A stretch of DNA of 64,000 nucleotides from Aceticella autotrophica (GTDB taxonomy: Bacteria > Bacillota > Thermoanaerobacteria > Thermoanaerobacterales > Thermoanaerobacteraceae). The translations under genes were made by a program, and so were the position numbers. Within the stretch, counting starts at the first letter, position 1, and each line of letters starts with the position of its first letter. Where the stretch lies: the NCBI RefSeq assembly GCF_017357865.1, contig NZ_CP060096.1, forward strand, positions 1,364,001 through 1,428,000, read 5' to 3'. Positions 1 through 64,000 of the stretch are shown piece after piece. A model generated the notes under the pieces. The model ran no database searches. It was not told the origin of the DNA and saw nothing but the letters and a program-made list of their open reading frames with translations.

Positions 1-1
1 A

Positions 2-649
2 GGAGCTATTGCTACCTTAACACGTAATTTGGGTATCATGCTTATTATTCCTTTAATATTGCTTGTATGGGAACAATACGGCAAAAGAGCTTGGCGTAAA
101 TGTATACCACTTCTTCTTATTCCAGGGGCTTTTGCACTTTGGGCATTATTTCTGTGGTGGAATACTAAAGACCCTTTACGGTTTGTTCATGCGGAGAGTG
201 GTTGGGGAAGAGTCCTGCAACCGCCATGGATGGGTATTGCTATGGCTTTTTATCGAATAGTAACACCTGCGCCGCCCTTCATATGGTCAAAAAATATTTA
301 TATAAGTGCCTGGAAACCGCAATTTGCTCCATTTTACAGCTTGATTGACGGAGTATCAGCTTTGGCGGGAATATTTTTATCTTTCTTAGGACGTCGCTAC
401 GGGATGCCTTGGTCATGGATAATATTTGCTTTGATTTGTGTTTTAATTCCAATGTCAGCCCCTACTCTTCATTCCATGACACCATTAGCCAGTATGTCAC
501 GTTATATTGTTGTAATCTTCCCCATAATGGTTACATTGGCACAGATGGTTAAGGATAGACCTAACTTAAAAATAGCTCTTATGATCGCATTACCTATGAT
601 TCAAGCTTTTTTCTTCATTCTTTTTACAACTTGGAACTGGATCGCTTGA
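2..649 (+). CDS. PIG-V-like membrane mannosyltransferase, C-terminal part (5' end outside window)
   Basis: The open frame runs in from the left edge at base 2, so only the C-terminal ~215 residues are present. Reading starts in a segment GAIATLTRNLGIM, which resembles the 'LTR..G' segment of bacterial PIG-V/Gpi18-type glycosyltransferases, enzymes that use polyprenyl-linked sugars in the membrane. Five or six hydrophobic helices are visible, with a W/R/P-rich loop (WGRVLQPPW) typical of that family. The assignment is by general resemblance only; substrate and pathway are unknown. It is the only gene on the plus strand in this part of the window and converges on tcdA, with a terminator in between. 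Confidence 0.5.
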   Translation, partial: GAIATLTRNLGIMLIIPLILLVWEQYGKRAWRKCIPLLLIPGAFALWALFLWWNTKDPLRFVHAESGWGRVLQPPWMGIAMAFYRIVTPAPPFIWSKNIYISAWKPQFAPFYSLIDGVSALAGIFLSFLGRRYGMPWSWIIFALICVLIPMSAPTLHSMTPLASMSRYIVVIFPIMVTLAQMVKDRPNLKIALMIALPMIQAFFFILFTTWNWIA

Positions 650-665
650 ATAATATTTCAAGTAC

Positions 666-695
666 AAAGCAAGGTATTTTCTCACCTTGCTTTTT
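666..695 (+). terminator. Rho-independent terminator after the glycosyltransferase
   Basis: A 10-bp stem (AAAGCAAGGT, 8-nt loop, ACCTTGCTTT) ends in a run of Ts on the plus strand. It lies between two convergent genes. The minus-strand side has only a short T run, so it should work mainly for the plus-strand gene. Confidence 0.75.
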
Positions 696-728
696 CAGTA
701 AAAAGTTTAAAGTTATGCTTTCATTCTC

Positions 729-1496
729 TCATTGGCTTAAATAAGTTCGGTAACCAATTAAATCTTTAATTACTTCACCAGCTAATATAAGACCTGCAAC
801 TGATGGAACAAATGAAATGCTTCCGGGAATATGATTTCTTTCAGTAGAAGTTTTTTCATTGCTGATTGAACTGTAATTTTCTTCATTTATATCAATTTCA
901 TAAAATGACTTTAAAGGCTTTTCCTTTGAATAGACAACTTTTAAAGATTCCACCCCTCTTTTTTTAAGCTCATGCCTCATAACTTTTGCAAGTGGGCATA
1001 CACTGGTTTCATATATATCAGCCACTTCAAATTTTGTAGGTTCAAGCTTATTTCCTGCCCCCATACAGCTTATAATCCGTATACCCATATCCTTCGCTTT
1101 AGTAATAAGGTCAATCTTTGAAGAAACCGTATCGATGGCATCTACAATATAATCATAATCTTGTGACAATAATTTTTCACTGTTTTCAGCACAATAAAAT
1201 TCTTTATATGCTAATACCTTTGCATCTGGATTAATATCTAAGATTCTTTCTTTCATTATCTCTACCTTTGGTTTTCTTAGGGTCTTTCTTGTGGCAATTA
1301 ATTGTCTATTTATATTTGTAATGCAAATCGTATCATTATCTACAATTACAAGCTTGCCAATACCACACCTTGCAAGTGCTTCAACTGTATATGAACCAAC
1401 ACCGCCTACTCCAAATACAGCAACTGTACTAACTTTCAATTTATCAAGATTTTCTTTGCCTATTAATAATTCCGTTCTTGAAAAAGAATGAAACAT
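729..1496 (-). CDS. tcdA: tRNA threonylcarbamoyladenosine dehydratase (TcdA/YrvM, ThiF-E1 family)
   Basis: This cytosolic E1-like enzyme uses ATP to cyclise t6A37 of tRNA to ct6A. The 255-aa protein shows the Rossmann glycine motif GVGGVG at residues 29-34, the acidic VDNDTI segment near 53, and DAIDTVSSK near 118, as in the CsdL/YgdL branch of the ThiF family. I chose the ATG at 1496 because GGAGG lies 7 nt upstream and homology starts at MFHSFSRTELLIG. The longer frame runs back through the 6S RNA gene and is not coding. Gene order aspS-6S RNA-tcdA matches aspS-bsrA-yrvM of Bacillus subtilis. A second function, ThiF-type or MoeB, is unlikely because the neighbours are tRNA-related. Confidence 0.88.
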   Translation of the reverse strand: MFHSFSRTELLIGKENLDKLKVSTVAVFGVGGVGSYTVEALARCGIGKLVIVDNDTICITNINRQLIATRKTLRKPKVEIMKERILDINPDAKVLAYKEFYCAENSEKLLSQDYDYIVDAIDTVSSKIDLITKAKDMGIRIISCMGAGNKLEPTKFEVADIYETSVCPLAKVMRHELKKRGVESLKVVYSKEKPLKSFYEIDINEENYSSISNEKTSTERNHIPGSISFVPSVAGLILAGEVIKDLIGYRTYLSQ

Positions 1497-1512
1497 TATA
1501 TTCCTCCAATAA

Positions 1513-1700
1513 TAAATCCCCATGGTGCCGTTATCCGGCAGTTTTGAACCTGCTCTCGCAGGTGGGTGCTCTCCTGGCAGTTTCATATTTCCATTCGTAG
1601 ATGGCATATATTCCGCTGTCAGAGTTAAGCTCCCATTTAATATGTGTTGGCTCAAAACAATGACCGTATTACACGAACACCACAGGGTATCTACTTTTTC
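1513..1700 (-). ncRNA. ssrS: 6S RNA (6S-1/BsrA type)
   Basis: 6S RNA binds the housekeeping RNA polymerase holoenzyme and mimics an open promoter. About 188 nt are transcribed leftwards between aspS and tcdA. The ends form a closing helix: CCCTGTGGTG near the 5' end pairs with CACCATGGGG near the 3' end (G-T pairs allowed). A further helix GCAGGT/ACCTGC and the internal block TTTTGAGCCAACAC resemble clostridial 6S sequences as I remember them. A sigma-A promoter stands just upstream and no ORF with a ribosome site is present. Position between aspS and the yrvM homolog is the same as for B. subtilis bsrA. The 3' end is approximate. Confidence 0.85.
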
Positions 1701-1707
1701 TATTTAT

Positions 1708-1736
1708 ATTTTAACACTTTTTTAATTTTATTTCAA
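1708..1736 (-). promoter_or_regulatory. Sigma-A promoter of the 6S RNA gene
   Basis: On the minus strand TTGAAA (1736-1731) is followed by a 17-nt spacer and TAAAAT (1713-1708). Transcription would start near 1700, matching the 5' end of the 6S helix. It sits immediately downstream of the aspS stop codon, so 6S RNA need not depend on the hisS promoter. Confidence 0.75.
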
Positions 1737-1746
1737 TAGTAAACGT

Positions 1747-3516
1747 TTATTTCTCAATTTTTATATGCAATTCTTCAAGCTGACCTTCTGATACAAGAGA
1801 TGGTGCATCTGTCATAAGACAGACAGCATTTTGAGTTTTAGGAAATGCAATGACATCTCTTATATTCTCTGTTCCGGTCATAAGCATTGTAAGCCTATCA
1901 AGTCCATATGCAATACCGCCATGTGGTGGTGCACCATACTTAAATGCATCAACAAGGAATCCAAATCTTTCTTGGATCGCTTCATCACTGAAACCCAATA
2001 TCTTGAACATCTTTTTTTGAAGTTCTGTATCATGTATTCTAATACTTCCTCCACCTATTTCAACACCATTTATTACCATGTCATATGCTTTTGCTCTTAC
2101 GCTTCCCGGATTTGAATCAAGCAATTCCAAATCCTCATCCTTTGGAGATGTAAATGGATGATGCATTGCAACATATCTTTTTTCTTCTTCGCTGTATTCT
2201 AAAAGGGGAAAATCTAACACCCATAAAAATTCATATTTATTCTTATCAATCAAATTAAATCTTCTGCCCATCTCAAGTCTTAAATGCCCTAATGAATCAT
2301 AAACAACTGAATTATTTTTATCGGCAATCATTAATATCAAGTCACCTTTATCTGCTTCCATTCTTTTTAAAATTAAAGACATTTCCTCATCTGTAAGAAA
2401 TTTTGCAACAGGTGATTTAATACCTTCTTCCATTACTTGTATCCATACCATTCCTTTTGCTTTATATGTTTTAACAAATTCTATTAATTCGTCTATCTGT
2501 CTCCTTGGAATCGCAGCTGCACCTTTTACATTTATTGCCCTAACAGAACCTTTATTCAAAATAGCATCATTAAATACTTTAAAACTGCAATTTGAAACAA
2601 TATCTGTTAAATCTTTTAATTGCATATCAAATCTCATATCAGGTTTATCAGAGCCAAACCTGTCCATAGCCTCCTGATATGTCATTCTTTTAAATGGTAA
2701 AGAAACATCTACATCTAATATTTCTTTAAATAGCTTTGCTATCATTTTTTCATTTAATGAAAGTATATCATCAACATCTATAAATGACATTTCCATATCA
2801 ATCTGCGTAAATTCCGGTTGTCTATCAGCACGTAAATCTTCATCTCTAAGGCATTTAGTAATTTGATAATATCTATCAAAACCCGACAGCATTAAAAGCT
2901 GTTTAAATATCTGGGGAGATTGCGGCAGTGCATAAAATTTACCCGGTTGTACCCTGCTTGGAACAAGGTAATCTCTTGCGCCTTCTGGCGTACTTCTTAT
3001 TAGTAAAGGTGTTTCAATATCGATAAACCCATTTTTATCAAGATATTCCCTTACTAACTTTGTTATTTTATATCTTGTCATAAATGTTTTTTGCATTGAA
3101 GGTCTTCTTAAGTCTATATATCTAAATTTAAGTCTCACTGCTTCAGAAACATTATTGTCTTCCTCTACCATAAATGGCGGTGTTTCTGATTTGCTTAAAA
3201 TCTTTAATGTTTCTACATAGACCTCTATTTTACCTGTTTTTAATTTTAAATTTATGGTTTCATCAGATCTTTTTACTACTTTTCCTTTTACAGCTAAAAC
3301 ATATTCTGTCCTTACAGATTGTACTTTATCAAAAGCTTCTTTTGAAATTTGCTCATTAAATACAATCTGTATAAGACCTGTCCTATCTCGTAATTCAATA
3401 AATACTAATCCCCCAAGGTCCCTTCTTTTCTGAACCCAACCCATTAAAACAACTTCTTTGTTTATATCATCTAATGTTAATTCCCCACACATATGAGTTC
3501 TTTTTAGTTTTTCCAT
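1747..3516 (-). CDS. aspS: Aspartyl-tRNA synthetase
   Basis: This class II synthetase charges tRNA-Asp in the cytosol. The 589-aa length is normal for the bacterial type. The N-terminal OB anticodon-binding domain starts with GWVQKRRDLGGLVFIELRDR (residues ~27-46). Motif 2 is visible as RDEDLRADRQPEFTQID, followed by the GAD insertion domain and motif 3 GIAYGLDRLTML near 530. Its ATG overlaps the hisS stop (TAATG), and the ribosome site GGAGG lies in the end of hisS, so the two genes are translationally coupled and share the T-box leader. Whether it also charges tRNA-Asn cannot be told from the sequence. Confidence 0.97.
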   Translation of the reverse strand: MEKLKRTHMCGELTLDDINKEVVLMGWVQKRRDLGGLVFIELRDRTGLIQIVFNEQISKEAFDKVQSVRTEYVLAVKGKVVKRSDETINLKLKTGKIEVYVETLKILSKSETPPFMVEEDNNVSEAVRLKFRYIDLRRPSMQKTFMTRYKITKLVREYLDKNGFIDIETPLLIRSTPEGARDYLVPSRVQPGKFYALPQSPQIFKQLLMLSGFDRYYQITKCLRDEDLRADRQPEFTQIDMEMSFIDVDDILSLNEKMIAKLFKEILDVDVSLPFKRMTYQEAMDRFGSDKPDMRFDMQLKDLTDIVSNCSFKVFNDAILNKGSVRAINVKGAAAIPRRQIDELIEFVKTYKAKGMVWIQVMEEGIKSPVAKFLTDEEMSLILKRMEADKGDLILMIADKNNSVVYDSLGHLRLEMGRRFNLIDKNKYEFLWVLDFPLLEYSEEEKRYVAMHHPFTSPKDEDLELLDSNPGSVRAKAYDMVINGVEIGGGSIRIHDTELQKKMFKILGFSDEAIQERFGFLVDAFKYGAPPHGGIAYGLDRLTMLMTGTENIRDVIAFPKTQNAVCLMTDAPSLVSEGQLEELHIKIEK

Positions 3517-4787
3517 TATTTATTCCTCCCGATATAATCTTTTATTTTTTCATATATTTCATCAATTTTTATCTCTATTTCAGAACCATCTGCCATATTT
3601 TTCAGCTTAGCACTTTTCTTTAGAACTTCATCTTCCCCTATTATAATTACAAATTTAGCATTAAGCTTATTGGCATATTTCATCTGTGCCTTTAGGCTTC
3701 TTTTAATGCTATCCATTTCAACACTTAAACCTGCACGCCTAAGCTTATAAACAAGAGTAAAAACATATTTTTTTGCATTTTCACCTGCACATGCAATAAA
3801 AAGGTCTGGTCCTGTTGGTAATGGTATTTCTATTCCGCTATTTCCAAGTAAAAGAATAAGCCTTTCAAGACCTAATCCAAAACCAACAGCTGGAAAGGCG
3901 GGACCTCCGCATTCTTCCACAAGACCATCATATCTACCTCCACCGCAAACCGTTCCCTGTGTGCTTAGGTCATTTGATATTATTTCAAATGCTGTCCTTG
4001 TATAATAATCAAGTCCTCTTACTATTCTTGGATTAATTAAAAATTTAAACCCTATGGCTGTCAAATATGTTTTCAAATCATCAAAATGCTTTTTACAATC
4101 ATCACAAAGAAAATTCAAAATAAGCGGGGCATCTTTTAAGATTTTCTTGCAATTTTCAACCTTGCAATCTAAAACCCTCATTGGATTTATCTCATATCTG
4201 GCTTTACAATCATCACAGAGATTTTCTAAATTTTCTTTTAAAAATCCTCTTAAAACCTTATTGTATTCCTTTCTGCATTCAGAACAACCAATACTGTTAA
4301 TATTAAGTTCAAGATTTCTCAATCCCAATTCCTCAAATAACGTCATTGCAATACTTATTACTTCAACATCAGCGGAGGCATCTTTTGCTCCAAACATTTC
4401 AACACCAAATTGATGATGTTCTCTTAATCTACCCGATTGTGGTCTTTCATATCTGTATACAGGTGTAAAATAATAAAGTTTTGTTGGTTGAGTTTCTGCA
4501 TATAGGTTATGTTCTATAAACGCCCTGACAGTAGGCGAAGTTCCTTCAGGCTTCAGTGTTATACTTCTGCCTCCTTTATCAGTAAAAGTATACATTTCTT
4601 TACGTACGATATCTGTTGACTTACCCACACCTCTTAAAAATAATTCAGTATGTTCAAAACATGGTGTCCTAATTTCCTTAAATCCAAAATTATTACATAT
4701 GTTTCTAATTTTATTTTCTATATACTGCCATTTATATATTTCTAATGGTAATACATCTCTTGTTCCTCTTGGGGCTTTTGTTAACAT
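3516..4787 (-). CDS. hisS: Histidyl-tRNA synthetase
   Basis: This class II synthetase charges tRNA-His. At 423 aa it has the expected length. Motif 2 lies around RGRLREHH-type sequence (YRYERPQSGRLREHHQFG), and the His-specific blocks RGLDYYTRTAFE and CGGGRYDGL are intact. An insertion between them carries eight cysteines in CxxC-like pairs (GCSEC, LCDDC, LDCKVENC, FLCDDC), which is common in Firmicute HisRS and may hold zinc. The start has AAGGAG 9 nt upstream. It is the first gene of hisS-aspS and is preceded by a T-box leader, so expression should rise when charged tRNA-His (and perhaps tRNA-Asp) is scarce. Confidence 0.97.
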   Translation of the reverse strand: MLTKAPRGTRDVLPLEIYKWQYIENKIRNICNNFGFKEIRTPCFEHTELFLRGVGKSTDIVRKEMYTFTDKGGRSITLKPEGTSPTVRAFIEHNLYAETQPTKLYYFTPVYRYERPQSGRLREHHQFGVEMFGAKDASADVEVISIAMTLFEELGLRNLELNINSIGCSECRKEYNKVLRGFLKENLENLCDDCKARYEINPMRVLDCKVENCKKILKDAPLILNFLCDDCKKHFDDLKTYLTAIGFKFLINPRIVRGLDYYTRTAFEIISNDLSTQGTVCGGGRYDGLVEECGGPAFPAVGFGLGLERLILLLGNSGIEIPLPTGPDLFIACAGENAKKYVFTLVYKLRRAGLSVEMDSIKRSLKAQMKYANKLNAKFVIIIGEDEVLKKSAKLKNMADGSEIEIKIDEIYEKIKDYIGRNK

Positions 4788-4804
4788 TGTATCAACTCCT
4801 TAAA

Positions 4805-5057
4805 ATTACATAAAATAAAACCCCACGTCTGCAATATTCATTGCAGGGACGAGAGGTTTTTCCCGTGGTGCCACCCTGATTATAACTTATTTCTTTAACG
4901 CAGATTCACGGATATAACCTACATATCGGCTATTCTGCTCATAGGTGTCTTTCATAATCACATGAATATAAAGATACTTTCAGTCACGGTATCTTCTCCC
5001 TGTATACCTGTTATTACTACTCTCCTAATCATTGCAATTCTCGATATCATTTGTTTA
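4805..5057 (-). promoter_or_regulatory. T-box leader of hisS-aspS with overlapping Asp/His specifier
   Basis: About 250 nt of structured leader separate the promoter from hisS. The T-box sequence AGGGTGGCACCACGGGA lies at 4877-4861. It is followed by a terminator formed from AACCTCTCGTCCCTGCAAT and ATTGCAG/ACGTGGGGTT arms (about 4860-4812) with TTTTATTTTA behind. In the Stem I region the minus strand reads GAAAGACACC; GACAC (4949-4945) contains GAC (Asp) and CAC (His) overlapping by one base. T-box leaders sense uncharged tRNA by pairing the specifier to the anticodon and the UGGN bulge to the tRNA 3' end. I infer the specifier from position and context; the fold was not computed. Confidence 0.88.
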
Positions 5058-5063
5058 TTTGTT

Positions 5064-5092
5064 ATTATAGCTTTAATATAAAAATGTGTCAA
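5064..5092 (-). promoter_or_regulatory. Sigma-A promoter of the hisS T-box leader
   Basis: The minus strand carries consensus TTGACA (5092-5087), a 17-nt spacer, and consensus TATAAT (5069-5064). Transcription should begin near 5057. The promoter lies inside the tail of the relic described next. Confidence 0.85.
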
Positions 5093-5111
5093 TATTTTTT
5101 AAAAGATTCAT

Positions 5112-5306
5112 GCTGGTTTGACTTAGAATGTAAATACGGTTTTTAAATCGATCGCCATAAGCAACATAACGTAACGGTAAAAATGTTCTGTCATCTTTTA
5201 TATATGGTGCAACATCAATCGAATAAGATTGTCCATTTAAACTGTATTCATTTTTTTCTATAATAAATATACCGTAAAATTTGCTTCTGCAAAAACTAAT
5301 GATTTT
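5112..5306 (-). pseudogene. Relic of a copper-amine-oxidase-N-like (stalk domain) secreted protein
   Basis: No intact ORF is present. One minus-strand frame reads IEKNEYSLNGQSYSIDVAPY and then IKDDRTFLPLRYVAYGD, a near-textbook match to the repeat domain found at the N-terminus of many secreted clostridial proteins (Cu_amine_oxidN1/stalk domain). A neighbouring frame just upstream reads SLVFAEANFTVY, which looks like the end of a signal peptide with its cleavage site. Joining them needs a frameshift near 5258. The similarity stops after GDRFKN, so the C-terminal part is gone. The hisS promoter has formed, or survived, inside its 3' end. Confidence 0.65.
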
Positions 5307-5309
5307 AAT

Positions 5310-5579
5310 TTAAACTTTAATGTCAATATGCCCTAAAAATTTATTTTCCTTTTTCTTTTTTTCTTTTTCATTCCTTTTTTCATTATTTCCTTTTATATGC
5401 ATCTTAAATGTTTCATTGGTTTTATTTATTCTATTCTTTTTTATTTTATTCTCATTGTCATATGATATTGCAAATTGCTGAACATAAACATCATTTTTTT
5501 GAATTTCTATCTGCTTAATATTACTTACTTCAACTGATTTCGGTATGGCAACCTGCAGGTCAAGAGGGTTAATAGACAT
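5310..5579 (-). CDS. Small conserved-looking protein at the end of the flagellar operon
   Basis: The 89-aa protein starts MSINPLDLQVAIPKSVEVS and ends in a very lysine/glutamate-rich, low-complexity tail (KRNEKEKKKKENKF) followed by FLGHIDIKV. I recall small proteins with a similar 'PLDLQV.IPK..EV' start next to FapA genes in other Clostridia, but no function is known to me. It lies 12 nt after fapA and is the last gene of the 27-kb operon. Its position suggests a flagellar or cell-surface role, which is inference only. Confidence 0.6.
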   Translation of the reverse strand: MSINPLDLQVAIPKSVEVSNIKQIEIQKNDVYVQQFAISYDNENKIKKNRINKTNETFKMHIKGNNEKRNEKEKKKKENKFLGHIDIKV

Positions 5580-5591
5580 AACATCATCCCC

Positions 5592-6953
5592 TTATTTATA
5601 TGGTAAAATTTTAATGTTACTACCGTCTTTAATAAACATAGTATATTCATATGTATCATTTATTTGCAATGTTATTTCATCAATAATAATTTTTGAACCG
5701 GGATAAATATTTTCCAACACTTTTATTATACCATAACCTTCTTTTTTTGTGATCATATTTAATTCATTTAACTCATCTAAAAGTATTTGATTTTCTTCAA
5801 CTAATTGTTCTACAAAAATCTTTACTTTTTTATATATCTCAATTTTATTATCAGATATGCCAAGTTTTTCAAAATAATATATAATTTTTTTTAGATCATT
5901 AATATTTTTTGTATTAACATTTATTTTGTCTGATATCTCTTTTATCCTCAATCTTTTTTCAGGTGAAATCCCTACTTGAAGTTCAGTTCGTGTAGACGTC
6001 TTTGAACCTACATTTTTAGCATTTATTGATTTTGCTGCTACAACTGTGCTTCCAACAATTAACCCTTTTTTACCTATCATATTTATGCTACCATTGCACC
6101 TAACATTGCTATAAATTATAGCCTCACTTGTTATGTCACCCTCTGCTGAAATATCACTATTTTGTATATACTTTGAAACTATATCTCCACCAGAAATCAG
6201 TTTGGCTTTACCATTACCTTGAATTCCCTTATGTATTACAATATTACCTTTGGCATTAACTGTTGCTCCTTCTACTACACCAAATATTTCTATATTTCCT
6301 TCGCTTCCTACAGAAAAAGCAGACCTTATATTTCCAGATATAATTAAACTTGCATTCGTTTTTATATTTCCTACAGATGCATCAATATCTTTTAGTTCAA
6401 TGACTTCATTAACTTCTAATTTTCCATTTCTTTTTATAACATGTCCATCAATTGATGATAGTAATAAATTGTTTTCAATATAAGTATTTTTTCCCGCTGG
6501 TAAATCTACTTTTTTTCCTTCTTTGCATTTTACTATTTCTCCAAATATATTAATACCATCTTTGCCTGGAACAGAATCCAGTTTTTTTGCTAAAAGATCA
6601 CCCTTCTTGACATTTTTATATAATTGCAAATCTTTATAGTCTACACATTCATTTTCCGATATCTTTAGAGTTGAAATATTATTAAAATCAATAGTGAATT
6701 CTATTTTTTCGTCTTGACCATCAATTGGTTTAATACCCTGTGCTATCAGAATCTTATTATTTAAACTATGTTCTTTACAAATTTTCTCTATATTCTCATA
6801 TATAATTCCAAATGAAATATTATATTTCTTCAAAGTATTTAAAATATTATCTTCTGTTAATTTCTCTCCATCTAAATCCTTTACAATTGTTAAGTAAGCC
6901 TCTTGTTTATCTTTTGTGATATCAATTTTAAAACTATATCTTAAATCATACAT
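5592..6953 (-). CDS. FapA family protein (DUF342)
   Basis: The 453-aa protein belongs to the FapA (flagellar assembly protein A, DUF342) family: an N-terminal alpha/beta part, then the signature stretch KLDSVPGKDGINIFGE, then a right-handed beta-helix-like run of hydrophobic repeats (residues ~190-320: ISGNIRSAFSVGSEGNIEIFG, VVEGATVNAKGNIVI and so on), and a C-terminal coiled coil. Family members are linked to polar flagella in some bacteria and are often found in clostridial flagellar operons; the molecular role is unsettled. It follows the sigma factor gene with a good site (GGAGG, 9 nt before ATG), in the place that B. subtilis gives to swrB. Confidence 0.8.
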   Translation of the reverse strand: MYDLRYSFKIDITKDKQEAYLTIVKDLDGEKLTEDNILNTLKKYNISFGIIYENIEKICKEHSLNNKILIAQGIKPIDGQDEKIEFTIDFNNISTLKISENECVDYKDLQLYKNVKKGDLLAKKLDSVPGKDGINIFGEIVKCKEGKKVDLPAGKNTYIENNLLLSSIDGHVIKRNGKLEVNEVIELKDIDASVGNIKTNASLIISGNIRSAFSVGSEGNIEIFGVVEGATVNAKGNIVIHKGIQGNGKAKLISGGDIVSKYIQNSDISAEGDITSEAIIYSNVRCNGSINMIGKKGLIVGSTVVAAKSINAKNVGSKTSTRTELQVGISPEKRLRIKEISDKINVNTKNINDLKKIIYYFEKLGISDNKIEIYKKVKIFVEQLVEENQILLDELNELNMITKKEGYGIIKVLENIYPGSKIIIDEITLQINDTYEYTMFIKDGSNIKILPYK

Positions 6954-6976
6954 ATATTAAATCCTCCAGATGTAAA

Positions 6977-7717
6977 TTAATAATAATTAGATAAAGTCAC
7001 CCTCAATTTATTTATTGCCTTTGAATGTATTTGGGATATCCTGGATTCTGTAAGTCCTAAAACTTGGCTTATTTCCTTGTAATTTAAATCTTTATAATAA
7101 TAAAGAGATATCACAAGTTTTTCTTTGTCTTGTAATTCATCAATCGCCTTTGCAATCTTTTTTTTAAGGTCCTGTGCTATTATTTCGTCTTCTGGATTTA
7201 CTAAATCATTATTTGTCAAGGAATTTATCTTTATATTATTTTCAATAGCCTCCTCAAGTGAACTTATAATGCCAGCATTGATATAAGTTAATGTCTTTAA
7301 AATATCATTTTTTGGCAAACCTGAAACATCTATTATTTCTTCTATTGAGGGATCTCTTTTATATTTCCGTTGTAAAATTTCAATTGCTATTTCAATTTTT
7401 TTATATTTTTTTTTCAAACTTCTTGGTATCCAATCTTTTTTTCTTAAGTAATCTATTATTTCACCTTTAATTCTTATGGAAGCATATGTTTCAAATTTTA
7501 CTCCTTTTGATATGTCATATTTATTAACTGCATCAATTAAACCAATCATTCCCTGGCTTAATAGGTCATCAAAGTCAGCCTGACTTATTTCTGAAATACA
7601 TAATTTTTTCACTACATGCTTAACAAGAGGCATATATCTAATTATAATATCATCTTTTATCTTATCGTCTTTCATGGAAATATATTTTCTCCATAAATCT
7701 TGCTCTATAATGGACAT
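6977..7717 (-). CDS. sigD: Flagellar/motility sigma factor (FliA/SigD family)
   Basis: This 246-aa sigma-70 family protein directs late flagellar and chemotaxis transcription. Region 2 begins at RYMPLVKHVVKKL and includes the DLLSQGMIGLIDAVNKYD core-binding block and the KFETYASIRIKGEIIDYLR -10-recognition block. Region 4 has the helix-turn-helix LNYKEISQVLGLTESRISQI. I took the ATG at 7717 rather than 7726 because GGGGGA lies 9 nt before it, while it directly abuts the earlier ATG. The gene sits after cheD, as sigD does in B. subtilis. Confidence 0.92.
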   Translation of the reverse strand: MSIIEQDLWRKYISMKDDKIKDDIIIRYMPLVKHVVKKLCISEISQADFDDLLSQGMIGLIDAVNKYDISKGVKFETYASIRIKGEIIDYLRKKDWIPRSLKKKYKKIEIAIEILQRKYKRDPSIEEIIDVSGLPKNDILKTLTYINAGIISSLEEAIENNIKINSLTNNDLVNPEDEIIAQDLKKKIAKAIDELQDKEKLVISLYYYKDLNYKEISQVLGLTESRISQIHSKAINKLRVTLSNYY

Positions 7718-7732
7718 AAAAAACATCCCCCA

Positions 7733-8224
7733 TTAAATAAATTTTATACCATGTCCTATAGTTTTAATAAACATTTTACCGTCATTTGAATTGAATTCTA
7801 TTGTTCTTCCATAATTACCACCTGTATCTTCTGAAATTAAAGGAATATTAAACTCATTTAAAACCTCCTTAGTTGCAACAACATTTCTATTTCCTATATT
7901 CATAATATCTAAATTTACTTTAGAAGAAAACATTTGAGCACCACCGGCTATTTTACTAACTATTTTTTTTCGTTTTGCGCCAATTTCCTCCATCATATTA
8001 ATTAACATTTCAATACCAGTATCTGCAAATTTAAATTTATTTGTATTATGAACAGTTATGCTGCTAAATGGAAGCATAATATGTGCAAGCCCAGATATTT
8101 TAGTATCAACATCATAGAGTGCAATCCCTACACATGACCCTAAACCTATTGTATGCAATTTCCCCGGATATTTAATTACCTTGGCATCTGCCATTCCAAC
8201 CCTTATGTTGTTAAAATCTTCCAT
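7733..8224 (-). CDS. cheD: Chemoreceptor glutamine deamidase CheD
   Basis: CheD deamidates glutamines on methyl-accepting receptors and binds CheC. The 163-aa protein shows the family blocks IGLGSCVGIALYD (catalytic Cys), SGLAHIMLP (catalytic His) and KIAGGAQMF. I use the ATG at 8224, one base after the cheC stop and 9 nt after GGAG; the longer version would start at a TTG within cheC. The tight cheC-cheD pair matches the B. subtilis order and their known physical interaction. Confidence 0.93.
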   Translation of the reverse strand: MEDFNNIRVGMADAKVIKYPGKLHTIGLGSCVGIALYDVDTKISGLAHIMLPFSSITVHNTNKFKFADTGIEMLINMMEEIGAKRKKIVSKIAGGAQMFSSKVNLDIMNIGNRNVVATKEVLNEFNIPLISEDTGGNYGRTIEFNSNDGKMFIKTIGHGIKFI

Positions 8225-8225
8225 T

Positions 8226-8831
8226 TTATTCAACTCCAAGTGAATCTAAAATTAAATTAAAAGAATCTATATCCGGTATCAGAAAAAAGTCTCCCTGTAT
8301 TTGTTTATTTCCTTCAGAAAATTGCGTTTCAATAAATAATATTTTATCAGATAGTTCACCAAATTTAATTGCCGGTACACTTAATATAGCTCCAGCCATA
8401 TCTATACATATTGCAGGAGGCGATATCTTCATACTTAATGATGTTAAGGTGGATAATGAAGATATATAACTACCTGCCATTATATTACCTATTTCCTGTA
8501 AAGCTGATTTTGCCATTTCATCAAATTTGTTATTTACCTTAACTCCCATTAAATATTCAACAAGGAATGCTGCACTTTCTATATCTAAAGAAAATAATAT
8601 GTTTCCATTTATACTTCCTTCTAAATTGAAGTAAATACCTGCTATGATTGTTTCCGGCAAACCAAAAATCTCTTGTAGCTGAGTAAAATCCATAATTTTT
8701 ACCTTAGGAATTTTCATATCTATTTTTTGATTAAGCATTGTAGCAAGTGCCGTAATCGCATTTCCTGCCCCAATATTACCCAATTCTTTCAATATATCTA
8801 AATATTTATTGTTTAAATTCTCTATTTCCAT
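8226..8831 (-). CDS. cheC: CheY-P phosphatase CheC
   Basis: This 201-aa protein dephosphorylates CheY-P and forms a complex with CheD. Both CheC-type active sites (E-x2-N) are present: ELGNIGAGNA with E16 and N19, and LQEIGNIMAG near residue 113. There is no C-terminal FliN domain, which separates it from the fliY product encoded in the same operon, so the cell has two CheC-fold phosphatases. It lies between cheW and cheD in the usual order. Confidence 0.93.
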   Translation of the reverse strand: MEIENLNNKYLDILKELGNIGAGNAITALATMLNQKIDMKIPKVKIMDFTQLQEIFGLPETIIAGIYFNLEGSINGNILFSLDIESAAFLVEYLMGVKVNNKFDEMAKSALQEIGNIMAGSYISSLSTLTSLSMKISPPAICIDMAGAILSVPAIKFGELSDKILFIETQFSEGNKQIQGDFFLIPDIDSFNLILDSLGVE

Positions 8832-8845
8832 TGTTTCACATCCTA

Positions 8846-9262
8846 TTAAGATATTAATTTATCTAAATTAACAATAAGTAAAATTCTATTACCAATTTTG
8901 CAAATTTTATCGACCATATTTAAGCCTGTAATAGAATTATCATTATCTTCTGTAACATCTAAGTTTTTTTCATCGATTTCTACAATCTCATTAGCACTAT
9001 CAACAATTATTCCTATTAAAATATCATCATGTTTCAGTATTACAATACGGTTTTTATCTTTTAATTGATTTTTATTAAATCCTAATTTTTCCCTCAATGA
9101 TATTATCGGGATTATATCGCCGCGTATATTTACAACACCCTCCACATAGGATTTAGCCTTTGGAACCCTTGTTATTTTCATTATCTTTTCTATTGATTGA
9201 ACCTTATCTATCTCAATTGCATAATCTTCATCTTCTACTTTAGTAACAATATATAAACTCAA
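8846..9262 (-). CDS. cheW: Chemotaxis coupling protein CheW
   Basis: The 138-aa single-domain protein has the CheW SH3-like fold, with typical strands DYAIEIDKVQSIEKI, the conserved VEGVVNIRGDIIPII and GIIVDSANEIVEI. CheW bridges the receptors and the CheA kinase at the cell pole. It lies 14 nt after cheA, in the usual cheA-cheW-cheC-cheD order. Confidence 0.95.
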   Translation of the reverse strand: MSLYIVTKVEDEDYAIEIDKVQSIEKIMKITRVPKAKSYVEGVVNIRGDIIPIISLREKLGFNKNQLKDKNRIVILKHDDILIGIIVDSANEIVEIDEKNLDVTEDNDNSITGLNMVDKICKIGNRILLIVNLDKLIS

Positions 9263-9276
9263 TTAAAAACACCCCT

Positions 9277-11229
9277 TTAAAATAAATTATTAGAGTCTAT
9301 TATTAAGGCAACTTGTCCATCACCAAGTATTGTTGCACCTGAAACAATTTTAATGTTACTTAAATATTTCCCAAGTGGCTTTATAACAATTTCTTGCTGA
9401 CCTATTAATTCATCAATGATACATGCAGCTAAATTTTCACCTTTTTTAAGAATAACACATATTAAATCAACATTTAATCCTGTGTTTTCTATTTCTAATA
9501 TTTCATTTAATCTAATTAAGGGTATTACCTTGCCTCTATATAATATTACTTCTTTCCCCTGTACTTTGTGAATTTCATTTATATTTTTATGTACAACCTC
9601 TGAAATTGAATTAAGTGGAAAGGCATATTTCTCATCTCCGACTTTTACTAATAGAGCCTGTATAATTGCTAATGTCAAAGGCAACTTAATAACAAATTTA
9701 GTTCCCTTGTTTTTCTCAGTTATAACATCAACATCACCATTTAACGCTTCAATTTTAGTTTTTACTACGTCAAGGCCAACACCTCTACCTGAAATGTCGG
9801 ATATTTTATCAGAGGTGCTAAACCCGGGTTCAAACAATATTTTTATTATCTTGTCTTTTGAAATTTGATTTAGCTCTTCTTTTGACATAAAGCCCTTTTC
9901 TATAGCTTTTGTTTTTATTTTGTCTAAGTCAATGCCAGCTCCATCATCACTAACTTCAATAATAACATTATTTCCTTCATGATATGCTTTTAAGTTTATA
10001 ATTCCTGTTTCTGGTTTTTTTATCTTTATTCTTTCTTCCGGTGTCTCAATTCCATGGTCTATTGAGTTTCTTATTAAATGAACAAGTGGATCACCAATTT
10101 CATCAATTATGGTCCTATCAACTTCAGTTTCTTCCCCATACATATTTAATGTTATTTTTTTGTTTAATTCACGTGAAACATCCCTTACCATCCTTGGAAA
10201 ACGACTAAACACTCTTTCGACTGGTACCATTCTAACCTTCATTACAGCATCATGTAGATTCGTTGTAATTCTTTCAAGATATTCTATTGTAGCAGCTTTT
10301 TCGGAATTTTTATTATCAGATTCAATATCTTCCAATCTCGTCTTTACAATTATAAGTTCACTTACAAGATTCATCAGATTATCAAGTCTTTCAATATCAA
10401 CCCTCACTGTTTTAGTAGTTTTAGTATTTTTTTGAACATTTTTGATTTCATTGTTTTCTTTCTTCTCGACTTTTGACATTTCTTTTGGAAATAATATTTC
10501 TTCAATTATTATCTCTTTTAATTCACTGATTGAAAGCAATTTTTCTTTTATGTATTCCTTATCAAATTTACTTAATAAATGAATTGAAAATTCACTTTCA
10601 AATTTTTCGTCTTCAATATCCTCTATAGATGGCGAAGAATAAATAATACTGCCCATCTTTTCCAATTCATTGAAAATAATAAAAGCTCTTGCAGATTTCA
10701 TTATACAGCTTTTATCGATAACGATTTTAATCCTAAATGATTTATATCCTTGTTTCAAGGCCTCTTCAATGATATCTTTTTCATATATATTTATATCTTG
10801 TTCTGTTTCTGTTGGAGTTACCTTAATATTTGTTGCAGCTATTTCATTTTTATCGGAATTTATATTATCAAGTAAGTTGATTAAATCTTCAACATTTAAT
10901 GTATCATCACCTTTTTCTGTTATCAAATCAACCATTTCACTTAGTGTATCAACACATTTAAATAATATCTCCATTACATTATCTGTAACTTCAATTGTAT
11001 TATTTCTTATATCCTGTAGTAAGTCCTCCATCTTATGTGATAATTTATTCATATTCCCAAAACCCATTGTAGCCGCCATTCCCTTGATTGTATGAGCAGA
11101 TCTAAATATTTCATCTATGATATGTTTATCATTACTGTTCTTTTCAAGGTCAAGCAGATTGTTATTTAAGCTTTCAATATGCTCTTGGGATTCCTGTAAA
11201 AACATTTCGAGATATTGATTATTATCCAT
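9277..11229 (-). CDS. cheA: Chemotaxis histidine kinase CheA
   Basis: The 650-aa kinase has all main domains: an HPt domain with the phosphorylated His46 in FRSAHTIKGMA, a P2-like CheY-binding region (~residues 150-250), a dimerisation helix pair near 275-330, the ATPase domain with HLIRNSIDHGIETPEER (N box), DDGAGID and GRGVGLDVV, and a C-terminal CheW-like domain. It phosphorylates CheY. In B. subtilis cheB lies just upstream; here a PilZ-domain gene takes that place. Confidence 0.96.
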   Translation of the reverse strand: MDNNQYLEMFLQESQEHIESLNNNLLDLEKNSNDKHIIDEIFRSAHTIKGMAATMGFGNMNKLSHKMEDLLQDIRNNTIEVTDNVMEILFKCVDTLSEMVDLITEKGDDTLNVEDLINLLDNINSDKNEIAATNIKVTPTETEQDINIYEKDIIEEALKQGYKSFRIKIVIDKSCIMKSARAFIIFNELEKMGSIIYSSPSIEDIEDEKFESEFSIHLLSKFDKEYIKEKLLSISELKEIIIEEILFPKEMSKVEKKENNEIKNVQKNTKTTKTVRVDIERLDNLMNLVSELIIVKTRLEDIESDNKNSEKAATIEYLERITTNLHDAVMKVRMVPVERVFSRFPRMVRDVSRELNKKITLNMYGEETEVDRTIIDEIGDPLVHLIRNSIDHGIETPEERIKIKKPETGIINLKAYHEGNNVIIEVSDDGAGIDLDKIKTKAIEKGFMSKEELNQISKDKIIKILFEPGFSTSDKISDISGRGVGLDVVKTKIEALNGDVDVITEKNKGTKFVIKLPLTLAIIQALLVKVGDEKYAFPLNSISEVVHKNINEIHKVQGKEVILYRGKVIPLIRLNEILEIENTGLNVDLICVILKKGENLAACIIDELIGQQEIVIKPLGKYLSNIKIVSGATILGDGQVALIIDSNNLF

Positions 11230-11249
11230 TTTTCCTCCTCCAATACATG

Positions 11250-11885
11250 CTAAAAATATCTATCACGTTTTTTTAATTTCCTTTCTTCTTCAAAGATAAA
11301 AGTTATTATCTGATCGCGAAGTTTATCATTTATATCAACAAATTGTACTCCAATCTCATATCTATCCTTATTTAAATCACATCTGATAATTTTACCTTTA
11401 ACCGCGATTTCCTTTAATAAATCAGATAATTTTATATTACAAAAAATAATTGGATTATTTGTATTCCTATGTTTTATTACAGCTTTAAATCCCCCACCAC
11501 TGATATCTTTTATTAAACCTGTAAAAAAATTTTCTTTTCCATCATCTTCTTCTTTATAAGTGAAAGGAATTATTTTCTCCAATCTATAATATTTTCTTCT
11601 TTGAATTTTAGTTATTTCTGATATCTGTTTTACCTGTAAAAAAGATAGATTCCCAGAAAATTTATTGATGACCTCTGCATCAAAAGCAAATTGACCATTT
11701 TTATTAAAAAATATTATCTGAATAATTGAGTTTAGATGTATCGGAACTAAATGATTATGATAGATGGGTGTATCAATCAATATTGTTCCATCTTTTGATA
11801 CATCTTCTACTTTAGTAAAGTAATATTTTTTATTTCTTCCTATACCAATTTCTATTCTTTGACCTGGTTTTAAATTCTTTAGCAT
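11250..11885 (-). CDS. YcgR-like PilZ-domain protein (probable c-di-GMP receptor)
   Basis: The ~211-aa protein has an N-terminal YcgR-type beta-barrel (LKPGQRIEIGIG...) and a C-terminal PilZ domain starting RRKYYRLEKIIPF and continuing to DISGGGFKA. The RxxxR region (QRRKYYR) and D-x-S-x3-G motif that bind cyclic di-GMP are both visible. Such proteins brake flagellar rotation in other bacteria (YcgR, DgrA). The ATG at 11885 has GGGGTG 7 nt upstream; the longer frame would need a GTG start. It sits between flhG and cheA, exactly where B. subtilis has cheB, so it is probably co-expressed with the motor it would regulate. Confidence 0.85.
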   Translation of the reverse strand: MLKNLKPGQRIEIGIGRNKKYYFTKVEDVSKDGTILIDTPIYHNHLVPIHLNSIIQIIFFNKNGQFAFDAEVINKFSGNLSFLQVKQISEITKIQRRKYYRLEKIIPFTYKEEDDGKENFFTGLIKDISGGGFKAVIKHRNTNNPIIFCNIKLSDLLKEIAVKGKIIRCDLNKDRYEIGVQFVDINDKLRDQIITFIFEEERKLKKRDRYF

Positions 11886-11899
11886 ATTTAACACCCCAT

Positions 11900-12736
11900 T
11901 TATCTTTTAAAAATTTTTTTAAAAATTCCCATCAAGCCATCTTGTTTATATTTTACTTCTGTTTTTGAAATTTTCATTGCTATTTCCATAATATCTTTTG
12001 ATATATTGCTATTTTGATATTTAATAAGTATAGGAATTTGCGCCTTTATACATTCACTTATTCTCCCATCTTCTAATAAAAATCCAAAATCATTAATTTT
12101 AATACCTAAAAAATGAGATACTACACTATTAAATCTATTAAATACTTCTTTGTACTCATTGTAATTTTTTGCTTTATTCACAATAATATTGATTACAGTA
12201 TTTTTTTTAGCAAGCAAGTTTTTTATCAATAAATAAGCATCCATTATTGATGTAGGCTCTGGAGTAATTATTACTAACACTTCATCTGCTGCATTAATAA
12301 ACTTTTGTACGGTACTATTAATACCTGCTCCTGTATCAATTATTATAAAATCTGAATAAAAATCTAAAATCCTTATATTGTTTAAAAATATATCAAAATC
12401 CATATCTGATTTTAAAAAATCAAAATCACCACCGGATGTAATATATTTTAATCCAAGAGGACCTTCGTTTATTATATCGATTATTTTCTTTTTATTATAA
12501 AGTAGATCGTACAAAGTATATTTAGATATAGTACCAAGCTCTATTTCAACATTTGAAAAACCTATATCTGCATCAATAAGGAGTGTATTATAACCTAATT
12601 TCTTAAGAGCAAGGGATATATTTACTGCTATGCATGTTTTGCCGATTCCCCCCTTTGCTCCAGTTACTGTGATTACCCTGCTTTTTGAATGGGAAGGTTT
12701 TGAAAATAATTCTCTTAATTTTTGTGCTTGATCCAT
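11900..12736 (-). CDS. flhG: Flagellar number regulator FlhG (MinD-like ATPase)
   Basis: This 278-aa ParA/MinD-family ATPase has the deviant Walker A TGAKGGIGKT near residues 25-34 and the switch blocks LIDADIGFSNVEIELG and IIIDTGAGI. With FlhF it sets the number and place of flagella; the FlhG N-terminus (here MDQAQKLRELF) normally stimulates the FlhF GTPase. The C-terminal amphipathic tail (MGIFKKIFKR) fits membrane binding. It follows flhF by one base. Confidence 0.93.
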   Translation of the reverse strand: MDQAQKLRELFSKPSHSKSRVITVTGAKGGIGKTCIAVNISLALKKLGYNTLLIDADIGFSNVEIELGTISKYTLYDLLYNKKKIIDIINEGPLGLKYITSGGDFDFLKSDMDFDIFLNNIRILDFYSDFIIIDTGAGINSTVQKFINAADEVLVIITPEPTSIMDAYLLIKNLLAKKNTVINIIVNKAKNYNEYKEVFNRFNSVVSHFLGIKINDFGFLLEDGRISECIKAQIPILIKYQNSNISKDIMEIAMKISKTEVKYKQDGLMGIFKKIFKR

Positions 12737-12737
12737 A

Positions 12738-13757
12738 TTAATTCACCTTTAATATATTTTTAGTTATAATATCAATATCAGCCAATTGTATATCATCAGG
12801 AACATTTTGTCCATTTGTTATGTAAGATAAAGGTTTTTTTGAATAATACACAGAGTTTAATATTGTACTATAATTATCTGTTTCATCCAGTTTTGTAAAA
12901 ATCAAACTATAATTGTTTATGAATTCATATGTATCAATAATTTTTTTCAAATCCATTGATTTAGTAGCAGCACTTAAGCATAAATAGACTTTATTGCAAG
13001 CACTGTATTGAACAAAACTTTTTAACTCATTAATCTTTTTTTCATCATTGTGGCTTCTTCCAGCAGTATCAATAAGAACCATATCATACATATCAAGTTT
13101 TTCTTTGGCTTTATGCAATTCAAAAATATTATTAACTACTATTACAGGTACACCAAGAATATCACCATAAATTTTTAATTGATCCACGCCAGCTATTCTA
13201 AAAACATCCGCTGCTACAAGAATAACCTTTTTATTTTCTTTTAAAATTAAATTAGAAGCTATCTTTGCAATTGTTGTAGTTTTTCCAACACCTGTTGGTC
13301 CAATAAACAGAATCCTGTTTTTTTCAGACATCTTCAACTGTTGTGGAATACCCATAAAAGTTTTCATTCTTTTACGTAATAATTCAATAGTTTCATTATT
13401 GATAGACATTAAGCCCTCAGTCAATAAAGAGGTCAATTCTTTATCAACGCCTCTTTCTAATAAAAATTCTACTAAATTATTTGTTTCCTCAAATACAGCA
13501 TCATCTTTTTCCTTATCTTTTAATGCTTTCAGCAGCATTTTTATCTCAAAAACATCTTTTTTTAAAATATTACTTTCTGATATATGATTTTCTTCTACTG
13601 CTGCAAAAACTTCCACTTTTTTCTTTTGAAAAAAACCTTTAATCCCCTTATTTCTTATTTTATTTTGATGTAGTATTATTGCGTTGCTTCCCATATCTAA
13701 TTTTATCTTTTGCAAAGCATCTTGATAATTATCTGCTATATAGCGTTTAACCTTCAT
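12738..13757 (-). CDS. flhF: Flagellar SRP-like GTPase FlhF
   Basis: The 339-aa protein is the third SRP-type GTPase, beside Ffh and FtsY. Motifs are [15 protein letters not shown] (G1), the ADVFRIAGVDQL block, DTAGRSHND (G3) and TKLDET (G4). The N-terminal basic B domain (KVKRYIADNYQDALQKIK) is typical. FlhF recruits early flagellar parts to the site of assembly. Its start overlaps the end of flhA by 11 bases. Confidence 0.94.
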   Translation of the reverse strand: MKVKRYIADNYQDALQKIKLDMGSNAIILHQNKIRNKGIKGFFQKKKVEVFAAVEENHISESNILKKDVFEIKMLLKALKDKEKDDAVFEETNNLVEFLLERGVDKELTSLLTEGLMSINNETIELLRKRMKTFMGIPQQLKMSEKNRILFIGPTGVGKTTTIAKIASNLILKENKKVILVAADVFRIAGVDQLKIYGDILGVPVIVVNNIFELHKAKEKLDMYDMVLIDTAGRSHNDEKKINELKSFVQYSACNKVYLCLSAATKSMDLKKIIDTYEFINNYSLIFTKLDETDNYSTILNSVYYSKKPLSYITNGQNVPDDIQLADIDIITKNILKVN

Positions 13758-15768
13758 TTAATTTCACCATCCCAATTGATAAAATCTCTATATTTGGTAA
13801 TAACTCATTATATGATAATACAACAATGTCCCTTGATATTTGTTCAACTAATTTTTTAAAATAAAATCTTATTACAGGAGCCGTTAAAATTATTGGCTGA
13901 TCTCCCTGTAACATAATCTTCCTTACCGTATCATTAACAGCCCTTATAATCTTTTGCATTAAATCAGGTTCTAAAGTAAGGTAGGTACCATGTTCCGTCT
14001 GATTTATTGCACTCTGTATCGATTGTTCAATTGAAGGCTCCAATGTTATAACTTTTATTTTGCCATTTACAGCATATTTATTCGAAATAGTTCTTGATAA
14101 CGCCTGTCTTACATATTCTGTTAAAATATCCGTATCTCTTGTTGTCGGTACATAATCAGCAAGGGTTTCAAGTATTGTTACCATATCTCTTATTGATAGT
14201 TCTTCTCTTAATAAATTACTTAAGACTTTTTCAATTTCTCCAAGACTTAATAATTTTGGTACTATTTCTTCAACAAGAGCAGGATTGGTTGTTTTTATAT
14301 TGTCAAGCAGTCCTTGTACCTCCTGCCTGCCAATTAATTCGTATGAGTGTTTTTTTATGATATTTGTTAAATGTGTTGATATAACTGATGGCACATCAAC
14401 AACCGTACATCCTAATGCTTCAGCTTTTGACTTCTCGATTTCTTCAATCCACAAGGCAGGAAATCCAAAAGCAGGTTCTTTATCGGGGATTCCCTTGATA
14501 CTATCATTTTTATCTCCAGCTTGCATGCACAAATATCTATTAATATAAACCTTCCCCCTTCCTACTTCTGTACCCCTTATCTTTATTACATATTCATCTG
14601 GTTTTAATTGTATATTATCTCTTAATCTTACCATTGGAACAACTATTCCAAGGTCAAGGGCTATCTGCCTTCTAATCATTACAATTCTATCTAATAGTTC
14701 GTTGCTTGCAAAAGGTATTAATTCATAACCAAATTCTAATTCAATTGGATCTACCTGTAATAAATCATAGACCTTTTTAGGATCCCGTATTTCTTCAAGC
14801 TCTTTTATATTTTCAGTTTTTTCATCTTCCTCAGGAATAATTTTTTTATCATTAATATAACCGAGATAACCAAATAATGAACCTATTAATAACAAAGGTA
14901 TTGCTGGCAACATCGGAATAAATGCCATGATAAACAGCAAAACAGCCGTGATTTTTAATATTTTGGGTTCGCGAAATAACTGTTTTAAAATTTCAGTACC
15001 TATATTTGATTCTGAAACTGAACGGGTTACTATTATACCTGTTGCAGTTGAAATCAATAACGCAGGTATTTGACTTACAAGTCCATCTCCAACAGTTAAA
15101 ATAGTATACGTATTTACAGCTTGAGTGATATCCATTCCCTTCATTGTTATACCAATAACCAACCCTGCTAATATATTTATTACTATTATTATAATACATG
15201 CAATTGCATCACCTTTGACAAATTTACTAGCACCATCCATGGAACCGTAAAATTTTGCTTCTTCCTGTATTTTCCTTCTTCTGTTTGTTGCTTCTTTATC
15301 AGTAATAATACCAGCATTTAAGTCCGCATCGATAGACATTTGCTTTCCTGGCATTGCATCAAGAGTAAATCTTGCAGAAACTTCTGAAACCCTTTCAGCA
15401 CCTTTTGTAATAACAATAAACTGAACTATTGCTATTATTATGAAAACAAGTAAACCCACTATAGGATTACCACCTATGACAAAACTACCAAAGGCCTGTA
15501 TTACTTGTCCAGCAAAGGCTTTACTTAAAATAAGCCTCGTGCTTGAAATGTTTAGAGATAATCTTAATAATGTGGTAACAAGAAGTATGGAAGGAAATAT
15601 TGAGAACTCCATTGGGTCTTTTATGTACATTGTTGTAAGCAGTATTATAATCGATAAAGTTATATTTAAAATTAACAAAAAATCCATTATCTCTGTCGGT
15701 ACCGGTATAATAATTATCAATATTATACAAACGACAAAAATGGCTGCAAGTGAATCAGAGTATTTCAA
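13747..15768 (-). CDS. flhA: Flagellar export gate protein FlhA
   Basis: The 673-aa protein has about eight N-terminal membrane helices (residues ~10-310), including the FHIPEP block with ARFTLDAMPGKQMSIDADL, and a large cytosolic C-terminal domain that docks chaperone-substrate complexes. FlhA forms the nonameric ring of the type III export gate. Length and motifs are normal. It lies between flhB and flhF as in Bacillus. Confidence 0.96.
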   Translation of the reverse strand: MKYSDSLAAIFVVCIILIIIIPVPTEIMDFLLILNITLSIIILLTTMYIKDPMEFSIFPSILLVTTLLRLSLNISSTRLILSKAFAGQVIQAFGSFVIGGNPIVGLLVFIIIAIVQFIVITKGAERVSEVSARFTLDAMPGKQMSIDADLNAGIITDKEATNRRRKIQEEAKFYGSMDGASKFVKGDAIACIIIIVINILAGLVIGITMKGMDITQAVNTYTILTVGDGLVSQIPALLISTATGIIVTRSVSESNIGTEILKQLFREPKILKITAVLLFIMAFIPMLPAIPLLLIGSLFGYLGYINDKKIIPEEDEKTENIKELEEIRDPKKVYDLLQVDPIELEFGYELIPFASNELLDRIVMIRRQIALDLGIVVPMVRLRDNIQLKPDEYVIKIRGTEVGRGKVYINRYLCMQAGDKNDSIKGIPDKEPAFGFPALWIEEIEKSKAEALGCTVVDVPSVISTHLTNIIKKHSYELIGRQEVQGLLDNIKTTNPALVEEIVPKLLSLGEIEKVLSNLLREELSIRDMVTILETLADYVPTTRDTDILTEYVRQALSRTISNKYAVNGKIKVITLEPSIEQSIQSAINQTEHGTYLTLEPDLMQKIIRAVNDTVRKIMLQGDQPIILTAPVIRFYFKKLVEQISRDIVVLSYNELLPNIEILSIGMVKLNEG

Positions 15769-15778
15769 AATAATCCTC

Positions 15779-16852
15779 CTATTCTTCCTTTAAACTATAA
15801 ACATATGCAAGAACTTCCGCAACAGCCTGATATAATTCAGGTGGAATAATATCTCCTATCTCCGCTGATTTATAAAGAGCCTGTGCTAAAGGCTTGTTTT
15901 CGACAATAGCGATATTGTATTTTTGGGCTTCTTCTTTGATTTTAATAGCTACAAGGTCCTGCCCCTTTGCAATAACGATAGGTGCATCATTTATTTTATT
16001 GTCGTACATTAATGCAACTGCAATATGAGTAGGATTTGTAATGATTACATCTGCTTTACTTATATCCCTCATCATTCTCCTCATCGAAATCTGCCTTTGT
16101 TTTCTTTTGATTGCTGATTTTATTTGTGGATTTCCCTCTGTTTCTTTAAATTCTTCTTTTATATCATCTTTACTCATTTTTATATTTGCTTCAAACTCTC
16201 TCCACTGAAATATATAATCTATTATGCTAAGTACAATTAAAACAATTGATATTTTTAAAAGCACACCACTTATTATGCAAAGACTGTACTTCATTATATC
16301 CTGTACAGACATATCAAGCAATTCTGGTATTCCTTTATATTGTCCTATTAGGAAAGAGTAAATTACATATATCATTATTGAAATCTTCGCTACGGCTTTA
16401 ACAAGCTCCAACAATGCTTTTTTCGAAAATATTCTTTTGAATCCTTCAAAAGGATTTATTCTTTCAATCTTTATATTTAAAGGCTCTAATGTAAACAGAA
16501 ATCCAACTTGTGCATATGTAATTACTATGGATATCAAAAAAACTGCTAATATTATTGGTAATATAATTCCTATGAAATTTGAAAAAATAACATTTCCAAA
16601 CCGTTCTATTCCTTTAACTGTAAACACTTCATCATTTGCACCTGGATAAGTGTAAAATAAATATTTAAACAAATTAATAAATTTACTTTCTATTGAATCC
16701 AATGATAAATATAAAACTGAAAATCCGGTTATCAAAATTAATGCCGATGTTATTTCTTTACTTTGAAAAACCTGACCTTTTTTTCTAATATCCTGTCTTT
16801 TTTTAGGTGTAGCCGGCTCAGTTTTTCCACCGGCAAAAAGCTGTATATTCAT
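15779..16852 (-). CDS. flhB: Flagellar export switch protein FlhB
   Basis: The 357-aa protein has four membrane helices and the cytosolic C-terminal domain with the self-cleaving NPTH site (ITNPTHIAVAL, about residue 265). Cleavage after Asn changes export specificity from hook to filament parts, together with FliK. The N-terminal GGKTEPATPKKRQDIRKKGQ is the usual signature. It lies between fliR and flhA. Confidence 0.96.
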   Translation of the reverse strand: MNIQLFAGGKTEPATPKKRQDIRKKGQVFQSKEITSALILITGFSVLYLSLDSIESKFINLFKYLFYTYPGANDEVFTVKGIERFGNVIFSNFIGIILPIILAVFLISIVITYAQVGFLFTLEPLNIKIERINPFEGFKRIFSKKALLELVKAVAKISIMIYVIYSFLIGQYKGIPELLDMSVQDIMKYSLCIISGVLLKISIVLIVLSIIDYIFQWREFEANIKMSKDDIKEEFKETEGNPQIKSAIKRKQRQISMRRMMRDISKADVIITNPTHIAVALMYDNKINDAPIVIAKGQDLVAIKIKEEAQKYNIAIVENKPLAQALYKSAEIGDIIPPELYQAVAEVLAYVYSLKEE

Positions 16853-16862
16853 AGCTTAAACA

Positions 16863-17645
16863 TCATCCTTTTATCATTGCTTTCATTAACAAAAATATAT
16901 CTGCATACATGCCGTTAAACAAGACATCAATTATTGACAGATACATCGGCAGCATAATAAACAAAGTAAAAATTCCTATAAAAATTTTTAAAGGCATACC
17001 AACCATAAAAACATTAAGCTGTGGTATTGTCCTTGATATAATGCTTAACGTCAAATCCGACAAAATTGTAGCAAGGATTATTGGAAAACTAATCCTAAAA
17101 CCTAATATAAACATCGTTGACACTATTTTTGTTATTATACTATTCATATTGTTTAATTGGAATGATATTCCTCCTACGGGTATTAAAACATAACTTTTGG
17201 CAAGCATAATAAACAAAACATGGTGTCCATTAATTAGCAAAAACAAAAGCAAGGTTATTATGTAAATAAAATTTCCCATAAGAGGTACCTGTGTTTCACT
17301 TTGCAAATCCAGTATATTTACTATCCCAAATCCTAATTGGTAATCTATGAGCTGACCAGCAAGATAAATTGCACTGAAATAAATCATTGAAGCAAGCCCT
17401 ATTAATAAACCAACAACAAATTCCGTAAAAACTATCCATGTATATTGGTATATATTATTCATATCAATGTTTACCTGAACAAAATTCATCAGTATAAGGG
17501 TTGTAAAAAAAGCTAATCCAACCTTAAATATAGACGGCAGTGTTTTTGTCCCAAATATTGGTGTAAGTATAAAAATACCCAATATTCTTACAAAAATAAT
17601 TATAAAATATTGAATATTATTTAATATAACATCACTTATCCACAT
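16863..17645 (-). CDS. fliR: Flagellar export protein FliR
   Basis: The 260-aa protein is almost all membrane helices (about six to eight hydrophobic segments) and contains the conserved QLGFGIVNILDLQSETQVP block. FliR joins FliP and FliQ in the helical export-gate core. The start has no oddities and the gene lies 7 nt after fliQ. Confidence 0.94.
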   Translation of the reverse strand: MWISDVILNNIQYFIIIFVRILGIFILTPIFGTKTLPSIFKVGLAFFTTLILMNFVQVNIDMNNIYQYTWIVFTEFVVGLLIGLASMIYFSAIYLAGQLIDYQLGFGIVNILDLQSETQVPLMGNFIYIITLLLFLLINGHHVLFIMLAKSYVLIPVGGISFQLNNMNSIITKIVSTMFILGFRISFPIILATILSDLTLSIISRTIPQLNVFMVGMPLKIFIGIFTLFIMLPMYLSIIDVLFNGMYADIFLLMKAMIKG

Positions 17646-17652
17646 ATTTAAC

Positions 17653-17922
17653 CTACTTAATAAAATTATTTATATTCATAAATAATTTTTGTGTATAATT
17701 TATCATTGTTGTTAACATCCATGGTCCAAACAAGATAATCGATATAAATACGGCTATTATTTTAGGAACAAATGTCAATGTTTGTTCCTGCAACTGCGTG
17801 GTAGCCTGAAAAATACTGATTATAAGTCCTACCAAAAGAGCTATAATAAGGAGAGGTGCAGATATCAAAATAGTAATTTTTAATGCCTCTCTTCCTATGT
17901 CAAGTACTATACCTGTATTCAC
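17653..17922 (-). CDS. fliQ: Flagellar export protein FliQ
   Basis: This 89-aa protein has two membrane helices and the family block ISIFQATTQLQEQTLTFVPK near residues 50-69. FliQ packs around the FliP5-FliR core of the export gate. It lies between fliP and fliR in the conserved order. Confidence 0.95.
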   Translation of the reverse strand: MNTGIVLDIGREALKITILISAPLLIIALLVGLIISIFQATTQLQEQTLTFVPKIIAVFISIILFGPWMLTTMINYTQKLFMNINNFIK

Positions 17923-17932
17923 AAAACCACCC

Positions 17933-18682
17933 CTATCTAAATCCTATAATTAATGATTTGACAAGTAAATTCCAACCATCTACTAATATAAACAATAACA
18001 ACTTAAACGGTAAAGATATTAATACCGGAGGTAACATAAACATTCCCATTGACATTAAAACACTGGCAACTACCATATCTATTATCAAAAAAGGTATATA
18101 TATTAAAAATCCAATTTCAAATGCCGTTTTTAATTCGCTTATTATAAATGATGGTATTACAATTCTCATTGGCAATTCTTCAACATTATTTATCTTGGAT
18201 TTCGACAATTCTATAAATAAATTTAAATCATTTTTTCTTGTTTGTTTTAGCATGAAATTTTTTAAGGGCTCTTTTGCATTTGTATATGCCTGCTGTATTG
18301 ATATTCTTCCTGCTATATAAGGCTGTAAAGCACTATTGTTTATTTGAGTACCTATTGGTGCCATAATAAACAATGTTAAAAATAAAGAAAGACCTATCAA
18401 GACTTGATTCGGAGGCATTTGCTGAAGACCAAGGGCATTCCTTAAAAAGGATAGCACTATTATTATTCTTGTAAAAGATGTCATCATAATTAATATTGAT
18501 GGCGCAAGGGATAAAACAGTTAATAATAAAACAATTTGAAGGCTTGTTGCTATATCTTTAGGATTTGATGAAAAACCTAAGGATATTCCTAAATTTGGAG
18601 TTGCAGGATCTGCATAGGCAGTTCCTGTGAGTAAAACAATTAATATCCCTGTAACTATGCTAATTTTTTTCATCGATATCAT
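17933..18682 (-). CDS. fliP: Flagellar export protein FliP
   Basis: The 249-aa protein begins with a cleavable-looking signal peptide (KKISIVTGILIVLLTGTAYA), normal for FliP. The signature ALGLQQMPPNQVLIGLSLFLT and the C-terminal helices with LKTAFEIGFLIYIPFLIID are present. FliP forms the pentameric core of the export gate. Its start lies 23 bases inside fliO; AGGCGGT precedes the first ATG. Confidence 0.95.
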   Translation of the reverse strand: MISMKKISIVTGILIVLLTGTAYADPATPNLGISLGFSSNPKDIATSLQIVLLLTVLSLAPSILIMMTSFTRIIIVLSFLRNALGLQQMPPNQVLIGLSLFLTLFIMAPIGTQINNSALQPYIAGRISIQQAYTNAKEPLKNFMLKQTRKNDLNLFIELSKSKINNVEELPMRIVIPSFIISELKTAFEIGFLIYIPFLIIDMVVASVLMSMGMFMLPPVLISLPFKLLLFILVDGWNLLVKSLIIGFR

Positions 18683-19049
18683 TTTTATTACCGCCTAAAT
18701 ACTTATTAGATAAGGTTTTTAATTTTTTAAGTGAAATATCAAGATTGCATTTAAAATCATTTTTTTTGTTTTCCATTACTGCTATATCCTCTTTTTTTAT
18801 CTTTTTTATATAATTTATATTACTGCTTGTTACGCCAATCAATATGTATTCGCTGCCTACTTTTACAATATAGAGATTTTTATCATGTCCCAAAAATATA
18901 TGTTCAATTACTTGCATATTATTACTTTTGGTATAACTTAAAGTTTTCTGATTCAATATTTTCGTTACAAAATAAGCCATAAATAGAATAAATACAAAAA
19001 TCGCCAAAAACCATATGATATTAAATAATGTTCCTGTAAAGCCCGTCAT
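18660..19049 (-). CDS. fliO: Flagellar protein FliO/FliZ
   Basis: The 129-aa protein has one N-terminal membrane helix (residues ~7-30) and the small FliO domain, with VIEHIFLGHDKNLYIVKVG and EYILIGVTSSNINYIKKI. FliO helps the FliP ring assemble. The gene lies between cheY and fliP, in the place of fliZ/fliO in Bacillus, and overlaps fliP. Confidence 0.88.
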   Translation of the reverse strand: MTGFTGTLFNIIWFLAIFVFILFMAYFVTKILNQKTLSYTKSNNMQVIEHIFLGHDKNLYIVKVGSEYILIGVTSSNINYIKKIKKEDIAVMENKKNDFKCNLDISLKKLKTLSNKYLGGNKNDIDEKN

Positions 19050-19059
19050 ATTTTACTCC

Positions 19060-19422
19060 TCATTTCAACATCTTTTTTATTGCTTCTATCACTCTATCAG
19101 GTTGAAAGGGTTTCACAATAAAATCTTTTGCACCTGCCTGTATAGCTTCAATAACCATTGCCTGCTGTCCCATCGCTGAACACATTATTATCTTGGCATC
19201 AGGATCTTTTTCTTTAATAAGTTTTACAGCCTGTATTCCATCAACTTCAGGCATTGTGATATCCATAATTACAAGGTCGGGTTTTTCCTTTATATATTCT
19301 TCTACTGCTATTCCACCATTTTCCGCTTCTATTACTGTTCCAAGGTCATTTTTCGTTAAAATATCTTTAATCATCATTCTCATAAATGCTGCATCATCAA
19401 CAATTAGTATCTTACTCATCAT
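19060..19422 (-). CDS. cheY: Chemotaxis response regulator CheY
   Basis: This 120-aa stand-alone receiver domain has the acidic pair D9/D10, phosphorylated D54 (VIMDITMP), the switch residue in MCSAMG and the conserved Lys in IVKPFQP. Phospho-CheY binds FliM and FliY at the switch. It has a two-ATG start (MMSKILIV) with GGGAGGA ahead; either ATG is possible. It follows fliY, as in Bacillus. Confidence 0.95.
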   Translation of the reverse strand: MMSKILIVDDAAFMRMMIKDILTKNDLGTVIEAENGGIAVEEYIKEKPDLVIMDITMPEVDGIQAVKLIKEKDPDAKIIMCSAMGQQAMVIEAIQAGAKDFIVKPFQPDRVIEAIKKMLK

Positions 19423-19438
19423 CTATTCCTCCCCTTAA

Positions 19439-20530
19439 TTATATGGAATTAATCCTTTTATTTTCCTGAATTATATCAATTATCCTAACTCCAAAGTTTT
19501 CATCGATAACTACCACTTCTCCTTTTGCAATAAATTTTCCATTTACAAGTATATCAACAGGTTCACCTGCAATTTTATCGAGTTCAATAATTGAACCCTC
19601 ATTTAATTCCAATATGTCTTTTATTAATTTTTTTGTCCTTCCCAGCTCAACTGTAACATTAAGAGGTATATCCATAATTAATTTTAAATTATCTTCGTTC
19701 TCTTCTCCTCCCTCAGTTGCTATATCATCAAAGTTTTGAAAAATAACAGGCTTAACTGGTACCCTTTGTTTTTCTTTTATGGTCTTTTCATTATTTTCTG
19801 CGGTCTTTTCATTTTCAATCTCAGTACTGTTGTCAATTATCTCATTTTTATCACTCTGAAAAGACTCTTTTTTATCTTCTTCTCTATTTTTTGTAACAAC
19901 ATGTTCTACAAGCTGCTTTGCAAAACTTATAGGCAATAACTGCATAATTTCACTATCGATAATTTCCCCTATTACCATTTTAAAGGCAATTTTGACTACT
20001 TTGTCACCCGTAAAAGATATATCCTCAGGCAAACGGATATTAGCATCTACAATAAAAGCCTTAGGTGGTGAAATGTTAATATTCATATTTAACAAGGCTG
20101 AAAGTGATGTTGAAGCAGAACCAATCATTTGATTCATTGCCTCACCAATTGCACTTAAATGCAATTCGCTTATTTCATCTTCCTTAACATCTCCATTGCC
20201 ACCCATCATCAAATCGGTAATTTTAAGAACATCTTCCTTTTTTAATATTAATAAATTGTTACCTTTAAGACCCTCTGTATACTCAACTTGAACCCCAACA
20301 TATGGAATTTTGAATTCTTGCTTTAACTCCTCCCATGATATTATAGTTACTCGAGGGGTAGTTATAGTAACCTTGTTTCTTAATAATGTATAAAGGGTTG
20401 TTGCAGATGTTCCCATGCTTATATTACCTATTTCTCCCAGGACATCTTGCTCTTCAGCCGTCAATATATCATCATCATTTACACCGCTTAATAGTGCATT
20501 TATTTCTTCCTGTGATAAAAGATCACTCAT
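19439..20530 (-). CDS. fliY: Flagellar switch protein and CheY-P phosphatase FliY
   Basis: The ~363-aa protein has three parts: an N-terminal CheY-binding peptide (SDLLSQEEINALLSG), a CheC-like phosphatase domain with both E-x2-N sites (LGEIGNISMG and IGEAMNQMIG), and a C-terminal FliN domain (residues ~285-355, DIPLNVTVELGRTKKLIKDI). A Lys/Glu/Asn-rich linker joins them. It forms the lower C ring and removes phosphate from CheY-P. I use the second ATG (20530), 9 nt after AGGAG; it overlaps the fliM end by 8 nt. Confidence 0.94.
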   Translation of the reverse strand: MSDLLSQEEINALLSGVNDDDILTAEEQDVLGEIGNISMGTSATTLYTLLRNKVTITTPRVTIISWEELKQEFKIPYVGVQVEYTEGLKGNNLLILKKEDVLKITDLMMGGNGDVKEDEISELHLSAIGEAMNQMIGSASTSLSALLNMNINISPPKAFIVDANIRLPEDISFTGDKVVKIAFKMVIGEIIDSEIMQLLPISFAKQLVEHVVTKNREEDKKESFQSDKNEIIDNSTEIENEKTAENNEKTIKEKQRVPVKPVIFQNFDDIATEGGEENEDNLKLIMDIPLNVTVELGRTKKLIKDILELNEGSIIELDKIAGEPVDILVNGKFIAKGEVVVIDENFGVRIIDIIQENKRINSI

Positions 20531-21515
20531 TTCCTTCATCTCCTTTGATGCCCGTCTTAGTAATTTTCACGCAGTTTCTCCTATTTTTTATCCCTGGCTT
20601 ACCTTTAAATTTTACTTTACCATTTATCATAATATCAATTGGTTCTTTATATTTTCTATCAATAAGAATGATATCCCCAATTTCAAAATTCAATAAATCC
20701 TTAACGGTAATTTGTGATGTACCTATAACTGCTGTTACTGGCACATATGTATTGCTTATTTTACTCTTTAAATATTGAATATTTCCTTCCTTTTGTTTAT
20801 TATTATTAGAGAACCAAAATTTAGTAGTTAACTTTGGCAACACTGGTTCTATTGCAATATGTGGTATGCAAAAATTTATATATCCCTCACTTTCATTTAA
20901 ATTTATGGATAATGTACACAAAGCAATTGTTTCATTTGGAGATATAATCTGCATAAACTGCGAATTTGTTTCTATCTTTGTTATTTCAGGAGAAAATTCT
21001 GTAACATTATTCCATGAATCCTTAACGAAAGGCATTAACTGCTTTGCTATCCTTGTCAATAAACCTATTTCTATTTCTGTATAATCCCTTTGCAACATTT
21101 CTGTTTTCCCAACACCGCCTAAAATTTTATCAATAATTGCAAATGTTGTATTGCTATTTAGTTCCAGCAATATAGGACCTTCCAAAGGTTCTGCATCAAT
21201 TATTGCAATAAAAACGGGATTTGTAAGGGAATTACTAAATTCATAATATGTAATTTGTTCAACAGAAACAACAGATACCTGTACCAATGTTCTTAAATAG
21301 CCAGATAAAAAAGTAGTAAAACTTCTTGACATATTTTCAAAAATCATCTGGAGAGTTCTCAATTGTTCTTTTGAAAATCTATTTGGTCTTTTAAAGTCAT
21401 AAGGCCTAATCTTATTTTCTTTTTTTTCATCTTTGATTTCTTTCACATCGATTTTTCCGGAATCAAAGGCCTTTAAAAGTGCATCAATTTCATTTTGTGA
21501 CAATATTTCTGCCAT
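20523..21515 (-). CDS. fliM: Flagellar motor switch protein FliM
   Basis: The 330-aa C-ring protein has the N-terminal CheY-P binding motif ILSQNEIDALLKAFDSG, the middle CheC-like domain without phosphatase residues, and a C-terminal FliN-like (SpoA) domain from ~residue 255 (VPVTAVIGTSQITVKDLL). It couples CheY-P binding to the rotation sense. It lies between fliL and fliY. Confidence 0.96.
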   Translation of the reverse strand: MAEILSQNEIDALLKAFDSGKIDVKEIKDEKKENKIRPYDFKRPNRFSKEQLRTLQMIFENMSRSFTTFLSGYLRTLVQVSVVSVEQITYYEFSNSLTNPVFIAIIDAEPLEGPILLELNSNTTFAIIDKILGGVGKTEMLQRDYTEIEIGLLTRIAKQLMPFVKDSWNNVTEFSPEITKIETNSQFMQIISPNETIALCTLSINLNESEGYINFCIPHIAIEPVLPKLTTKFWFSNNNKQKEGNIQYLKSKISNTYVPVTAVIGTSQITVKDLLNFEIGDIILIDRKYKEPIDIMINGKVKFKGKPGIKNRRNCVKITKTGIKGDEGNE

Positions 21516-21530
21516 TAGAACCCTCCTTTT

Positions 21531-21929
21531 TTACTGAACAATAAAATCGTCAAAATATACATTTTTAATTTTATCTGATCCAATTATTTTATTTACCTCT
21601 GTTTTTATTTCATTTTGAAGCTTCAATTGCCCTTGTGCACCATCTATTTCATCTGACGATTTATTCCTTAAAATTTGAATTATTACATCTCTTATTTTAG
21701 GGTTTTCCTTTTGCAATGAATCCAAAAGGGTCTTATCAGTTACTTGAAATTCTATTACAGCCCTAATAAATTTATTATCACCTTTAAGGTTTGTTACAAA
21801 TTCTTTGCCGGGTGAATAATTATAGTATTCAACAGGCTTAGGTTTTGAATTATTGCTAAAATAAAAGAAGTAAGCTCCTAAAGCAATGATTATTACAATT
21901 AAAATTATTATTAACATATTCTTTTTCAT
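21531..21929 (-). CDS. fliL: Flagellar basal body-associated protein FliL
   Basis: The 132-aa protein has one N-terminal membrane helix (residues ~5-25) and a periplasm-side SPFH-like domain with YNYSPGKEFVTNLKGDNKF and EIKTEVNKIIGSDKIKNVYF. FliL rings support stator units. It follows flbD/swrD and precedes fliM, the standard order. Confidence 0.92.
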   Translation of the reverse strand: MKKNMLIIILIVIIIALGAYFFYFSNNSKPKPVEYYNYSPGKEFVTNLKGDNKFIRAVIEFQVTDKTLLDSLQKENPKIRDVIIQILRNKSSDEIDGAQGQLKLQNEIKTEVNKIIGSDKIKNVYFDDFIVQ

Positions 21930-21978
21930 ACAAACACCTCTATCTGGTTTTCTTAACGTATATAATCTATTATATCAG

Positions 21979-22161
21979 TCACTTATAAATTTTCCTTTTA
22001 TAGAGGATTACTTTATTAATGATCTCATTTTTACTCTCTTTAACAACTATCCTTCTGCCGGTTGTAAGACTAATAACAGTATCAGGTGTTTCTTCAATAA
22101 ATTCTATTAAATCAGCATTAACTATAAATTCATCCCCATTAATCCTCGTTACACTTATCAT
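21979..22161 (-). CDS. swrD: FlbD/SwrD family flagellar protein
   Basis: The 60-aa protein starts ISVTRINGDEFIVNADLIE and continues with EETPDTVISLTTGRRIVVKE, the full signature of the FlbD (YlzI/SwrD) family. In B. subtilis SwrD raises motor torque for swarming. It lies between flgE and fliL as in Bacillus. The last few residues (YKRKIYK) are basic. Confidence 0.9.
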   Translation of the reverse strand: MISVTRINGDEFIVNADLIEFIEETPDTVISLTTGRRIVVKESKNEIINKVILYKRKIYK

Positions 22162-22205
22162 ATTACACCCCCTTAATATAACCAGGCATTATAAGCCTGA
22201 TTATA

Positions 22206-23441
22206 TTATCTTTTCAAATTTACAAGGTCTTGAAGTATTTCATCTGATGTCGTGATAACCTTAGAATTTGCCTGAAATCCTCTTTCTGTTGTAATCATAT
22301 CGGAAAATTCGTTTGCAAGGTCAACATTTGACATTTCCAGTGTACCGGGATTTAAAGCACCCCTCGTAGAAGTTGCCGGTACTCCTATCATTGGATCGCC
22401 TGAGTTAACGGTATTGATAAACATGGTATTTCCGGTTTTCTCAAGCCCCATCGGGTTCTGAAAATCTGCTGTTGCAATCTGACCAATAACCTGTCTTCTA
22501 CCATTAGAATAAATTCCTGATATTACACCATATTTATCAATATTTATATTTTCAAGAGAACCGGCAGCATTTCCATCTTTACTAAGCTCCCGTATATCAG
22601 TATCATTTGAAAACATTGTGAGCTTTGATAAATCTGTACTAACCGGACCTATTGTAGCATTGGTTTTAGTGGTATCCATGGTAAATGTTAATGTTCCAGT
22701 TGCAGTACCAGAAATATTACCATTAGCATCGAAGGTCAAAGTACCATTACCTGTAATAGATGTTATACTGGAATCTGATGAATTTGCACTCCAATTCCAA
22801 GTGTTAGAAGCAGTTCTTTTAAAATTTATTGTCACAATATGGCTTCCGCCTTGCGAATCATAAACTGTTACATTATATGATGCACTGCTATTTATTGGAG
22901 TTGCAGCATTGAGATTACCACCTATTTGTAATTGCGTTGTTGTTGCAGGATTTGTATTAGACCAGTCTTTTAAGCTGATAGGCTTAATACTGCTAGAATC
23001 TGTACTAATCGTCTTACCATCAGACGACATCCATCCCAAAACCTTATAACCATCAGGTGTTACAAGTTCACCGTTTGAATCAAAGGAAAAATTTCCTGCT
23101 CGTGTATATAAATTAGCTCCTCCGTTTGAAACAATGAAAAAGCCGTTACCATCTATTGAAAGGTCAGTTGAGTTGTCGGTTCTTTGTGCACCACCTCTTG
23201 AAAAATTAGTATCAATTGAACCAATAGCAACTCCAAGCCCAATCTGCTGTGGATTTGTACCTCCGCCATTTCCCTGTGCCGCAGAAGCACCTTTTATTGT
23301 TTGACTGAATATTTCCTTAAATGTCATCCTGCTGGATTTATATCCAATAGTATTGACATTTGCTATATTATTTCCTATAACGTCCATTTTTGCCTGATGT
23401 GCCCTTAAACCTGAAACTGCAGAATACATTGACCTTAACAT
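22206..23441 (-). CDS. flgE: Flagellar hook protein FlgE
   Basis: The 411-aa axial protein has the rod/hook N-terminal block MLRSMYSAVSGLRAHQ and GNNIANVNTIGYKSS, a variable Ser/Thr/Asn-rich middle that would form the exposed D1/D2 domains, and a C-terminal heptad helix (VDLANEFSDMITTERGFQAN). Its length fits a hook protein rather than the ~260-aa FlgG. It follows flgD and the TIGR02530-like gene. Confidence 0.93.
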   Translation of the reverse strand: MLRSMYSAVSGLRAHQAKMDVIGNNIANVNTIGYKSSRMTFKEIFSQTIKGASAAQGNGGGTNPQQIGLGVAIGSIDTNFSRGGAQRTDNSTDLSIDGNGFFIVSNGGANLYTRAGNFSFDSNGELVTPDGYKVLGWMSSDGKTISTDSSSIKPISLKDWSNTNPATTTQLQIGGNLNAATPINSSASYNVTVYDSQGGSHIVTINFKRTASNTWNWSANSSDSSITSITGNGTLTFDANGNISGTATGTLTFTMDTTKTNATIGPVSTDLSKLTMFSNDTDIRELSKDGNAAGSLENINIDKYGVISGIYSNGRRQVIGQIATADFQNPMGLEKTGNTMFINTVNSGDPMIGVPATSTRGALNPGTLEMSNVDLANEFSDMITTERGFQANSKVITTSDEILQDLVNLKR

Positions 23442-23517
23442 TCTTTTATCCTCCTTTATTCTGTGCTGTCTGCTTTATCTATCGTTCAAAAGCAGCAAGC
23501 CTCCATAATGGTCCGGC

Positions 23518-23877
23518 TTATATTATTACAGCACCATCAATATTTGTTATAACATTATTTTTAAGTGCTTGTCCATCTATGGCAGTAATTACTGTTCTAT
23601 TCTTTAAATTAACTACAAAGGCTTTTCTATCGATTAATATTAAAGTATTTCTAATACCTTTTGATTCAGCCTTGTTTACAGCTTCAATCAACTTATTATA
23701 TTCGATTTCAGAAACATTTAAATTCCTCATACTGATTCTTTCTATTGCATGTTTGGAAAATTTTAATTCTTCTTTCTTTTTGCTAAATATATCTTCAAAT
23801 TTATTGTTTTTTACACTGCTTGTCTTATTTGAAATACCATTAACATATACATATCCTGTTAAATTTATTTTATCCAT
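23518..23877 (-). CDS. Flagellar operon protein of the TIGR02530 type
   Basis: The ~119-aa protein carries the block FSKHAIERISMRNLNVSE followed by GIRNTLILIDRKAFVVN and NRTVITAIDG, which I recognise as the uncharacterised 'flagellar operon protein' family found between flgD and flgE in Firmicutes. Its biochemical role is not known to me. The ATG at 23877 has AAGGTG 9 nt upstream; the longer frame would begin at GTG. Confidence 0.8.
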   Translation of the reverse strand: MDKINLTGYVYVNGISNKTSSVKNNKFEDIFSKKKEELKFSKHAIERISMRNLNVSEIEYNKLIEAVNKAESKGIRNTLILIDRKAFVVNLKNRTVITAIDGQALKNNVITNIDGAVII

Positions 23878-23890
23878 TAGTATCAACACC

Positions 23891-24283
23891 TTAAGTAGTA
23901 ACAGTTACAACTGAATCAATAGGAACATCTGCATCTTGAACTTTTAGATAAAATTGACCATCTTGAGAAAATACACCTTCTACTTTTCCATTAATATTTT
24001 TTGATACTCCTCCGTCATTTATTGTAGCAGATATTGTTTTACCTAAAAGGTTATATGCTTTTACCGCATTAAAACTTGAATTTAAATTCTGCATTTGCTC
24101 TAATGAAGAAAACTGCGCCATTTGAGCAATAAATTCCTTATCATTCATTGGATTTAAAGGGTCTTGATTTTTTAATTGTGTTACAAGAAGCTGTAAAAAA
24201 TCATTTTTACCCAGGGCAGAATTAAGGTTTGCAACCGGCACATTTGTGTTTAAATAATTGTTGTATTTAGTATTAATATCCAT
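23891..24283 (-). CDS. flgD: Flagellar hook capping protein FlgD
   Basis: The ~130-aa protein has the FlgD signature LGKNDFLQLLVTQLKNQDPLNP followed by KEFIAQMAQFSSLEQMQNL, then one small beta domain. It is shorter than enterobacterial FlgD (lacking the full second domain), as is usual in Firmicutes. FlgD caps the growing hook. I chose the ATG at 24283, just after AAGGGGGC, because the longer frame overlaps fliK without similarity. Confidence 0.92.
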   Translation of the reverse strand: MDINTKYNNYLNTNVPVANLNSALGKNDFLQLLVTQLKNQDPLNPMNDKEFIAQMAQFSSLEQMQNLNSSFNAVKAYNLLGKTISATINDGGVSKNINGKVEGVFSQDGQFYLKVQDADVPIDSVVTVTT

Positions 24284-24299
24284 TGACTTAGCCCCCTTC

Positions 24300-25709
24300 T
24301 TATACCATGACATCAACATGGTCATCTGATATAAAATTATTTATATTCTCCGATACAACACTATTTTCTAAAAAATAGTCATTATACGAAGTAAACATGA
24401 AACTTCTATTGCCTGAATTTTGACTATTTCCCTCCCCTTTAAAGTTCTGTCCATTATACTGGGATGCAAACTGCATATTTTTATCAACAGAAACGTTAAA
24501 GTTATCAATTTTTATGCCCTTTGCCTCCAGTTGGCTATTTAAGATACCTACATTAGCCTCAATTTGATGCTTGACTTTTTCATTTTCTGTAATTATATTT
24601 GCAATTAAATTGCCGCCGTTTGATTGCAGGTTTATCTCCACTTTTCCAAGAAAATCCGGCTTTAATTGTATTTTTAATATTGACGTAGATTCAGTCTTGG
24701 AAAGATTAATATTTTTAACAATCTGGTTAATAATATCAACATCCTTATCAGGCAGTCTTACATCTTTATTATTTGAAATCACTTTATTAGTTGTAGTTTT
24801 TAAAGAAAAATCATTTGAAATATTCTGATTGTTCTCAAAACTCATTTTAAAATCTTCATGTGGTTTATTTTCACTTTGTTTGTCCTGTGAATTTTTAATT
24901 TTAATTATATTATCTTCTGCAACGCCACTGTCATCTTTCATTGTCTGATTATCATTTTGGAGAAAATTTCTTTGCTGATTTACGTATTTTATATTTTTAA
25001 TTATTTTTTGGTCTTCTATTTGTTCCACATCAATATTATTTTTTGCTTTTATATTTTCTTTGTTCTTTATATTTGATTCTTCATACGGAACAAGCAAATG
25101 AGTACTTTCTGCTTTAGTTTGCATATTTGTAACTAAAACAGAATCTTTACCGCTATTTACCTCTGAAATTAAAGCTGCTTTGTTATTTAAAGTCATATCA
25201 GCTTTTGTATCATAGTCATCCTTTATTTTATCAAGCTTATTTCCTTTCATGCCTTTCAAAACATCATCAGGAGCAATTTTTATACCAAAATTATTTTCTA
25301 AAATTTGCGAAATCTTTTTTGATACCTCTTTTAAATCAAGATTATTTATACTCAAATTTTTTATTAGATTTGTTCCAAATTGTTGTAATTCATTTTTATC
25401 CATAGCTGTAATATTTCCTTTGTCAATATCTTTTAATATATTATTTATCATGTTTTGAAGGATTGATAATGTTAAAGGATTTGCATTTTTTTCTGATATA
25501 GTATTATCTTTCAAAGAATTTAAGGTAAAAACCGTATTATTAATTTTTTTGCTACTTTTAAATTGTGAAAATAATGCCGTTTTACATAGCTCTATATCAA
25601 GATTTTCACCAATTACATCTTTAAAAGATTTTACTGCATTATTTTTATCTTCTGTATTGCTTTTTGCCATCTTTAACTGGACTATATTTTGTATAACGGG
25701 CTGAATCAT
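24300..25709 (-). CDS. fliK: Flagellar hook-length control protein FliK
   Basis: The 469-aa protein has a long, poorly conserved Asn/Lys-rich N-terminal ruler region and the conserved C-terminal hook-length domain from ~residue 345 (ILKIQLKPDFLGKVEINLQ and LEAKGIKIDNFNVSV). It is secreted during hook assembly and signals FlhB to switch substrates. The start has a strong AGGAGGTG site. It lies between the motE-like gene and flgD. Confidence 0.9.
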   Translation of the reverse strand: MIQPVIQNIVQLKMAKSNTEDKNNAVKSFKDVIGENLDIELCKTALFSQFKSSKKINNTVFTLNSLKDNTISEKNANPLTLSILQNMINNILKDIDKGNITAMDKNELQQFGTNLIKNLSINNLDLKEVSKKISQILENNFGIKIAPDDVLKGMKGNKLDKIKDDYDTKADMTLNNKAALISEVNSGKDSVLVTNMQTKAESTHLLVPYEESNIKNKENIKAKNNIDVEQIEDQKIIKNIKYVNQQRNFLQNDNQTMKDDSGVAEDNIIKIKNSQDKQSENKPHEDFKMSFENNQNISNDFSLKTTTNKVISNNKDVRLPDKDVDIINQIVKNINLSKTESTSILKIQLKPDFLGKVEINLQSNGGNLIANIITENEKVKHQIEANVGILNSQLEAKGIKIDNFNVSVDKNMQFASQYNGQNFKGEGNSQNSGNRSFMFTSYNDYFLENSVVSENINNFISDDHVDVMV

Positions 25710-25724
25710 TATTTCACCTCCTTT

Positions 25725-26255
25725 CTATGGGATTTTTTGAGCATTATTTACTAATATTTTTGTTATCTGAGCTGCTCTATCTGGATTCATAAAGCTTAGT
25801 ATTTTAGATGCACTATCCTTATTCATATTACTTAATATGGTTATTACAATATTATCGTCGCTTATTTTGCTTAAAATACCTGCCGCATTTTGTGGATCCA
25901 TATTATCATAATATGTTGCAAGGTCTTTCATACTCGTTTTTTTTGCATCCAGTTGCAGCTTTAAATTATTTAAATCACTTTCTTTTTTATTTAATTGCAT
26001 TTGCAAATCATCAAGCTGTTTTTGCTTATCATTAAGGCTTGCTTCTTTTTCATTTAATTTTTTTTCTTTTTGTGATAATTCATTTTCTAATTTCTTTAAT
26101 TGATCCTGACTATTATCAACCTTTTTAGCAGAAATTATATTTTTAAATATTGGTATTTTACTGATTTGTGTTAATACTCGATTGCTAATACCACCAATAT
26201 TAAAGTAAAATAATGCACCAGAAGCAGCAGGAATTATTAATATAAAAATTATCAT
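25725..26255 (-). CDS. MotE/YlxF-like flagellar membrane protein (start disrupted by a 9-A run)
   Basis: The frame encodes one N-terminal membrane helix (MIIFILIIPAASGALFYF), a long coiled coil (residues ~45-110) and a C-terminal MgtE-N-like domain (YYDNMDPQNAAGILSKISDD), the layout of MotE/YlxF proteins encoded between fliJ and fliK. The in-frame ATG at 26255 has no ribosome site. A well-placed ATG at 26299 (AGGGGG upstream) would start MESQPLKKK, the expected cytosolic basic N-terminus, but a run of nine As (26282-26274) leaves it one base out of frame. An added A restores one frame (~190 aa). Slippage, a real mutation or a read error could each explain this. Confidence 0.8.
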   Translation of the reverse strand: MIIFILIIPAASGALFYFNIGGISNRVLTQISKIPIFKNIISAKKVDNSQDQLKKLENELSQKEKKLNEKEASLNDKQKQLDDLQMQLNKKESDLNNLKLQLDAKKTSMKDLATYYDNMDPQNAAGILSKISDDNIVITILSNMNKDSASKILSFMNPDRAAQITKILVNNAQKIP

Positions 26256-26316
26256 TAATAATTTAATAGACCGTTTTTTTTTAATGGTTGACTTTCCATT
26301 GAATTTTTTCCCCCTA

Positions 26317-26769
26317 TTATAGTTCTGTTATAGATTTTGCAATCTTAAAGCAAATTTGTTCATCTATGAATAAATTTTGTTCTATACTCTGCAAATACTG
26401 ATATTCCAAATATCTTCTTTCTTTTAAATTTTCAAGGGATTTTTTTTCTTTATTGACCTCAATAAGTTTTTCTCTTCTAAATTTTATTTCTTTTTTTAAT
26501 TCGCATATAATATTTTTTTGTTCGTCTATTTTTTTGTATATTATGTTCATATATAAGTTGTTTTGAATAATATCCCTTGCTTTCATACCCGTTTTTGTCT
26601 GCCTATTATTATTTTCTATAAGCCTTGTTACTTCTTTTGATAATTCATTTAATCTTTTTTTATGATATTCATATTTATTAATTACAACAGCCAAATTTTC
26701 CTCTTCAAGTTTCTGAGTATGTTTTTTAAAACTTAAAATCGGTTGAAGTGAATACTCGAATTTTTTCAT
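26317..26769 (-). CDS. fliJ: Flagellar export chaperone FliJ
   Basis: The 150-aa protein is a single antiparallel coiled coil starting KKFEYSLQPILSFKKHTQKL, typical of FliJ. It would sit in the FliI hexamer and connect it to FlhA. It lies 4 nt after fliI. Confidence 0.88.
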   Translation of the reverse strand: MKKFEYSLQPILSFKKHTQKLEEENLAVVINKYEYHKKRLNELSKEVTRLIENNNRQTKTGMKARDIIQNNLYMNIIYKKIDEQKNIICELKKEIKFRREKLIEVNKEKKSLENLKERRYLEYQYLQSIEQNLFIDEQICFKIAKSITEL

Positions 26770-26773
26770 TCTA

Positions 26774-28087
26774 TCACCTGTTTAAAATATTTTTAAGCAT
26801 CTCAACAGTTTCTTTGAAACTGTATACATCATTAGTCTGCTGCTTTAAAAAGCTCATCATGCTGTCATTTAATGTGATTGCCTCATCGATTTTAGGATTA
26901 CTTCCGTATGTATATGCGCCTATATTTATCAAGTCTTCAGATTCTGTATAAACCGTCAATATATTTTTAAATTTTGCAATTAGTTCTTTATGTTCATCTG
27001 AAATTATATCATTCATAACCCTGCTAACACTTGATAAAACATCAATCGCAGGATAGTGGTTTTTATTAGCCAACTTCCTCGATAAAACAATATGTCCATC
27101 TAATATTCCCCTTACGGCATCTGTAATAGGCTCATTTAGGTCATCGCCGTCAACTAAAACAGTATAAAGTGCCGTAATAGAACCTAAATTAGAGCATCCT
27201 GTTCTTTCTAAAAGCTTTGGCAAAACCGAAAAAACTGATGGAGTGTATCCACGGGATACAGGTGCTTCACCCACTGATAAACCAACTTCTCTTTGTGCCA
27301 TAGCAAAACGAGTTATTGAATCCATCATCAAAAGTACATTAAGACCTCTATCCCTGAAATATTCAGCAATTGCTGTTGCTGTCATAGCGCCTTTTACTCT
27401 CATTAAAGCAGGTGTATCTGAAGTTGCAACAACCAATATGGATTTTTTAAGCCCCTTTTCACCTAAATCTTTTTCAATAAACTCATTAACTTCTCTCCCT
27501 CTTTCGCCAATTAAAGCTATAACATTTAAATCTGCCTTTGCATTTCTTGCCATCATGCCAAGCAATGTGCTTTTCCCTACCCCACTGCCGGAAAAAATAC
27601 CTATTCTTTGACCCTTCCCGCAGGTTAACAAGCCATCAATAGCTTTTACACCAAGAGGCATGACCTCATGAATCCTTTTTCTTTTTAGTGGAAGAGGTGG
27701 CGTATTGTTTATGCTGGTATACTTTTTAAACTTGATACATCCTTTTCCATCTAATGGATTTCCAAGTGCATCAAGAACCCTTCCCAACAGATTTTCACCT
27801 ACACCAATTTTTAATTTTTGACCTGTTGCAATAACACTGTTACCCGGACCTATGCCTTCCATATTGTCAAACGACATTAAATATACTTTATCTTTTTTAA
27901 AGCCAACAACTTCAGCTAATATAGTGGTTCCATTTATGGATTTTATCTTGCAAACCTCTCCAATATTTGAAATCGGACCAATGCTTTCAATTGTCAACCC
28001 AATAACCTGTGATATTTTACCTGAATATTGTATAAAATTTTTTTCCATAAGGATATTTTTATATTTATCCAAGATTTTATTGCTCAT
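26774..28087 (-). CDS. fliI: Flagellum-specific ATPase FliI
   Basis: The 437-aa ATPase resembles the F1 beta subunit. It has Walker A GSGVGKST near residues 163-170, the type III ATPase block IGERGREVNEFIEKDLG, and Walker B LLMMDSITRFAMAQRE. It powers substrate unloading at the export gate. The start overlaps the fliH end by 11 nt. Confidence 0.96.
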   Translation of the reverse strand: MSNKILDKYKNILMEKNFIQYSGKISQVIGLTIESIGPISNIGEVCKIKSINGTTILAEVVGFKKDKVYLMSFDNMEGIGPGNSVIATGQKLKIGVGENLLGRVLDALGNPLDGKGCIKFKKYTSINNTPPLPLKRKRIHEVMPLGVKAIDGLLTCGKGQRIGIFSGSGVGKSTLLGMMARNAKADLNVIALIGERGREVNEFIEKDLGEKGLKKSILVVATSDTPALMRVKGAMTATAIAEYFRDRGLNVLLMMDSITRFAMAQREVGLSVGEAPVSRGYTPSVFSVLPKLLERTGCSNLGSITALYTVLVDGDDLNEPITDAVRGILDGHIVLSRKLANKNHYPAIDVLSSVSRVMNDIISDEHKELIAKFKNILTVYTESEDLINIGAYTYGSNPKIDEAITLNDSMMSFLKQQTNDVYSFKETVEMLKNILNR

Positions 28088-28832
28088 TTAATACACCCTC
28101 TAATATTTCCTTTAATGTATTTATTTGAACTAATACTCCGGAATTTATCATTCCATACGGTGTATTTATAACACAATCTCCCTTTTTAAGAGATAAATCT
28201 TTTACAAAATTTATATCATCTACAAATTTAATATTTTTTATTATTTTTTCTTTATTTTTTATACAATAGTCATAATCTTTTTCACAAACTCTTACTATAA
28301 CCTTATCAGAAGCCTCATAATTCTCCATTCCTTTTTTAATTAAATTTATTATTAAATCATTATTATCTTCCATATTGATATCTATTAGTTTTTCTACACA
28401 ATCTATAATAATGTGCACCATGTCACTTTCATATTCATCATAAAGCTTTGACCTTTCAATCAGTATTTCTTCTTTGATTTTCTTCGCTTCATCAATAATC
28501 TTGCTTGTTTCAAAATTACCTTTTTTTATTCCTTCTTCAAAACCTTTTTTAAAGCCTACATCATATCCACTTTTTTCAGCCTCTTTTTCAATTTGGCTGG
28601 CTTTCATATGGGCTTCTTCCAAGATGTTTTCTGCTTCTATATGAGCTTTTTCAATGATTTTATTCTGTATATTCTGTATTTTTTTTAGCTCTTTCTCTAT
28701 AAAATTAAAATGTTCTTCATTTAATGTATCCTGATTCCCTATGTCTTTTTTAAGGTTTATTGATTTATCTATCTCGACTGGAGGCAAAATATCTACAGCA
28801 CCTGTTTTTATAACCTTAAACAATAATATCAT
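28077..28832 (-). CDS. fliH: Flagellar export stator protein FliH
   Basis: The ~251-aa protein is a long coiled coil with Glu/Lys/Ala-rich heptads (residues ~45-130, including GYDVGFKKGFEEGIKKGN, a GxxxG-like repeat) and a C-terminal FliH/VATPase-E domain. It holds FliI at the C ring. The start is uncertain: ATG at 28832 directly follows GGAGGAG, while a TTG at 28823 has better spacing (9 nt) and overlaps the fliG end by 8 nt. Confidence 0.88.
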   Translation of the reverse strand: MILLFKVIKTGAVDILPPVEIDKSINLKKDIGNQDTLNEEHFNFIEKELKKIQNIQNKIIEKAHIEAENILEEAHMKASQIEKEAEKSGYDVGFKKGFEEGIKKGNFETSKIIDEAKKIKEEILIERSKLYDEYESDMVHIIIDCVEKLIDINMEDNNDLIINLIKKGMENYEASDKVIVRVCEKDYDYCIKNKEKIIKNIKFVDDINFVKDLSLKKGDCVINTPYGMINSGVLVQINTLKEILEGVLNEQ

Positions 28833-29823
28833 CTCCTCCACCACGGGAAATTACTATTTCACCAGCATCTTCAAGCTTCCTGATTATATTGACAATCTTT
28901 TGCTGCGCCTCTTCCACATCTTTTAATCTTACAGGACCCATGTATTCTATATCCTCTTTTATCATATCGGCAAGGCGCTTTGACATATTGCTGTATATAA
29001 CCTTCTGGACTTCTTCACTGGAACCTTTAAGTGCAAGAGCAATATCATGATTTTCAACTTCCCTAAGAACCCTTTGAATAGAGCGAGAATCCAACGTAAT
29101 AATATCTTCAAAAATGAACATTCTTCTTTTGATTTCTTCTGCAAGCTCTACATCCTTTGTTTCAAGTGCATCAATAATATTTTTTTCAGTTCCTCTATCA
29201 ACGGAGTTTAGTATTTCTACAATTGCCTGTATACCTCCTACGGCTGTATAATCCTGTGTAACAAGTGATGAGAGTTTTTTCTCTAATATTCTCTCAACCT
29301 CTTTCACTATTTCAGGAGATGTTCCTTCCATCGTTGCTATCCTCATTGCAACTTCCGATTGTATATTTTCCGGAAGTGATGAAAGTATTGTCCCTGCTTG
29401 TTGTGGTTTTAAATATGATAGAATCATCGCAATCGTCTGTGGATGCTCATTTTGTATAAAACTTAATACCTGTGATGGATCAGCACGTCTAATAAAATCA
29501 AAAGGTCTGACTTTTAAACTTGATGTTAGTTTATTGATAACATCATATGCCTCTTGTGTGCCTAATGCCTTTTCTAATATGTCTTTAGCATATTCGATAC
29601 CACCTTCGACTATATACTCCTGTGCGACGCACATGCTGTAAAAATCCTCAAGAATCTTTTCCTTTTCTTCAGGTTTTATATTTTTTATATTGGCTATTTC
29701 AAGTGTCAACTGTTCAATTTCTTCTTCTCTTAAATGTTTATATATTTGTGCTGCATTTGATGGACCTAATGCAATTAATAACATTGCGCATTTTTGTCTT
29801 CCGGTCATCGAACTCCTTCCCAT
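28816..29823 (-). CDS. fliG: Flagellar motor switch protein FliG
   Basis: The 335-aa C-ring protein has its N-terminal FliF-binding domain, the middle domain with EHPQTIAMILSYLKPQQAG (EHPQ motif), and the C-terminal torque helix with the charged residues in LDSRSIQRVLREVENHD. It carries torque from the stators. It lies between fliF and fliH. Confidence 0.96.
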   Translation of the reverse strand: MGRSSMTGRQKCAMLLIALGPSNAAQIYKHLREEEIEQLTLEIANIKNIKPEEKEKILEDFYSMCVAQEYIVEGGIEYAKDILEKALGTQEAYDVINKLTSSLKVRPFDFIRRADPSQVLSFIQNEHPQTIAMILSYLKPQQAGTILSSLPENIQSEVAMRIATMEGTSPEIVKEVERILEKKLSSLVTQDYTAVGGIQAIVEILNSVDRGTEKNIIDALETKDVELAEEIKRRMFIFEDIITLDSRSIQRVLREVENHDIALALKGSSEEVQKVIYSNMSKRLADMIKEDIEYMGPVRLKDVEEAQQKIVNIIRKLEDAGEIVISRGGGDDIIV

Positions 29824-29835
29824 TGCGACACCTTC

Positions 29836-31338
29836 CTATTCTTCACTAAGCCATGTTCTTATTAATTGTGCAACAATTTCAGGCTTTTGTTTAATGAATT
29901 TCTCTATTTGTTTTTTCTTTTCGTCTTTTTCAGTTGCTTCAACATCAATTTCCTCTATTGGCTTTATTAATGAAACAGCTTCTTCTCCTGTCAAACTTTC
30001 TGCAGCCTTTTTACGTTTAAACATTAAATATGAATAAACTCCTATCATTATTAAAACCGATATAAAAAGTATCCAAACATAAGGAAAACCTGCAGCGTTT
30101 TTCTGATTTTTCATTTGATTCAATAAATCAGTATTAAACTTAATCCCCTGAACAGTAACTGAAACATTTTTGCCTCCGGCGGCATTTGATACAAGGTCGC
30201 TTATTTGCTGCTTCATTGAACTGTTTAAATTGTTATTATTAACAACAACCCCCAAAGATATTTTCTGTATTTTACCCTGTGCCGATGTAAGGGTTGTTTT
30301 AATCTGATTAATTTCATAATTTATTGTAGTATCTGTCTTATTATAACTTGAATTATTATTACTGCTACCTGTATATTGTGGTGTATTGTTGTTGACTGTA
30401 CCATTGGGACTACCTTGTGCTCCACCTGTAGCTACTTCTTTCAATTCTTGTGTACTTCTTACAATACCTTTGTTATCTATTACAGGCTGCCATTCAACCT
30501 TATCCGTAACCTCTTTATCAAAATTTAAACTTACATTTGCTCTTACTATAACATTTCCGGGACCAAATACCTGCTCCAAAAGAGACTGTATATTATTTTG
30601 AAGGTCATTCTGTACCTTATTCTGCAATTCAAATTGATTGTTTGCATTGTCAGTATTATTATCATTCTGAGCTACAAGTATTTTACCATTGCCATCTATT
30701 ATAGTAACATTTTCAGGTTTTAAACCCTCTATACTTTTTGAAACATAACTTGTAATTCCGTTTATTTGTTGTGCCGACAAGGTAGTTCCGTTCTTTAATA
30801 CAAGCATGATAGCAGCAGATGCTGTGTTTTCATTATTAGATAATGCAAAATTACTTTGGTCCGGTACGACAATGTTTACCTTTGCATCTTGAACCCCGTC
30901 TATGGTTTTTAAGGAATTTTGTATCTCGTTTTGCACGAAATATAAATATTTTTGTCTTCTTTCTTGGTCAGTCGTTGCAAGAGAATTATTCATCGCATCA
31001 TTAAAGCTAAATCCACCTTGAGGGATTCCTTCTGTCGCCAACTTCATCCTTACTTCATCTTTATATTGTGCCGGAACCATGATGGTACTTCCATTGCCGG
31101 TAATTTTATATGGAATTTTTATATCGTTCTTAAGTTTATCAATAACTGCACCGGCATCTTTGACATTTAAACCTGAATATAAAACTTCATAATTAGGCCT
31201 GTTTATTAAATAGACTAATAGCACAATGCTTCCAATTATTAATAAAGATATGATCCCAATTTGATATTTTCGCTTTGTTTCAAGTTTATTCCAATAATCT
31301 ACAGCTTGATTTTTTATATTGTTAATAAAAACAGGCAT
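29836..31338 (-). CDS. fliF: Flagellar MS-ring protein FliF
   Basis: The 500-aa protein has two membrane helices (residues ~28-46 and ~427-446), ring-building domains between them including YSGLNVKDAGAVIDKL, and a cytosolic C-terminal tail (KKKQIEKFIKQKPEIVAQLI) that binds FliG. A Gly/Asn/Ser-rich loop near 310-340 is typical. It founds the basal body in the membrane. Confidence 0.95.
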   Translation of the reverse strand: MPVFINNIKNQAVDYWNKLETKRKYQIGIISLLIIGSIVLLVYLINRPNYEVLYSGLNVKDAGAVIDKLKNDIKIPYKITGNGSTIMVPAQYKDEVRMKLATEGIPQGGFSFNDAMNNSLATTDQERRQKYLYFVQNEIQNSLKTIDGVQDAKVNIVVPDQSNFALSNNENTASAAIMLVLKNGTTLSAQQINGITSYVSKSIEGLKPENVTIIDGNGKILVAQNDNNTDNANNQFELQNKVQNDLQNNIQSLLEQVFGPGNVIVRANVSLNFDKEVTDKVEWQPVIDNKGIVRSTQELKEVATGGAQGSPNGTVNNNTPQYTGSSNNNSSYNKTDTTINYEINQIKTTLTSAQGKIQKISLGVVVNNNNLNSSMKQQISDLVSNAAGGKNVSVTVQGIKFNTDLLNQMKNQKNAAGFPYVWILFISVLIMIGVYSYLMFKRKKAAESLTGEEAVSLIKPIEEIDVEATEKDEKKKQIEKFIKQKPEIVAQLIRTWLSEE

Positions 31339-31359
31339 TTATCCACCTCACCTCAGAAA

Positions 31360-31647
31360 TCAAACAGGCATTTTCATTATCTCCTGATATGCATCAAGTA
31401 TTTTATTTTTTATCTGGATAGTAAGCTGTAATGCTATATCTGCTTTTGTCGCATCAATCATTACATTATGTAAATTGTCAATTTCACCTGTAACAAGTTT
31501 TTGGTCATTGGCTTGTGATTGAATCTGCAAATTATTTACCTCATTCATAGCAGATTGCAGAAAACCACTAAATGAATTTATTGTATTGTTATCTGATATA
31601 TTGCTAATCGGGTTAATCGTATTTATCTGTGAAACCGGATTAATCAT
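31360..31647 (-). CDS. fliE: Flagellar hook-basal body protein FliE
   Basis: The 95-aa protein has the FliE signature SFSGFLQSAMNEVNNLQ and DLHNVMIDATKADIALQLT-like sequence, then IQIKNKILDAYQEIMKMPV at the C-terminus. It links the MS ring to the rod. It lies between flgC and fliF. Confidence 0.93.
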   Translation of the reverse strand: MINPVSQINTINPISNISDNNTINSFSGFLQSAMNEVNNLQIQSQANDQKLVTGEIDNLHNVMIDATKADIALQLTIQIKNKILDAYQEIMKMPV

Positions 31648-31657
31648 TTAAATTCAC

Positions 31658-32104
31658 CTAAGCCTTTCCTATTTCTAAAGCTTTTTGTACCATTGATTTT
31701 GTAGCATTTATTGCTGTAACATTTGCCTCATATGCTCTTGTTGCCGATATCATATCAACCATTTCAGATACAATATTTACATTCGGTAATTTTACATATC
31801 CAGTATTATCAGCATCAGGATTGCCCGGATCATATACCATTCGTAAAGGTGTCTTTGTATCATCAATAATTTCTGTTGCTTCGACCCCATTGCCAAGATT
31901 TGTTCCTCTTGCCATATTTAACATGTTGCCAAAGTTTTGATCGTTTTGTATTTCTTTAAAAACAAGGAGCTTTCTTCTATATGGTCCACCACTGCTTGTC
32001 CTAGTTGTATTTACGTTTGCAATATTCTGTGATACTACATCCATCATAAGTCTTTGTGCTGTTAAGCCTGATGCGCTGATATCAAAGGAACTCAAAAAAC
32101 CCAT
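31658..32104 (-). CDS. flgC: Flagellar basal-body rod protein FlgC
   Basis: The 148-aa proximal rod protein has the N-terminal [20 protein letters not shown] and QNIANVNTT block and the C-terminal [19 protein letters not shown] helix with [14 protein letters not shown]. It follows flgB by 5 nt. Confidence 0.95.
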
Positions 32105-32109
32105 TATTA

Positions 32110-32517
32110 TTACCTCCCATCTTTGACAGCAGTCATTATAGAAGTTAATTCACCATTTACCCTCTGAACAATTGCATTATAATAAAGCTGATTTTTGGCT
32201 AAATTTGACATTTCGGCATCGATATCTACATTATTCCCATCAAGCCTCATTGAAGTATTATTATCTTTAATAACTTGAGGTTTTATATCATTTAATGAAG
32301 GAACACCTATTGGAATATGTTTTGAATTTGTTATTAAACCTTGAAGTTTTTGGTTATAAATAGAATCTTTTAAAATTTCATCGAATCTGACTTCGGATTT
32401 TTTAAAACCAACTGTATCAACATTTGCGATATTATTAGCTATAACATTGTTTTTTAACATTGCAGCATCAAGCGCTTTTTCCATAAAATTAATATTGCCA
32501 AAATCTAATCCAACCAA
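32110..32517 (-). CDS. flgB: Flagellar basal-body rod protein FlgB
   Basis: The 135-aa rod protein begins [20 protein letters not shown], with [18 protein letters not shown] and a C-terminal [19 protein letters not shown] helix. It is the first gene of the flagellar/chemotaxis operon. The start codon is TTG, preceded by GGAGGG. The promoter region lies between it and the codY terminator. Confidence 0.94.
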
Positions 32518-32625
32518 TTTAACCCTCCTCTCTTTTAATTTTAATATTCGACAATATTTTTATAAATCCTTCCGATTAAACAAAAAAAATTTATTATTTA
32601 TCAATAAAAATAATATTCATGTTAA

Positions 32626-32659
32626 ATTATATCAATATTTGTCAGATATTATTATATCA
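32626..32659 (-). promoter_or_regulatory. Two extended -10 elements upstream of flgB, probable fla/che promoters
   Basis: The 170-nt gap between codY and flgB holds TGATATAAT twice on the minus strand (32659-32651 and 32634-32626), 25 bp apart. Each is a perfect TGn-TATAAT extended -10; neither has a good -35 at 17 nt. Between them TAATATCTGACAAAT (32651-32637) matches 10 of 15 bases of the CodY box AATTTTCWGAAAATT. A CodY site here is only suggestive. Confidence 0.5.
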
Positions 32660-32680
32660 TTTCTATCAATATTTAACTAT

Positions 32681-32708
32681 AAGAAAAAAGTCCTATTTTC
32701 CATAGGAC
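32681..32708 (-). terminator. Terminator after codY
   Basis: A 7-bp stem GTCCTAT/ATAGGAC with a 5-nt loop is followed by TTTTTTCTT on the minus strand, 6 nt after the codY stop. It separates the dprA-topA-hslVU-codY genes from the flagellar operon, so that operon needs its own promoter. Confidence 0.85.
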
Positions 32709-32713
32709 CTCCT

Positions 32714-33484
32714 TTATCTTTTGATTTTCTTTAATTCTTCTATCAACTTATCATTAAGAACTTTTATATGAGTACCTTTCATTCCAAGTGACCTTGATTC
32801 TATTACACCGGCACTTTCAAATTTTCTTAATGCATTTACAATAACAGACCTTGTTATACCAACCTTATCAGCAATCTTACTTGCTACAAGTAATCCCTCG
32901 TTACCATCAAGTTCATTGAAAATATGATTAACTGCTTCAAGCTCTGAATATGATAAGGTTCCAAGAGCCATCTGCACTACCGCTCTTTTTCTCGTTTCTT
33001 CTTCTAATTCCTCGTTTTTGGACCTTAATATTTCAAGTCCAATAACCGTTGCGCCATATTCGGCTAAAATTAAATCATCCTCTGTAAATTCATTATCAAT
33101 CTTAGCAAGCAGTAAGGTTCCTACTCTTTCCCCGCCGCCATTTACAGGTACAATCGTTATAAATTTAAATTTATCTGATTCTTCAAATGGATAAATATTA
33201 TCTTTATTTGTTACATTCTGCTTTGTTTCAGATATTTTTAAAAGCTTTTTGTTATAAACACTTGAAATTGCTTTATTTGTAACAATGCTGCTTTCTCCAA
33301 GTGATGTTTCAAAATTCTCCAATAAACTAAGCCCCAGCAATTTTCCTTTTCTGCTTAAGATATAAACATTACAGTCTATTACATCGTTTAATATTTGAGC
33401 TAATTCGTTAAAATCAAATAATTCCTTTTTGGCTTGCTGTAAAATCCTGTTGACTTTTCTTATTTTATCTAAAAGTTTTTCCAT
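32714..33484 (-). CDS. codY: Global nutrient-responsive repressor CodY
   Basis: The 256-aa regulator has the N-terminal GAF domain that senses branched-chain amino acids ([14 protein letters not shown]..., [14 protein letters not shown]) and a C-terminal winged helix with [20 protein letters not shown] as recognition region. With GTP and isoleucine high it represses stationary-phase genes; in B. subtilis this includes fla/che. It ends the hslVU operon and lies just upstream of flgB, as in Bacillus. Confidence 0.96.
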
Positions 33485-33508
33485 GGAAATCCTCCTATTT
33501 ATTCCTAT

Positions 33509-34891
33509 TTATAATATATATTTATTTACATCAAATTTACTTAAACTATCTTTTAATTGTTCGTCAATATATTTTTTATCAATAAATATTTGCTCATTAT
33601 TTCTTTCAGGTGCTTCAAATGAAAGTTTCTCGAATAATTTTTCCATTACTGTATGAAGTCTTCTTGCACCTATATCTTCGGTTTGTTGATTTATTAAATA
33701 TGCTATTTCAGCAATTCTATCAATAGCATCATCTGTATATTTAATATCAATACCTTCTGTTTTTAATAATTCACTGTATTGTTTCGTTAAAGCATTTTTA
33801 GGTTCTTTTAATATCCTTACAAAATCTCCTTTTGTAAGGGACTTTAACTCTACCCTTACAGGTAATCTGCCTTGAAGTTCTGGAATTAAATCTGAAACCT
33901 TAGAAACATTAAAGGCTCCTGCCGCTATAAAAAGAATGTAATCCGTCTTTACCGGTCCATATTTCGTCATAACGGTACTACCTTCAATAATCGGTAATAT
34001 ATCCCTTTGTACACCTTCCCGTGAAACATCTGGACCATTAGAATAACCATTCCCTGCAATTTTATCTATCTCATCAATGAAAATTATCCCGTCCTGTTCA
34101 GCTCTTTCTATAGCTTCATTAATTACATCGTCCATATCTATAAGATTTTGAGCTTCCTCAGCCTCTAAAACTTTTTTCGCTTCATTTATTGGCAATTTCT
34201 TGTATTTTTTCTTCTTTGGAAGAATATCTGAAAACATATCTTGTAAATTTATATTCATTTCTTCAGAGCCAATATTTGAATACATTTCAAGCATAGGTGA
34301 GGACGTATCGGTTATCTCGATTTCGATAATTCTATCATCTAATTCTCCTGACCTTAATTTCTGTCTTAACTCATTTTTTTTGAAACTATTTTCATTTTCA
34401 TCGACATCCTGAATGTCTTTTTCGTTTTGGCTATTAAATATCATCTCAAAGGGATTTTTAGTATAACCCCGTTTTTTACCGTGAATTATATAATCAATTA
34501 TTCTATCTTCAGCAAGTAATTTCGCCCGTTCCATAACATTTTGCAGCATTTCCTCTTTTACCATTCTTATAGATGACTCCACAAGATCTCGTATCATCGA
34601 TTCTACATCTCTTCCAACATAACCTACTTCTGTAAACTTTGTTGCTTCAACTTTTACAAAAGGAGCTTCAACTAATTTAGCAATCCTTTTCGCTATTTCA
34701 GTTTTTCCAACACCGGTTGGTCCTATCATAAGAATGTTTTTCGGCGTTATCTCAGACTTCATTTCTTCAGACAGAAGATTTCTCCTGTACCTATTTCTAA
34801 GTGCAACTGCAACAGAGCGTTTTGCCATCTCCTGACCAACAATATATTTATCAAGTTCGTTTACAATTTCACTTGGTGTATAATTCTTCAT
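33509..34891 (-). CDS. hslU: HslU (ClpY) protease ATPase subunit
   Basis: The 460-aa AAA+ unfoldase partners HslV. Walker A is GPTGVGKT at residues 57-64; Walker B is [12 protein letters not shown]; the I domain (~110-240) is present, with [15 protein letters not shown] ahead of it as the pore segment. The C-terminus ([12 protein letters not shown]) ends in the residues that dock into HslV. I chose the ATG at 34891 (AAGGAGAG upstream); the longer frame overlaps hslV. Confidence 0.95.
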
Positions 34892-34907
34892 TTTTAAAAT
34901 TCTCTCC

Positions 34908-35438
34908 TTATAAACTTTCGACAGTAATGTGATTATTGGTAAATACACATATTTCTGATGCAATCTCAAGGGATTTTCTGGCTATTTCTTCAACAGAAAG
35001 TTCTGTATTATACCTTAAAGCCAGTGCTGCTGCCATTGCATAATTACCGCCAGAGCCAATTGCAATCACATCATTATCTGGCTCAATAATTTCTCCATTT
35101 CCTGATATTACCAAAGTAACTTCTTTATTTACAGCTATTAAGAGAGCTTCTAATTTTTTTAGAATTTTATCATTTCTCCATTCCTTTACCAGTTCAACAG
35201 CAGCTCTTTTAAGATTTCCACCATATTGTTCAAGTTTTTCCTCGAACATTTCTGATAATGTTAGAGCATCTGCTACTGACCCAGCAAAACCAACTATTAC
35301 TTCATTGTTATACAATCTGCGTATTTTTTTAGCTCCATGTTTTAATATTGTATTTTCACCAAATGTTACCTGACCATCTCCGGCCATCGAAACTTTACCA
35401 TCTTTCCTTATAGCGACTATTGTAGTTCCTTTAAACAA
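34908..35438 (-). CDS. hslV: HslV (ClpQ) protease subunit
   Basis: The 176-aa threonine protease resembles the proteasome beta subunit. The start [20 protein letters not shown] shows the catalytic Thr5 (or the equivalent after a short propeptide), with GDGQVTFG and [13 protein letters not shown] following. The start codon is TTG, after GGGGGTGA. It forms dodecamers capped by HslU. In B. subtilis trmFO and codV lie between topA and this gene; both are absent here. Confidence 0.95.
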
Positions 35439-35462
35439 TTTTTCACCCCCAAAAGCATTATT

Positions 35463-35491
35463 ATATTATCACAAAATTAACATAATATCAA
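35463..35491 (-). promoter_or_regulatory. Possible sigma-A promoter of hslV-hslU-codY
   Basis: In the 83-nt gap after topA the minus strand reads TTGATA (35491-35486), a 17-nt spacer and TAATAT (35468-35463). Both boxes match 4 of 6 or better. It would let hslVU-codY be transcribed apart from topA. Confidence 0.4.
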
Positions 35492-35521
35492 TATAAATTC
35501 ATAATTTTTATTAAATTTAAA

Positions 35522-37579
35522 TTACTTAACAAAATCACAAGAAGAACATTTTATTATCTTTTTATTTTTTCTGTGTTTTTCAATGAGTATATTACCACAT
35601 TTGGGACATTTTTCATTTACAGGTTTATCCCACAATATAAAGTCACATTTCGGAGAATTTTCACAAATATAATAATCTTTCCCTTTCCTGCTTTTCTTTG
35701 ATAATATTTCACCACCACATTTAGGGCATTTAACACCTGTTTTTTCAACTATGGGTTTTGTGTTTTTGCATTCCGGAAAACCTGGACAAGCAAGGAATTT
35801 CCCATAACGTCCGTATTTTATTACCATATTTCGCCCACACAATTCACATTTTATATCGGTTTCCTCATCTTTAAGCTTAATGTCCTTCATCTGCTCTTCC
35901 GCAATTTTAAGCGAATGATTAAAATCATTATAAAAGCTGTCGATAATCTCTATCCATTTTTTAATACCTTCTTCTACTTGATCAAGTTGTTTTTCCATAT
36001 TTGCCGTAAACTCTACATTGACAATATTGGCAAAAAATTCTTTCATAACATCTGTGACAATAAAACCCAGTTCTGTCGGTTTTAGATTTTTATTTTCCTT
36101 AATTACGTATCCTCTCTCTAATAATGTAGATATTATAGGCGCATAGGTACTGGGTCTTCCAATACCTTTTTCTTCGAGCTCTTTTATTAAGGTAGCCTCT
36201 GTATATCTTGGCTGCGGTTTTGTAAAATGCTGAAGAGGTTTTAACTCTTTAATCTGCAGTTTCTGTCCTTCAGAAAGAAGCGGTAAGTTTTTTTCTTCTT
36301 CCTCCTGACCTGCGTTTTCTGTATATACCTTCGTAAAACCCGGAAATTTAATTTTTGAACCTGATGTCTTGAAAATATAGTTATTATTAATAATATCCAT
36401 ATTTATTGTATCATATATAGCAGGTGACATCTGGCTGGATATAAATCTGCTCCAAATAAGCTTATATAATTTATATTGATCTGATTTTAATGATTCTTTA
36501 ATTATATCCGGTTCTTTATCTATATATGAAGGCCTTATGGCTTCATGGGCATCCTGGATGTTCCCCTTTTTTTTAGTATAGGTTGCACCAGGATTTGTAT
36601 ATTCTTTTCCATATTTATCAAGTATATATTTATATGCTGCCTTTTTAGCTTCTTCTGATACCCTGGTTGAATCCGTTCTCATATATGTTATAAGTCCAAG
36701 ACTCCCTTCACCCTTTATATCAATACCTTCATATAACTGTTGTGCAATCATCATAGTTTTTTTTGCAGTAAAACCAAGTTTTCGGGAGGCTTCTTGCTGA
36801 AGCGTACTTGTAATAAAAGGAGGTGATGGATTCCTTTTCTTAATTCCTGTCTTTACTTTGTATACAATATATTCATCTTTTAAATCTTTTATTATTTTAT
36901 TTACATCTTCTTCGTTCTTAAGTTCTATTTTATTCTCTAAACTGCCATAAAATTTGGCTTCAAAAGCATGAGAAGGATTCTCCTCATATAAAAATACTGA
37001 AATAGACCAGTACTCCTCCGGTTTAAAGTTTTCTATTTCTTTTTCGCGATCACAAATTAATCTTGTAGCAACAGACTGCACTCTTCCTGCACTTAAACCT
37101 CTTTTAATTTTTTTCCACAATAGAGGACTTATATTATAACCTACAAGTCTATCTAATATCCTTCTTGCCTGTTGTGCATCGACTAAGTTCATATTTATGC
37201 TGCGTGGATTTTTTATGGCATTTTGAACAGCATTCTTTGTGATTTCATTAAATTCAATCCTGCATAAATCATTAATATTTAAATTTAATATATTGGCAAG
37301 ATGCCATGATATCGCTTCACCTTCTCTATCAGGGTCTGTTGCCAAGTAAATCTTTGATGCAGATTTGGCTTCTTTTTTTAATTTTTTAATGATTTCTCCT
37401 TTTCCGCGAATTGTAATATACTTTGGCAAAAAATTATTATCAATATCTATTCCCAGCTGACTTTTAGGCAAGTCTCTTATATGACCCATAGAAGCCTCAA
37501 CCCTGTAACCTTTACCTAAAAATTTCGATATTGTTTTTGCTTTAGACGGTGATTCAACAATAACCAATGATTTAGACAT
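35522..37579 (-). CDS. topA: DNA topoisomerase I
   Basis: The 685-aa type IA enzyme relaxes negative supercoils. The Toprim domain starts SKSLVIVESPSKAKTISKFL; the DxD is in LATDPDREGEAISWHL; the active Tyr is in GLITYMRTDSTRVS (~residue 300). Three C-terminal four-Cys zinc ribbons begin CELCGRNM, CPKCGGEIL and CPKCGNILI. It follows dprA by 37 nt. Confidence 0.97.
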   Translation of the reverse strand: MSKSLVIVESPSKAKTISKFLGKGYRVEASMGHIRDLPKSQLGIDIDNNFLPKYITIRGKGEIIKKLKKEAKSASKIYLATDPDREGEAISWHLANILNLNINDLCRIEFNEITKNAVQNAIKNPRSINMNLVDAQQARRILDRLVGYNISPLLWKKIKRGLSAGRVQSVATRLICDREKEIENFKPEEYWSISVFLYEENPSHAFEAKFYGSLENKIELKNEEDVNKIIKDLKDEYIVYKVKTGIKKRNPSPPFITSTLQQEASRKLGFTAKKTMMIAQQLYEGIDIKGEGSLGLITYMRTDSTRVSEEAKKAAYKYILDKYGKEYTNPGATYTKKKGNIQDAHEAIRPSYIDKEPDIIKESLKSDQYKLYKLIWSRFISSQMSPAIYDTINMDIINNNYIFKTSGSKIKFPGFTKVYTENAGQEEEEKNLPLLSEGQKLQIKELKPLQHFTKPQPRYTEATLIKELEEKGIGRPSTYAPIISTLLERGYVIKENKNLKPTELGFIVTDVMKEFFANIVNVEFTANMEKQLDQVEEGIKKWIEIIDSFYNDFNHSLKIAEEQMKDIKLKDEETDIKCELCGRNMVIKYGRYGKFLACPGFPECKNTKPIVEKTGVKCPKCGGEILSKKSRKGKDYYICENSPKCDFILWDKPVNEKCPKCGNILIEKHRKNKKIIKCSSCDFVK

Positions 37580-37616
37580 ATTTATACCCCCAAATACTTT
37601 TTAGTATATCAACTTT

Positions 37617-38714
37617 TTAAAATTTTTCAAAATTCTTTTCATATTTATTTCCTGGTACTCTATTAATAAAACCTTTAACAGTTAAAGATGTCAATATATA
37701 ATTTATTTTACTTACAGAATAATTCATGTAATTCATTATCTCGTCTATATCCCGTGTGCAATCACATATAAATTCATAAACTTTTTTCTCGTCATTGTTT
37801 AGTGTATTTATCATTTGTTCATTTATTCTTTCTTTTATATCAGTTCTTAAATCAAATTCTTCAAGAATATCATTTACATCATTAACTAATTTAGCTCCTT
37901 GTTTTATCAGCTCATTAGTTCCTTTACTATATGCACTGATTATATTCCCCGGTACCGCAAAAACATCCCTTCCCTGTTCAAGCGCAAATTTTGCGGTTAT
38001 CAAGGAACCACTTTTGACACTTGCTTCAACAACAAGAACTCCCAATGAAAGACCGCTTATTATTCTGTTTCGGGCGGGAAAATTACCTGAAACAGGTAAA
38101 TAATCAATTGGAAATTCTGATATAACCGCTCCATTTTCTATAATTTCATTCATCAGCTTTTCATTTTCTTTAGGATAGGTAATATTAACGCCACATCCTA
38201 ATACAGCAATTGTTCGTCCTTGAGCTTTTATTGCCCCTTTATGTGAATAACTATCAATACCTCTTGCCATTCCACTTATAACTGTAATACCATGTTTGGC
38301 AATATCATAGGAAATCTTTTCTGCTATAAACTTACCATATGCAGTCGCATTACGTGATCCTACAACAGCAATGGATATTTCATCACATTTTTTTAATTTT
38401 CCTCTTATATAAAGTATTGGAGGAGGATTGTAAATATTTCTAAGTAATTCTGGATAATCCTCATCAGTTATCAGTAAGACCTCAATTTTATTTTTTATCA
38501 AAATATCTATATTTTTAAAGGGGTTTTGCTTTTTTGCTTCTACTATATTTTTATATGTGACGCCATTCCCCAGATATTTTATAAGTTCTTTATTATCCGC
38601 TTTATAAACTGCTTCTGGACTGCCAAAATAGCCAACTAATTTATTAAAAGTCTTTGAGCCTATTCCATTAATGGAACTTAACCATATTGCAAAAACCCTA
38701 TTATTATCCATCAT
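37617..38714 (-). CDS. dprA: DNA processing protein DprA (Smf)
   Basis: The 365-aa protein loads RecA on incoming single-stranded DNA in transformation. An N-terminal SAM/HhH-like part (ASINGIGSKTFNKLVGYF) precedes the Rossmann-like core with VGSRNATAYGKFIAEKIS, VISGMARGIDSYSHKGAI and FPARNRIISGLSLGVLVVEA; a winged helix closes the C-terminus. It begins the topA operon and diverges from rnhB. Confidence 0.93.
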   Translation of the reverse strand: MMDNNRVFAIWLSSINGIGSKTFNKLVGYFGSPEAVYKADNKELIKYLGNGVTYKNIVEAKKQNPFKNIDILIKNKIEVLLITDEDYPELLRNIYNPPPILYIRGKLKKCDEISIAVVGSRNATAYGKFIAEKISYDIAKHGITVISGMARGIDSYSHKGAIKAQGRTIAVLGCGVNITYPKENEKLMNEIIENGAVISEFPIDYLPVSGNFPARNRIISGLSLGVLVVEASVKSGSLITAKFALEQGRDVFAVPGNIISAYSKGTNELIKQGAKLVNDVNDILEEFDLRTDIKERINEQMINTLNNDEKKVYEFICDCTRDIDEIMNYMNYSVSKINYILTSLTVKGFINRVPGNKYEKNFEKF

Positions 38715-38828
38715 TACACCTTCTTACAAAAATTTCATAACATAAAAACACTTACATTATAATATAAATATATTTAAAAATGAAGGAATTTCACGTTAAC
38801 ATGTCGAATTTAAAAATAGGTGATTAAA

Positions 38829-39557
38829 TTGGAGAATAAAAAGATCAATATAAAAAATTTAAAAGAATACATATACAAAAATGGACCATGCAATCTAAAT
38901 AATTTGAATTTAATAGATAATGCAAAAAAATGGTTAAATAATGAGATTATAAGGATAAACATGCTTAATATATTTGAAAATAAAATGTATGATTTGAATT
39001 ATAATTTCATAGCCGGAGTGGATGAAGTCGGTAGAGGTCCTCTTGTGGGACCTGTTGTTGCTGCCTGTGTTGTTTTACCAAAATACAGTTTTATACCTGA
39101 TATTGATGATTCAAAAAAACTTAGTGAAAAAAAAAGAGAAATCTTATCTGATGTAATTAAAAAACATGCAATAGCATATGGTATTGGTATTGTAGAAAAT
39201 GATGAAATTGACAGGATTAATATCTTAAATGCTACATATAAGGCTATGAAAATCGCAACATCACAAATCAATATAAATATTGATTGTTTGCTTGTAGATG
39301 CTATTAAAATTCCTGATGTTAACATACATCAAACATCTATAATTAAAGGTGATTCAAAAAGTATTTCTATCGCTGCAGCATCTATTATTGCAAAGGTTAA
39401 ACGTGATAAGATTATGAAGGAATATCATTACAAATATCCACAATACGGATTTAATAAAAACAAAGGTTATGGAACAAAAGTTCATATTGAAGCATTAAAA
39501 AAATATGGACCATGTCCATTACATAGAACTACGTTTTTACATAAAATATTAAAATAG
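38829..39557 (+). CDS. rnhB: Ribonuclease HII
   Basis: The ~242-aa enzyme removes RNA from RNA-DNA hybrids and single ribonucleotides from DNA. Acidic catalytic residues are seen in FIAGVDEVGRGPLVGP (D65, E66), DDSKKLS and LLVDAIKIP. About 60 residues precede the core, the usual Firmicute N-terminal extension. I prefer a TTG start at 38829 because AGGTGAT, matching the ribosome-site consensus, lies just upstream; the alternative GTG at 38820 lies inside that site. Confidence 0.93.
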   Translation: MENKKINIKNLKEYIYKNGPCNLNNLNLIDNAKKWLNNEIIRINMLNIFENKMYDLNYNFIAGVDEVGRGPLVGPVVAACVVLPKYSFIPDIDDSKKLSEKKREILSDVIKKHAIAYGIGIVENDEIDRINILNATYKAMKIATSQININIDCLLVDAIKIPDVNIHQTSIIKGDSKSISIAAASIIAKVKRDKIMKEYHYKYPQYGFNKNKGYGTKVHIEALKKYGPCPLHRTTFLHKILK

Positions 39558-39581
39558 CCCTGTGAAAGGAATGAGCTTAAG

Positions 39582-39950
39582 GTGAATAACAAAATTGTAG
39601 GCAATTTAGGTGAAAAAATAGCTGAAAAGATTCTGAAAGATTCAGGCTATAAAATTATAGATAAAAATTTCAAATGCAGCATTGGTGAAATAGATATTAT
39701 AACTGAAAAAGATAATAACCTTATATTTATAGAGGTTAAAACCCGCACCTCTATAAAATACGGTTCTCCATCAGATGCAGTCAATTTTTATAAAAGAAAC
39801 AAAATTATAAAAGTAGCTCAAACATTTATTATGTTAAATAAGAAATATATAAACTTTTCAATAAGGTTTGATGTATTTGAAATTTTTTTAAAACCCTCAA
39901 CATTTGAGCTAAATAAAATAAATCATATAAAAAATGCATTTACACTATAA
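39582..39950 (+). CDS. yraN: UPF0102 (YraN) nuclease-like protein
   Basis: The 122-aa protein has the UPF0102 layout: NLGEKIAEKILKDSGYKI, then GEIDIITEKDNNLIFIEVKTR, a restriction-like D-x-E-x-K core (D, E and K visible), and YGSPSDAVNFYKRNKII. The biochemical role is unsettled. It starts with GTG, 24 nt after rnhB, as in many Firmicutes. Its last 18 bases (NAFTL stop) recur 6.1 kb downstream at the other end of the accessory island. Confidence 0.9.
   Translation: MNNKIVGNLGEKIAEKILKDSGYKIIDKNFKCSIGEIDIITEKDNNLIFIEVKTRTSIKYGSPSDAVNFYKRNKIIKVAQTFIMLNKKYINFSIRFDVFEIFLKPSTFELNKINHIKNAFTL
39933..39950 (+). repeat. Left copy of an 18-bp direct repeat (3' end of yraN)
   Basis: AATGCATTTACACTATAA covers the last codons and stop of yraN. 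The right copy at 46036-46053 differs in one base. Together they bracket the accessory island. No integrase gene lies inside, so the mode of insertion is not known. Confidence 0.6.
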
Positions 39951-40108
39951 CACCCCATTGTCAAGTTCGATGCTATATTGTACCTAATTGGCATCTAAAG
40001 ATTTTTTATCTTTTAAAACTTTTAAAATATGTATTAAATATATTCATATTGCATTTGGATTTTATTATCGCTTTAAAATCTTGAGGTATAAAACAATAAT
40101 CTTTAACC

Positions 40109-40802
40109 CTATATTAGCACAACTGCTATATTATAAGACCAATGAAGCAAAACACAAGGATGGATACTTTTCGCTCGTGTTGCTATTAATCCTAAGATTA
40201 ATCCAAGCGGAAAACGAATAAATAAATTAATCTCTATATTATCATTAGCATGAAATACAAATGCAAAAATCAAAGCATCAATAACTATAGAATAATAAAC
40301 ATTAAAAATTTTCTTGAGTTCTTTTAATATTACACCCCTTACAAGAATTTCTTCTGACAGTCCTACAGCAAAGTTATGTAAAACCAAAATATAAAAAAGA
40401 GTTTGTCCGATATGGAAAATACATAATATTGAAGCAAGTAAAATTGCAAACGAAATTAACATCCAGAAAATATAAATTTTATTTCTTCCATATACCAAAC
40501 CAATGTTATCAAACGACTCTTTTCATACACCTTCTCATATAAAACTGGTAGTAATCCCAAGAAAAATATTACTGGAATAGAGAAAAAAATTATCACATCC
40601 TTTAGAGAAGTAACTTTATTTATGTCTAATATAATTGGTCTATTTAAAAATATAGAAGTTATAAATAGAAATACAATAAGAAGAGCAATAGGAATTACTA
40701 TTAGAATAGATATTTTTACGCTTTGCGCAATTAATAAATCCCAAAACTCATTAGACAACATTGAGGGTTTATTAAAGTTTTCTTTATTTTCTCTTTAATC
40801 AT
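40109..40802 (-). pseudogene. CPBP-family intramembrane protease-like protein, broken by two frameshifts
   Basis: The ATG at 40802 follows AAAGGTAGG and reads MIKEKIKKTLINPQ, then loses frame near 40762. The next frame continues MLSNEFWDLLIAQSVKI with two helices and loses frame again at a four-A run (40523-40520). The last frame reads on through ESFDNIGLVYGRNK to the CPBP motifs LSEEILVRGV (Glu-Glu), FVFHAND and LLHWSYN. One extra A at each break gives a single 231-aa frame with all conserved residues. Members of this family process or give immunity to bacteriocins, or act on prenylated proteins. It lies 18 nt after the permease stop. Confidence 0.85.
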
Positions 40803-40820
40803 TATATATAACCTACCTTT

Positions 40821-41015
40821 TTAATTCTTAATTTCCATTTTTGAAAAATAACACAATGTCACAATTAAAACTATTGTGATATACATACTAAGAAATCCAA
40901 TATTTTGCATGACTTTTATTAAAAGTTGGTGTTCTGTTTTATATATATTCCCCCATACATTTATTTCGGCCAAGTAAGTTGGAATAAATCCTTTTATCTT
41001 AGTTACTTTTTCTAG
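40821..41015 (-). pseudogene. ABC permease, 3' fragment (cut off by IS insertion)
   Basis: Starting at the CTAG duplication, the frame reads LEKVTKIKGFIPTYLAEINV, then a last membrane helix (FLSMYITIVLIVTLCYF) and a stop at 40821. It joins in frame to the 5' part at 42929 once the IS and one CTAG are removed, giving a 262-aa permease. Confidence 0.88.
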
Positions 41016-41029
41016 GAGTCCACTCGGAA
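41016..41029 (+). repeat. Left terminal inverted repeat of the IS
   Basis: GAGTCCACTCGGAA, the inverted copy of 42911-42924. CTAG precedes it at 41012-41015, the target duplication. Confidence 0.9.
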
Positions 41030-41183
41030 AGAGCTTATCTACAGGTTAAAAATTTTTATCATCACAAAAATTATCAGAATAATCTCTATTTAACTAAATA
41101 TATATGACTTTGTTATTGATTTTAATATGTATGTTCTGCTTTATTGATCTGTTATTGCTATTTTTAATCTCATTAACCATTCT

Positions 41184-42767
41184 TTAAGCCGTTTTTGGGC
41201 AGACTTCTCCCTTCTTAATTTGTCTATTAGAAATTTTAGAAATATGTTTCATTATTACTTTGATATTATTGTTTATTGCTACCATTATCATTTGCCATCT
41301 TATTTTTAATTTCCCTCTATACCTTCCTTTACGTCCGCCATGCCTGGTAAGTTCTGATATGTTTCTTTCTACATTCGGTCTTTTTGCATAGTCTTCTTTA
41401 AATTCATCTGTTTTTTGATATTCTCTTTGTTCTTGTATCTCTTTTTCATATGGATGTATATTTATTGTTCTCCCTTTTTTTGATTTTGTACATTGGTCTT
41501 TTAGCGGACAATCATTACATTCTTCTGCTCTAAATTTTACTGTAACTTGCTCATGTTTTTGCGTTTTTTCAGTATCAAATTGTTTTATGTGTCCGTTGGG
41601 ACATTCTACTGTTCCTTTTTCTAAATCAATTTTGAATTCTTCTTTTGAAAATCCTCCACTTGGATTTGTTGCTTCCGGTACTCTAATGCAAAAATCTGTT
41701 CCTTCTTCTTTCCTTTTTTCTATTTCTTCAAAGTCACTATATGCACAATCTCCATACAGTTTATCTATATCAACGCCGTTTCTTCGGCTTTGTTCTATAA
41801 GATCACTCATATGTTCACCATCTGCTATATTTGCTCCATCGACTTCTATTCCTACTACTACTGAGCCTTTTTCTCCTCCTGTTATAATTTCAGCTTTGTA
41901 TCCATCTGATAATTTCGATGAGGTCTTTCTCCCATGGCGCATTTCGTCATCTACTACTGATATTATTCTGTCTTTCGCTGTTCCTTTTATCATTTTTACA
42001 TGCCCATCGTTTGTTATTTCAACATCTTGTAATGCTATTCTTTCTAATAATTCAATTGCTTTTTTTAAATCATCTTTTATATCTTTTTTTGTTTTTATAT
42101 TTTCTACAAGTAATAGTGCATCTTTAACAAGTTCTTCGAGTAATTTTGCTTTTTCTTTTTCATTTTCCCATGCTATTTTGGGTTTTTTGATATTTTCTTC
42201 ATAATCTGTTCTTTTCAGTATTTTTTTTGATGCATCTTCCATTTCGTAAAACTTCATGAAACGGAGAACCATCTTTATCCCTTGGTATATCATAGTGTAA
42301 GTATCTTGTCTGGCACAAGAGCCCCAAATCATGAATGAATCTATTATATGTAAGTTGTCTTTATTAAACAGTCCTACTTCTTTTGCCTGACTAATTGTTT
42401 TAATAAATATTTCTTTTCCTATTTCACTGTTAAACAGTCTTTTTCTATGATCACATAATGTTACTGCATCTATTCCATCAAAATCCCGTGGTGCGGTTAA
42501 TGCATATTTAATTCTATCATCGAATCGTGATTCTTCTTCCATTTCACGATCAGAATATCCTTTTTCAAATTGTATCAGCATCGCTGTAAATGTATATACT
42601 GGGGATATGGATTCTCTGCCATAGTATGAGAAAAGTGGCTGAAACATTTCTTCATTAAGATTATTAAATACCCATGTTCTTAATCTATGATAATAACTTA
42701 CTTCAGAAATTTTCCCAAGTAACCAATAATCTGAAAATGACATTTGTCTATCTGCTTTTCCTATCAT
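41184..42767 (-). CDS. IS1182-family DDE transposase
   Basis: The ~527-aa protein starts MIGKADRQMSFSDYWLLGK and has the N-terminal DUF772 domain (FQPLFSYYGRESISPVYTF...YSDREMEEESRFDDRIKYAL). The catalytic acids fit VVDDEMRHGRK, LYGDCAYSD and RPNVERNISELTRHG (the DDE set of the family), and CNDCPLKDQC gives a Cys-rich block before the last one. I use the ATG at 42767, preceded by GGTGAT; the longer frame would start at GTG. Codon use is AT-rich like its neighbours. It transposes the element by cut-and-paste. Confidence 0.93.
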   Translation of the reverse strand: MIGKADRQMSFSDYWLLGKISEVSYYHRLRTWVFNNLNEEMFQPLFSYYGRESISPVYTFTAMLIQFEKGYSDREMEEESRFDDRIKYALTAPRDFDGIDAVTLCDHRKRLFNSEIGKEIFIKTISQAKEVGLFNKDNLHIIDSFMIWGSCARQDTYTMIYQGIKMVLRFMKFYEMEDASKKILKRTDYEENIKKPKIAWENEKEKAKLLEELVKDALLLVENIKTKKDIKDDLKKAIELLERIALQDVEITNDGHVKMIKGTAKDRIISVVDDEMRHGRKTSSKLSDGYKAEIITGGEKGSVVVGIEVDGANIADGEHMSDLIEQSRRNGVDIDKLYGDCAYSDFEEIEKRKEEGTDFCIRVPEATNPSGGFSKEEFKIDLEKGTVECPNGHIKQFDTEKTQKHEQVTVKFRAEECNDCPLKDQCTKSKKGRTINIHPYEKEIQEQREYQKTDEFKEDYAKRPNVERNISELTRHGGRKGRYRGKLKIRWQMIMVAINNNIKVIMKHISKISNRQIKKGEVCPKTA

Positions 42768-42910
42768 TTTTATCACCACATTTTTTTTATATTATTTATA
42801 TTATACCATAAAAAATACCTCTTAAGTGCTTATTTCGTGTGTGTTTAGGAGTATTTTTTTTGTAAATTATATGGCTTTCAATAACATATTTGTTAATTTA
42901 TGATTGATGA

Positions 42911-42924
42911 TTCCGAGTGGACTC
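42911..42924 (-). repeat. Right terminal inverted repeat of the IS
   Basis: On the minus strand it reads GAGTCCACTCGGAA, identical to the left end. CTAG follows at 42925-42928. Confidence 0.9.
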
Positions 42925-43522
42925 CTAGAACTTTCATTAAAATTATTAAACCTATGGACAGAAGATTGGTTTTATAAACACCAAAAAATAACGACAGCAA
43001 CATAGTAATCATAATTAACAAAGCAATTTCAAATATTGAAAGAAGAGGTATATACAAAAATCTTGAATACTCTTTCCCTAAAAACTCATTAATTGCAAAT
43101 TTTGTATTATAAAGAAAAATATAATAACTGATTATGCCGGAAAGAATAACGAAAAAGATAAAAACTATCAGAACAGTTAGGAGAGCAAGCACCTTTGACA
43201 ATATTATTTTTGACCTATTTTCTGACCTAACAAGCAGCAAACTTAAATTACCCTTTTCCAATTCATTAGCAAATGTTGAAGATGTAAATATAATAAATAT
43301 AAAATAAAAGAAAAATAGGGTTTTTAAGAATCCAAACATCATAATAGCATATTGGATGGCAGAAAATTTCTCTCCACTTATCGTTAATATACCACTTCCC
43401 GTTTTAACAAGTAATCCAAAAAGCAGGGGAACAAAAATGGATATCAATAAAGACCAAAAAACATCTTTCCTCTTGGATAATTTATATAATTCTATATAAT
43501 AAAATCTCCTCATCACCTTCAC
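42925..43522 (-). pseudogene. ABC transporter permease, 5' part (interrupted by the IS)
   Basis: The first 198 codons of a permease: MKVMRRFYYIELYKLSKRKD, an ABC-2-type N-terminus, then about four to five membrane helices, ending LLSIGLIILMKVL at the CTAG where the element inserted. The truncated frame runs 11 codons into the IS before stopping at 42893. The ATG overlaps the ATPase stop (ATGA), so the pair was one transporter. Without the final two helices the protein is unlikely to work. Confidence 0.9.
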
Positions 43523-44406
43523 TGCCCTTTCATATAAAATAATTCCAATAAACTTCCCCTTTTGATATCAATGTCTAAAATATCAATATTTTGATTATAA
43601 AGTTTTCTTAATATGTTATTTAAAATACCCTGTTTCTTTACAATTAAAACATTATCTCTTAAATCGATATAATTATTTATAATTTCATCTTCAAAAATAT
43701 TTTTATTAAACTCTTTATTAGAGAGAATTAGATAATACTCTTTTTGTTTTACAGCTTCTTTAGGAATACCATCATACAATACAACTCCTTCTCTTAGCAA
43801 AATTACTTTATCACATATTTCCTCTACATCTGGCAATTGATGGCTTGAAAACAAAATACCTACCCCTTTATTTTTACTTAAATAAACAAGTTTTTCTTTA
43901 AGTTCATTAACACCAATTGGATCAAGGCCTACCGTTGGCTCATCGAGAATTAAAAATTGAGGGTCATTCATTAGTGCTTGTGCTAAGCCTAATCTTTGCT
44001 TCATTCCAAATGAAAAGGTAGTTATATATTTATTTCTTACTTCCCACAAACCGACAAATTCCATTACCTCTTGAATTTTCTTGAGATTATAGTTATTACT
44101 TGCAATCATTAAAATTTTTAAATTTTCTAAGGCAGTTAAATAATCGTAAAAGGCAGGTTCTAAAAGTAAACCAATATCCTTTATCACTCTACCATAATTT
44201 TGAAATAGATCATAGCCAAACAGCTTTATACTACCTTCTTCAGGCCTTAATAATCCGGTGATGCATTTAATAAATGTTGTCTTTCCTGCACCGTTTGGTC
44301 CTACTAATCCTACAATTTCACCTTTTGAAACTTTTATACTAACATTACACAGTACAACTTTTTTACCATATTTTTTTGTTAAATTTTCTACACTGAGTAT
44401 CTCCAT
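43519..44406 (-). CDS. ABC transporter ATP-binding protein, BcrA-like
   Basis: The 295-aa ATPase has Walker A GPNGAGKTT at residues 36-44, signature SFGMKQRLGLAQAL, Walker B FLILDEPTVGLDP and the switch His in ILFSSHQLPDVEE. The C-terminal ~80 residues lie outside the core. Such ATPases pair with ABC-2 permeases and often serve self-immunity to or export of bacteriocins (BcrA, NisF, YydI types). The substrate here is unknown. The gene is intact although its permease partner is not. Confidence 0.9.
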   Translation of the reverse strand: MEILSVENLTKKYGKKVVLCNVSIKVSKGEIVGLVGPNGAGKTTFIKCITGLLRPEEGSIKLFGYDLFQNYGRVIKDIGLLLEPAFYDYLTALENLKILMIASNNYNLKKIQEVMEFVGLWEVRNKYITTFSFGMKQRLGLAQALMNDPQFLILDEPTVGLDPIGVNELKEKLVYLSKNKGVGILFSSHQLPDVEEICDKVILLREGVVLYDGIPKEAVKQKEYYLILSNKEFNKNIFEDEIINNYIDLRDNVLIVKKQGILNNILRKLYNQNIDILDIDIKRGSLLELFYMKGQ

Positions 44407-44424
44407 CCTGTCTTGCCTCCCAAA

Positions 44425-44530
44425 TCAATATCTACCTAATCTACCGCTTTTTCTTGCGTAATTATACATACTTTTATATAAAATGTACCCTAAGAAACTC
44501 CAAAATAAAAGGAAGTACTTTAACTTTCAT
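44425..44530 (-). pseudogene. Relic of a ~34-aa single-helix membrane peptide
   Basis: The 160-nt gap before the ATPase gene contains a frame that reads KLKYFLLFWSFLGYILYKSM, then YNYARKSGRLGRY and stop (44425): one membrane helix followed by a basic tail. No start codon lies in that frame; the ATG at 44530, with AGAGGAAGTG upstream, is one base off (AAA in place of AA after ATG). It may be a broken small immunity or accessory peptide. The evidence is one plausible helix and composition, so this is tentative. Confidence 0.35.
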
Positions 44531-44566
44531 ACTTATTTCACTTCCTCTTTAAACCTATTAGCCAAA

Positions 44567-44854
44567 TCAAAATGGCAAAAATTTTTTAAAACTTCTTTTG
44601 AATTTATAAGCAGCCTCTCTATCTAAGAAATATTTTCCATCAGGACATCTATTCAAAACTCCATATTTTAATAACTTTCTAATAACAAGGGGAACAAAAG
44701 GCTTTAGCAAAAGCTTAACAATAGCATTTTTAGCATATTCAATTTCATTCAATGCTAAAGCTTTTTCACAAGAATAAGCATCTTTTTCTTCAAAAAATTT
44801 TATATATCTATTCTGTAAAAAAATAATAACTTCAACACCACCAGAAGAAGACAT
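44567..44854 (-). CDS. Hypothetical 95-aa protein of the island
   Basis: I do not recognise this protein. It begins MSSSGGVEVIIFLQNRYIKF, has an Ala/Lys-rich helical middle (EIEYAKNAIVKLLLKPF) and a segment LKYGVLNRCPDGKYFLDREA, which resembles the wing of a winged-helix fold, and ends in a basic tail. It has no signal or clear membrane helix. AAGGAGAG lies 5 nt before ATG. It lies between the four-helix protein and the ABC genes in one apparent operon, so it may serve the same system; that is inference. Confidence 0.6.
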   Translation of the reverse strand: MSSSGGVEVIIFLQNRYIKFFEEKDAYSCEKALALNEIEYAKNAIVKLLLKPFVPLVIRKLLKYGVLNRCPDGKYFLDREAAYKFKRSFKKFLPF

Positions 44855-44871
44855 CGTTACTCTCCTTTTTC

Positions 44872-45306
44872 TTAATAAGATTTTTTAATAAATTTACCAA
44901 TTTTGCTACCAATGAAACTAAACAAAACAGCAATTATTATAAATATAAACAGTCCGCTTATTAAATTGCCGACCCCACTAATGTGTATCTGAACTGCCGA
45001 ATTCTGAGACATCGAATTTAACCTATCAATAAACTCTTTTGAAGAAAAAACTGGATTAAAAAACAACATAATTATCTCAATCGCCAAAACAATTATAATA
45101 TTAAATCCTATCACCTTTATTAATCTTGTCGGATTTAATAATCCATTAATAAATGATATTATAGCAACTGTTACTAAAGGACCAAGAATGGTTAATAATG
45201 TAAAAGTTAAAAGAGTTAAAGAGTCTTTAATTAATACACCTATTGTTAAAAGAAGTGTTATAATTAGTATAGCTGCTATCCCTACAGCATAATTACTTCT
45301 TTGCAT
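44872..45306 (-). CDS. Hypothetical membrane protein with four helices
   Basis: The 144-aa protein has four hydrophobic segments (residues ~7-26, 30-54, 63-84 and 110-134), joined by short loops; the loop before the last helix is polar (FSSKEFIDRLNSMSQNS). It ends KIGKFIKKSY. I do not recognise the family. A GGGGGG ribosome site precedes the ATG. It is the first gene after the stem-loop behind the small peptide, a position often held by immunity or transport proteins in bacteriocin operons. Confidence 0.65.
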   Translation of the reverse strand: MQRSNYAVGIAAILIITLLLTIGVLIKDSLTLLTFTLLTILGPLVTVAIISFINGLLNPTRLIKVIGFNIIIVLAIEIIMLFFNPVFSSKEFIDRLNSMSQNSAVQIHISGVGNLISGLFIFIIIAVLFSFIGSKIGKFIKKSY

Positions 45307-45336
45307 TTTTCAAACCCCCCATTTTTATTTATAGAT

Positions 45337-45364
45337 GCATACTCCCCTTATTTGGGGAGCATGC
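45337..45364 (-). promoter_or_regulatory. Stem-loop between the peptide gene and the island operon
   Basis: An 11-bp stem (GCATGCTCCCC on the minus strand, 6-nt loop, GGGGAGTATGC, one G-T pair). No U tract follows, so it is not a standard terminator. It could protect the short upstream transcript or reduce readthrough, as hairpins behind bacteriocin precursor genes do. Confidence 0.55.
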
Positions 45365-45409
45365 CAAGGAAGTAATTTAATATTTATCATCTGGCTGCCA
45401 CCTAAACAA

Positions 45410-45515
45410 TTAAAGACCCCAGTTGTCATTGCAATAACCTATGCTTACACAAAAAAACTGCACCTATACTTACGCATCCTGTCTTTTTGTTTCCTTTAGC
45501 AAATGCAAATAACAT
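45410..45515 (-). pseudogene. Small Cys-rich peptide gene with a frameshift in a 7-T run (possible bacteriocin precursor)
   Basis: An ATG at 45515 follows GGGAGGTGTAAGGAG, a very strong ribosome site. As written it encodes 29 aa, MLFAFAKGNKKTGCVSIGAV and nine more (FLCKHRLLQ), stopping at 45426. A run of seven Ts (45457-45451) splits a repeated block: removing one T continues as FCVSIGYCNDNWGL to a stop at 45410, giving 34 aa with Cys at 14, 22 and 28 and the unit CVSIG twice. The CVSIGAV block is faintly like CSIGAAC of subtilosin, but no radical SAM gene is present and I claim no family. It leads an operon with ABC and CPBP genes. Confidence 0.5.
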
Positions 45516-45540
45516 TACTCCTTACACCTCCCTCTCTAAT

Positions 45541-46035
45541 CTTTAATCTTCCTCAGTTAACTGATTATTTATAATATTTTACAATGAAAGATTTTCCAGA
45601 AATAATGTAGCATTTATTTTTATCTTATACAAACCTTAAATATTATCATATTTATCCAATTTCAGCTGTTTTTTTTTTTTTTTTTGAATTATTTCATTCT
45701 TACTTTATTTTACTCTGTTTTTCTTTAATTTTCAAAATTTTTATGTATTTTTAAGCCTTTTTGTGATACTATATTTTTATTTTTAACATAAATTTTACAT
45801 TATATATTCTTGAATTTTAAGCCTATTTTATTTTAATATTATTACAAGACATGGTGCACTGCAATCTTTTTTATCTATCTCAACTGTTGAATTATAATAT
45901 TTAGAATTATTTTATTCTTTACAAAGTAAAATATTAACTATATATTAAAAATATGTATTCTCCTTTAATCTGATTTGTAAATCTTCTTCTTTTAAAGTTA
46001 CAGACGGATATGGTATTGAATTTAAGAGAACAATC
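45541..46035. other. AT-rich gene-free stretch with a 17-T tract
   Basis: No ORF with a ribosome site is seen. The stretch is extremely AT-rich and includes 17 Ts in a row (45669-45685). Promoters for the leftward peptide operon must lie here or close by, but I found no convincing -35/-10 pair. At its right end a plus-strand frame reads FKVTDGYGIEFKRTINAFTL before a stop; its last five residues equal the end of YraN. Confidence 0.5.
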
Positions 46036-46053
46036 AATGCATTTACATTATAA
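46036..46053 (+). repeat. Right copy of the 18-bp direct repeat
   Basis: AATGCATTTACATTATAA matches the yraN 3' end (39933-39950) at 17 of 18 positions and keeps the same reading frame and stop codon (NAFTL). It overlaps the trpS stop codon by a few bases on the other strand. It marks the right border of the accessory island. Confidence 0.6.
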
Positions 46054-47025
46054 TAATAATCCCATCTTTTCTTTAACTTCTTTTATTGTTTTTTCAGCTA
46101 TTTGTTGAGCTTTTTCAGCCCCATCTTTTAAAACTTTTATTATATAATCATTATCAAGATTTTTATAATTTTCCTGTATGTGTAATAACTTTTCAGCCAT
46201 TACGTCAAATAATTCTTTTTTTAATATACCGTATCCCTGACCTTTAAATCGCTTTTCAGCCTCTTCAATTGAAATTTCGGCAAATTGACTGTACAATGTC
46301 AATAAATTACTTATTCCCGGTTTATTGTCCAAATCATATCTTATTTCATTATCCGAATCAGTAACTGCCCTATTAATTTTCTTTTTTATTAAAGGCAATT
46401 CATCCACTAAGTTTATTCGATTAAATTGGTTTTCATCACTTTTACTCATTTTTTTATCCGGTTCGGAAAGGCTCATGATTCTCGATCCGGATTTTAAAAT
46501 TAAAGGTTCAGGTATTACAAATGTTTCGCCAAACCTATTATTAAATCTTTCTGCAATATCTCTTGTCAATTCAAGATGCTGTTTTTGGTCTTCTCCTACC
46601 GGTACTAAATTCGTTTGATACAAAAGTATATCTGCTGCCATAAGGTCAGGATATGTAAAAAGACCTACAGAAACAGAATCTTTGCCTTTGCTTTTATCTT
46701 TAAATTGAGTCATTCGGCTTAATTCTCCAAAATATGTTATGCATTGTAGTAACCAGCCAAGTTCTGCATGATATGGAACATGTGATTGAACAAAAATAAC
46801 TACCTTTTTTGGATCAAGTCCTATTGCAAGATACAACCCAGCAAGTTCAATTGTCTTCTTTTTTAATGTCTCTGGATTCTGTGGGACAGTCAATGCATGT
46901 AAATCTACGATACAAAATAAGCATTCATTATCATCCTGTAATTTGACAAATTGTCTCATAGCACCAAGATAATTTCCTATATGTATATCACCCGTCGGTT
47001 GAACACCAGAAAAAACTCTATTCAT
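46048..47025 (-). CDS. trpS: Tryptophanyl-tRNA synthetase
   Basis: The 325-aa class I enzyme charges tRNA-Trp. HIGH-type motif is GDIHIGN (residues 12-18), KMSKS is in DKKMSKSDENQ near 192, and VGEDQKQHLELTRD is intact. Length is normal for the bacterial type. It follows comM by ~23 nt. No T-box leader precedes it, unlike hisS. Confidence 0.96.
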   Translation of the reverse strand: MNRVFSGVQPTGDIHIGNYLGAMRQFVKLQDDNECLFCIVDLHALTVPQNPETLKKKTIELAGLYLAIGLDPKKVVIFVQSHVPYHAELGWLLQCITYFGELSRMTQFKDKSKGKDSVSVGLFTYPDLMAADILLYQTNLVPVGEDQKQHLELTRDIAERFNNRFGETFVIPEPLILKSGSRIMSLSEPDKKMSKSDENQFNRINLVDELPLIKKKINRAVTDSDNEIRYDLDNKPGISNLLTLYSQFAEISIEEAEKRFKGQGYGILKKELFDVMAEKLLHIQENYKNLDNDYIIKVLKDGAEKAQQIAEKTIKEVKEKMGLLL

Positions 47026-47048
47026 ATATATAACACCTCTATTCCATT

Positions 47049-48581
47049 TTATCTATTCCAATATTTGTTGTTTAAATTCCTATACTGAAGTGCTTCAGCA
47101 ACATGTTCATATTTTATATTTTTACAACCTTCAAGGTCAGCTATTGTACGTGAAACCTTTAATATTTTATTAAACCCTCTTGCACTTAAACCGAGCCTAT
47201 CAAAGAAATTTTTTACCATCTCCGTTGTTTTTACATCAATTTTGCAATATTTCTTTATCATATTATTCTTTAACTGTGAGTTGAAATATATACCTGTACC
47301 ATAATATCTTTGAAGTTGTATTTTTCGTGCCATTGATACTCTTTCCCTAATTTGTTCCGATGTTTCAACATTGCCTTCATCTTCAAAGTATTTATCTTTC
47401 AAAACAGGACTTACTTCAACATGTAAATCTATTCTATCAAGAAGAGGACCTGATATTTTATTTTGATAACGCCTTATTTCATTTGGTGTACATTTACATT
47501 CATGCGTTTCGTCACCATAATAGCCACAAGGACATGGATTCATTGCAGTGATTAGCATAAACTTCGACGGATATGTATATGTAGCATTAACCCTTGTTAT
47601 TGTTACAAATTCATCCTCAAGAGGCTGCCTTAATACCTCTAAGGCATCCTTCCTAAATTCAGGAAGTTCATCTAAAAAAAGAACGCCATAATGTGCTAAG
47701 GAAACCTCCCCTGGTTTTGGATATCTGCCTCCTCCAATTAAAGAAACCGTTGAAATTGTATGATGCGGTGCACGAAATACCCTGTTTGTAATCAGGGATA
47801 TATTGTCAGGTAATGTACCGGCTATACTGTGAATTTTAGTAACTTCAAGGGCTTCTTCAAGGGTCATATCAGGTAAGATTGTTGGAAATCTTCTTGCAAG
47901 CATTGTTTTACCGGAACCAGGGGGACCCACCATCGCAAGATTATGACCACCTGCTGCAGCTATCTCAAATGCCCTTTTTACATTTTCTTGTCCTACTACC
48001 TCTGAAAAATCTATATCATAATGGGTTTTTTTAAAATATCCTGATATATCCACTTTTACAGGCTCTATTATACTTTCTCCATTTATAAACTTAACAACTT
48101 CGCAAAGGGACTTTACCGGATATACTGAAATATCTTTTACTACTGCAGCTTCATTTGCATTGGAATCTGGCAATACCATAAATTTTATCTTATTTTCTTT
48201 GGCAGCAATTGCCATTGGAAGTATACCCTTCACAGTTCTAACAGAACCATCTAAAGATAATTCCCCAAGAAAAACTGTATTATCAGGTATTGCCTTTATT
48301 TGTTCGGTACATGATAAAATCCCAATAGCTATTGGAAGGTCAAAAGCAGTGCCTTCCTTTTTGATATCAGCAGGTGCAAGATTGACAGTAATTTTTTTTA
48401 TAGGAAATTCCAATCCGCTATTTTTGATAGCTGCTCTTACCCTATCCCTTGATTCTTTTACTTCAGTATCACCAAGACCGACTATATCAAAAGATGGCAG
48501 ACCATTCGATATATCTACTTCCACATGAACTATATAGCCATTAATACCCATAATTGACATACTCTTTATAATAGAAAGCAT
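47049..48581 (-). CDS. comM: ComM/YifB family AAA+ (Mg-chelatase-like) ATPase
   Basis: The 510-aa protein has an N-terminal Lon-protease-like domain (LPSFDIVGLGDTEVKESRDR), an AAA+ domain with Walker A GPPGSGKTM and Walker B GVLFLDELPEF, a Cys-rich block NPCPCGYYGDETHECKC, and a C-terminal helix bundle. ComM in Vibrio and Haemophilus is a helicase aiding branch migration in transformation, which fits the dprA and topA genes nearby. I use the ATG at 48581 (AGGGGG upstream); the longer frame runs into rbgA. Confidence 0.92.
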   Translation of the reverse strand: MLSIIKSMSIMGINGYIVHVEVDISNGLPSFDIVGLGDTEVKESRDRVRAAIKNSGLEFPIKKITVNLAPADIKKEGTAFDLPIAIGILSCTEQIKAIPDNTVFLGELSLDGSVRTVKGILPMAIAAKENKIKFMVLPDSNANEAAVVKDISVYPVKSLCEVVKFINGESIIEPVKVDISGYFKKTHYDIDFSEVVGQENVKRAFEIAAAGGHNLAMVGPPGSGKTMLARRFPTILPDMTLEEALEVTKIHSIAGTLPDNISLITNRVFRAPHHTISTVSLIGGGRYPKPGEVSLAHYGVLFLDELPEFRKDALEVLRQPLEDEFVTITRVNATYTYPSKFMLITAMNPCPCGYYGDETHECKCTPNEIRRYQNKISGPLLDRIDLHVEVSPVLKDKYFEDEGNVETSEQIRERVSMARKIQLQRYYGTGIYFNSQLKNNMIKKYCKIDVKTTEMVKNFFDRLGLSARGFNKILKVSRTIADLEGCKNIKYEHVAEALQYRNLNNKYWNR

Positions 48582-48591
48582 ATAAATCCCC

Positions 48592-49428
48592 CTATTCAGG
48601 TCTTTCAAGAGAAATATTGCCAAGTTTTCCGGAGCGAAAATCGTCTATCAGTGTCTTGGCAGCTCGCAATACATCTATTTCACCTCCTGCTACAAGGCAG
48701 CCCCTCTTTTCCCCAATATTTTTTAATAATTCATATTCTGGTAAATCAATATTAATAATATTATATCTTTTTAATAAGTATTGAGGATAGTATATTTTAA
48801 GTATACTTAATAGTTTAATAGATATTTCTTCAATATTCAATAGTTCATCCTTAATTGCTCCTGTTATAGCAAGCATAAGAGCCACATTTTCATCTTCAAA
48901 TTTGGGCCATAAGATACCTGGTGTATCAAGAAGGTCAAAATACTGTGTTTTTATCCATTGTTTTGATTTTGTAACGCCAGGTATATTACCAGTTTTTGCA
49001 TTACCTGCGCCTGATAATTTGTTAATAAGGGTTGATTTTCCGACATTAGGTATTCCCAATATCATCACTCTCAGGCGTGGTGTAATTCCTTTACTTCTTT
49101 TCTTTTTTATTATATCTTCACATATTTTATATGTTTTATCATTTATACTTTTTAATCCATCACCTTTAAGAGAATTTATGCTAATGCATTCGATTCCATT
49201 TTTCTTATAGTATGAAATCCATGAATTGTTAACATTTTTATCTGATAAATCGGCTTTATTTAATAAAACAAGTCTTTTTTTTGACAATATAAGTTCATCT
49301 ATAATCGGGTTTTTGCTGCTATAAGGTATTCTTGCATCTAAAATCTCATAAACAATATCAACCAGTTTTAAATTTTCTTCAATTAAACGTTTTGTCTTTG
49401 CCATATGACCTGGATACCATTGTATCAT
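48592..49428 (-). CDS. rbgA: Ribosome biogenesis GTPase RbgA (YlqF)
   Basis: The 278-aa GTPase has circularly permuted motifs: NKADLSD (G4) comes before GIPNVGKSTLINKL (G1) and DTPGILWP (G3). The N-terminal WYPGHMAKTKR is the family hallmark. It helps late assembly of the 50S subunit. It lies after rplS and a terminator, as ylqF does in Bacillus. Confidence 0.95.
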   Translation of the reverse strand: MIQWYPGHMAKTKRLIEENLKLVDIVYEILDARIPYSSKNPIIDELILSKKRLVLLNKADLSDKNVNNSWISYYKKNGIECISINSLKGDGLKSINDKTYKICEDIIKKKRSKGITPRLRVMILGIPNVGKSTLINKLSGAGNAKTGNIPGVTKSKQWIKTQYFDLLDTPGILWPKFEDENVALMLAITGAIKDELLNIEEISIKLLSILKIYYPQYLLKRYNIINIDLPEYELLKNIGEKRGCLVAGGEIDVLRAAKTLIDDFRSGKLGNISLERPE

Positions 49429-49450
49429 TATATTTATCCTCCGAATAATG

Positions 49451-49472
49451 AAAAAGAGGACATAAAGTCCCC
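49451..49472 (-). terminator. Terminator between rplS and rbgA
   Basis: A 6-bp stem GGGGAC/GTCCTC with a 5-nt loop overlaps the rplS stop and is followed by TTTTT on the minus strand. It should cut down readthrough from the ribosomal operon into rbgA-comM-trpS. Confidence 0.75.
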
Positions 49473-49816
49473 TATTTCATTTTCTCCTTTATTTTAGCAG
49501 CTTTACCAATTTTCTTTCTTACATAATAAAGCTTTGCTCTTCTAACCTTTCCACTTCTAACAACTTCAATTTTGTCAATTCTTGGTGAGTGGAGAGGGAA
49601 AACCCTTTCAACACCAATACCATAAGAAATACGTCTTACAGTAAAGGTTTCTCTGAGTCCACCACCACATCTTTTAAGAACAACACCTTCAAAAACCTGA
49701 ATTCTTTCCTTATCGCCTTCAACAACCTTATAATGGACTTTAACAGTATCTCCAACGTTAAACTCAGGCATTTCCTTTAACTGTTCTTTTTCAATCATAT
49801 CAACCAAATTCATCAT
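49472..49816 (-). CDS. rplS: 50S ribosomal protein L19
   Basis: The ~114-aa protein lies at the 30S-50S interface. It shows [31 protein letters not shown] and a C-terminal [20 protein letters not shown], with all expected blocks. The start is the ATG pair at 49816/49813 after AAGGAGG. It ends the trmD operon. Confidence 0.97.
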
Positions 49817-49827
49817 TCTACCTCCTT

Positions 49828-50562
49828 TCAATCTTTATGAAAAGAATAACCCTTTTCATTTATATACTCAATATCATCATCCGTTAGATTTTCTTTTTTT
49901 AATAAATCTGGTCTTTTGTGAAAAGTTATATCTATAGATTTTTGTCTTCTCCATTTGGCAATTTCAGCATGGTTGCCTGACAAAAGTATTTCAGGCACTT
50001 CCATTCCCATGAATTCTCTCGGACGCGTATACTGTGGATATTCAAGTAGACCTTTGTAAAATGATTCTTCGATAAAACTTTCATCCTGTGGAAGGACTCC
50101 CGGTATTAATCTTGAAACAGAATCAATAATTGCCATAGCTGCTATTTCCCCGCCGGTCATAACAAAGTCTCCAATTGAAATCTCTTTATCTATTATCGAA
50201 TAAGCTCTTTCATCAATACCTTCATAGTGACCACACAACAATATAATTTCCCTTAGCTTAGACATCTTAATTGCTATTTCTTGATTATATACATTGCCCT
50301 TTGGTCCCATGTAATATACAGGAATACTTTTGTCATTCTTTATGGATTTTACAGCATCATAAATCGGTTGAACCATCATAATCATGCCACACCCACCACC
50401 ATAAGGATAATCATCAACATTTTTATGTTTATCCTTAGTATAATCTCTAATATTTATGAGATTTATAGTTATTAATTTTTTTTCGATCGCTCTTTTTAAA
50501 ATGCTGTTTTCCAGTATTCCTTTAAACATATCCGGGAAAAGTGTTAAAACATTAAAAATCAC
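49828..50562 (-). CDS. trmD: tRNA (guanine-N1-)-methyltransferase TrmD
   Basis: The 244-aa SPOUT enzyme methylates G37 of tRNA. The trefoil knot is visible in [15 protein letters not shown] and [17 protein letters not shown]; the start [11 protein letters not shown] and [12 protein letters not shown] fit the family. It abuts rimM and overlaps neither gene. Confidence 0.97.
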
Positions 50563-51063
50563 TTACAATCCCTCCAAGAGGTGAATAATCATTTTGTTTT
50601 CATCTACATTGACTTTTTTTATTACCTGTTTAATAGCCGGCAAAAGTATAGAACGGTCATTTGTTTTGACAACATAAACATCATTAGCACCTGTTTGAAT
50701 TACCTCTATTATTTTACCAAAGAAATTGCCATCTTCCAAATATACATCCATATTTATTAAATCTTTTATAAAATACTCATCTTTCTTAAGGGCAATAGCA
50801 TCTTTCTCATCTATTTTAATAAGGCAACCTCTTAATTTTTCTGCATCATTTCTATTATTAATATTTTTAAATTTTATAATAACAGAATTTTTTAAAAGCC
50901 TTATATTTTCTATGCAATGTTTTGTAATACACTGATTATTTGAAATATATACAAAACTAAGGTCATAGAATCTTTCAGGGGCATTTGTCAAAGGCAATAC
51001 CTTAATTTCTCCGTTTATACCATATGCCGATGTTATTTCACCAATCGTTAAAAGCTCATTCAT
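50563..51063 (-). CDS. rimM: 16S rRNA processing protein RimM
   Basis: The 166-aa protein has the N-terminal RimM domain (TIGEITSAYGINGEIKVLP) and a C-terminal PRC barrel with GKIIEVIQTGANDVYVV and LLPAIKQVIKKV. It binds S19 in 30S maturation. It ends one base before trmD. Confidence 0.95.
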   Translation of the reverse strand: MNELLTIGEITSAYGINGEIKVLPLTNAPERFYDLSFVYISNNQCITKHCIENIRLLKNSVIIKFKNINNRNDAEKLRGCLIKIDEKDAIALKKDEYFIKDLINMDVYLEDGNFFGKIIEVIQTGANDVYVVKTNDRSILLPAIKQVIKKVNVDENKMIIHLLEGL

Positions 51064-51071
51064 TTTACCAC

Positions 51072-51299
51072 CTATATGATTTCCACAACAACACGCTTCT
51101 TTTCTTTGGCTGCGGCTGCTTTTACAACTGTTCTTATTGCTCGTGCAATACGACCTTGTTTACCTATTACTTTACCCATATCTTCGGGAGCAACCTTCAA
51201 TTCAATAATTATTGATTGCTCTCCTTCTATTTCATTTGTCTGCACAGCATCAGGATTATCCACTAAGGATTTAGCAATAAATTTTACTAACTCACCCAT
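51072..51299 (-). CDS. khpA: KH-domain RNA-binding protein KhpA (YlqC)
   Basis: The 75-aa protein is a single KH domain with GxxG loop GKQG in GKVIGKQGRIARAIRTV. Homologs bind RNA and pair with KhpB (Jag). It lies between rpsP and rimM, the standard order. Confidence 0.93.
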   Translation of the reverse strand: MGELVKFIAKSLVDNPDAVQTNEIEGEQSIIIELKVAPEDMGKVIGKQGRIARAIRTVVKAAAAKEKKRVVVEII

Positions 51300-51327
51300 A
51301 AAACATCACTTCCACTCATAGAGGATT

Positions 51328-51585
51328 TTAACCATTTATTTTATCAAAAATACCTTCTTTTTTGAATAATGTTCTTACAGTATCTGAAGGTTGTGCACCA
51401 ACTTTGAGCCATTTTAGAGCCTTTTCAGAGTCTATTTTTAATTCAGCCGGTTGTGCTACAGGATTATAATATCCTATTTCATCAATAAATTTACCATCAC
51501 GCGGAGACCTTGAATCTGCTACGACAAACCTATAAAAGGGACTTTTCTTTGCGCCCATTCTTTTTAATCTAATTTTAACTGCCAC
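51328..51585 (-). CDS. rpsP: 30S ribosomal protein S16
   Basis: The 85-aa protein begins [20 protein letters not shown] and contains [13 protein letters not shown]; length and sequence are as expected. It lies between ffh and khpA with a strong ribosome site. Confidence 0.97.
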
Positions 51586-51616
51586 TGTATCACCTCCTTC
51601 TAAGTGCTCTTTAATA

Positions 51617-52957
51617 TTATCTAAAAAACGGCATCCTTATTTTGCCTTTTTTCATGTCTTTCCCAGCATCAGCAAACTGTTTAACCATCTTTTTTGTCTG
51701 TTCAAATTGTTTTAAAAGACTATTCACTTGCTGTATTGAGGTACCACTGCCGGCAGCTATTCTCTTTTTCCTGCTGCCATTTATTATAATTGGATTCTGC
51801 CTTTCTTCCTTTGTCATTGATTGAATAATTGCTTCAATTCTTTTTATATCCTTATCACTTATACTCATGCCCTTAAATTTCGATGCGTTTAAGCCGGGAA
51901 TCATTGAAAATAATTCTTCAATAGGTCCCATCTTTTTTATTCCTTGAAGTTGGTCTAAAAAATCATCAAAAGAAAACTGCTGTGATAAAAGTTTTTTTTC
52001 AAGTTCTGCTGCTTTTTTTTCATCTATTTGTGTTTGAACTTTTTCAATAAGGCTTAATACATCACCCATACCAAGAATCCTTGAAGCCATCCTATCAGGA
52101 TGAAACGGCTCAATATCCGATAGCTTTTCTCCCATAGCGACAAATTTAATAGGTTTTTGTGTAACTGCTCTAATAGAAAGAGCTGCACCACCTCTTGTGT
52201 CGCCATCAAGTTTAGTTAATATTACTCCATCAATCCCCAATTTGTTATTGAAAACTTCTGCAACATTAACTGCGTCTTGTCCTGTCATGGAATCTACTAC
52301 AAGTAATATTTCATGAGGTTTTAATGATAATTTTATATTTACAAGTTCGTCCATTAATTCTTCGTCTATATGAAGCCTGCCTGCTGTATCAATAATCATA
52401 ACATTGAAATTATTTGATACAGCATAATCAAGAGCACCTTTTGCTATATCAACAGGATTTGTTTTATCACCCATTGAGAATACAGGAACATTTACCTTAG
52501 AACCTACGACTTGAAGCTGTTTTATAGCAGCCGGTCTATATATATCACATGCAACAAGAAGAGGATTTTTCCCCTGAGTTTTAAGCATATTAGCAAGTTT
52601 ACCGCTTGTTGTAGTCTTACCAGAGCCCTGAAGCCCAACCATCATAATAATAGTAGGAGGTTTACTGCCATAGTTGATTTTACTTTGTATTGAACCCATA
52701 AGATTTGTCAATTCATCATTAACTATCTTAATAACCTGTTGAGCAGGTGTCAAACTCTCCAAAACTTCTTGACCTAAAGACTTTTCAGTAACTTTATTTA
52801 CAAAATCTTTTACAACTTTGAAATTTACATCAGCTTCAAGTAAAGCTATTTTAACTTCTCTCATAGCTTCCTTTACATCTTTTTCGCTAAGTTTTCCTTT
52901 CCCTTTAAGTTTTTTAAATACTTCTTGAAGCTTGCCTGATAAACCTTCAAAAGCCAT
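51617..52957 (-). CDS. ffh: Signal recognition particle protein Ffh
   Basis: The 446-aa GTPase targets ribosomes that make membrane proteins. G1 is GLQGSGKT at residues 108-115; DTAGRLHID and [12 protein letters not shown] follow; the Met-rich M domain ([12 protein letters not shown] onwards) binds 4.5S RNA through [12 protein letters not shown]. No 4.5S RNA gene was seen in the window. Confidence 0.97.
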
Positions 52958-52968
52958 CGGTTTCCCTC

Positions 52969-53322
52969 CTATTGATTTAACTCATTTAAAATAGTTTTTA
53001 TCTCTTGAATCATTTTACTGATTTCTTCACTTTGGACATGTAAATATAAATTATCTAATAGTTCGTTTATTTTTTCTACCTTTTTAGTAAGAATATCATG
53101 CTTTTTTATAAGTTCGAGTTTCTCTTCATAAAATTTCAGTGTAGCTTCGGCTCTTTTTAGGGTATCGTAAACTCCCTGTCTTGAAATATTCAAAGACTGA
53201 GAAATTTCACCAAGTGAATAATCATTTAAATAATGCATTTTAAATATCTCTCTTTGTTTATCTGTCAGCAACGAGCCATAGTAATCATAAAGAATATTCA
53301 TTTTAAATAAATCTAAACTCAT
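52969..53322 (-). CDS. ylxM: YlxM-family HTH protein, SRP-associated
   Basis: The 117-aa protein has a sigma-4-like helix-turn-helix: LTDKQREIFKMHYLNDYSL and EISQSLNISRQGVYDTLKRA, then a C-terminal coiled coil. YlxM (p13) helps SRP function in streptococci. It lies upstream of ffh with its own promoter and a perfect 14-bp palindrome in its leader. Confidence 0.93.
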   Translation of the reverse strand: MSLDLFKMNILYDYYGSLLTDKQREIFKMHYLNDYSLGEISQSLNISRQGVYDTLKRAEATLKFYEEKLELIKKHDILTKKVEKINELLDNLYLHVQSEEISKMIQEIKTILNELNQ

Positions 53323-53337
53323 AAAATCCCACCTGTT

Positions 53338-53351
53338 AAGGTTATAACCTT
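53338..53351. repeat. 14-bp palindrome in the ylxM-ffh leader
   Basis: AAGGTTATAACCTT is a perfect palindrome between the promoter and the ylxM start, about 15 bp downstream of the -10 box. It could be a repressor operator or a small RNA hairpin. YlxM has a helix-turn-helix, so self-control is possible but untested. Confidence 0.4.
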
Positions 53352-53360
53352 TACAGTATG

Positions 53361-53389
53361 ATTTTAAATGAATATTTCAGTTTTGTCAA
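53361..53389 (-). promoter_or_regulatory. Sigma-A promoter of ylxM-ffh-rpsP operon
   Basis: The minus strand carries consensus TTGACA (53389-53384), a 17-nt spacer and TAAAAT (53366-53361). It should drive ylxM through rplS. It overlaps the last codons of ftsY only slightly, if at all. Confidence 0.8.
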
Positions 53390-53395
53390 GCTTTT

Positions 53396-54454
53396 TTATT
53401 CGAAAAGTGCTTTTATATAATCCTCTGATTTAAATACCTGAAGGTCATCTATTCCTTCACCAACGCCGATGAACCTTACAGGTATATTTAATTCAGATTT
53501 AATCGAAATTACAATTCCACCTTTTGCAGTACCATCAAGCTTTGTTAAAACAAGACCTGAAACATCAGTAGCATCTTTGAAAACCCTCGCCTGTTGAACA
53601 GCATTTTGTCCTGTTGTTGCATCAAGAACCAAAAAAGTTTCTAATTTTGCAGATGGATATTCTCTTTGTATTACTCTGTAAATTTTTTTAAGCTCATCCA
53701 TTAAATTTTTCTTATTATGAAGTCTTCCTGCAGTATCACAAATTATTATATCTGATTTTCGTGTCTTTGCAGCCTGTATACCGTCAAAAACAACTGATGC
53801 AGGATCAGAGCCTTCATCATGCCTAATAATATCGCATCCAACTCTGCTTGCCCAAACCTCCAACTGCTCGATTGCAGCAGCTCTAAAAGTATCTGCTGCA
53901 ATCAATAAAACCTTCATTCCCTGACGTTTAAATCTGCCTGCCATTTTACCGATTGTCGTTGTTTTACCTACACCATTTACACCAACAACAAGTATTATTG
54001 TTGGTGATGTAATTTCTAAAGGAGCTTCATCCTTTTCCATTATTTCATATATTTCCTCTGCTAATAATTCCTTAATATCATCAGATTCTATCAGTTTTCT
54101 TTCTTTTGCTTTTTGTTTTATACCTTCAATTATTTTTGTTGTTGTTGCAAAACCAACATCAGCTAATATTAATATTTCTTCGAGTTCTTCTAAAAGTTCT
54201 TCATCTATTTTCCTGCCTTTGAAAATAATATTATCAATCTTCGATGTTATATTATCTCTAGTCTTTGCAAGACCTTCCTTTAATTTTTGAAAAAAACTTT
54301 TCTCCTCTTTTATTCTTTCTTCTTCCTTAATTGATTCTTCTTTTTTAATTAATTCGTCTTCCTTTTCCAAGATTGGTTTTTCTACCACTATTGATTCCTC
54401 TGTAACTTGTTGTTCTTGCTGATTTTTTTTGTTTCTCTTAAAGAAATTAAACAA
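53396..54454 (-). CDS. ftsY: Signal recognition particle receptor FtsY
   Basis: The 352-aa GTPase has a Glu/Lys-rich acidic N-terminal region (residues ~10-55), an N domain and a G domain with GVNGVGKTTTIGKMA, DTAGRLHNK and TKLDGTAKGG. It docks SRP at the membrane with Ffh. It follows smc by 15 nt, as in Bacillus (smc-ftsY). Confidence 0.97.
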   Translation of the reverse strand: MFNFFKRNKKNQQEQQVTEESIVVEKPILEKEDELIKKEESIKEEERIKEEKSFFQKLKEGLAKTRDNITSKIDNIIFKGRKIDEELLEELEEILILADVGFATTTKIIEGIKQKAKERKLIESDDIKELLAEEIYEIMEKDEAPLEITSPTIILVVGVNGVGKTTTIGKMAGRFKRQGMKVLLIAADTFRAAAIEQLEVWASRVGCDIIRHDEGSDPASVVFDGIQAAKTRKSDIIICDTAGRLHNKKNLMDELKKIYRVIQREYPSAKLETFLVLDATTGQNAVQQARVFKDATDVSGLVLTKLDGTAKGGIVISIKSELNIPVRFIGVGEGIDDLQVFKSEDYIKALFE

Positions 54455-54469
54455 ATTATCTCATCCTTT

Positions 54470-57400
54470 CTATGCACTTTCAAGTTTTAATGATAACAAT
54501 TTTGAAATACCTTTTTCCTGCATTGTTACACCATACATTACATCTGCTACCGACATTGTTCCTTTTCTATGTGTAACCACAATAAATTGGATATCTCTTG
54601 ATAGTTCTTTTAGAAAGCTGGCAAATCTATTAACATTAGCATCATCAAGTGCTGCATCAATTTCATCAAGTATACAAAATGGCGCAGGACGTATTAACAA
54701 CATGGCAAATAACAATGATATCGCCACAAGGGCCTTTTCTCCACCTGATAACAGGTTAATATTTTGAAGTTTTTTCCCCGGGGGCTGAACATTTATTTCA
54801 ACCCCCGTTTCAAGCAGGTTATCTGGCTCAGTCATAATAAGTTCTGCATTTCCGCCTCCAAAAAGTTTTTTAAAGGTTTTTTTAAATTGTATCTGAATAA
54901 GCTCAAAATTATTTTTAAATTGCGATTTTATTATTTTATTTGTTTCTTCTATCATTATTTTTAAAGTCTCTTTTGCATTATTTAAATCATCAAATTGCTT
55001 TTTTAGAAAATCATACCTTTCTTTTATATTTTTATATTCATTGATTGCATTAATATTTATAATACCTAATTCTTTTATTTCGTTAGTAAGTGAAAATACA
55101 CGTTGTTTTAACTGTTCTATATTTCCTTTTATCAGATAATCCGAAACCTTGTCCAAAGTTAATTCATATTCGTCCCAAAGCCTGTTTTTAATATTCTCCA
55201 ATTCTATATGTTCTTTTTGTATATTAATATCTAAACTATGTTTTTTTTCAAGATTTAAGGAATACTTATTTTCAAAAGCAGATAATACTGACCTTTTTCT
55301 CTCTAACTCATGATTTTTATTATTTAATTCACTTTCATAATTAATTATCTGAACATTTATTGTTTTTAATACTTCTTTAATGTTGTTTTTTTCATTTAAA
55401 TGTTCGTTTCTGCTTAATTCAAGCTGTTTAATCAATTCATTAAGTTGTTCTTGCCTTTTCCTATTTTCATAAAGATTATTTTTTATAGTCTCAAGCTCTT
55501 TTTCCTTTTCCTTTAGCTTATGAAGTTCATTCTGTAATTTTTGTTCATTTGTTGCAGATTCAATCTTTAAGGTTGTTAAATTTTCTTCTATGTCTTTTAA
55601 TATTTCACTTTTATTGCTGTGGTTTGCCTTATAGTTTTCGATTTTTTGATTTATTTCAGATTTTTGCTTATCCATTTGTGATATTTCTTCATTATACCTG
55701 TTTATATCAGTCTTATAAATCTCAATTTTTTTAATAATTTCTTCTATTTCATTTTTATTCTCTTCTATTTGCAATTTCATTTTTTTAATTTCAAAATCAA
55801 GTATTGACTGCTGCTCTTTCAATTCATTTATTTTATAGCTAATATTATCAACTTCGCTTTTTATTTCTTTTAATTTTTCTTCTTTAACCTGTTTGTTTCT
55901 TGTAAATTCAATCATCTTATTTTTTATTATATTAGTTTCATTCTCATAATTTGATAATTTTACTTGAAGTCCATTTATTTCATCTTTGCGTTTTAATATA
56001 CTCTGAGCCTCAGCTCTTAGACTACCTCCTGTTATTGAACCTCCTGGATTTATAACATCACCATCAAGAGTCACAATTTTGTATTGACTTCCTGTTATTC
56101 GGGTTAATAATATAGCAGAATCGAGTTTTTTAACTACAATTACCCTTCCTAATAAAAATTTAATTATATTTTCAAGAATATTGTCATACTGAACAATATC
56201 TGATGCAATACCTATCATATTTTCTTTTGCTTCATTGCTTAAATCTTTTATATTAATAGCTTTATGTCTTATATTATTTAATGGTAAAAATGTTGCCCTG
56301 CCATAATTATTTCTTTTTAATATATCTATCAATATTTTAGCATCATCTGCTGACTTTATTACAATATCCTGAATTGCTGAACCTAATGCCACTTCTATTG
56401 CAGTAGAATATACCTTATCAACATATATCAAATTCCCAACAATACCTATAACAATAGCTTTTAGTTTATTGTCTTTATTAATATATTTCATTAAATTTTT
56501 CACACTATTGTTATATCCTTCATAATTATTTTCCATTTCCGTTAAAATAGATATTTTTGATTTAATATTGCTATATTCAAGATTATATTGAATTATTAAG
56601 TCCTTCAATTTAACAATTTTTGTATTCAAATCCGAGTATTCTTTCTCTACAGATTCTTTATTATTGATACATTCAGATAATTTTTTGTTAAGATTTTTTA
56701 TCTCTTTTGTTATATGATTAAAATCATTTTCTTTTTCAACTATTTTGACTTCAAACTGTTCTTTTAATTTATTAATAGAATTTAATTTTTCCAATGCATT
56801 ATCTTTCATTGAATTACATGCAGACAGTTTACTTCTTTTATCAGCAATAGAATTTAATATGTTTAAAATATCACCTTGAGCAAGTTCTATCTCTGTTTCT
56901 TTTTCTTTTTCTTCATATTTAAGTAAATCATATTTATCTGACACATTTTTGATTTTTTCATTCAACTCATTTTTTTCCATATTTAAATCATAAATATTTT
57001 TTTTTATTTTTATCAATTCATCTGAAAGTATATTTGATTTATTTTCATTTTCATCAATTGATTCCAATATCCTTTTTAAATTTTCGCTTTTGTTTTTTAT
57101 TTTTTCATCTATAAGGTCTATTTTGCCATTTAATATCTCTAATTCATTAGTTCTTTTAAAATAATCCTCTTTAGTGGTTTCAATATTACTCTTTAAATTT
57201 TTTATATATATTTCATATTCATTTATATTGTTTCTTTGACTTGTAATTAGTATCTCGTCTTGAGATAAAACATTTTTTATTGTTTCGTATTCTTCTGTTA
57301 ACTTCTCAAGCCTTTTTTCAGATTCATTAATTTTATTAGAATATATTGTAATATCAACTTTTTTTTTCTCTTTAATAAGTTCTAAATATTTTTGGGCTTT

Positions 57401-58030
57401 ATTTCTTTCAACAAAAAGAGGATTTAATTGCTTTTCAAGCTCGTATATTATATCACTTAGTCTTTTAATATTTTCATTTGTAGCATCAAGTTTTTTTAAT
57501 GCTTCTTCCTTTTTATACTTGTATTTTGAAATACCGGCAGCTTCTTCAAAAATACGTCTTCTTTCTTCAGGTTTTGTACTTAATATTTCGTCGATTTTCC
57601 CTTGACTGATTATAGAATAACCATCTTTTCCTATCCCTATATCTAAAAAAAGCTCATATATATCTTTAAGCCTGCAAGAAGTTTTATTTATGTAAAACTC
57701 GCTTTCTCCGGATCTAAAAATCCTTCTTGTTATTGCTACTTCTGAATAATCAAGTGGTAACATATGGTCACAATTATCAAATACTAAACTTACTTCTGCA
57801 AAACCTAAGGGCTTCCTTTTTTCCGTTCCGGCGAAAATAATATCTTCCAGTTTTGAACCACGTAAACTTTTTATGCTTTGCTCGCCAAGTACAAGCCTTA
57901 CTGCATCAGATATATTGCTTTTACCACTGCCGTTTGGTCCTACTATTGTTGTTATACCCCTCTCAAAATTTAATACAACCTTATCTGCAAATGATTTAAA
58001 ACCTTTCATCTCTAATTTTTTAAGGTACAT
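54470..58030 (-). CDS. smc: Chromosome partition protein SMC
   Basis: The 1186-aa ATPase has the N-terminal Walker A GPNGSGKS at residues 31-38, two long coiled coils, a hinge near residues 500-660 (VGNLIYVDKVYSTAIEVALG, GGSITGG), and the C-terminal LLSGGEKALVA signature and Walker B FCILDEIDAALDD. It condenses and separates chromosomes with ScpA/B. It lies upstream of ftsY, as in Bacillus. Confidence 0.97.
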   Translation of the reverse strand: MYLKKLEMKGFKSFADKVVLNFERGITTIVGPNGSGKSNISDAVRLVLGEQSIKSLRGSKLEDIIFAGTEKRKPLGFAEVSLVFDNCDHMLPLDYSEVAITRRIFRSGESEFYINKTSCRLKDIYELFLDIGIGKDGYSIISQGKIDEILSTKPEERRRIFEEAAGISKYKYKKEEALKKLDATNENIKRLSDIIYELEKQLNPLFVERNKAQKYLELIKEKKKVDITIYSNKINESEKRLEKLTEEYETIKNVLSQDEILITSQRNNINEYEIYIKNLKSNIETTKEDYFKRTNELEILNGKIDLIDEKIKNKSENLKRILESIDENENKSNILSDELIKIKKNIYDLNMEKNELNEKIKNVSDKYDLLKYEEKEKETEIELAQGDILNILNSIADKRSKLSACNSMKDNALEKLNSINKLKEQFEVKIVEKENDFNHITKEIKNLNKKLSECINNKESVEKEYSDLNTKIVKLKDLIIQYNLEYSNIKSKISILTEMENNYEGYNNSVKNLMKYINKDNKLKAIVIGIVGNLIYVDKVYSTAIEVALGSAIQDIVIKSADDAKILIDILKRNNYGRATFLPLNNIRHKAINIKDLSNEAKENMIGIASDIVQYDNILENIIKFLLGRVIVVKKLDSAILLTRITGSQYKIVTLDGDVINPGGSITGGSLRAEAQSILKRKDEINGLQVKLSNYENETNIIKNKMIEFTRNKQVKEEKLKEIKSEVDNISYKINELKEQQSILDFEIKKMKLQIEENKNEIEEIIKKIEIYKTDINRYNEEISQMDKQKSEINQKIENYKANHSNKSEILKDIEENLTTLKIESATNEQKLQNELHKLKEKEKELETIKNNLYENRKRQEQLNELIKQLELSRNEHLNEKNNIKEVLKTINVQIINYESELNNKNHELERKRSVLSAFENKYSLNLEKKHSLDINIQKEHIELENIKNRLWDEYELTLDKVSDYLIKGNIEQLKQRVFSLTNEIKELGIININAINEYKNIKERYDFLKKQFDDLNNAKETLKIMIEETNKIIKSQFKNNFELIQIQFKKTFKKLFGGGNAELIMTEPDNLLETGVEINVQPPGKKLQNINLLSGGEKALVAISLLFAMLLIRPAPFCILDEIDAALDDANVNRFASFLKELSRDIQFIVVTHRKGTMSVADVMYGVTMQEKGISKLLSLKLESA

Positions 58031-58082
58031 AAAACCCCTCCTGCACCATACATTTTAACATATTTATTAGCAATCATACAAT

Positions 58083-58114
58083 GATTAAAACCTGCAAAAT
58101 TGCAGGTTTTAATC
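58083..58114 (-). terminator. Stem-loop terminator after spoVS
   Basis: A near-perfect inverted repeat (GATTAAAACCTGCA / TGCAGGTTTTAATC, 4-nt loop) begins at the spoVS stop codon. AAAA/TTTT arms allow termination on either strand. It separates spoVS from smc. Confidence 0.75.
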
Positions 58115-58373
58115 ATCTATGTTCCACAATAAATTTAATTGCTGTTCGCAATTCTCCATTGATCTCGATTTCTGAAAAAGCTGGTATCATGACAAGATCA
58201 ATTCCATTTGGCGCTACAAAACCTCTGGCAATTGCTATTGCTTTTACAGCTTGATTTACTGCACCTGCCCCTACCGCTTGTATTTCAGCTTCAGTTTTAT
58301 TTCTTAATATGGCTGCAAGTGCACCTGCTACAGATTTAGGTTGAGATTTAGCTGATACCTTTAGGACTTCCAC
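58113..58373 (-). CDS. spoVS: Stage V sporulation protein S (SpoVS)
   Basis: The 86-aa protein MEVLKVSAKSQPKSVAGALA continues with VGAGAVNQAVKAIAIARGFV and is SpoVS over its full length, a small Alba-like nucleic-acid-binding protein needed in sporulation stage V in B. subtilis. The start is GTG after GAGGAGG. A sigma-H promoter stands upstream and a terminator behind it, so it is a single-gene unit. Its presence suggests endospore formation, though homologs exist in some non-formers. Confidence 0.96.
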   Translation of the reverse strand: MEVLKVSAKSQPKSVAGALAAILRNKTEAEIQAVGAGAVNQAVKAIAIARGFVAPNGIDLVMIPAFSEIEINGELRTAIKFIVEHR

Positions 58374-58424
58374 TATAAAAACCTCCTCTTATATATTGTG
58401 TAATGTGTAAATGAATACAAGTAT

Positions 58425-58454
58425 ATATTCTATATATGGTTTATTAAATCCTTC
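58425..58454 (-). promoter_or_regulatory. Probable sigma-H promoter of spoVS
   Basis: The minus strand reads GAAGGATTT (58454-58446), a 12-nt spacer and ATAGAATAT (58433-58425). This matches the sigma-H consensus (RnAGGAwWW, 11-12 nt, RnnGAATww) at every defined position. B. subtilis spoVS is known as a sigma-H gene. Confidence 0.75.
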
Positions 58455-58459
58455 TTTTT

Positions 58460-59521
58460 TTAAAAATTATTTTTTATATAATCAATCACCCTTTGCCTAT
58501 AAATATTTTCTTTGTATAAAATAGCAATCATATCCATAGGTATCATATCGGATTGTTTTATTTTTATCACTGTATCGTATTTATGTTCTATATACTTTAT
58601 ATTATATTTTTTTTGTCCAACAACTGTTGATACATACTTGGGATTTAAAATCATACATACATTAACATTCCTTATATTTTTTTCTTTAAATAAGGAGTTA
58701 AGCATATCCTTTATAATGGAGGATTCCACCAATTGCCCAAAAGCCGGATGAAAAGGCCCTGCTATTATATCCTTTTTATTATTAATATTTTCAGTAGTTT
58801 GCAGCCCGATTCTTATAACAGGTATATCTTCTTTTAGAAATTTTATATATAATTGCTTTGATAATTCAACAGCATCACAAAGATTTAAAGGAACATATAA
58901 TCCATCTTTGTACATTTTTTCAAGATATGTGCCTTTTAGAACTACAGTTGGATATATTCGTACAAAATCCGGTCTTAATTCTATAATTTTTTTAGCAGTA
59001 TTAAGTGATTTTAAATTATTGTCACCCGGCAAGCCAATCATTATCTGTAATCCTAAAGTAAAGCCATATTCTTTAATTAGTTTGACTGCATTTATTACAT
59101 CATCTGGCGTATGACCTCTGTGACTTTTTTCAAGTACATCTATTTCCATTGATTGAACTCCAAGTTCAATAATTGATACATTATATTTTTTTAAATTTTC
59201 CAAGATACTACTATTTATATAATCTGGTCTTGTGGATAAACGTATTGCATCAATTAAACCTTTATCTAAATATGCTTTTGCCGCTTTTAAAAATGATCTC
59301 TGTATATCAATAGGAATTCCAGTAAAGCTTCCCCCAAAAAAGGAAACCTCTTTTCTTGAATCCTGTGGTATTGTTTTAAGATATTTTTCCATAGTATTAT
59401 GAATATACCCTTCATTAATCATAACTTTTGAACCTGTTATTTCTTCCTGATTGCAAAAAACACATTTAAATGGGCAACCCATATGTGGTACAAATATAGG
59501 AATTATAAAAATATTTCTCAT
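58460..59521 (-). CDS. Radical SAM protein, Elp3-like
   Basis: The 353-aa protein has the radical SAM cluster motif Cx3Cx2C in GCPFKCVFCNQ (Cys16, 20, 23), then FFGGSFTGIPIDIQRSF and ELGVQSMEIDVLEKSHRGHT, typical of the Elp3/COG1243-like group. It lacks the acetyltransferase domain of Elp3. Genes of this kind lie between rnc and smc in many Clostridia; the substrate is unknown. Its ATG overlaps the rnc stop (ATGA), so they form one unit. Confidence 0.83.
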   Translation of the reverse strand: MRNIFIIPIFVPHMGCPFKCVFCNQEEITGSKVMINEGYIHNTMEKYLKTIPQDSRKEVSFFGGSFTGIPIDIQRSFLKAAKAYLDKGLIDAIRLSTRPDYINSSILENLKKYNVSIIELGVQSMEIDVLEKSHRGHTPDDVINAVKLIKEYGFTLGLQIMIGLPGDNNLKSLNTAKKIIELRPDFVRIYPTVVLKGTYLEKMYKDGLYVPLNLCDAVELSKQLYIKFLKEDIPVIRIGLQTTENINNKKDIIAGPFHPAFGQLVESSIIKDMLNSLFKEKNIRNVNVCMILNPKYVSTVVGQKKYNIKYIEHKYDTVIKIKQSDMIPMDMIAILYKENIYRQRVIDYIKNNF

Positions 59522-60219
59522 TTTATTATCCCCAGTTTGTTTAATGCTTCCAAAGCAGCACTTTGTTCCGCTTCTTTTTTGCTTCTCCCTGAACCCGTAC
59601 CAATTATATTTTCTTCTATCTTCACACTTATTACAAATGTTTTATTATGATCTGGTCCATATTCATCTATTATTTCATAATTTATTTTGCCAATTCCCAT
59701 TTTTTGTGTTACTTCCTGCAACTTTGTTTTATAATCGCGATAAATAAGACCACTTAATACTCCATCTATTATATTTTTTAAAATTTTTAATACAATTTCT
59801 CTGGTTTTATTTAAATCAGAATCTAAATATATTGCAGCTATTAATGCTTCTACTGCATCAGCCAGTATAGAATCCCTTTCTCTTCCGCCAGTTAATTCTT
59901 CACCCTTACCCATTAGGAGATATTTACCAAGTTCCAATTCTTTTGCGCATTTTGCAAGAGATGGTTCACACACAATTTCTGCCCTGAATTTGGAAAGGAA
60001 TCCTTCTTCTAAATCCCTTCTTTTTTTATATAGGTATTCGCTAATAATAATACTTAATACTGAATCCCCTAAAAACTCAAGTCTTTCATTATTTACACCT
60101 ATATTTTTACTCTCATTTGACCATGAACTATGTGTCAGTGCCTGTTTAAGCAATATTCTATTTTTAAAATTATATTTTAATTTATTTTCCAATTCATTAA
60201 ATTGACTATTATTTTCCAC
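59518..60219 (-). CDS. rnc: Ribonuclease III
   Basis: The ~233-aa enzyme cuts double-stranded RNA (rRNA precursors, mRNA). The signature NERLEFLGDSVLSIIISEYL and the DAVEALIAAIYLDS block hold the catalytic acids; a double-stranded RNA-binding domain (residues ~160-230) follows. The start is GTG at 60219, after AAAGAGGT; a longer frame overlaps fabF and has no similarity. Confidence 0.95.
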   Translation of the reverse strand: MENNSQFNELENKLKYNFKNRILLKQALTHSSWSNESKNIGVNNERLEFLGDSVLSIIISEYLYKKRRDLEEGFLSKFRAEIVCEPSLAKCAKELELGKYLLMGKGEELTGGRERDSILADAVEALIAAIYLDSDLNKTREIVLKILKNIIDGVLSGLIYRDYKTKLQEVTQKMGIGKINYEIIDEYGPDHNKTFVISVKIEENIIGTGSGRSKKEAEQSAALEALNKLGIIK

Positions 60220-60232
60220 AAAATTACCTCTT

Positions 60233-61462
60233 TCAAAATTTTTTAAATGCAAGTGTTGCATTATGTCCCCCAAAACCAAATGAATTTGATAATGCATATT
60301 TTATTTCTTCTTTTATTGCTTTATTGGGAACATAATTCAAATCACATTCAGGATCTTGTGTAACATAATTGATTGTCGGCGGAATAATCCCATTTTTTAA
60401 TGCAAGAATCGTCGCAATTGCTTCAATCGCACCAGATGCCCCAAGAAGATGCCCTGTCATAGATTTTGTTGAACTAATTTTTAATTCATAGGCGTGTTTG
60501 CCAAATATATTCTTAATAGCCATTGTTTCATATTTATCATTATAAACTGTTGAAGTGCCATGTGCATTTATATAATCAACATCCTCTGTTTTTATATCAG
60601 CATCTTTTAAAGCATTTTTCATCGCTCTTACTGCACCTGCCCCTGTCGGCTCAGGTGCTGTTATATGATATGCATCTGCACTTGCACCATATCCTATTAT
60701 TTCAGCATATATGTATGCACCTCTGTTTAATGCATGTTCTAAAGATTCGAGAATTAATGTACCTGAACCTTCTCCCATTACAAAACCATCCCTATTTGCG
60801 TCAAAAGGTCTACATGCAGTATTAGGATCCTCATTTGTTGTCATTGCTTTTATTGCGCAAAAACCTGCAAGAGATAATGGTGTTATTGCAGCTTCACTGC
60901 CACCAGTTACAATAAAATCTGCGTCACCCCTTTGAATAACTTTAAAAGCATCACCAATCGCACTTGAACTTGATGCACATGCATTTACAATTGTCTCATT
61001 ATGACCTTTTAACCCATAGGTTATCGATATAAGACCTGCAGCCATATCTGGTATCATCATAGGCACAAAAAACGGGCTAACCCTTCCAGGACCTTTTTTA
61101 AGAAGAATATTATGCTGATTTTCAAGTGTTTCAATACCTCCAACACCTGAAGCATATATTACACCTGCTCTATCAAGGTCTTCTTTGGATAAATCTAATT
61201 TTGAATCTTCCAAAGCCAATTTTGCACTTGATAATGCAAACTGTGCAAATCTATCCATCCTTTTGACTTCTTTTTTTTCTATATAATCTGTGGAAACAAA
61301 ATCCTTTACTTCTGCAGCCAATTTTGTAGTATATGAACTCACATCAAATTTTGTTATTCTGTCAATACCTGATTTTCCATTAATAAGAGAATCCCAATAC
61401 TTCTCTATTGTATTGCCAAGGGGGGTTATAACACCAATTCCTGTAATAACAACTCTATTCAT
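60233..61462 (-). CDS. fabF: 3-oxoacyl-ACP synthase II FabF
   Basis: The 409-aa condensing enzyme elongates fatty acids. The catalytic Cys162 is in [14 protein letters not shown]; the two active His are in [12 protein letters not shown] and [13 protein letters not shown]. Full length. It follows acpP and a stem-loop, in the common fabK-fabD-fabG-acpP-fabF order. Confidence 0.97.
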
Positions 61463-61503
61463 TACATAACCTCCAAAATTTAATAATTAAATTTATTGTA
61501 TAA

Positions 61504-61523
61504 AGTCCCGCAATTGCGGGACT
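61504..61523 (-). terminator. Stem-loop between acpP and fabF
   Basis: An uninterrupted palindrome AGTCCCGCAATTGCGGGACT lies just after the acpP stop and is followed by TTTAT only. It is at most a weak terminator; more likely it protects or tunes acpP mRNA, which is usually in higher demand than fabF. Confidence 0.6.
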
Positions 61524-61527
61524 CAAA

Positions 61528-61755
61528 TTATTTCACATTCTTTAAGTATTCAACAACATCTCCAACAGTTTTAATCTTTTCTGCATCCTCATCAGGTATT
61601 TCAACATCAAATTCTTCTTCAAGCGCCATTATAAGCTCTACTATATCTAAAGAATCCGCTCCTAAATCATCTATGAAAGATGATTCCATTGTTACTTCAC
61701 CAGGATCAACACCCAATTGTTCAACGATAATATCTCTAATTTTCTCAAAATCCAT
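61528..61755 (-). CDS. acpP: Acyl carrier protein
   Basis: The 75-aa carrier has Ser35 in [20 protein letters not shown], the phosphopantetheine site. It is very acidic. I chose the ATG at 61755 after GAGGAGGTG; the longer frame would begin at GTG. It carries acyl chains for fab enzymes. Confidence 0.97.
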
Positions 61756-61795
61756 AAAATTCACCTCCTCTCAAAATGTATATATAAGAATAATA

Positions 61796-62542
61796 TTACA
61801 TAACCATTCCACCGTCAACATTAATTACCTGCCCTGTTATGTAATCTGCAGCACTACTGGCTAAAAATGATACAACATTTGCTATATCCTGAGGATTTCC
61901 TGCTCTTTTTAAAGGTATGGAATTTATCATCTGTTCTTTTATGTCTTTTTTTAATATATCAGTCATCTCTGTTTCAATAAAACCAGGTGCAATTGCATTT
62001 GCAGTAATTCCTCTTGCAGCAAGTTCTTTTGCAACTGACTTTGTCAAACCTATTATTCCAGCCTTTGATGCTGCATAGTTAACCTGACCTGCATTACCTA
62101 TTATTCCTATTATTGATGAAATATTTATTATTTTCCCTTCTTTTTTCTTTAGCATATGTTTTGAAGCAAATTTTATTACATTAAAAGCACCTTTTAAATT
62201 TGTATTAATAACATCATCCCATTCTTCTTCAGACATTCTTAATAAAAGATTGTCTCTTGTTATACCTGCATTGTTTACAACTACATTTATTGCTCCAAAT
62301 TTCTCTATTATTTCCTTTATCATGTTTTCAACCTGCTTATATTGAGAAATATCACACATTAATGAAATAGCATTTACACCGTATGATTTCGCTATTTCTA
62401 CAACTTCATCAGCACTTTTTGAGTTTTTAGAATAATTTATAGCTATATTAAAACCATCTTTAGCAAGCTGTATCGCTACTGCCTTTCCAATGCCTCTTGA
62501 ACCTCCTGTTACAAGGGCTGTTTTACCTTCTTTATTCATCAT
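61796..62542 (-). CDS. fabG: 3-oxoacyl-ACP reductase FabG
   Basis: The 248-aa short-chain dehydrogenase has the NADPH motif TGGSRGIG (residues 12-19), NNAGITRDNLLLRM and the Ser-Tyr-Lys set in ISSIIG and VNYAASKAG. It ends DYITGQVINVDGGMVM, the family C-terminus. A double ATG overlaps the fabD stop; the second has better spacing from GGGGGG. Confidence 0.96.
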   Translation of the reverse strand: MMNKEGKTALVTGGSRGIGKAVAIQLAKDGFNIAINYSKNSKSADEVVEIAKSYGVNAISLMCDISQYKQVENMIKEIIEKFGAINVVVNNAGITRDNLLLRMSEEEWDDVINTNLKGAFNVIKFASKHMLKKKEGKIINISSIIGIIGNAGQVNYAASKAGIIGLTKSVAKELAARGITANAIAPGFIETEMTDILKKDIKEQMINSIPLKRAGNPQDIANVVSFLASSAADYITGQVINVDGGMVM

Positions 62543-63471
62543 AATCCCCCCATACTCGTCAAAAGTTTAGACAAAGAAACCTCATCTTGAAAATTAAATG
62601 CAGCTTTAGTTTTATCTATCCTTTTCATAAAACCTGTCAATGTATTACCTGGCCCAATCTCAATAAAAGCATCAATACCCTCATTTATCATTTTATTTAT
62701 GGACTGTTCCCATAAAACAGGATGACTCACTTGTTTTATTAACAAATCTTTTACATCTTCTAATTTTTCATATTCTGCCGTAACATTTGCAATTACAGGT
62801 ATTTCCATGCCATTCAGTTTTATTGAATCAAGGTCTTGTTTTAGTAAATCCCCAGCTTTTTTTAGCATACTGCAATGAAATGGTGCACTAACAGGAAGCA
62901 TAACTGCTTTTTTAGCACCCTTATCCTTTGCAATTTCAACAGCCTTCTCAACAGCCTTGATTTCCCCTGCAATGCATAACTGACCAGGATAATTGTAATT
63001 TGTTGGTTCCACAATACCATCACTTGATGCTTCTTTACATATATCCTCGACAATTTTATTTTCAAGCCCGATAATTGCTGCTGTAGCTCCAACCCCTAAA
63101 GGAACCACATTCTGCATGTATTTCCCCCTGTTTTTCACCAACCTGACCGCATCAGCAAAGGATAAAACACCTGCTAAAACTAGGGAACTGTATTCTCCAA
63201 GACTTAATCCGGCAGTAACATCTGGATTTAATCCTTTTTTAAGTAATACCTTTGTAAGTGCAACACTGACTGTTAAAATAGCAGGCTGGGTGTTTTCTGT
63301 TTTCATGAGTTCCGTATCAGGACCTTCAAAACATAATCTCGTAATATTAAATTTTAAAGCATCATTTGCTTCCTCAAAAATTTCTCTTGCTTCGATATGA
63401 TTTTCATATATATCTTTTCCCATTCCAACATATTGAGCACCCTGTCCCGGATAAATGAATGCAGTTTTCAC
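62539..63471 (-). CDS. fabD: Malonyl-CoA:ACP transacylase FabD
   Basis: The 310-aa enzyme begins KTAFIYPGQGAQYVGMGKDI. The nucleophile Ser90 is in GLSLGEYSSLV (many family members have GHSLG; Leu is a known clostridial variant), and the active His is in SAPFHCSML. Its ATG overlaps the fabK stop (ATGA), so translation is coupled. Confidence 0.95.
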   Translation of the reverse strand: MKTAFIYPGQGAQYVGMGKDIYENHIEAREIFEEANDALKFNITRLCFEGPDTELMKTENTQPAILTVSVALTKVLLKKGLNPDVTAGLSLGEYSSLVLAGVLSFADAVRLVKNRGKYMQNVVPLGVGATAAIIGLENKIVEDICKEASSDGIVEPTNYNYPGQLCIAGEIKAVEKAVEIAKDKGAKKAVMLPVSAPFHCSMLKKAGDLLKQDLDSIKLNGMEIPVIANVTAEYEKLEDVKDLLIKQVSHPVLWEQSINKMINEGIDAFIEIGPGNTLTGFMKRIDKTKAAFNFQDEVSLSKLLTSMGGL

Positions 63472-64000
63472 GAATTTTCCCCTCCGTATAATTTTTTAAT
63501 TGTCTCTTCCGCTTCATCAAATAAATCAGTAATTATGGTTTTGACAGGTTTAATATCCTTTATTAAACCTGATATCTGTCCTGCCATTACAGAACCATTC
63601 TCTACATCGCCCATCACAACCGCATCTCTTAATTTGCCTGCACCTAATTTTTCTAATTCTTCCTTTGATGCTCCACTTTTCTCTGCTTTTTCAAATTTCA
63701 TCGTCAAATAGTTTTTAAGTGAACGAATTGGATGACCTGTTGTTCTTCCACTTACAACAGCATCTCTATCTTTGGCATTTATGATATATTCCTTATATCT
63801 TTGATTTGCTGTGCATTCCTCAGAACAAATAAATCTTGTACCGAGTTGTACTCCTGATGCGCCAAGGCAAAATGCTGCCGCAACACCCCTGCCGTCGCCA
63901 ATTCCACCAGCAGCAATAACAGGTATGTTAACCGCATCTACAACTTGTGGTACTAATGCCATAGTTGTTAACTCGCCGATATGTCCTCCTGACTCTGTAC
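63468..64000 (-). CDS. fabK: Enoyl-ACP reductase II FabK, C-terminal part (5' end outside window)
   Basis: The frame enters from the right edge and reads ESGGHIGELTTMALVPQVVD, then VIAAGGIGDGRGVAAAFCLG and GASGVQLGTRFICSEEC, the FMN-binding barrel end of FabK (nitronate monooxygenase-like fold). About 177 residues are visible of an expected ~310. FabK is the FMN-dependent, triclosan-tolerant alternative to FabI. It leads the fabK-fabD-fabG-acpP-fabF row. Confidence 0.93.
   Translation of the reverse strand, partial: TESGGHIGELTTMALVPQVVDAVNIPVIAAGGIGDGRGVAAAFCLGASGVQLGTRFICSEECTANQRYKEYIINAKDRDAVVSGRTTGHPIRSLKNYLTMKFEKAEKSGASKEELEKLGAGKLRDAVVMGDVENGSVMAGQISGLIKDIKPVKTIITDLFDEAEETIKKLYGGENS

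Follow-up and report, generated by a model that had tools for sequence, protein, structure and literature searches.

Does Aceticella autotrophica 3443-3Ac still produce a small cysteine-containing peptide whose gene is interrupted by a run of seven Ts? The gene lies in the 64,000-nucleotide stretch of the chromosome analysed here (hereafter the window), and decay, slippage at the run, a sequencing error and a chance reading frame could each account for what is read there.

A peptide gene broken at a T-run

The initial annotation had placed a peptide gene at 45410-45515, and a gene is found at exactly these coordinates on the minus strand (Table 1). Its ATG, at 45515, lies 3' of GGGAGGTG (45532-45525) and AAGGAG (45523-45518). 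As it stands, the frame encodes 29 aa and stops at 45426, and the T-run (45457-45451) comprises 7 T. Followed across the run, from 45515 to 45410, the frame has no other lesion and reads MLFAFAKGNKKTGCVSIGAVFCVSIGYCNDNWGL. It contains an exact five-residue repeat, CVSIG, as had been claimed; a repeat of this kind occurs in 0.0003 of shuffles of the same composition and is thus rare by chance.

Table 1. Features of the peptide locus in the window, listed from the control region downstream (positions are those of the window).
Feature	Positions	Strand	Remarks
Repeated promoter element	45568..45700	-	-35-like TTGTAT 45632-45627, 17-nt spacer, extended -10 TACATT 45609-45604; promoter by consensus only
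12-bp palindrome TCAGTTAACTGA in leader	45553..45564		Different palindromes there in other element copies
Ribosome site GGGAGGTG..AAGGAG	45518..45532	-	GGAGGTG conserved in both relatives
Precursor gene, broken	45410..45515	-	29-aa frame as written, 45426-45515; 34 codons and stop followed across T-run
T7 run	45451..45457	-	T6 in both close relatives
Hairpin, 11-bp stem, between peptide gene and next gene	45337..45364	-	z -4.9 and -5.4; kept in A7A
144-aa membrane protein, open	44872..45306	-	Homologous proteins in relatives' clusters
95-aa protein of unknown function, open	44567..44854	-	
Radical-SAM gene start remnant, joined to permease B tail	44509..44530	-	Deletion junction near 44509
BcrA-type ABC ATPase, open	43519..44406	-	
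ABC-2 permease 5' part, cut by insertion sequence	42925..43522	-	
Insertion sequence, 1909 bp	41016..42924	-	Ends GAGTCCACTCGGAA, CTAG duplication; transposase 41184-42779
CPBP protease pseudogene	40109..40802	-	Two single-base deletions

A scan with the 144-aa neighbour retrieved two Thermoanaerobacter loci, one in strain A7A and one in T. thermocopriae. Both carry a peptide gene at the same place, with an open 34-aa frame and the same start, frame, stop and ribosome site. The initial annotation would have been refuted by relatives that lack a peptide at this place, and the gene passed that check. Finer details of the prediction are particular to the window: the relatives' units are only similar to CVSIG (CISVG/CVNIG), and although three cysteines and a C-terminal NWGL are present in the window frame as described, the relatives conserve only Cys14 and Cys22, and neither the third cysteine nor the exact NWGL end. 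Relative to A7A, dN/dS is 0.84 for the peptide and 0.18-0.31 for four neighbours, values drawn from few sites; the high value for the peptide could reflect diversification of its core.

In A7A the genes behind the peptide gene encode, in order, a membrane protein of 149 aa, a protein of 96 aa, a radical-SAM/SPASM enzyme, two ABC pairs, of which the second corresponds to the BcrA-like genes of the window, and a CPBP protein of 231 aa. The T. thermocopriae draft has the 96-aa gene and some ABC genes broken. Both clusters place a radical-SAM enzyme with a SPASM domain beside a short precursor, the arrangement by which a radical-SAM-modified RiPP cluster is recognised; at the window locus the enzyme gene has been deleted. 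Here a deletion of ~2.8 kb has removed the enzyme together with the adjacent ABC pair (the putative exporter) and leaves the opening codons of the enzyme gene fused, near 44509, with the end of permease B; permease A carries the 1909-bp insertion sequence. The BcrA and CPBP neighbours named in the initial annotation are recognisable in what is left. No ortholog of the radical-SAM maturase was found in the A. autotrophica genome, where the best match covers only part of the enzyme, at 29% identity. Among the genomes compared in an earlier study, A. autotrophica 3443-3Ac had the largest share of IS-related genes (PMC10213532).

A precursor family marked by twin cysteine units

Searches with the enzyme led to more distant clusters. 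A tblastn search of plasmids found a homolog, 38% identical, on a plasmid of Streptococcus salivarius, with a 36-aa frame, MLKFSTKKTKKAGCVSVGALVSVSIGHYIKEVKSTV, upstream of the enzyme gene. An insertion of lnu(C) and ISSag10 interrupts the radical-SAM gene on this plasmid (NZ_CP018188, L058:4852-7825), and the 36-aa precursor frame carries no annotated gene. Genome searches added three enzyme loci, 43-45% identical, in one thermophile genus of the class, which we take to be Caldicellulosiruptor. Precursors stand three in tandem at each of two of these loci, and a single degenerate one is present at the third. In one such region (L064:5022-8598) a homologous radical-SAM gene is split by two transposase gene copies, with three precursor frames upstream.

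The eight distant precursors, from three thermophile genomes and the one S. salivarius plasmid, are 35-44 aa long. They were located by listing the short frames that lie upstream of the enzyme and have a ribosome site, a strict motif scan having missed them. Two C..hG units are present in six of the eight; in the Streptococcus peptide Ser replaces the second Cys, and the remaining peptide is degenerate. The same fraction (6/8) matches C[IV]x[IV]G-x(2-5)-Cxx[IV]G, and shuffles of each peptide's own composition match in at most 7e-5 of cases, a fraction that flatters the motif because the expression was written after the peptides had been seen. By BLAST, CPBP homologs are shared by the S. salivarius cluster and both thermophile clusters compared; the membrane protein has homologs in those two thermophile clusters, and the S. 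salivarius cluster yielded no match to it.

A profile built from the eight distant peptides, with the Thermoanaerobacter sequences left out, put the window frame at the top of 4434 frames taken from the window and from stretches of its own genome (E 2.5e-7; next frame, E 0.45). A profile that includes the Thermoanaerobacter rows matches one place in the A. autotrophica genome and, among 398 genomes sampled from the phylum, only this genome and two known cluster holders. In NCBIfam, a search with eight family members, including those of A7A and S. salivarius, at E up to 10 returned only one unrelated match (0.17), and the 29-aa window frame had no match. Pfam had none for the two Thermoanaerobacter precursors alone; the intact precursor gave one chance antibody match in the PDB (E 0.83), PHROGs yielded nothing useful for the small proteins, and viral contigs held no relative of the enzyme. 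The CVSIG repeat marks a precursor family with no label in NCBIfam, and it was a case of ordinary decay that led to it.

How does this family compare with known systems? Sactipeptides such as subtilosin A, thuricin CD and streptosactin likewise pair a small Cys-containing precursor with a radical-SAM/SPASM enzyme, transporters and a protease, whereas the present clusters have twin C..hG units and a CPBP protease. The enzyme does not qualify as a maturase of the subtilosin (AlbA) or StsB type, scoring far below both curated cut-offs (87.7 of 850 bits for the AlbA model, 129.8 of 625 for StsB). The 16 streptococcal RaS-RiPP subfamilies named by motif also combine short precursors with radical-SAM enzymes, and one of the clusters found here is on a Streptococcus plasmid (PMC13361665). 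Those subfamilies are described as Rgg-linked (PMC13361665), whereas LytTR and GHKL genes lie near the cluster on the S. salivarius plasmid; there may be overlap in motif between the two. Thuricin CD-like clusters with radical-SAM and ABC genes have been reported from the related thermophile genera in T. mathranii and C. kristjanssonii; these have TrnC/TrnD-type enzymes and, in T. mathranii, a GG-motif peptide, and are set apart here by their description rather than by sequence (PMC3132745). We tentatively suggest, at somewhat less than an even chance, that twin-C..hG peptides, a radical-SAM/SPASM enzyme and a CPBP protease together constitute an undescribed RiPP family that extends from thermophilic Clostridia to a streptococcal plasmid; its peptides would have two equivalent cross-linked units and would be processed by an intramembrane protease.

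Decay and its alternatives

In the intact relatives, the adjacent radical-SAM/SPASM enzyme would cross-link the short peptide, probably at the cysteine of one or both C..hG units. The cross-linked peptide would then be trimmed, with the CPBP protease as a candidate, and exported by an ABC transporter, while the BcrA-type transporter and small membrane proteins could confer tolerance; a bacteriocin is the likeliest product. In A. autotrophica this route is cut at several steps: T7 disrupts the frame, the deletion has taken out the maturase with the ABC pair next to it, and two other genes are broken as well. With all of these lesions combined, it is very unlikely that the mature product is made, and we regard it as highly probable that the window gene is the decayed remains of a precursor gene from a cluster for a radical-SAM-modified RiPP. 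Counting against this, three neighbouring genes are open and the frame has no second lesion, so either inactivation or selection was recent.

Could the peptide nevertheless be made? U7 runs can slip, and the initial annotation had raised slippage as an alternative to death of the gene. Some full-length peptide would then be produced and modified in trans by another radical-SAM enzyme; the frame does stay open across the run, and a second radical-SAM/PqqD-like locus exists in this genome at 1204.5-1206.5 kb. A gene that depends on programmed slippage would show a slippery run that is conserved and needed in relatives, but both carry T6 and stay in frame without a slip. In the window the deletion has removed the cognate enzyme as well as the ABC pair beside it, and the other radical-SAM enzyme is the partial match of 29% identity. 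The T6 of the relatives and the dismantled pathway argue for decay over programmed slippage, which was rejected, and we consider such a rescue very improbable.

The extra T could also be an artefact, leaving an intact precursor in an otherwise truncated cluster. Homopolymer errors are a known fault of Nanopore reads, and such reads were used for this assembly. They were, however, corrected with 1,648 Mb of Illumina sequence (PMC10213532), 86 A/T runs of at least 7 occur within the window's long open frames, and the deletion and other lesions stand regardless. A sequencing error is thus improbable and was rejected as the main cause, the cluster being dismantled either way. Least credible, to the point of being negligible, is that there is no gene and that a chance frame follows a good ribosome site. 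Short frames arise easily by chance and dN/dS of the peptide is high, but the start, frame and stop are conserved in relatives, the family motif recurs beside enzymes of 42-44% identity, and the window frame is matched by a profile built without its close relatives; a chance frame is contradicted by this conserved family and was rejected. Decay of a genuine precursor gene remains the preferred reading.

The control region

Homology of the window with its relatives ends at 45531, inside the ribosome site. Farther upstream the relatives carry a gene for a GAF-LuxR regulator and, twice, an inverted repeat (ACTATAC or ACTATAT, TTTT or CTTT, and GTATAGT, in that order); the paired repeat also precedes radical-SAM loci in two sister-genus genomes and at 1206.6 kb in the A. 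autotrophica genome. In place of this LuxR-type region the window has a promoter-like element of ~130 bp, found in 24 copies in its own genome and preceded by an A-tract whose length ranges from 6 to more than 30 bases. Most other copies lie in front of genes for peptides with a double-glycine leader (around 1221-1252 kb) or proteins with a signal peptide (around 401-425 kb). The peptide operon therefore sits behind a predicted promoter common to other bacteriocin-like genes of the same genome, and the shared element possibly defines a bacteriocin and secretion regulon. One island of A. autotrophica has been reported to carry bacteriocin and C39 peptidase genes, and a different one lactococcin 972 (PMC10213532).

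Four different perfect versions of the leader palindrome occur among the copies (CATCCGGATG, TCAGCCGGCTGA, TCATTCGAATGA and TCAGTTAACTGA), so its symmetry is kept while its sequence changes, for which either selection or palindrome-correcting mutation could account; an Rfam search of the leader, up to E 1, returned nothing. At its end the copy at ~1068.0 kb has CTAG and then GAGTCCACTCGGAA, which is also the end sequence of the window's insertion sequence.

Elsewhere on the chromosome, the second radical-SAM locus (~1204.5-1207.4 kb) encodes a PqqD-like protein and a LuxR-type regulator, and a 66-aa frame after its enzyme may be a precursor. At ~1099.0-1099.5 kb (L057:6002-6530), a truncated GAF-LuxR regulator and paired inverted repeat with no radical-SAM gene behind them form an orphan control module, 92% identical to that at 1206.6 kb.
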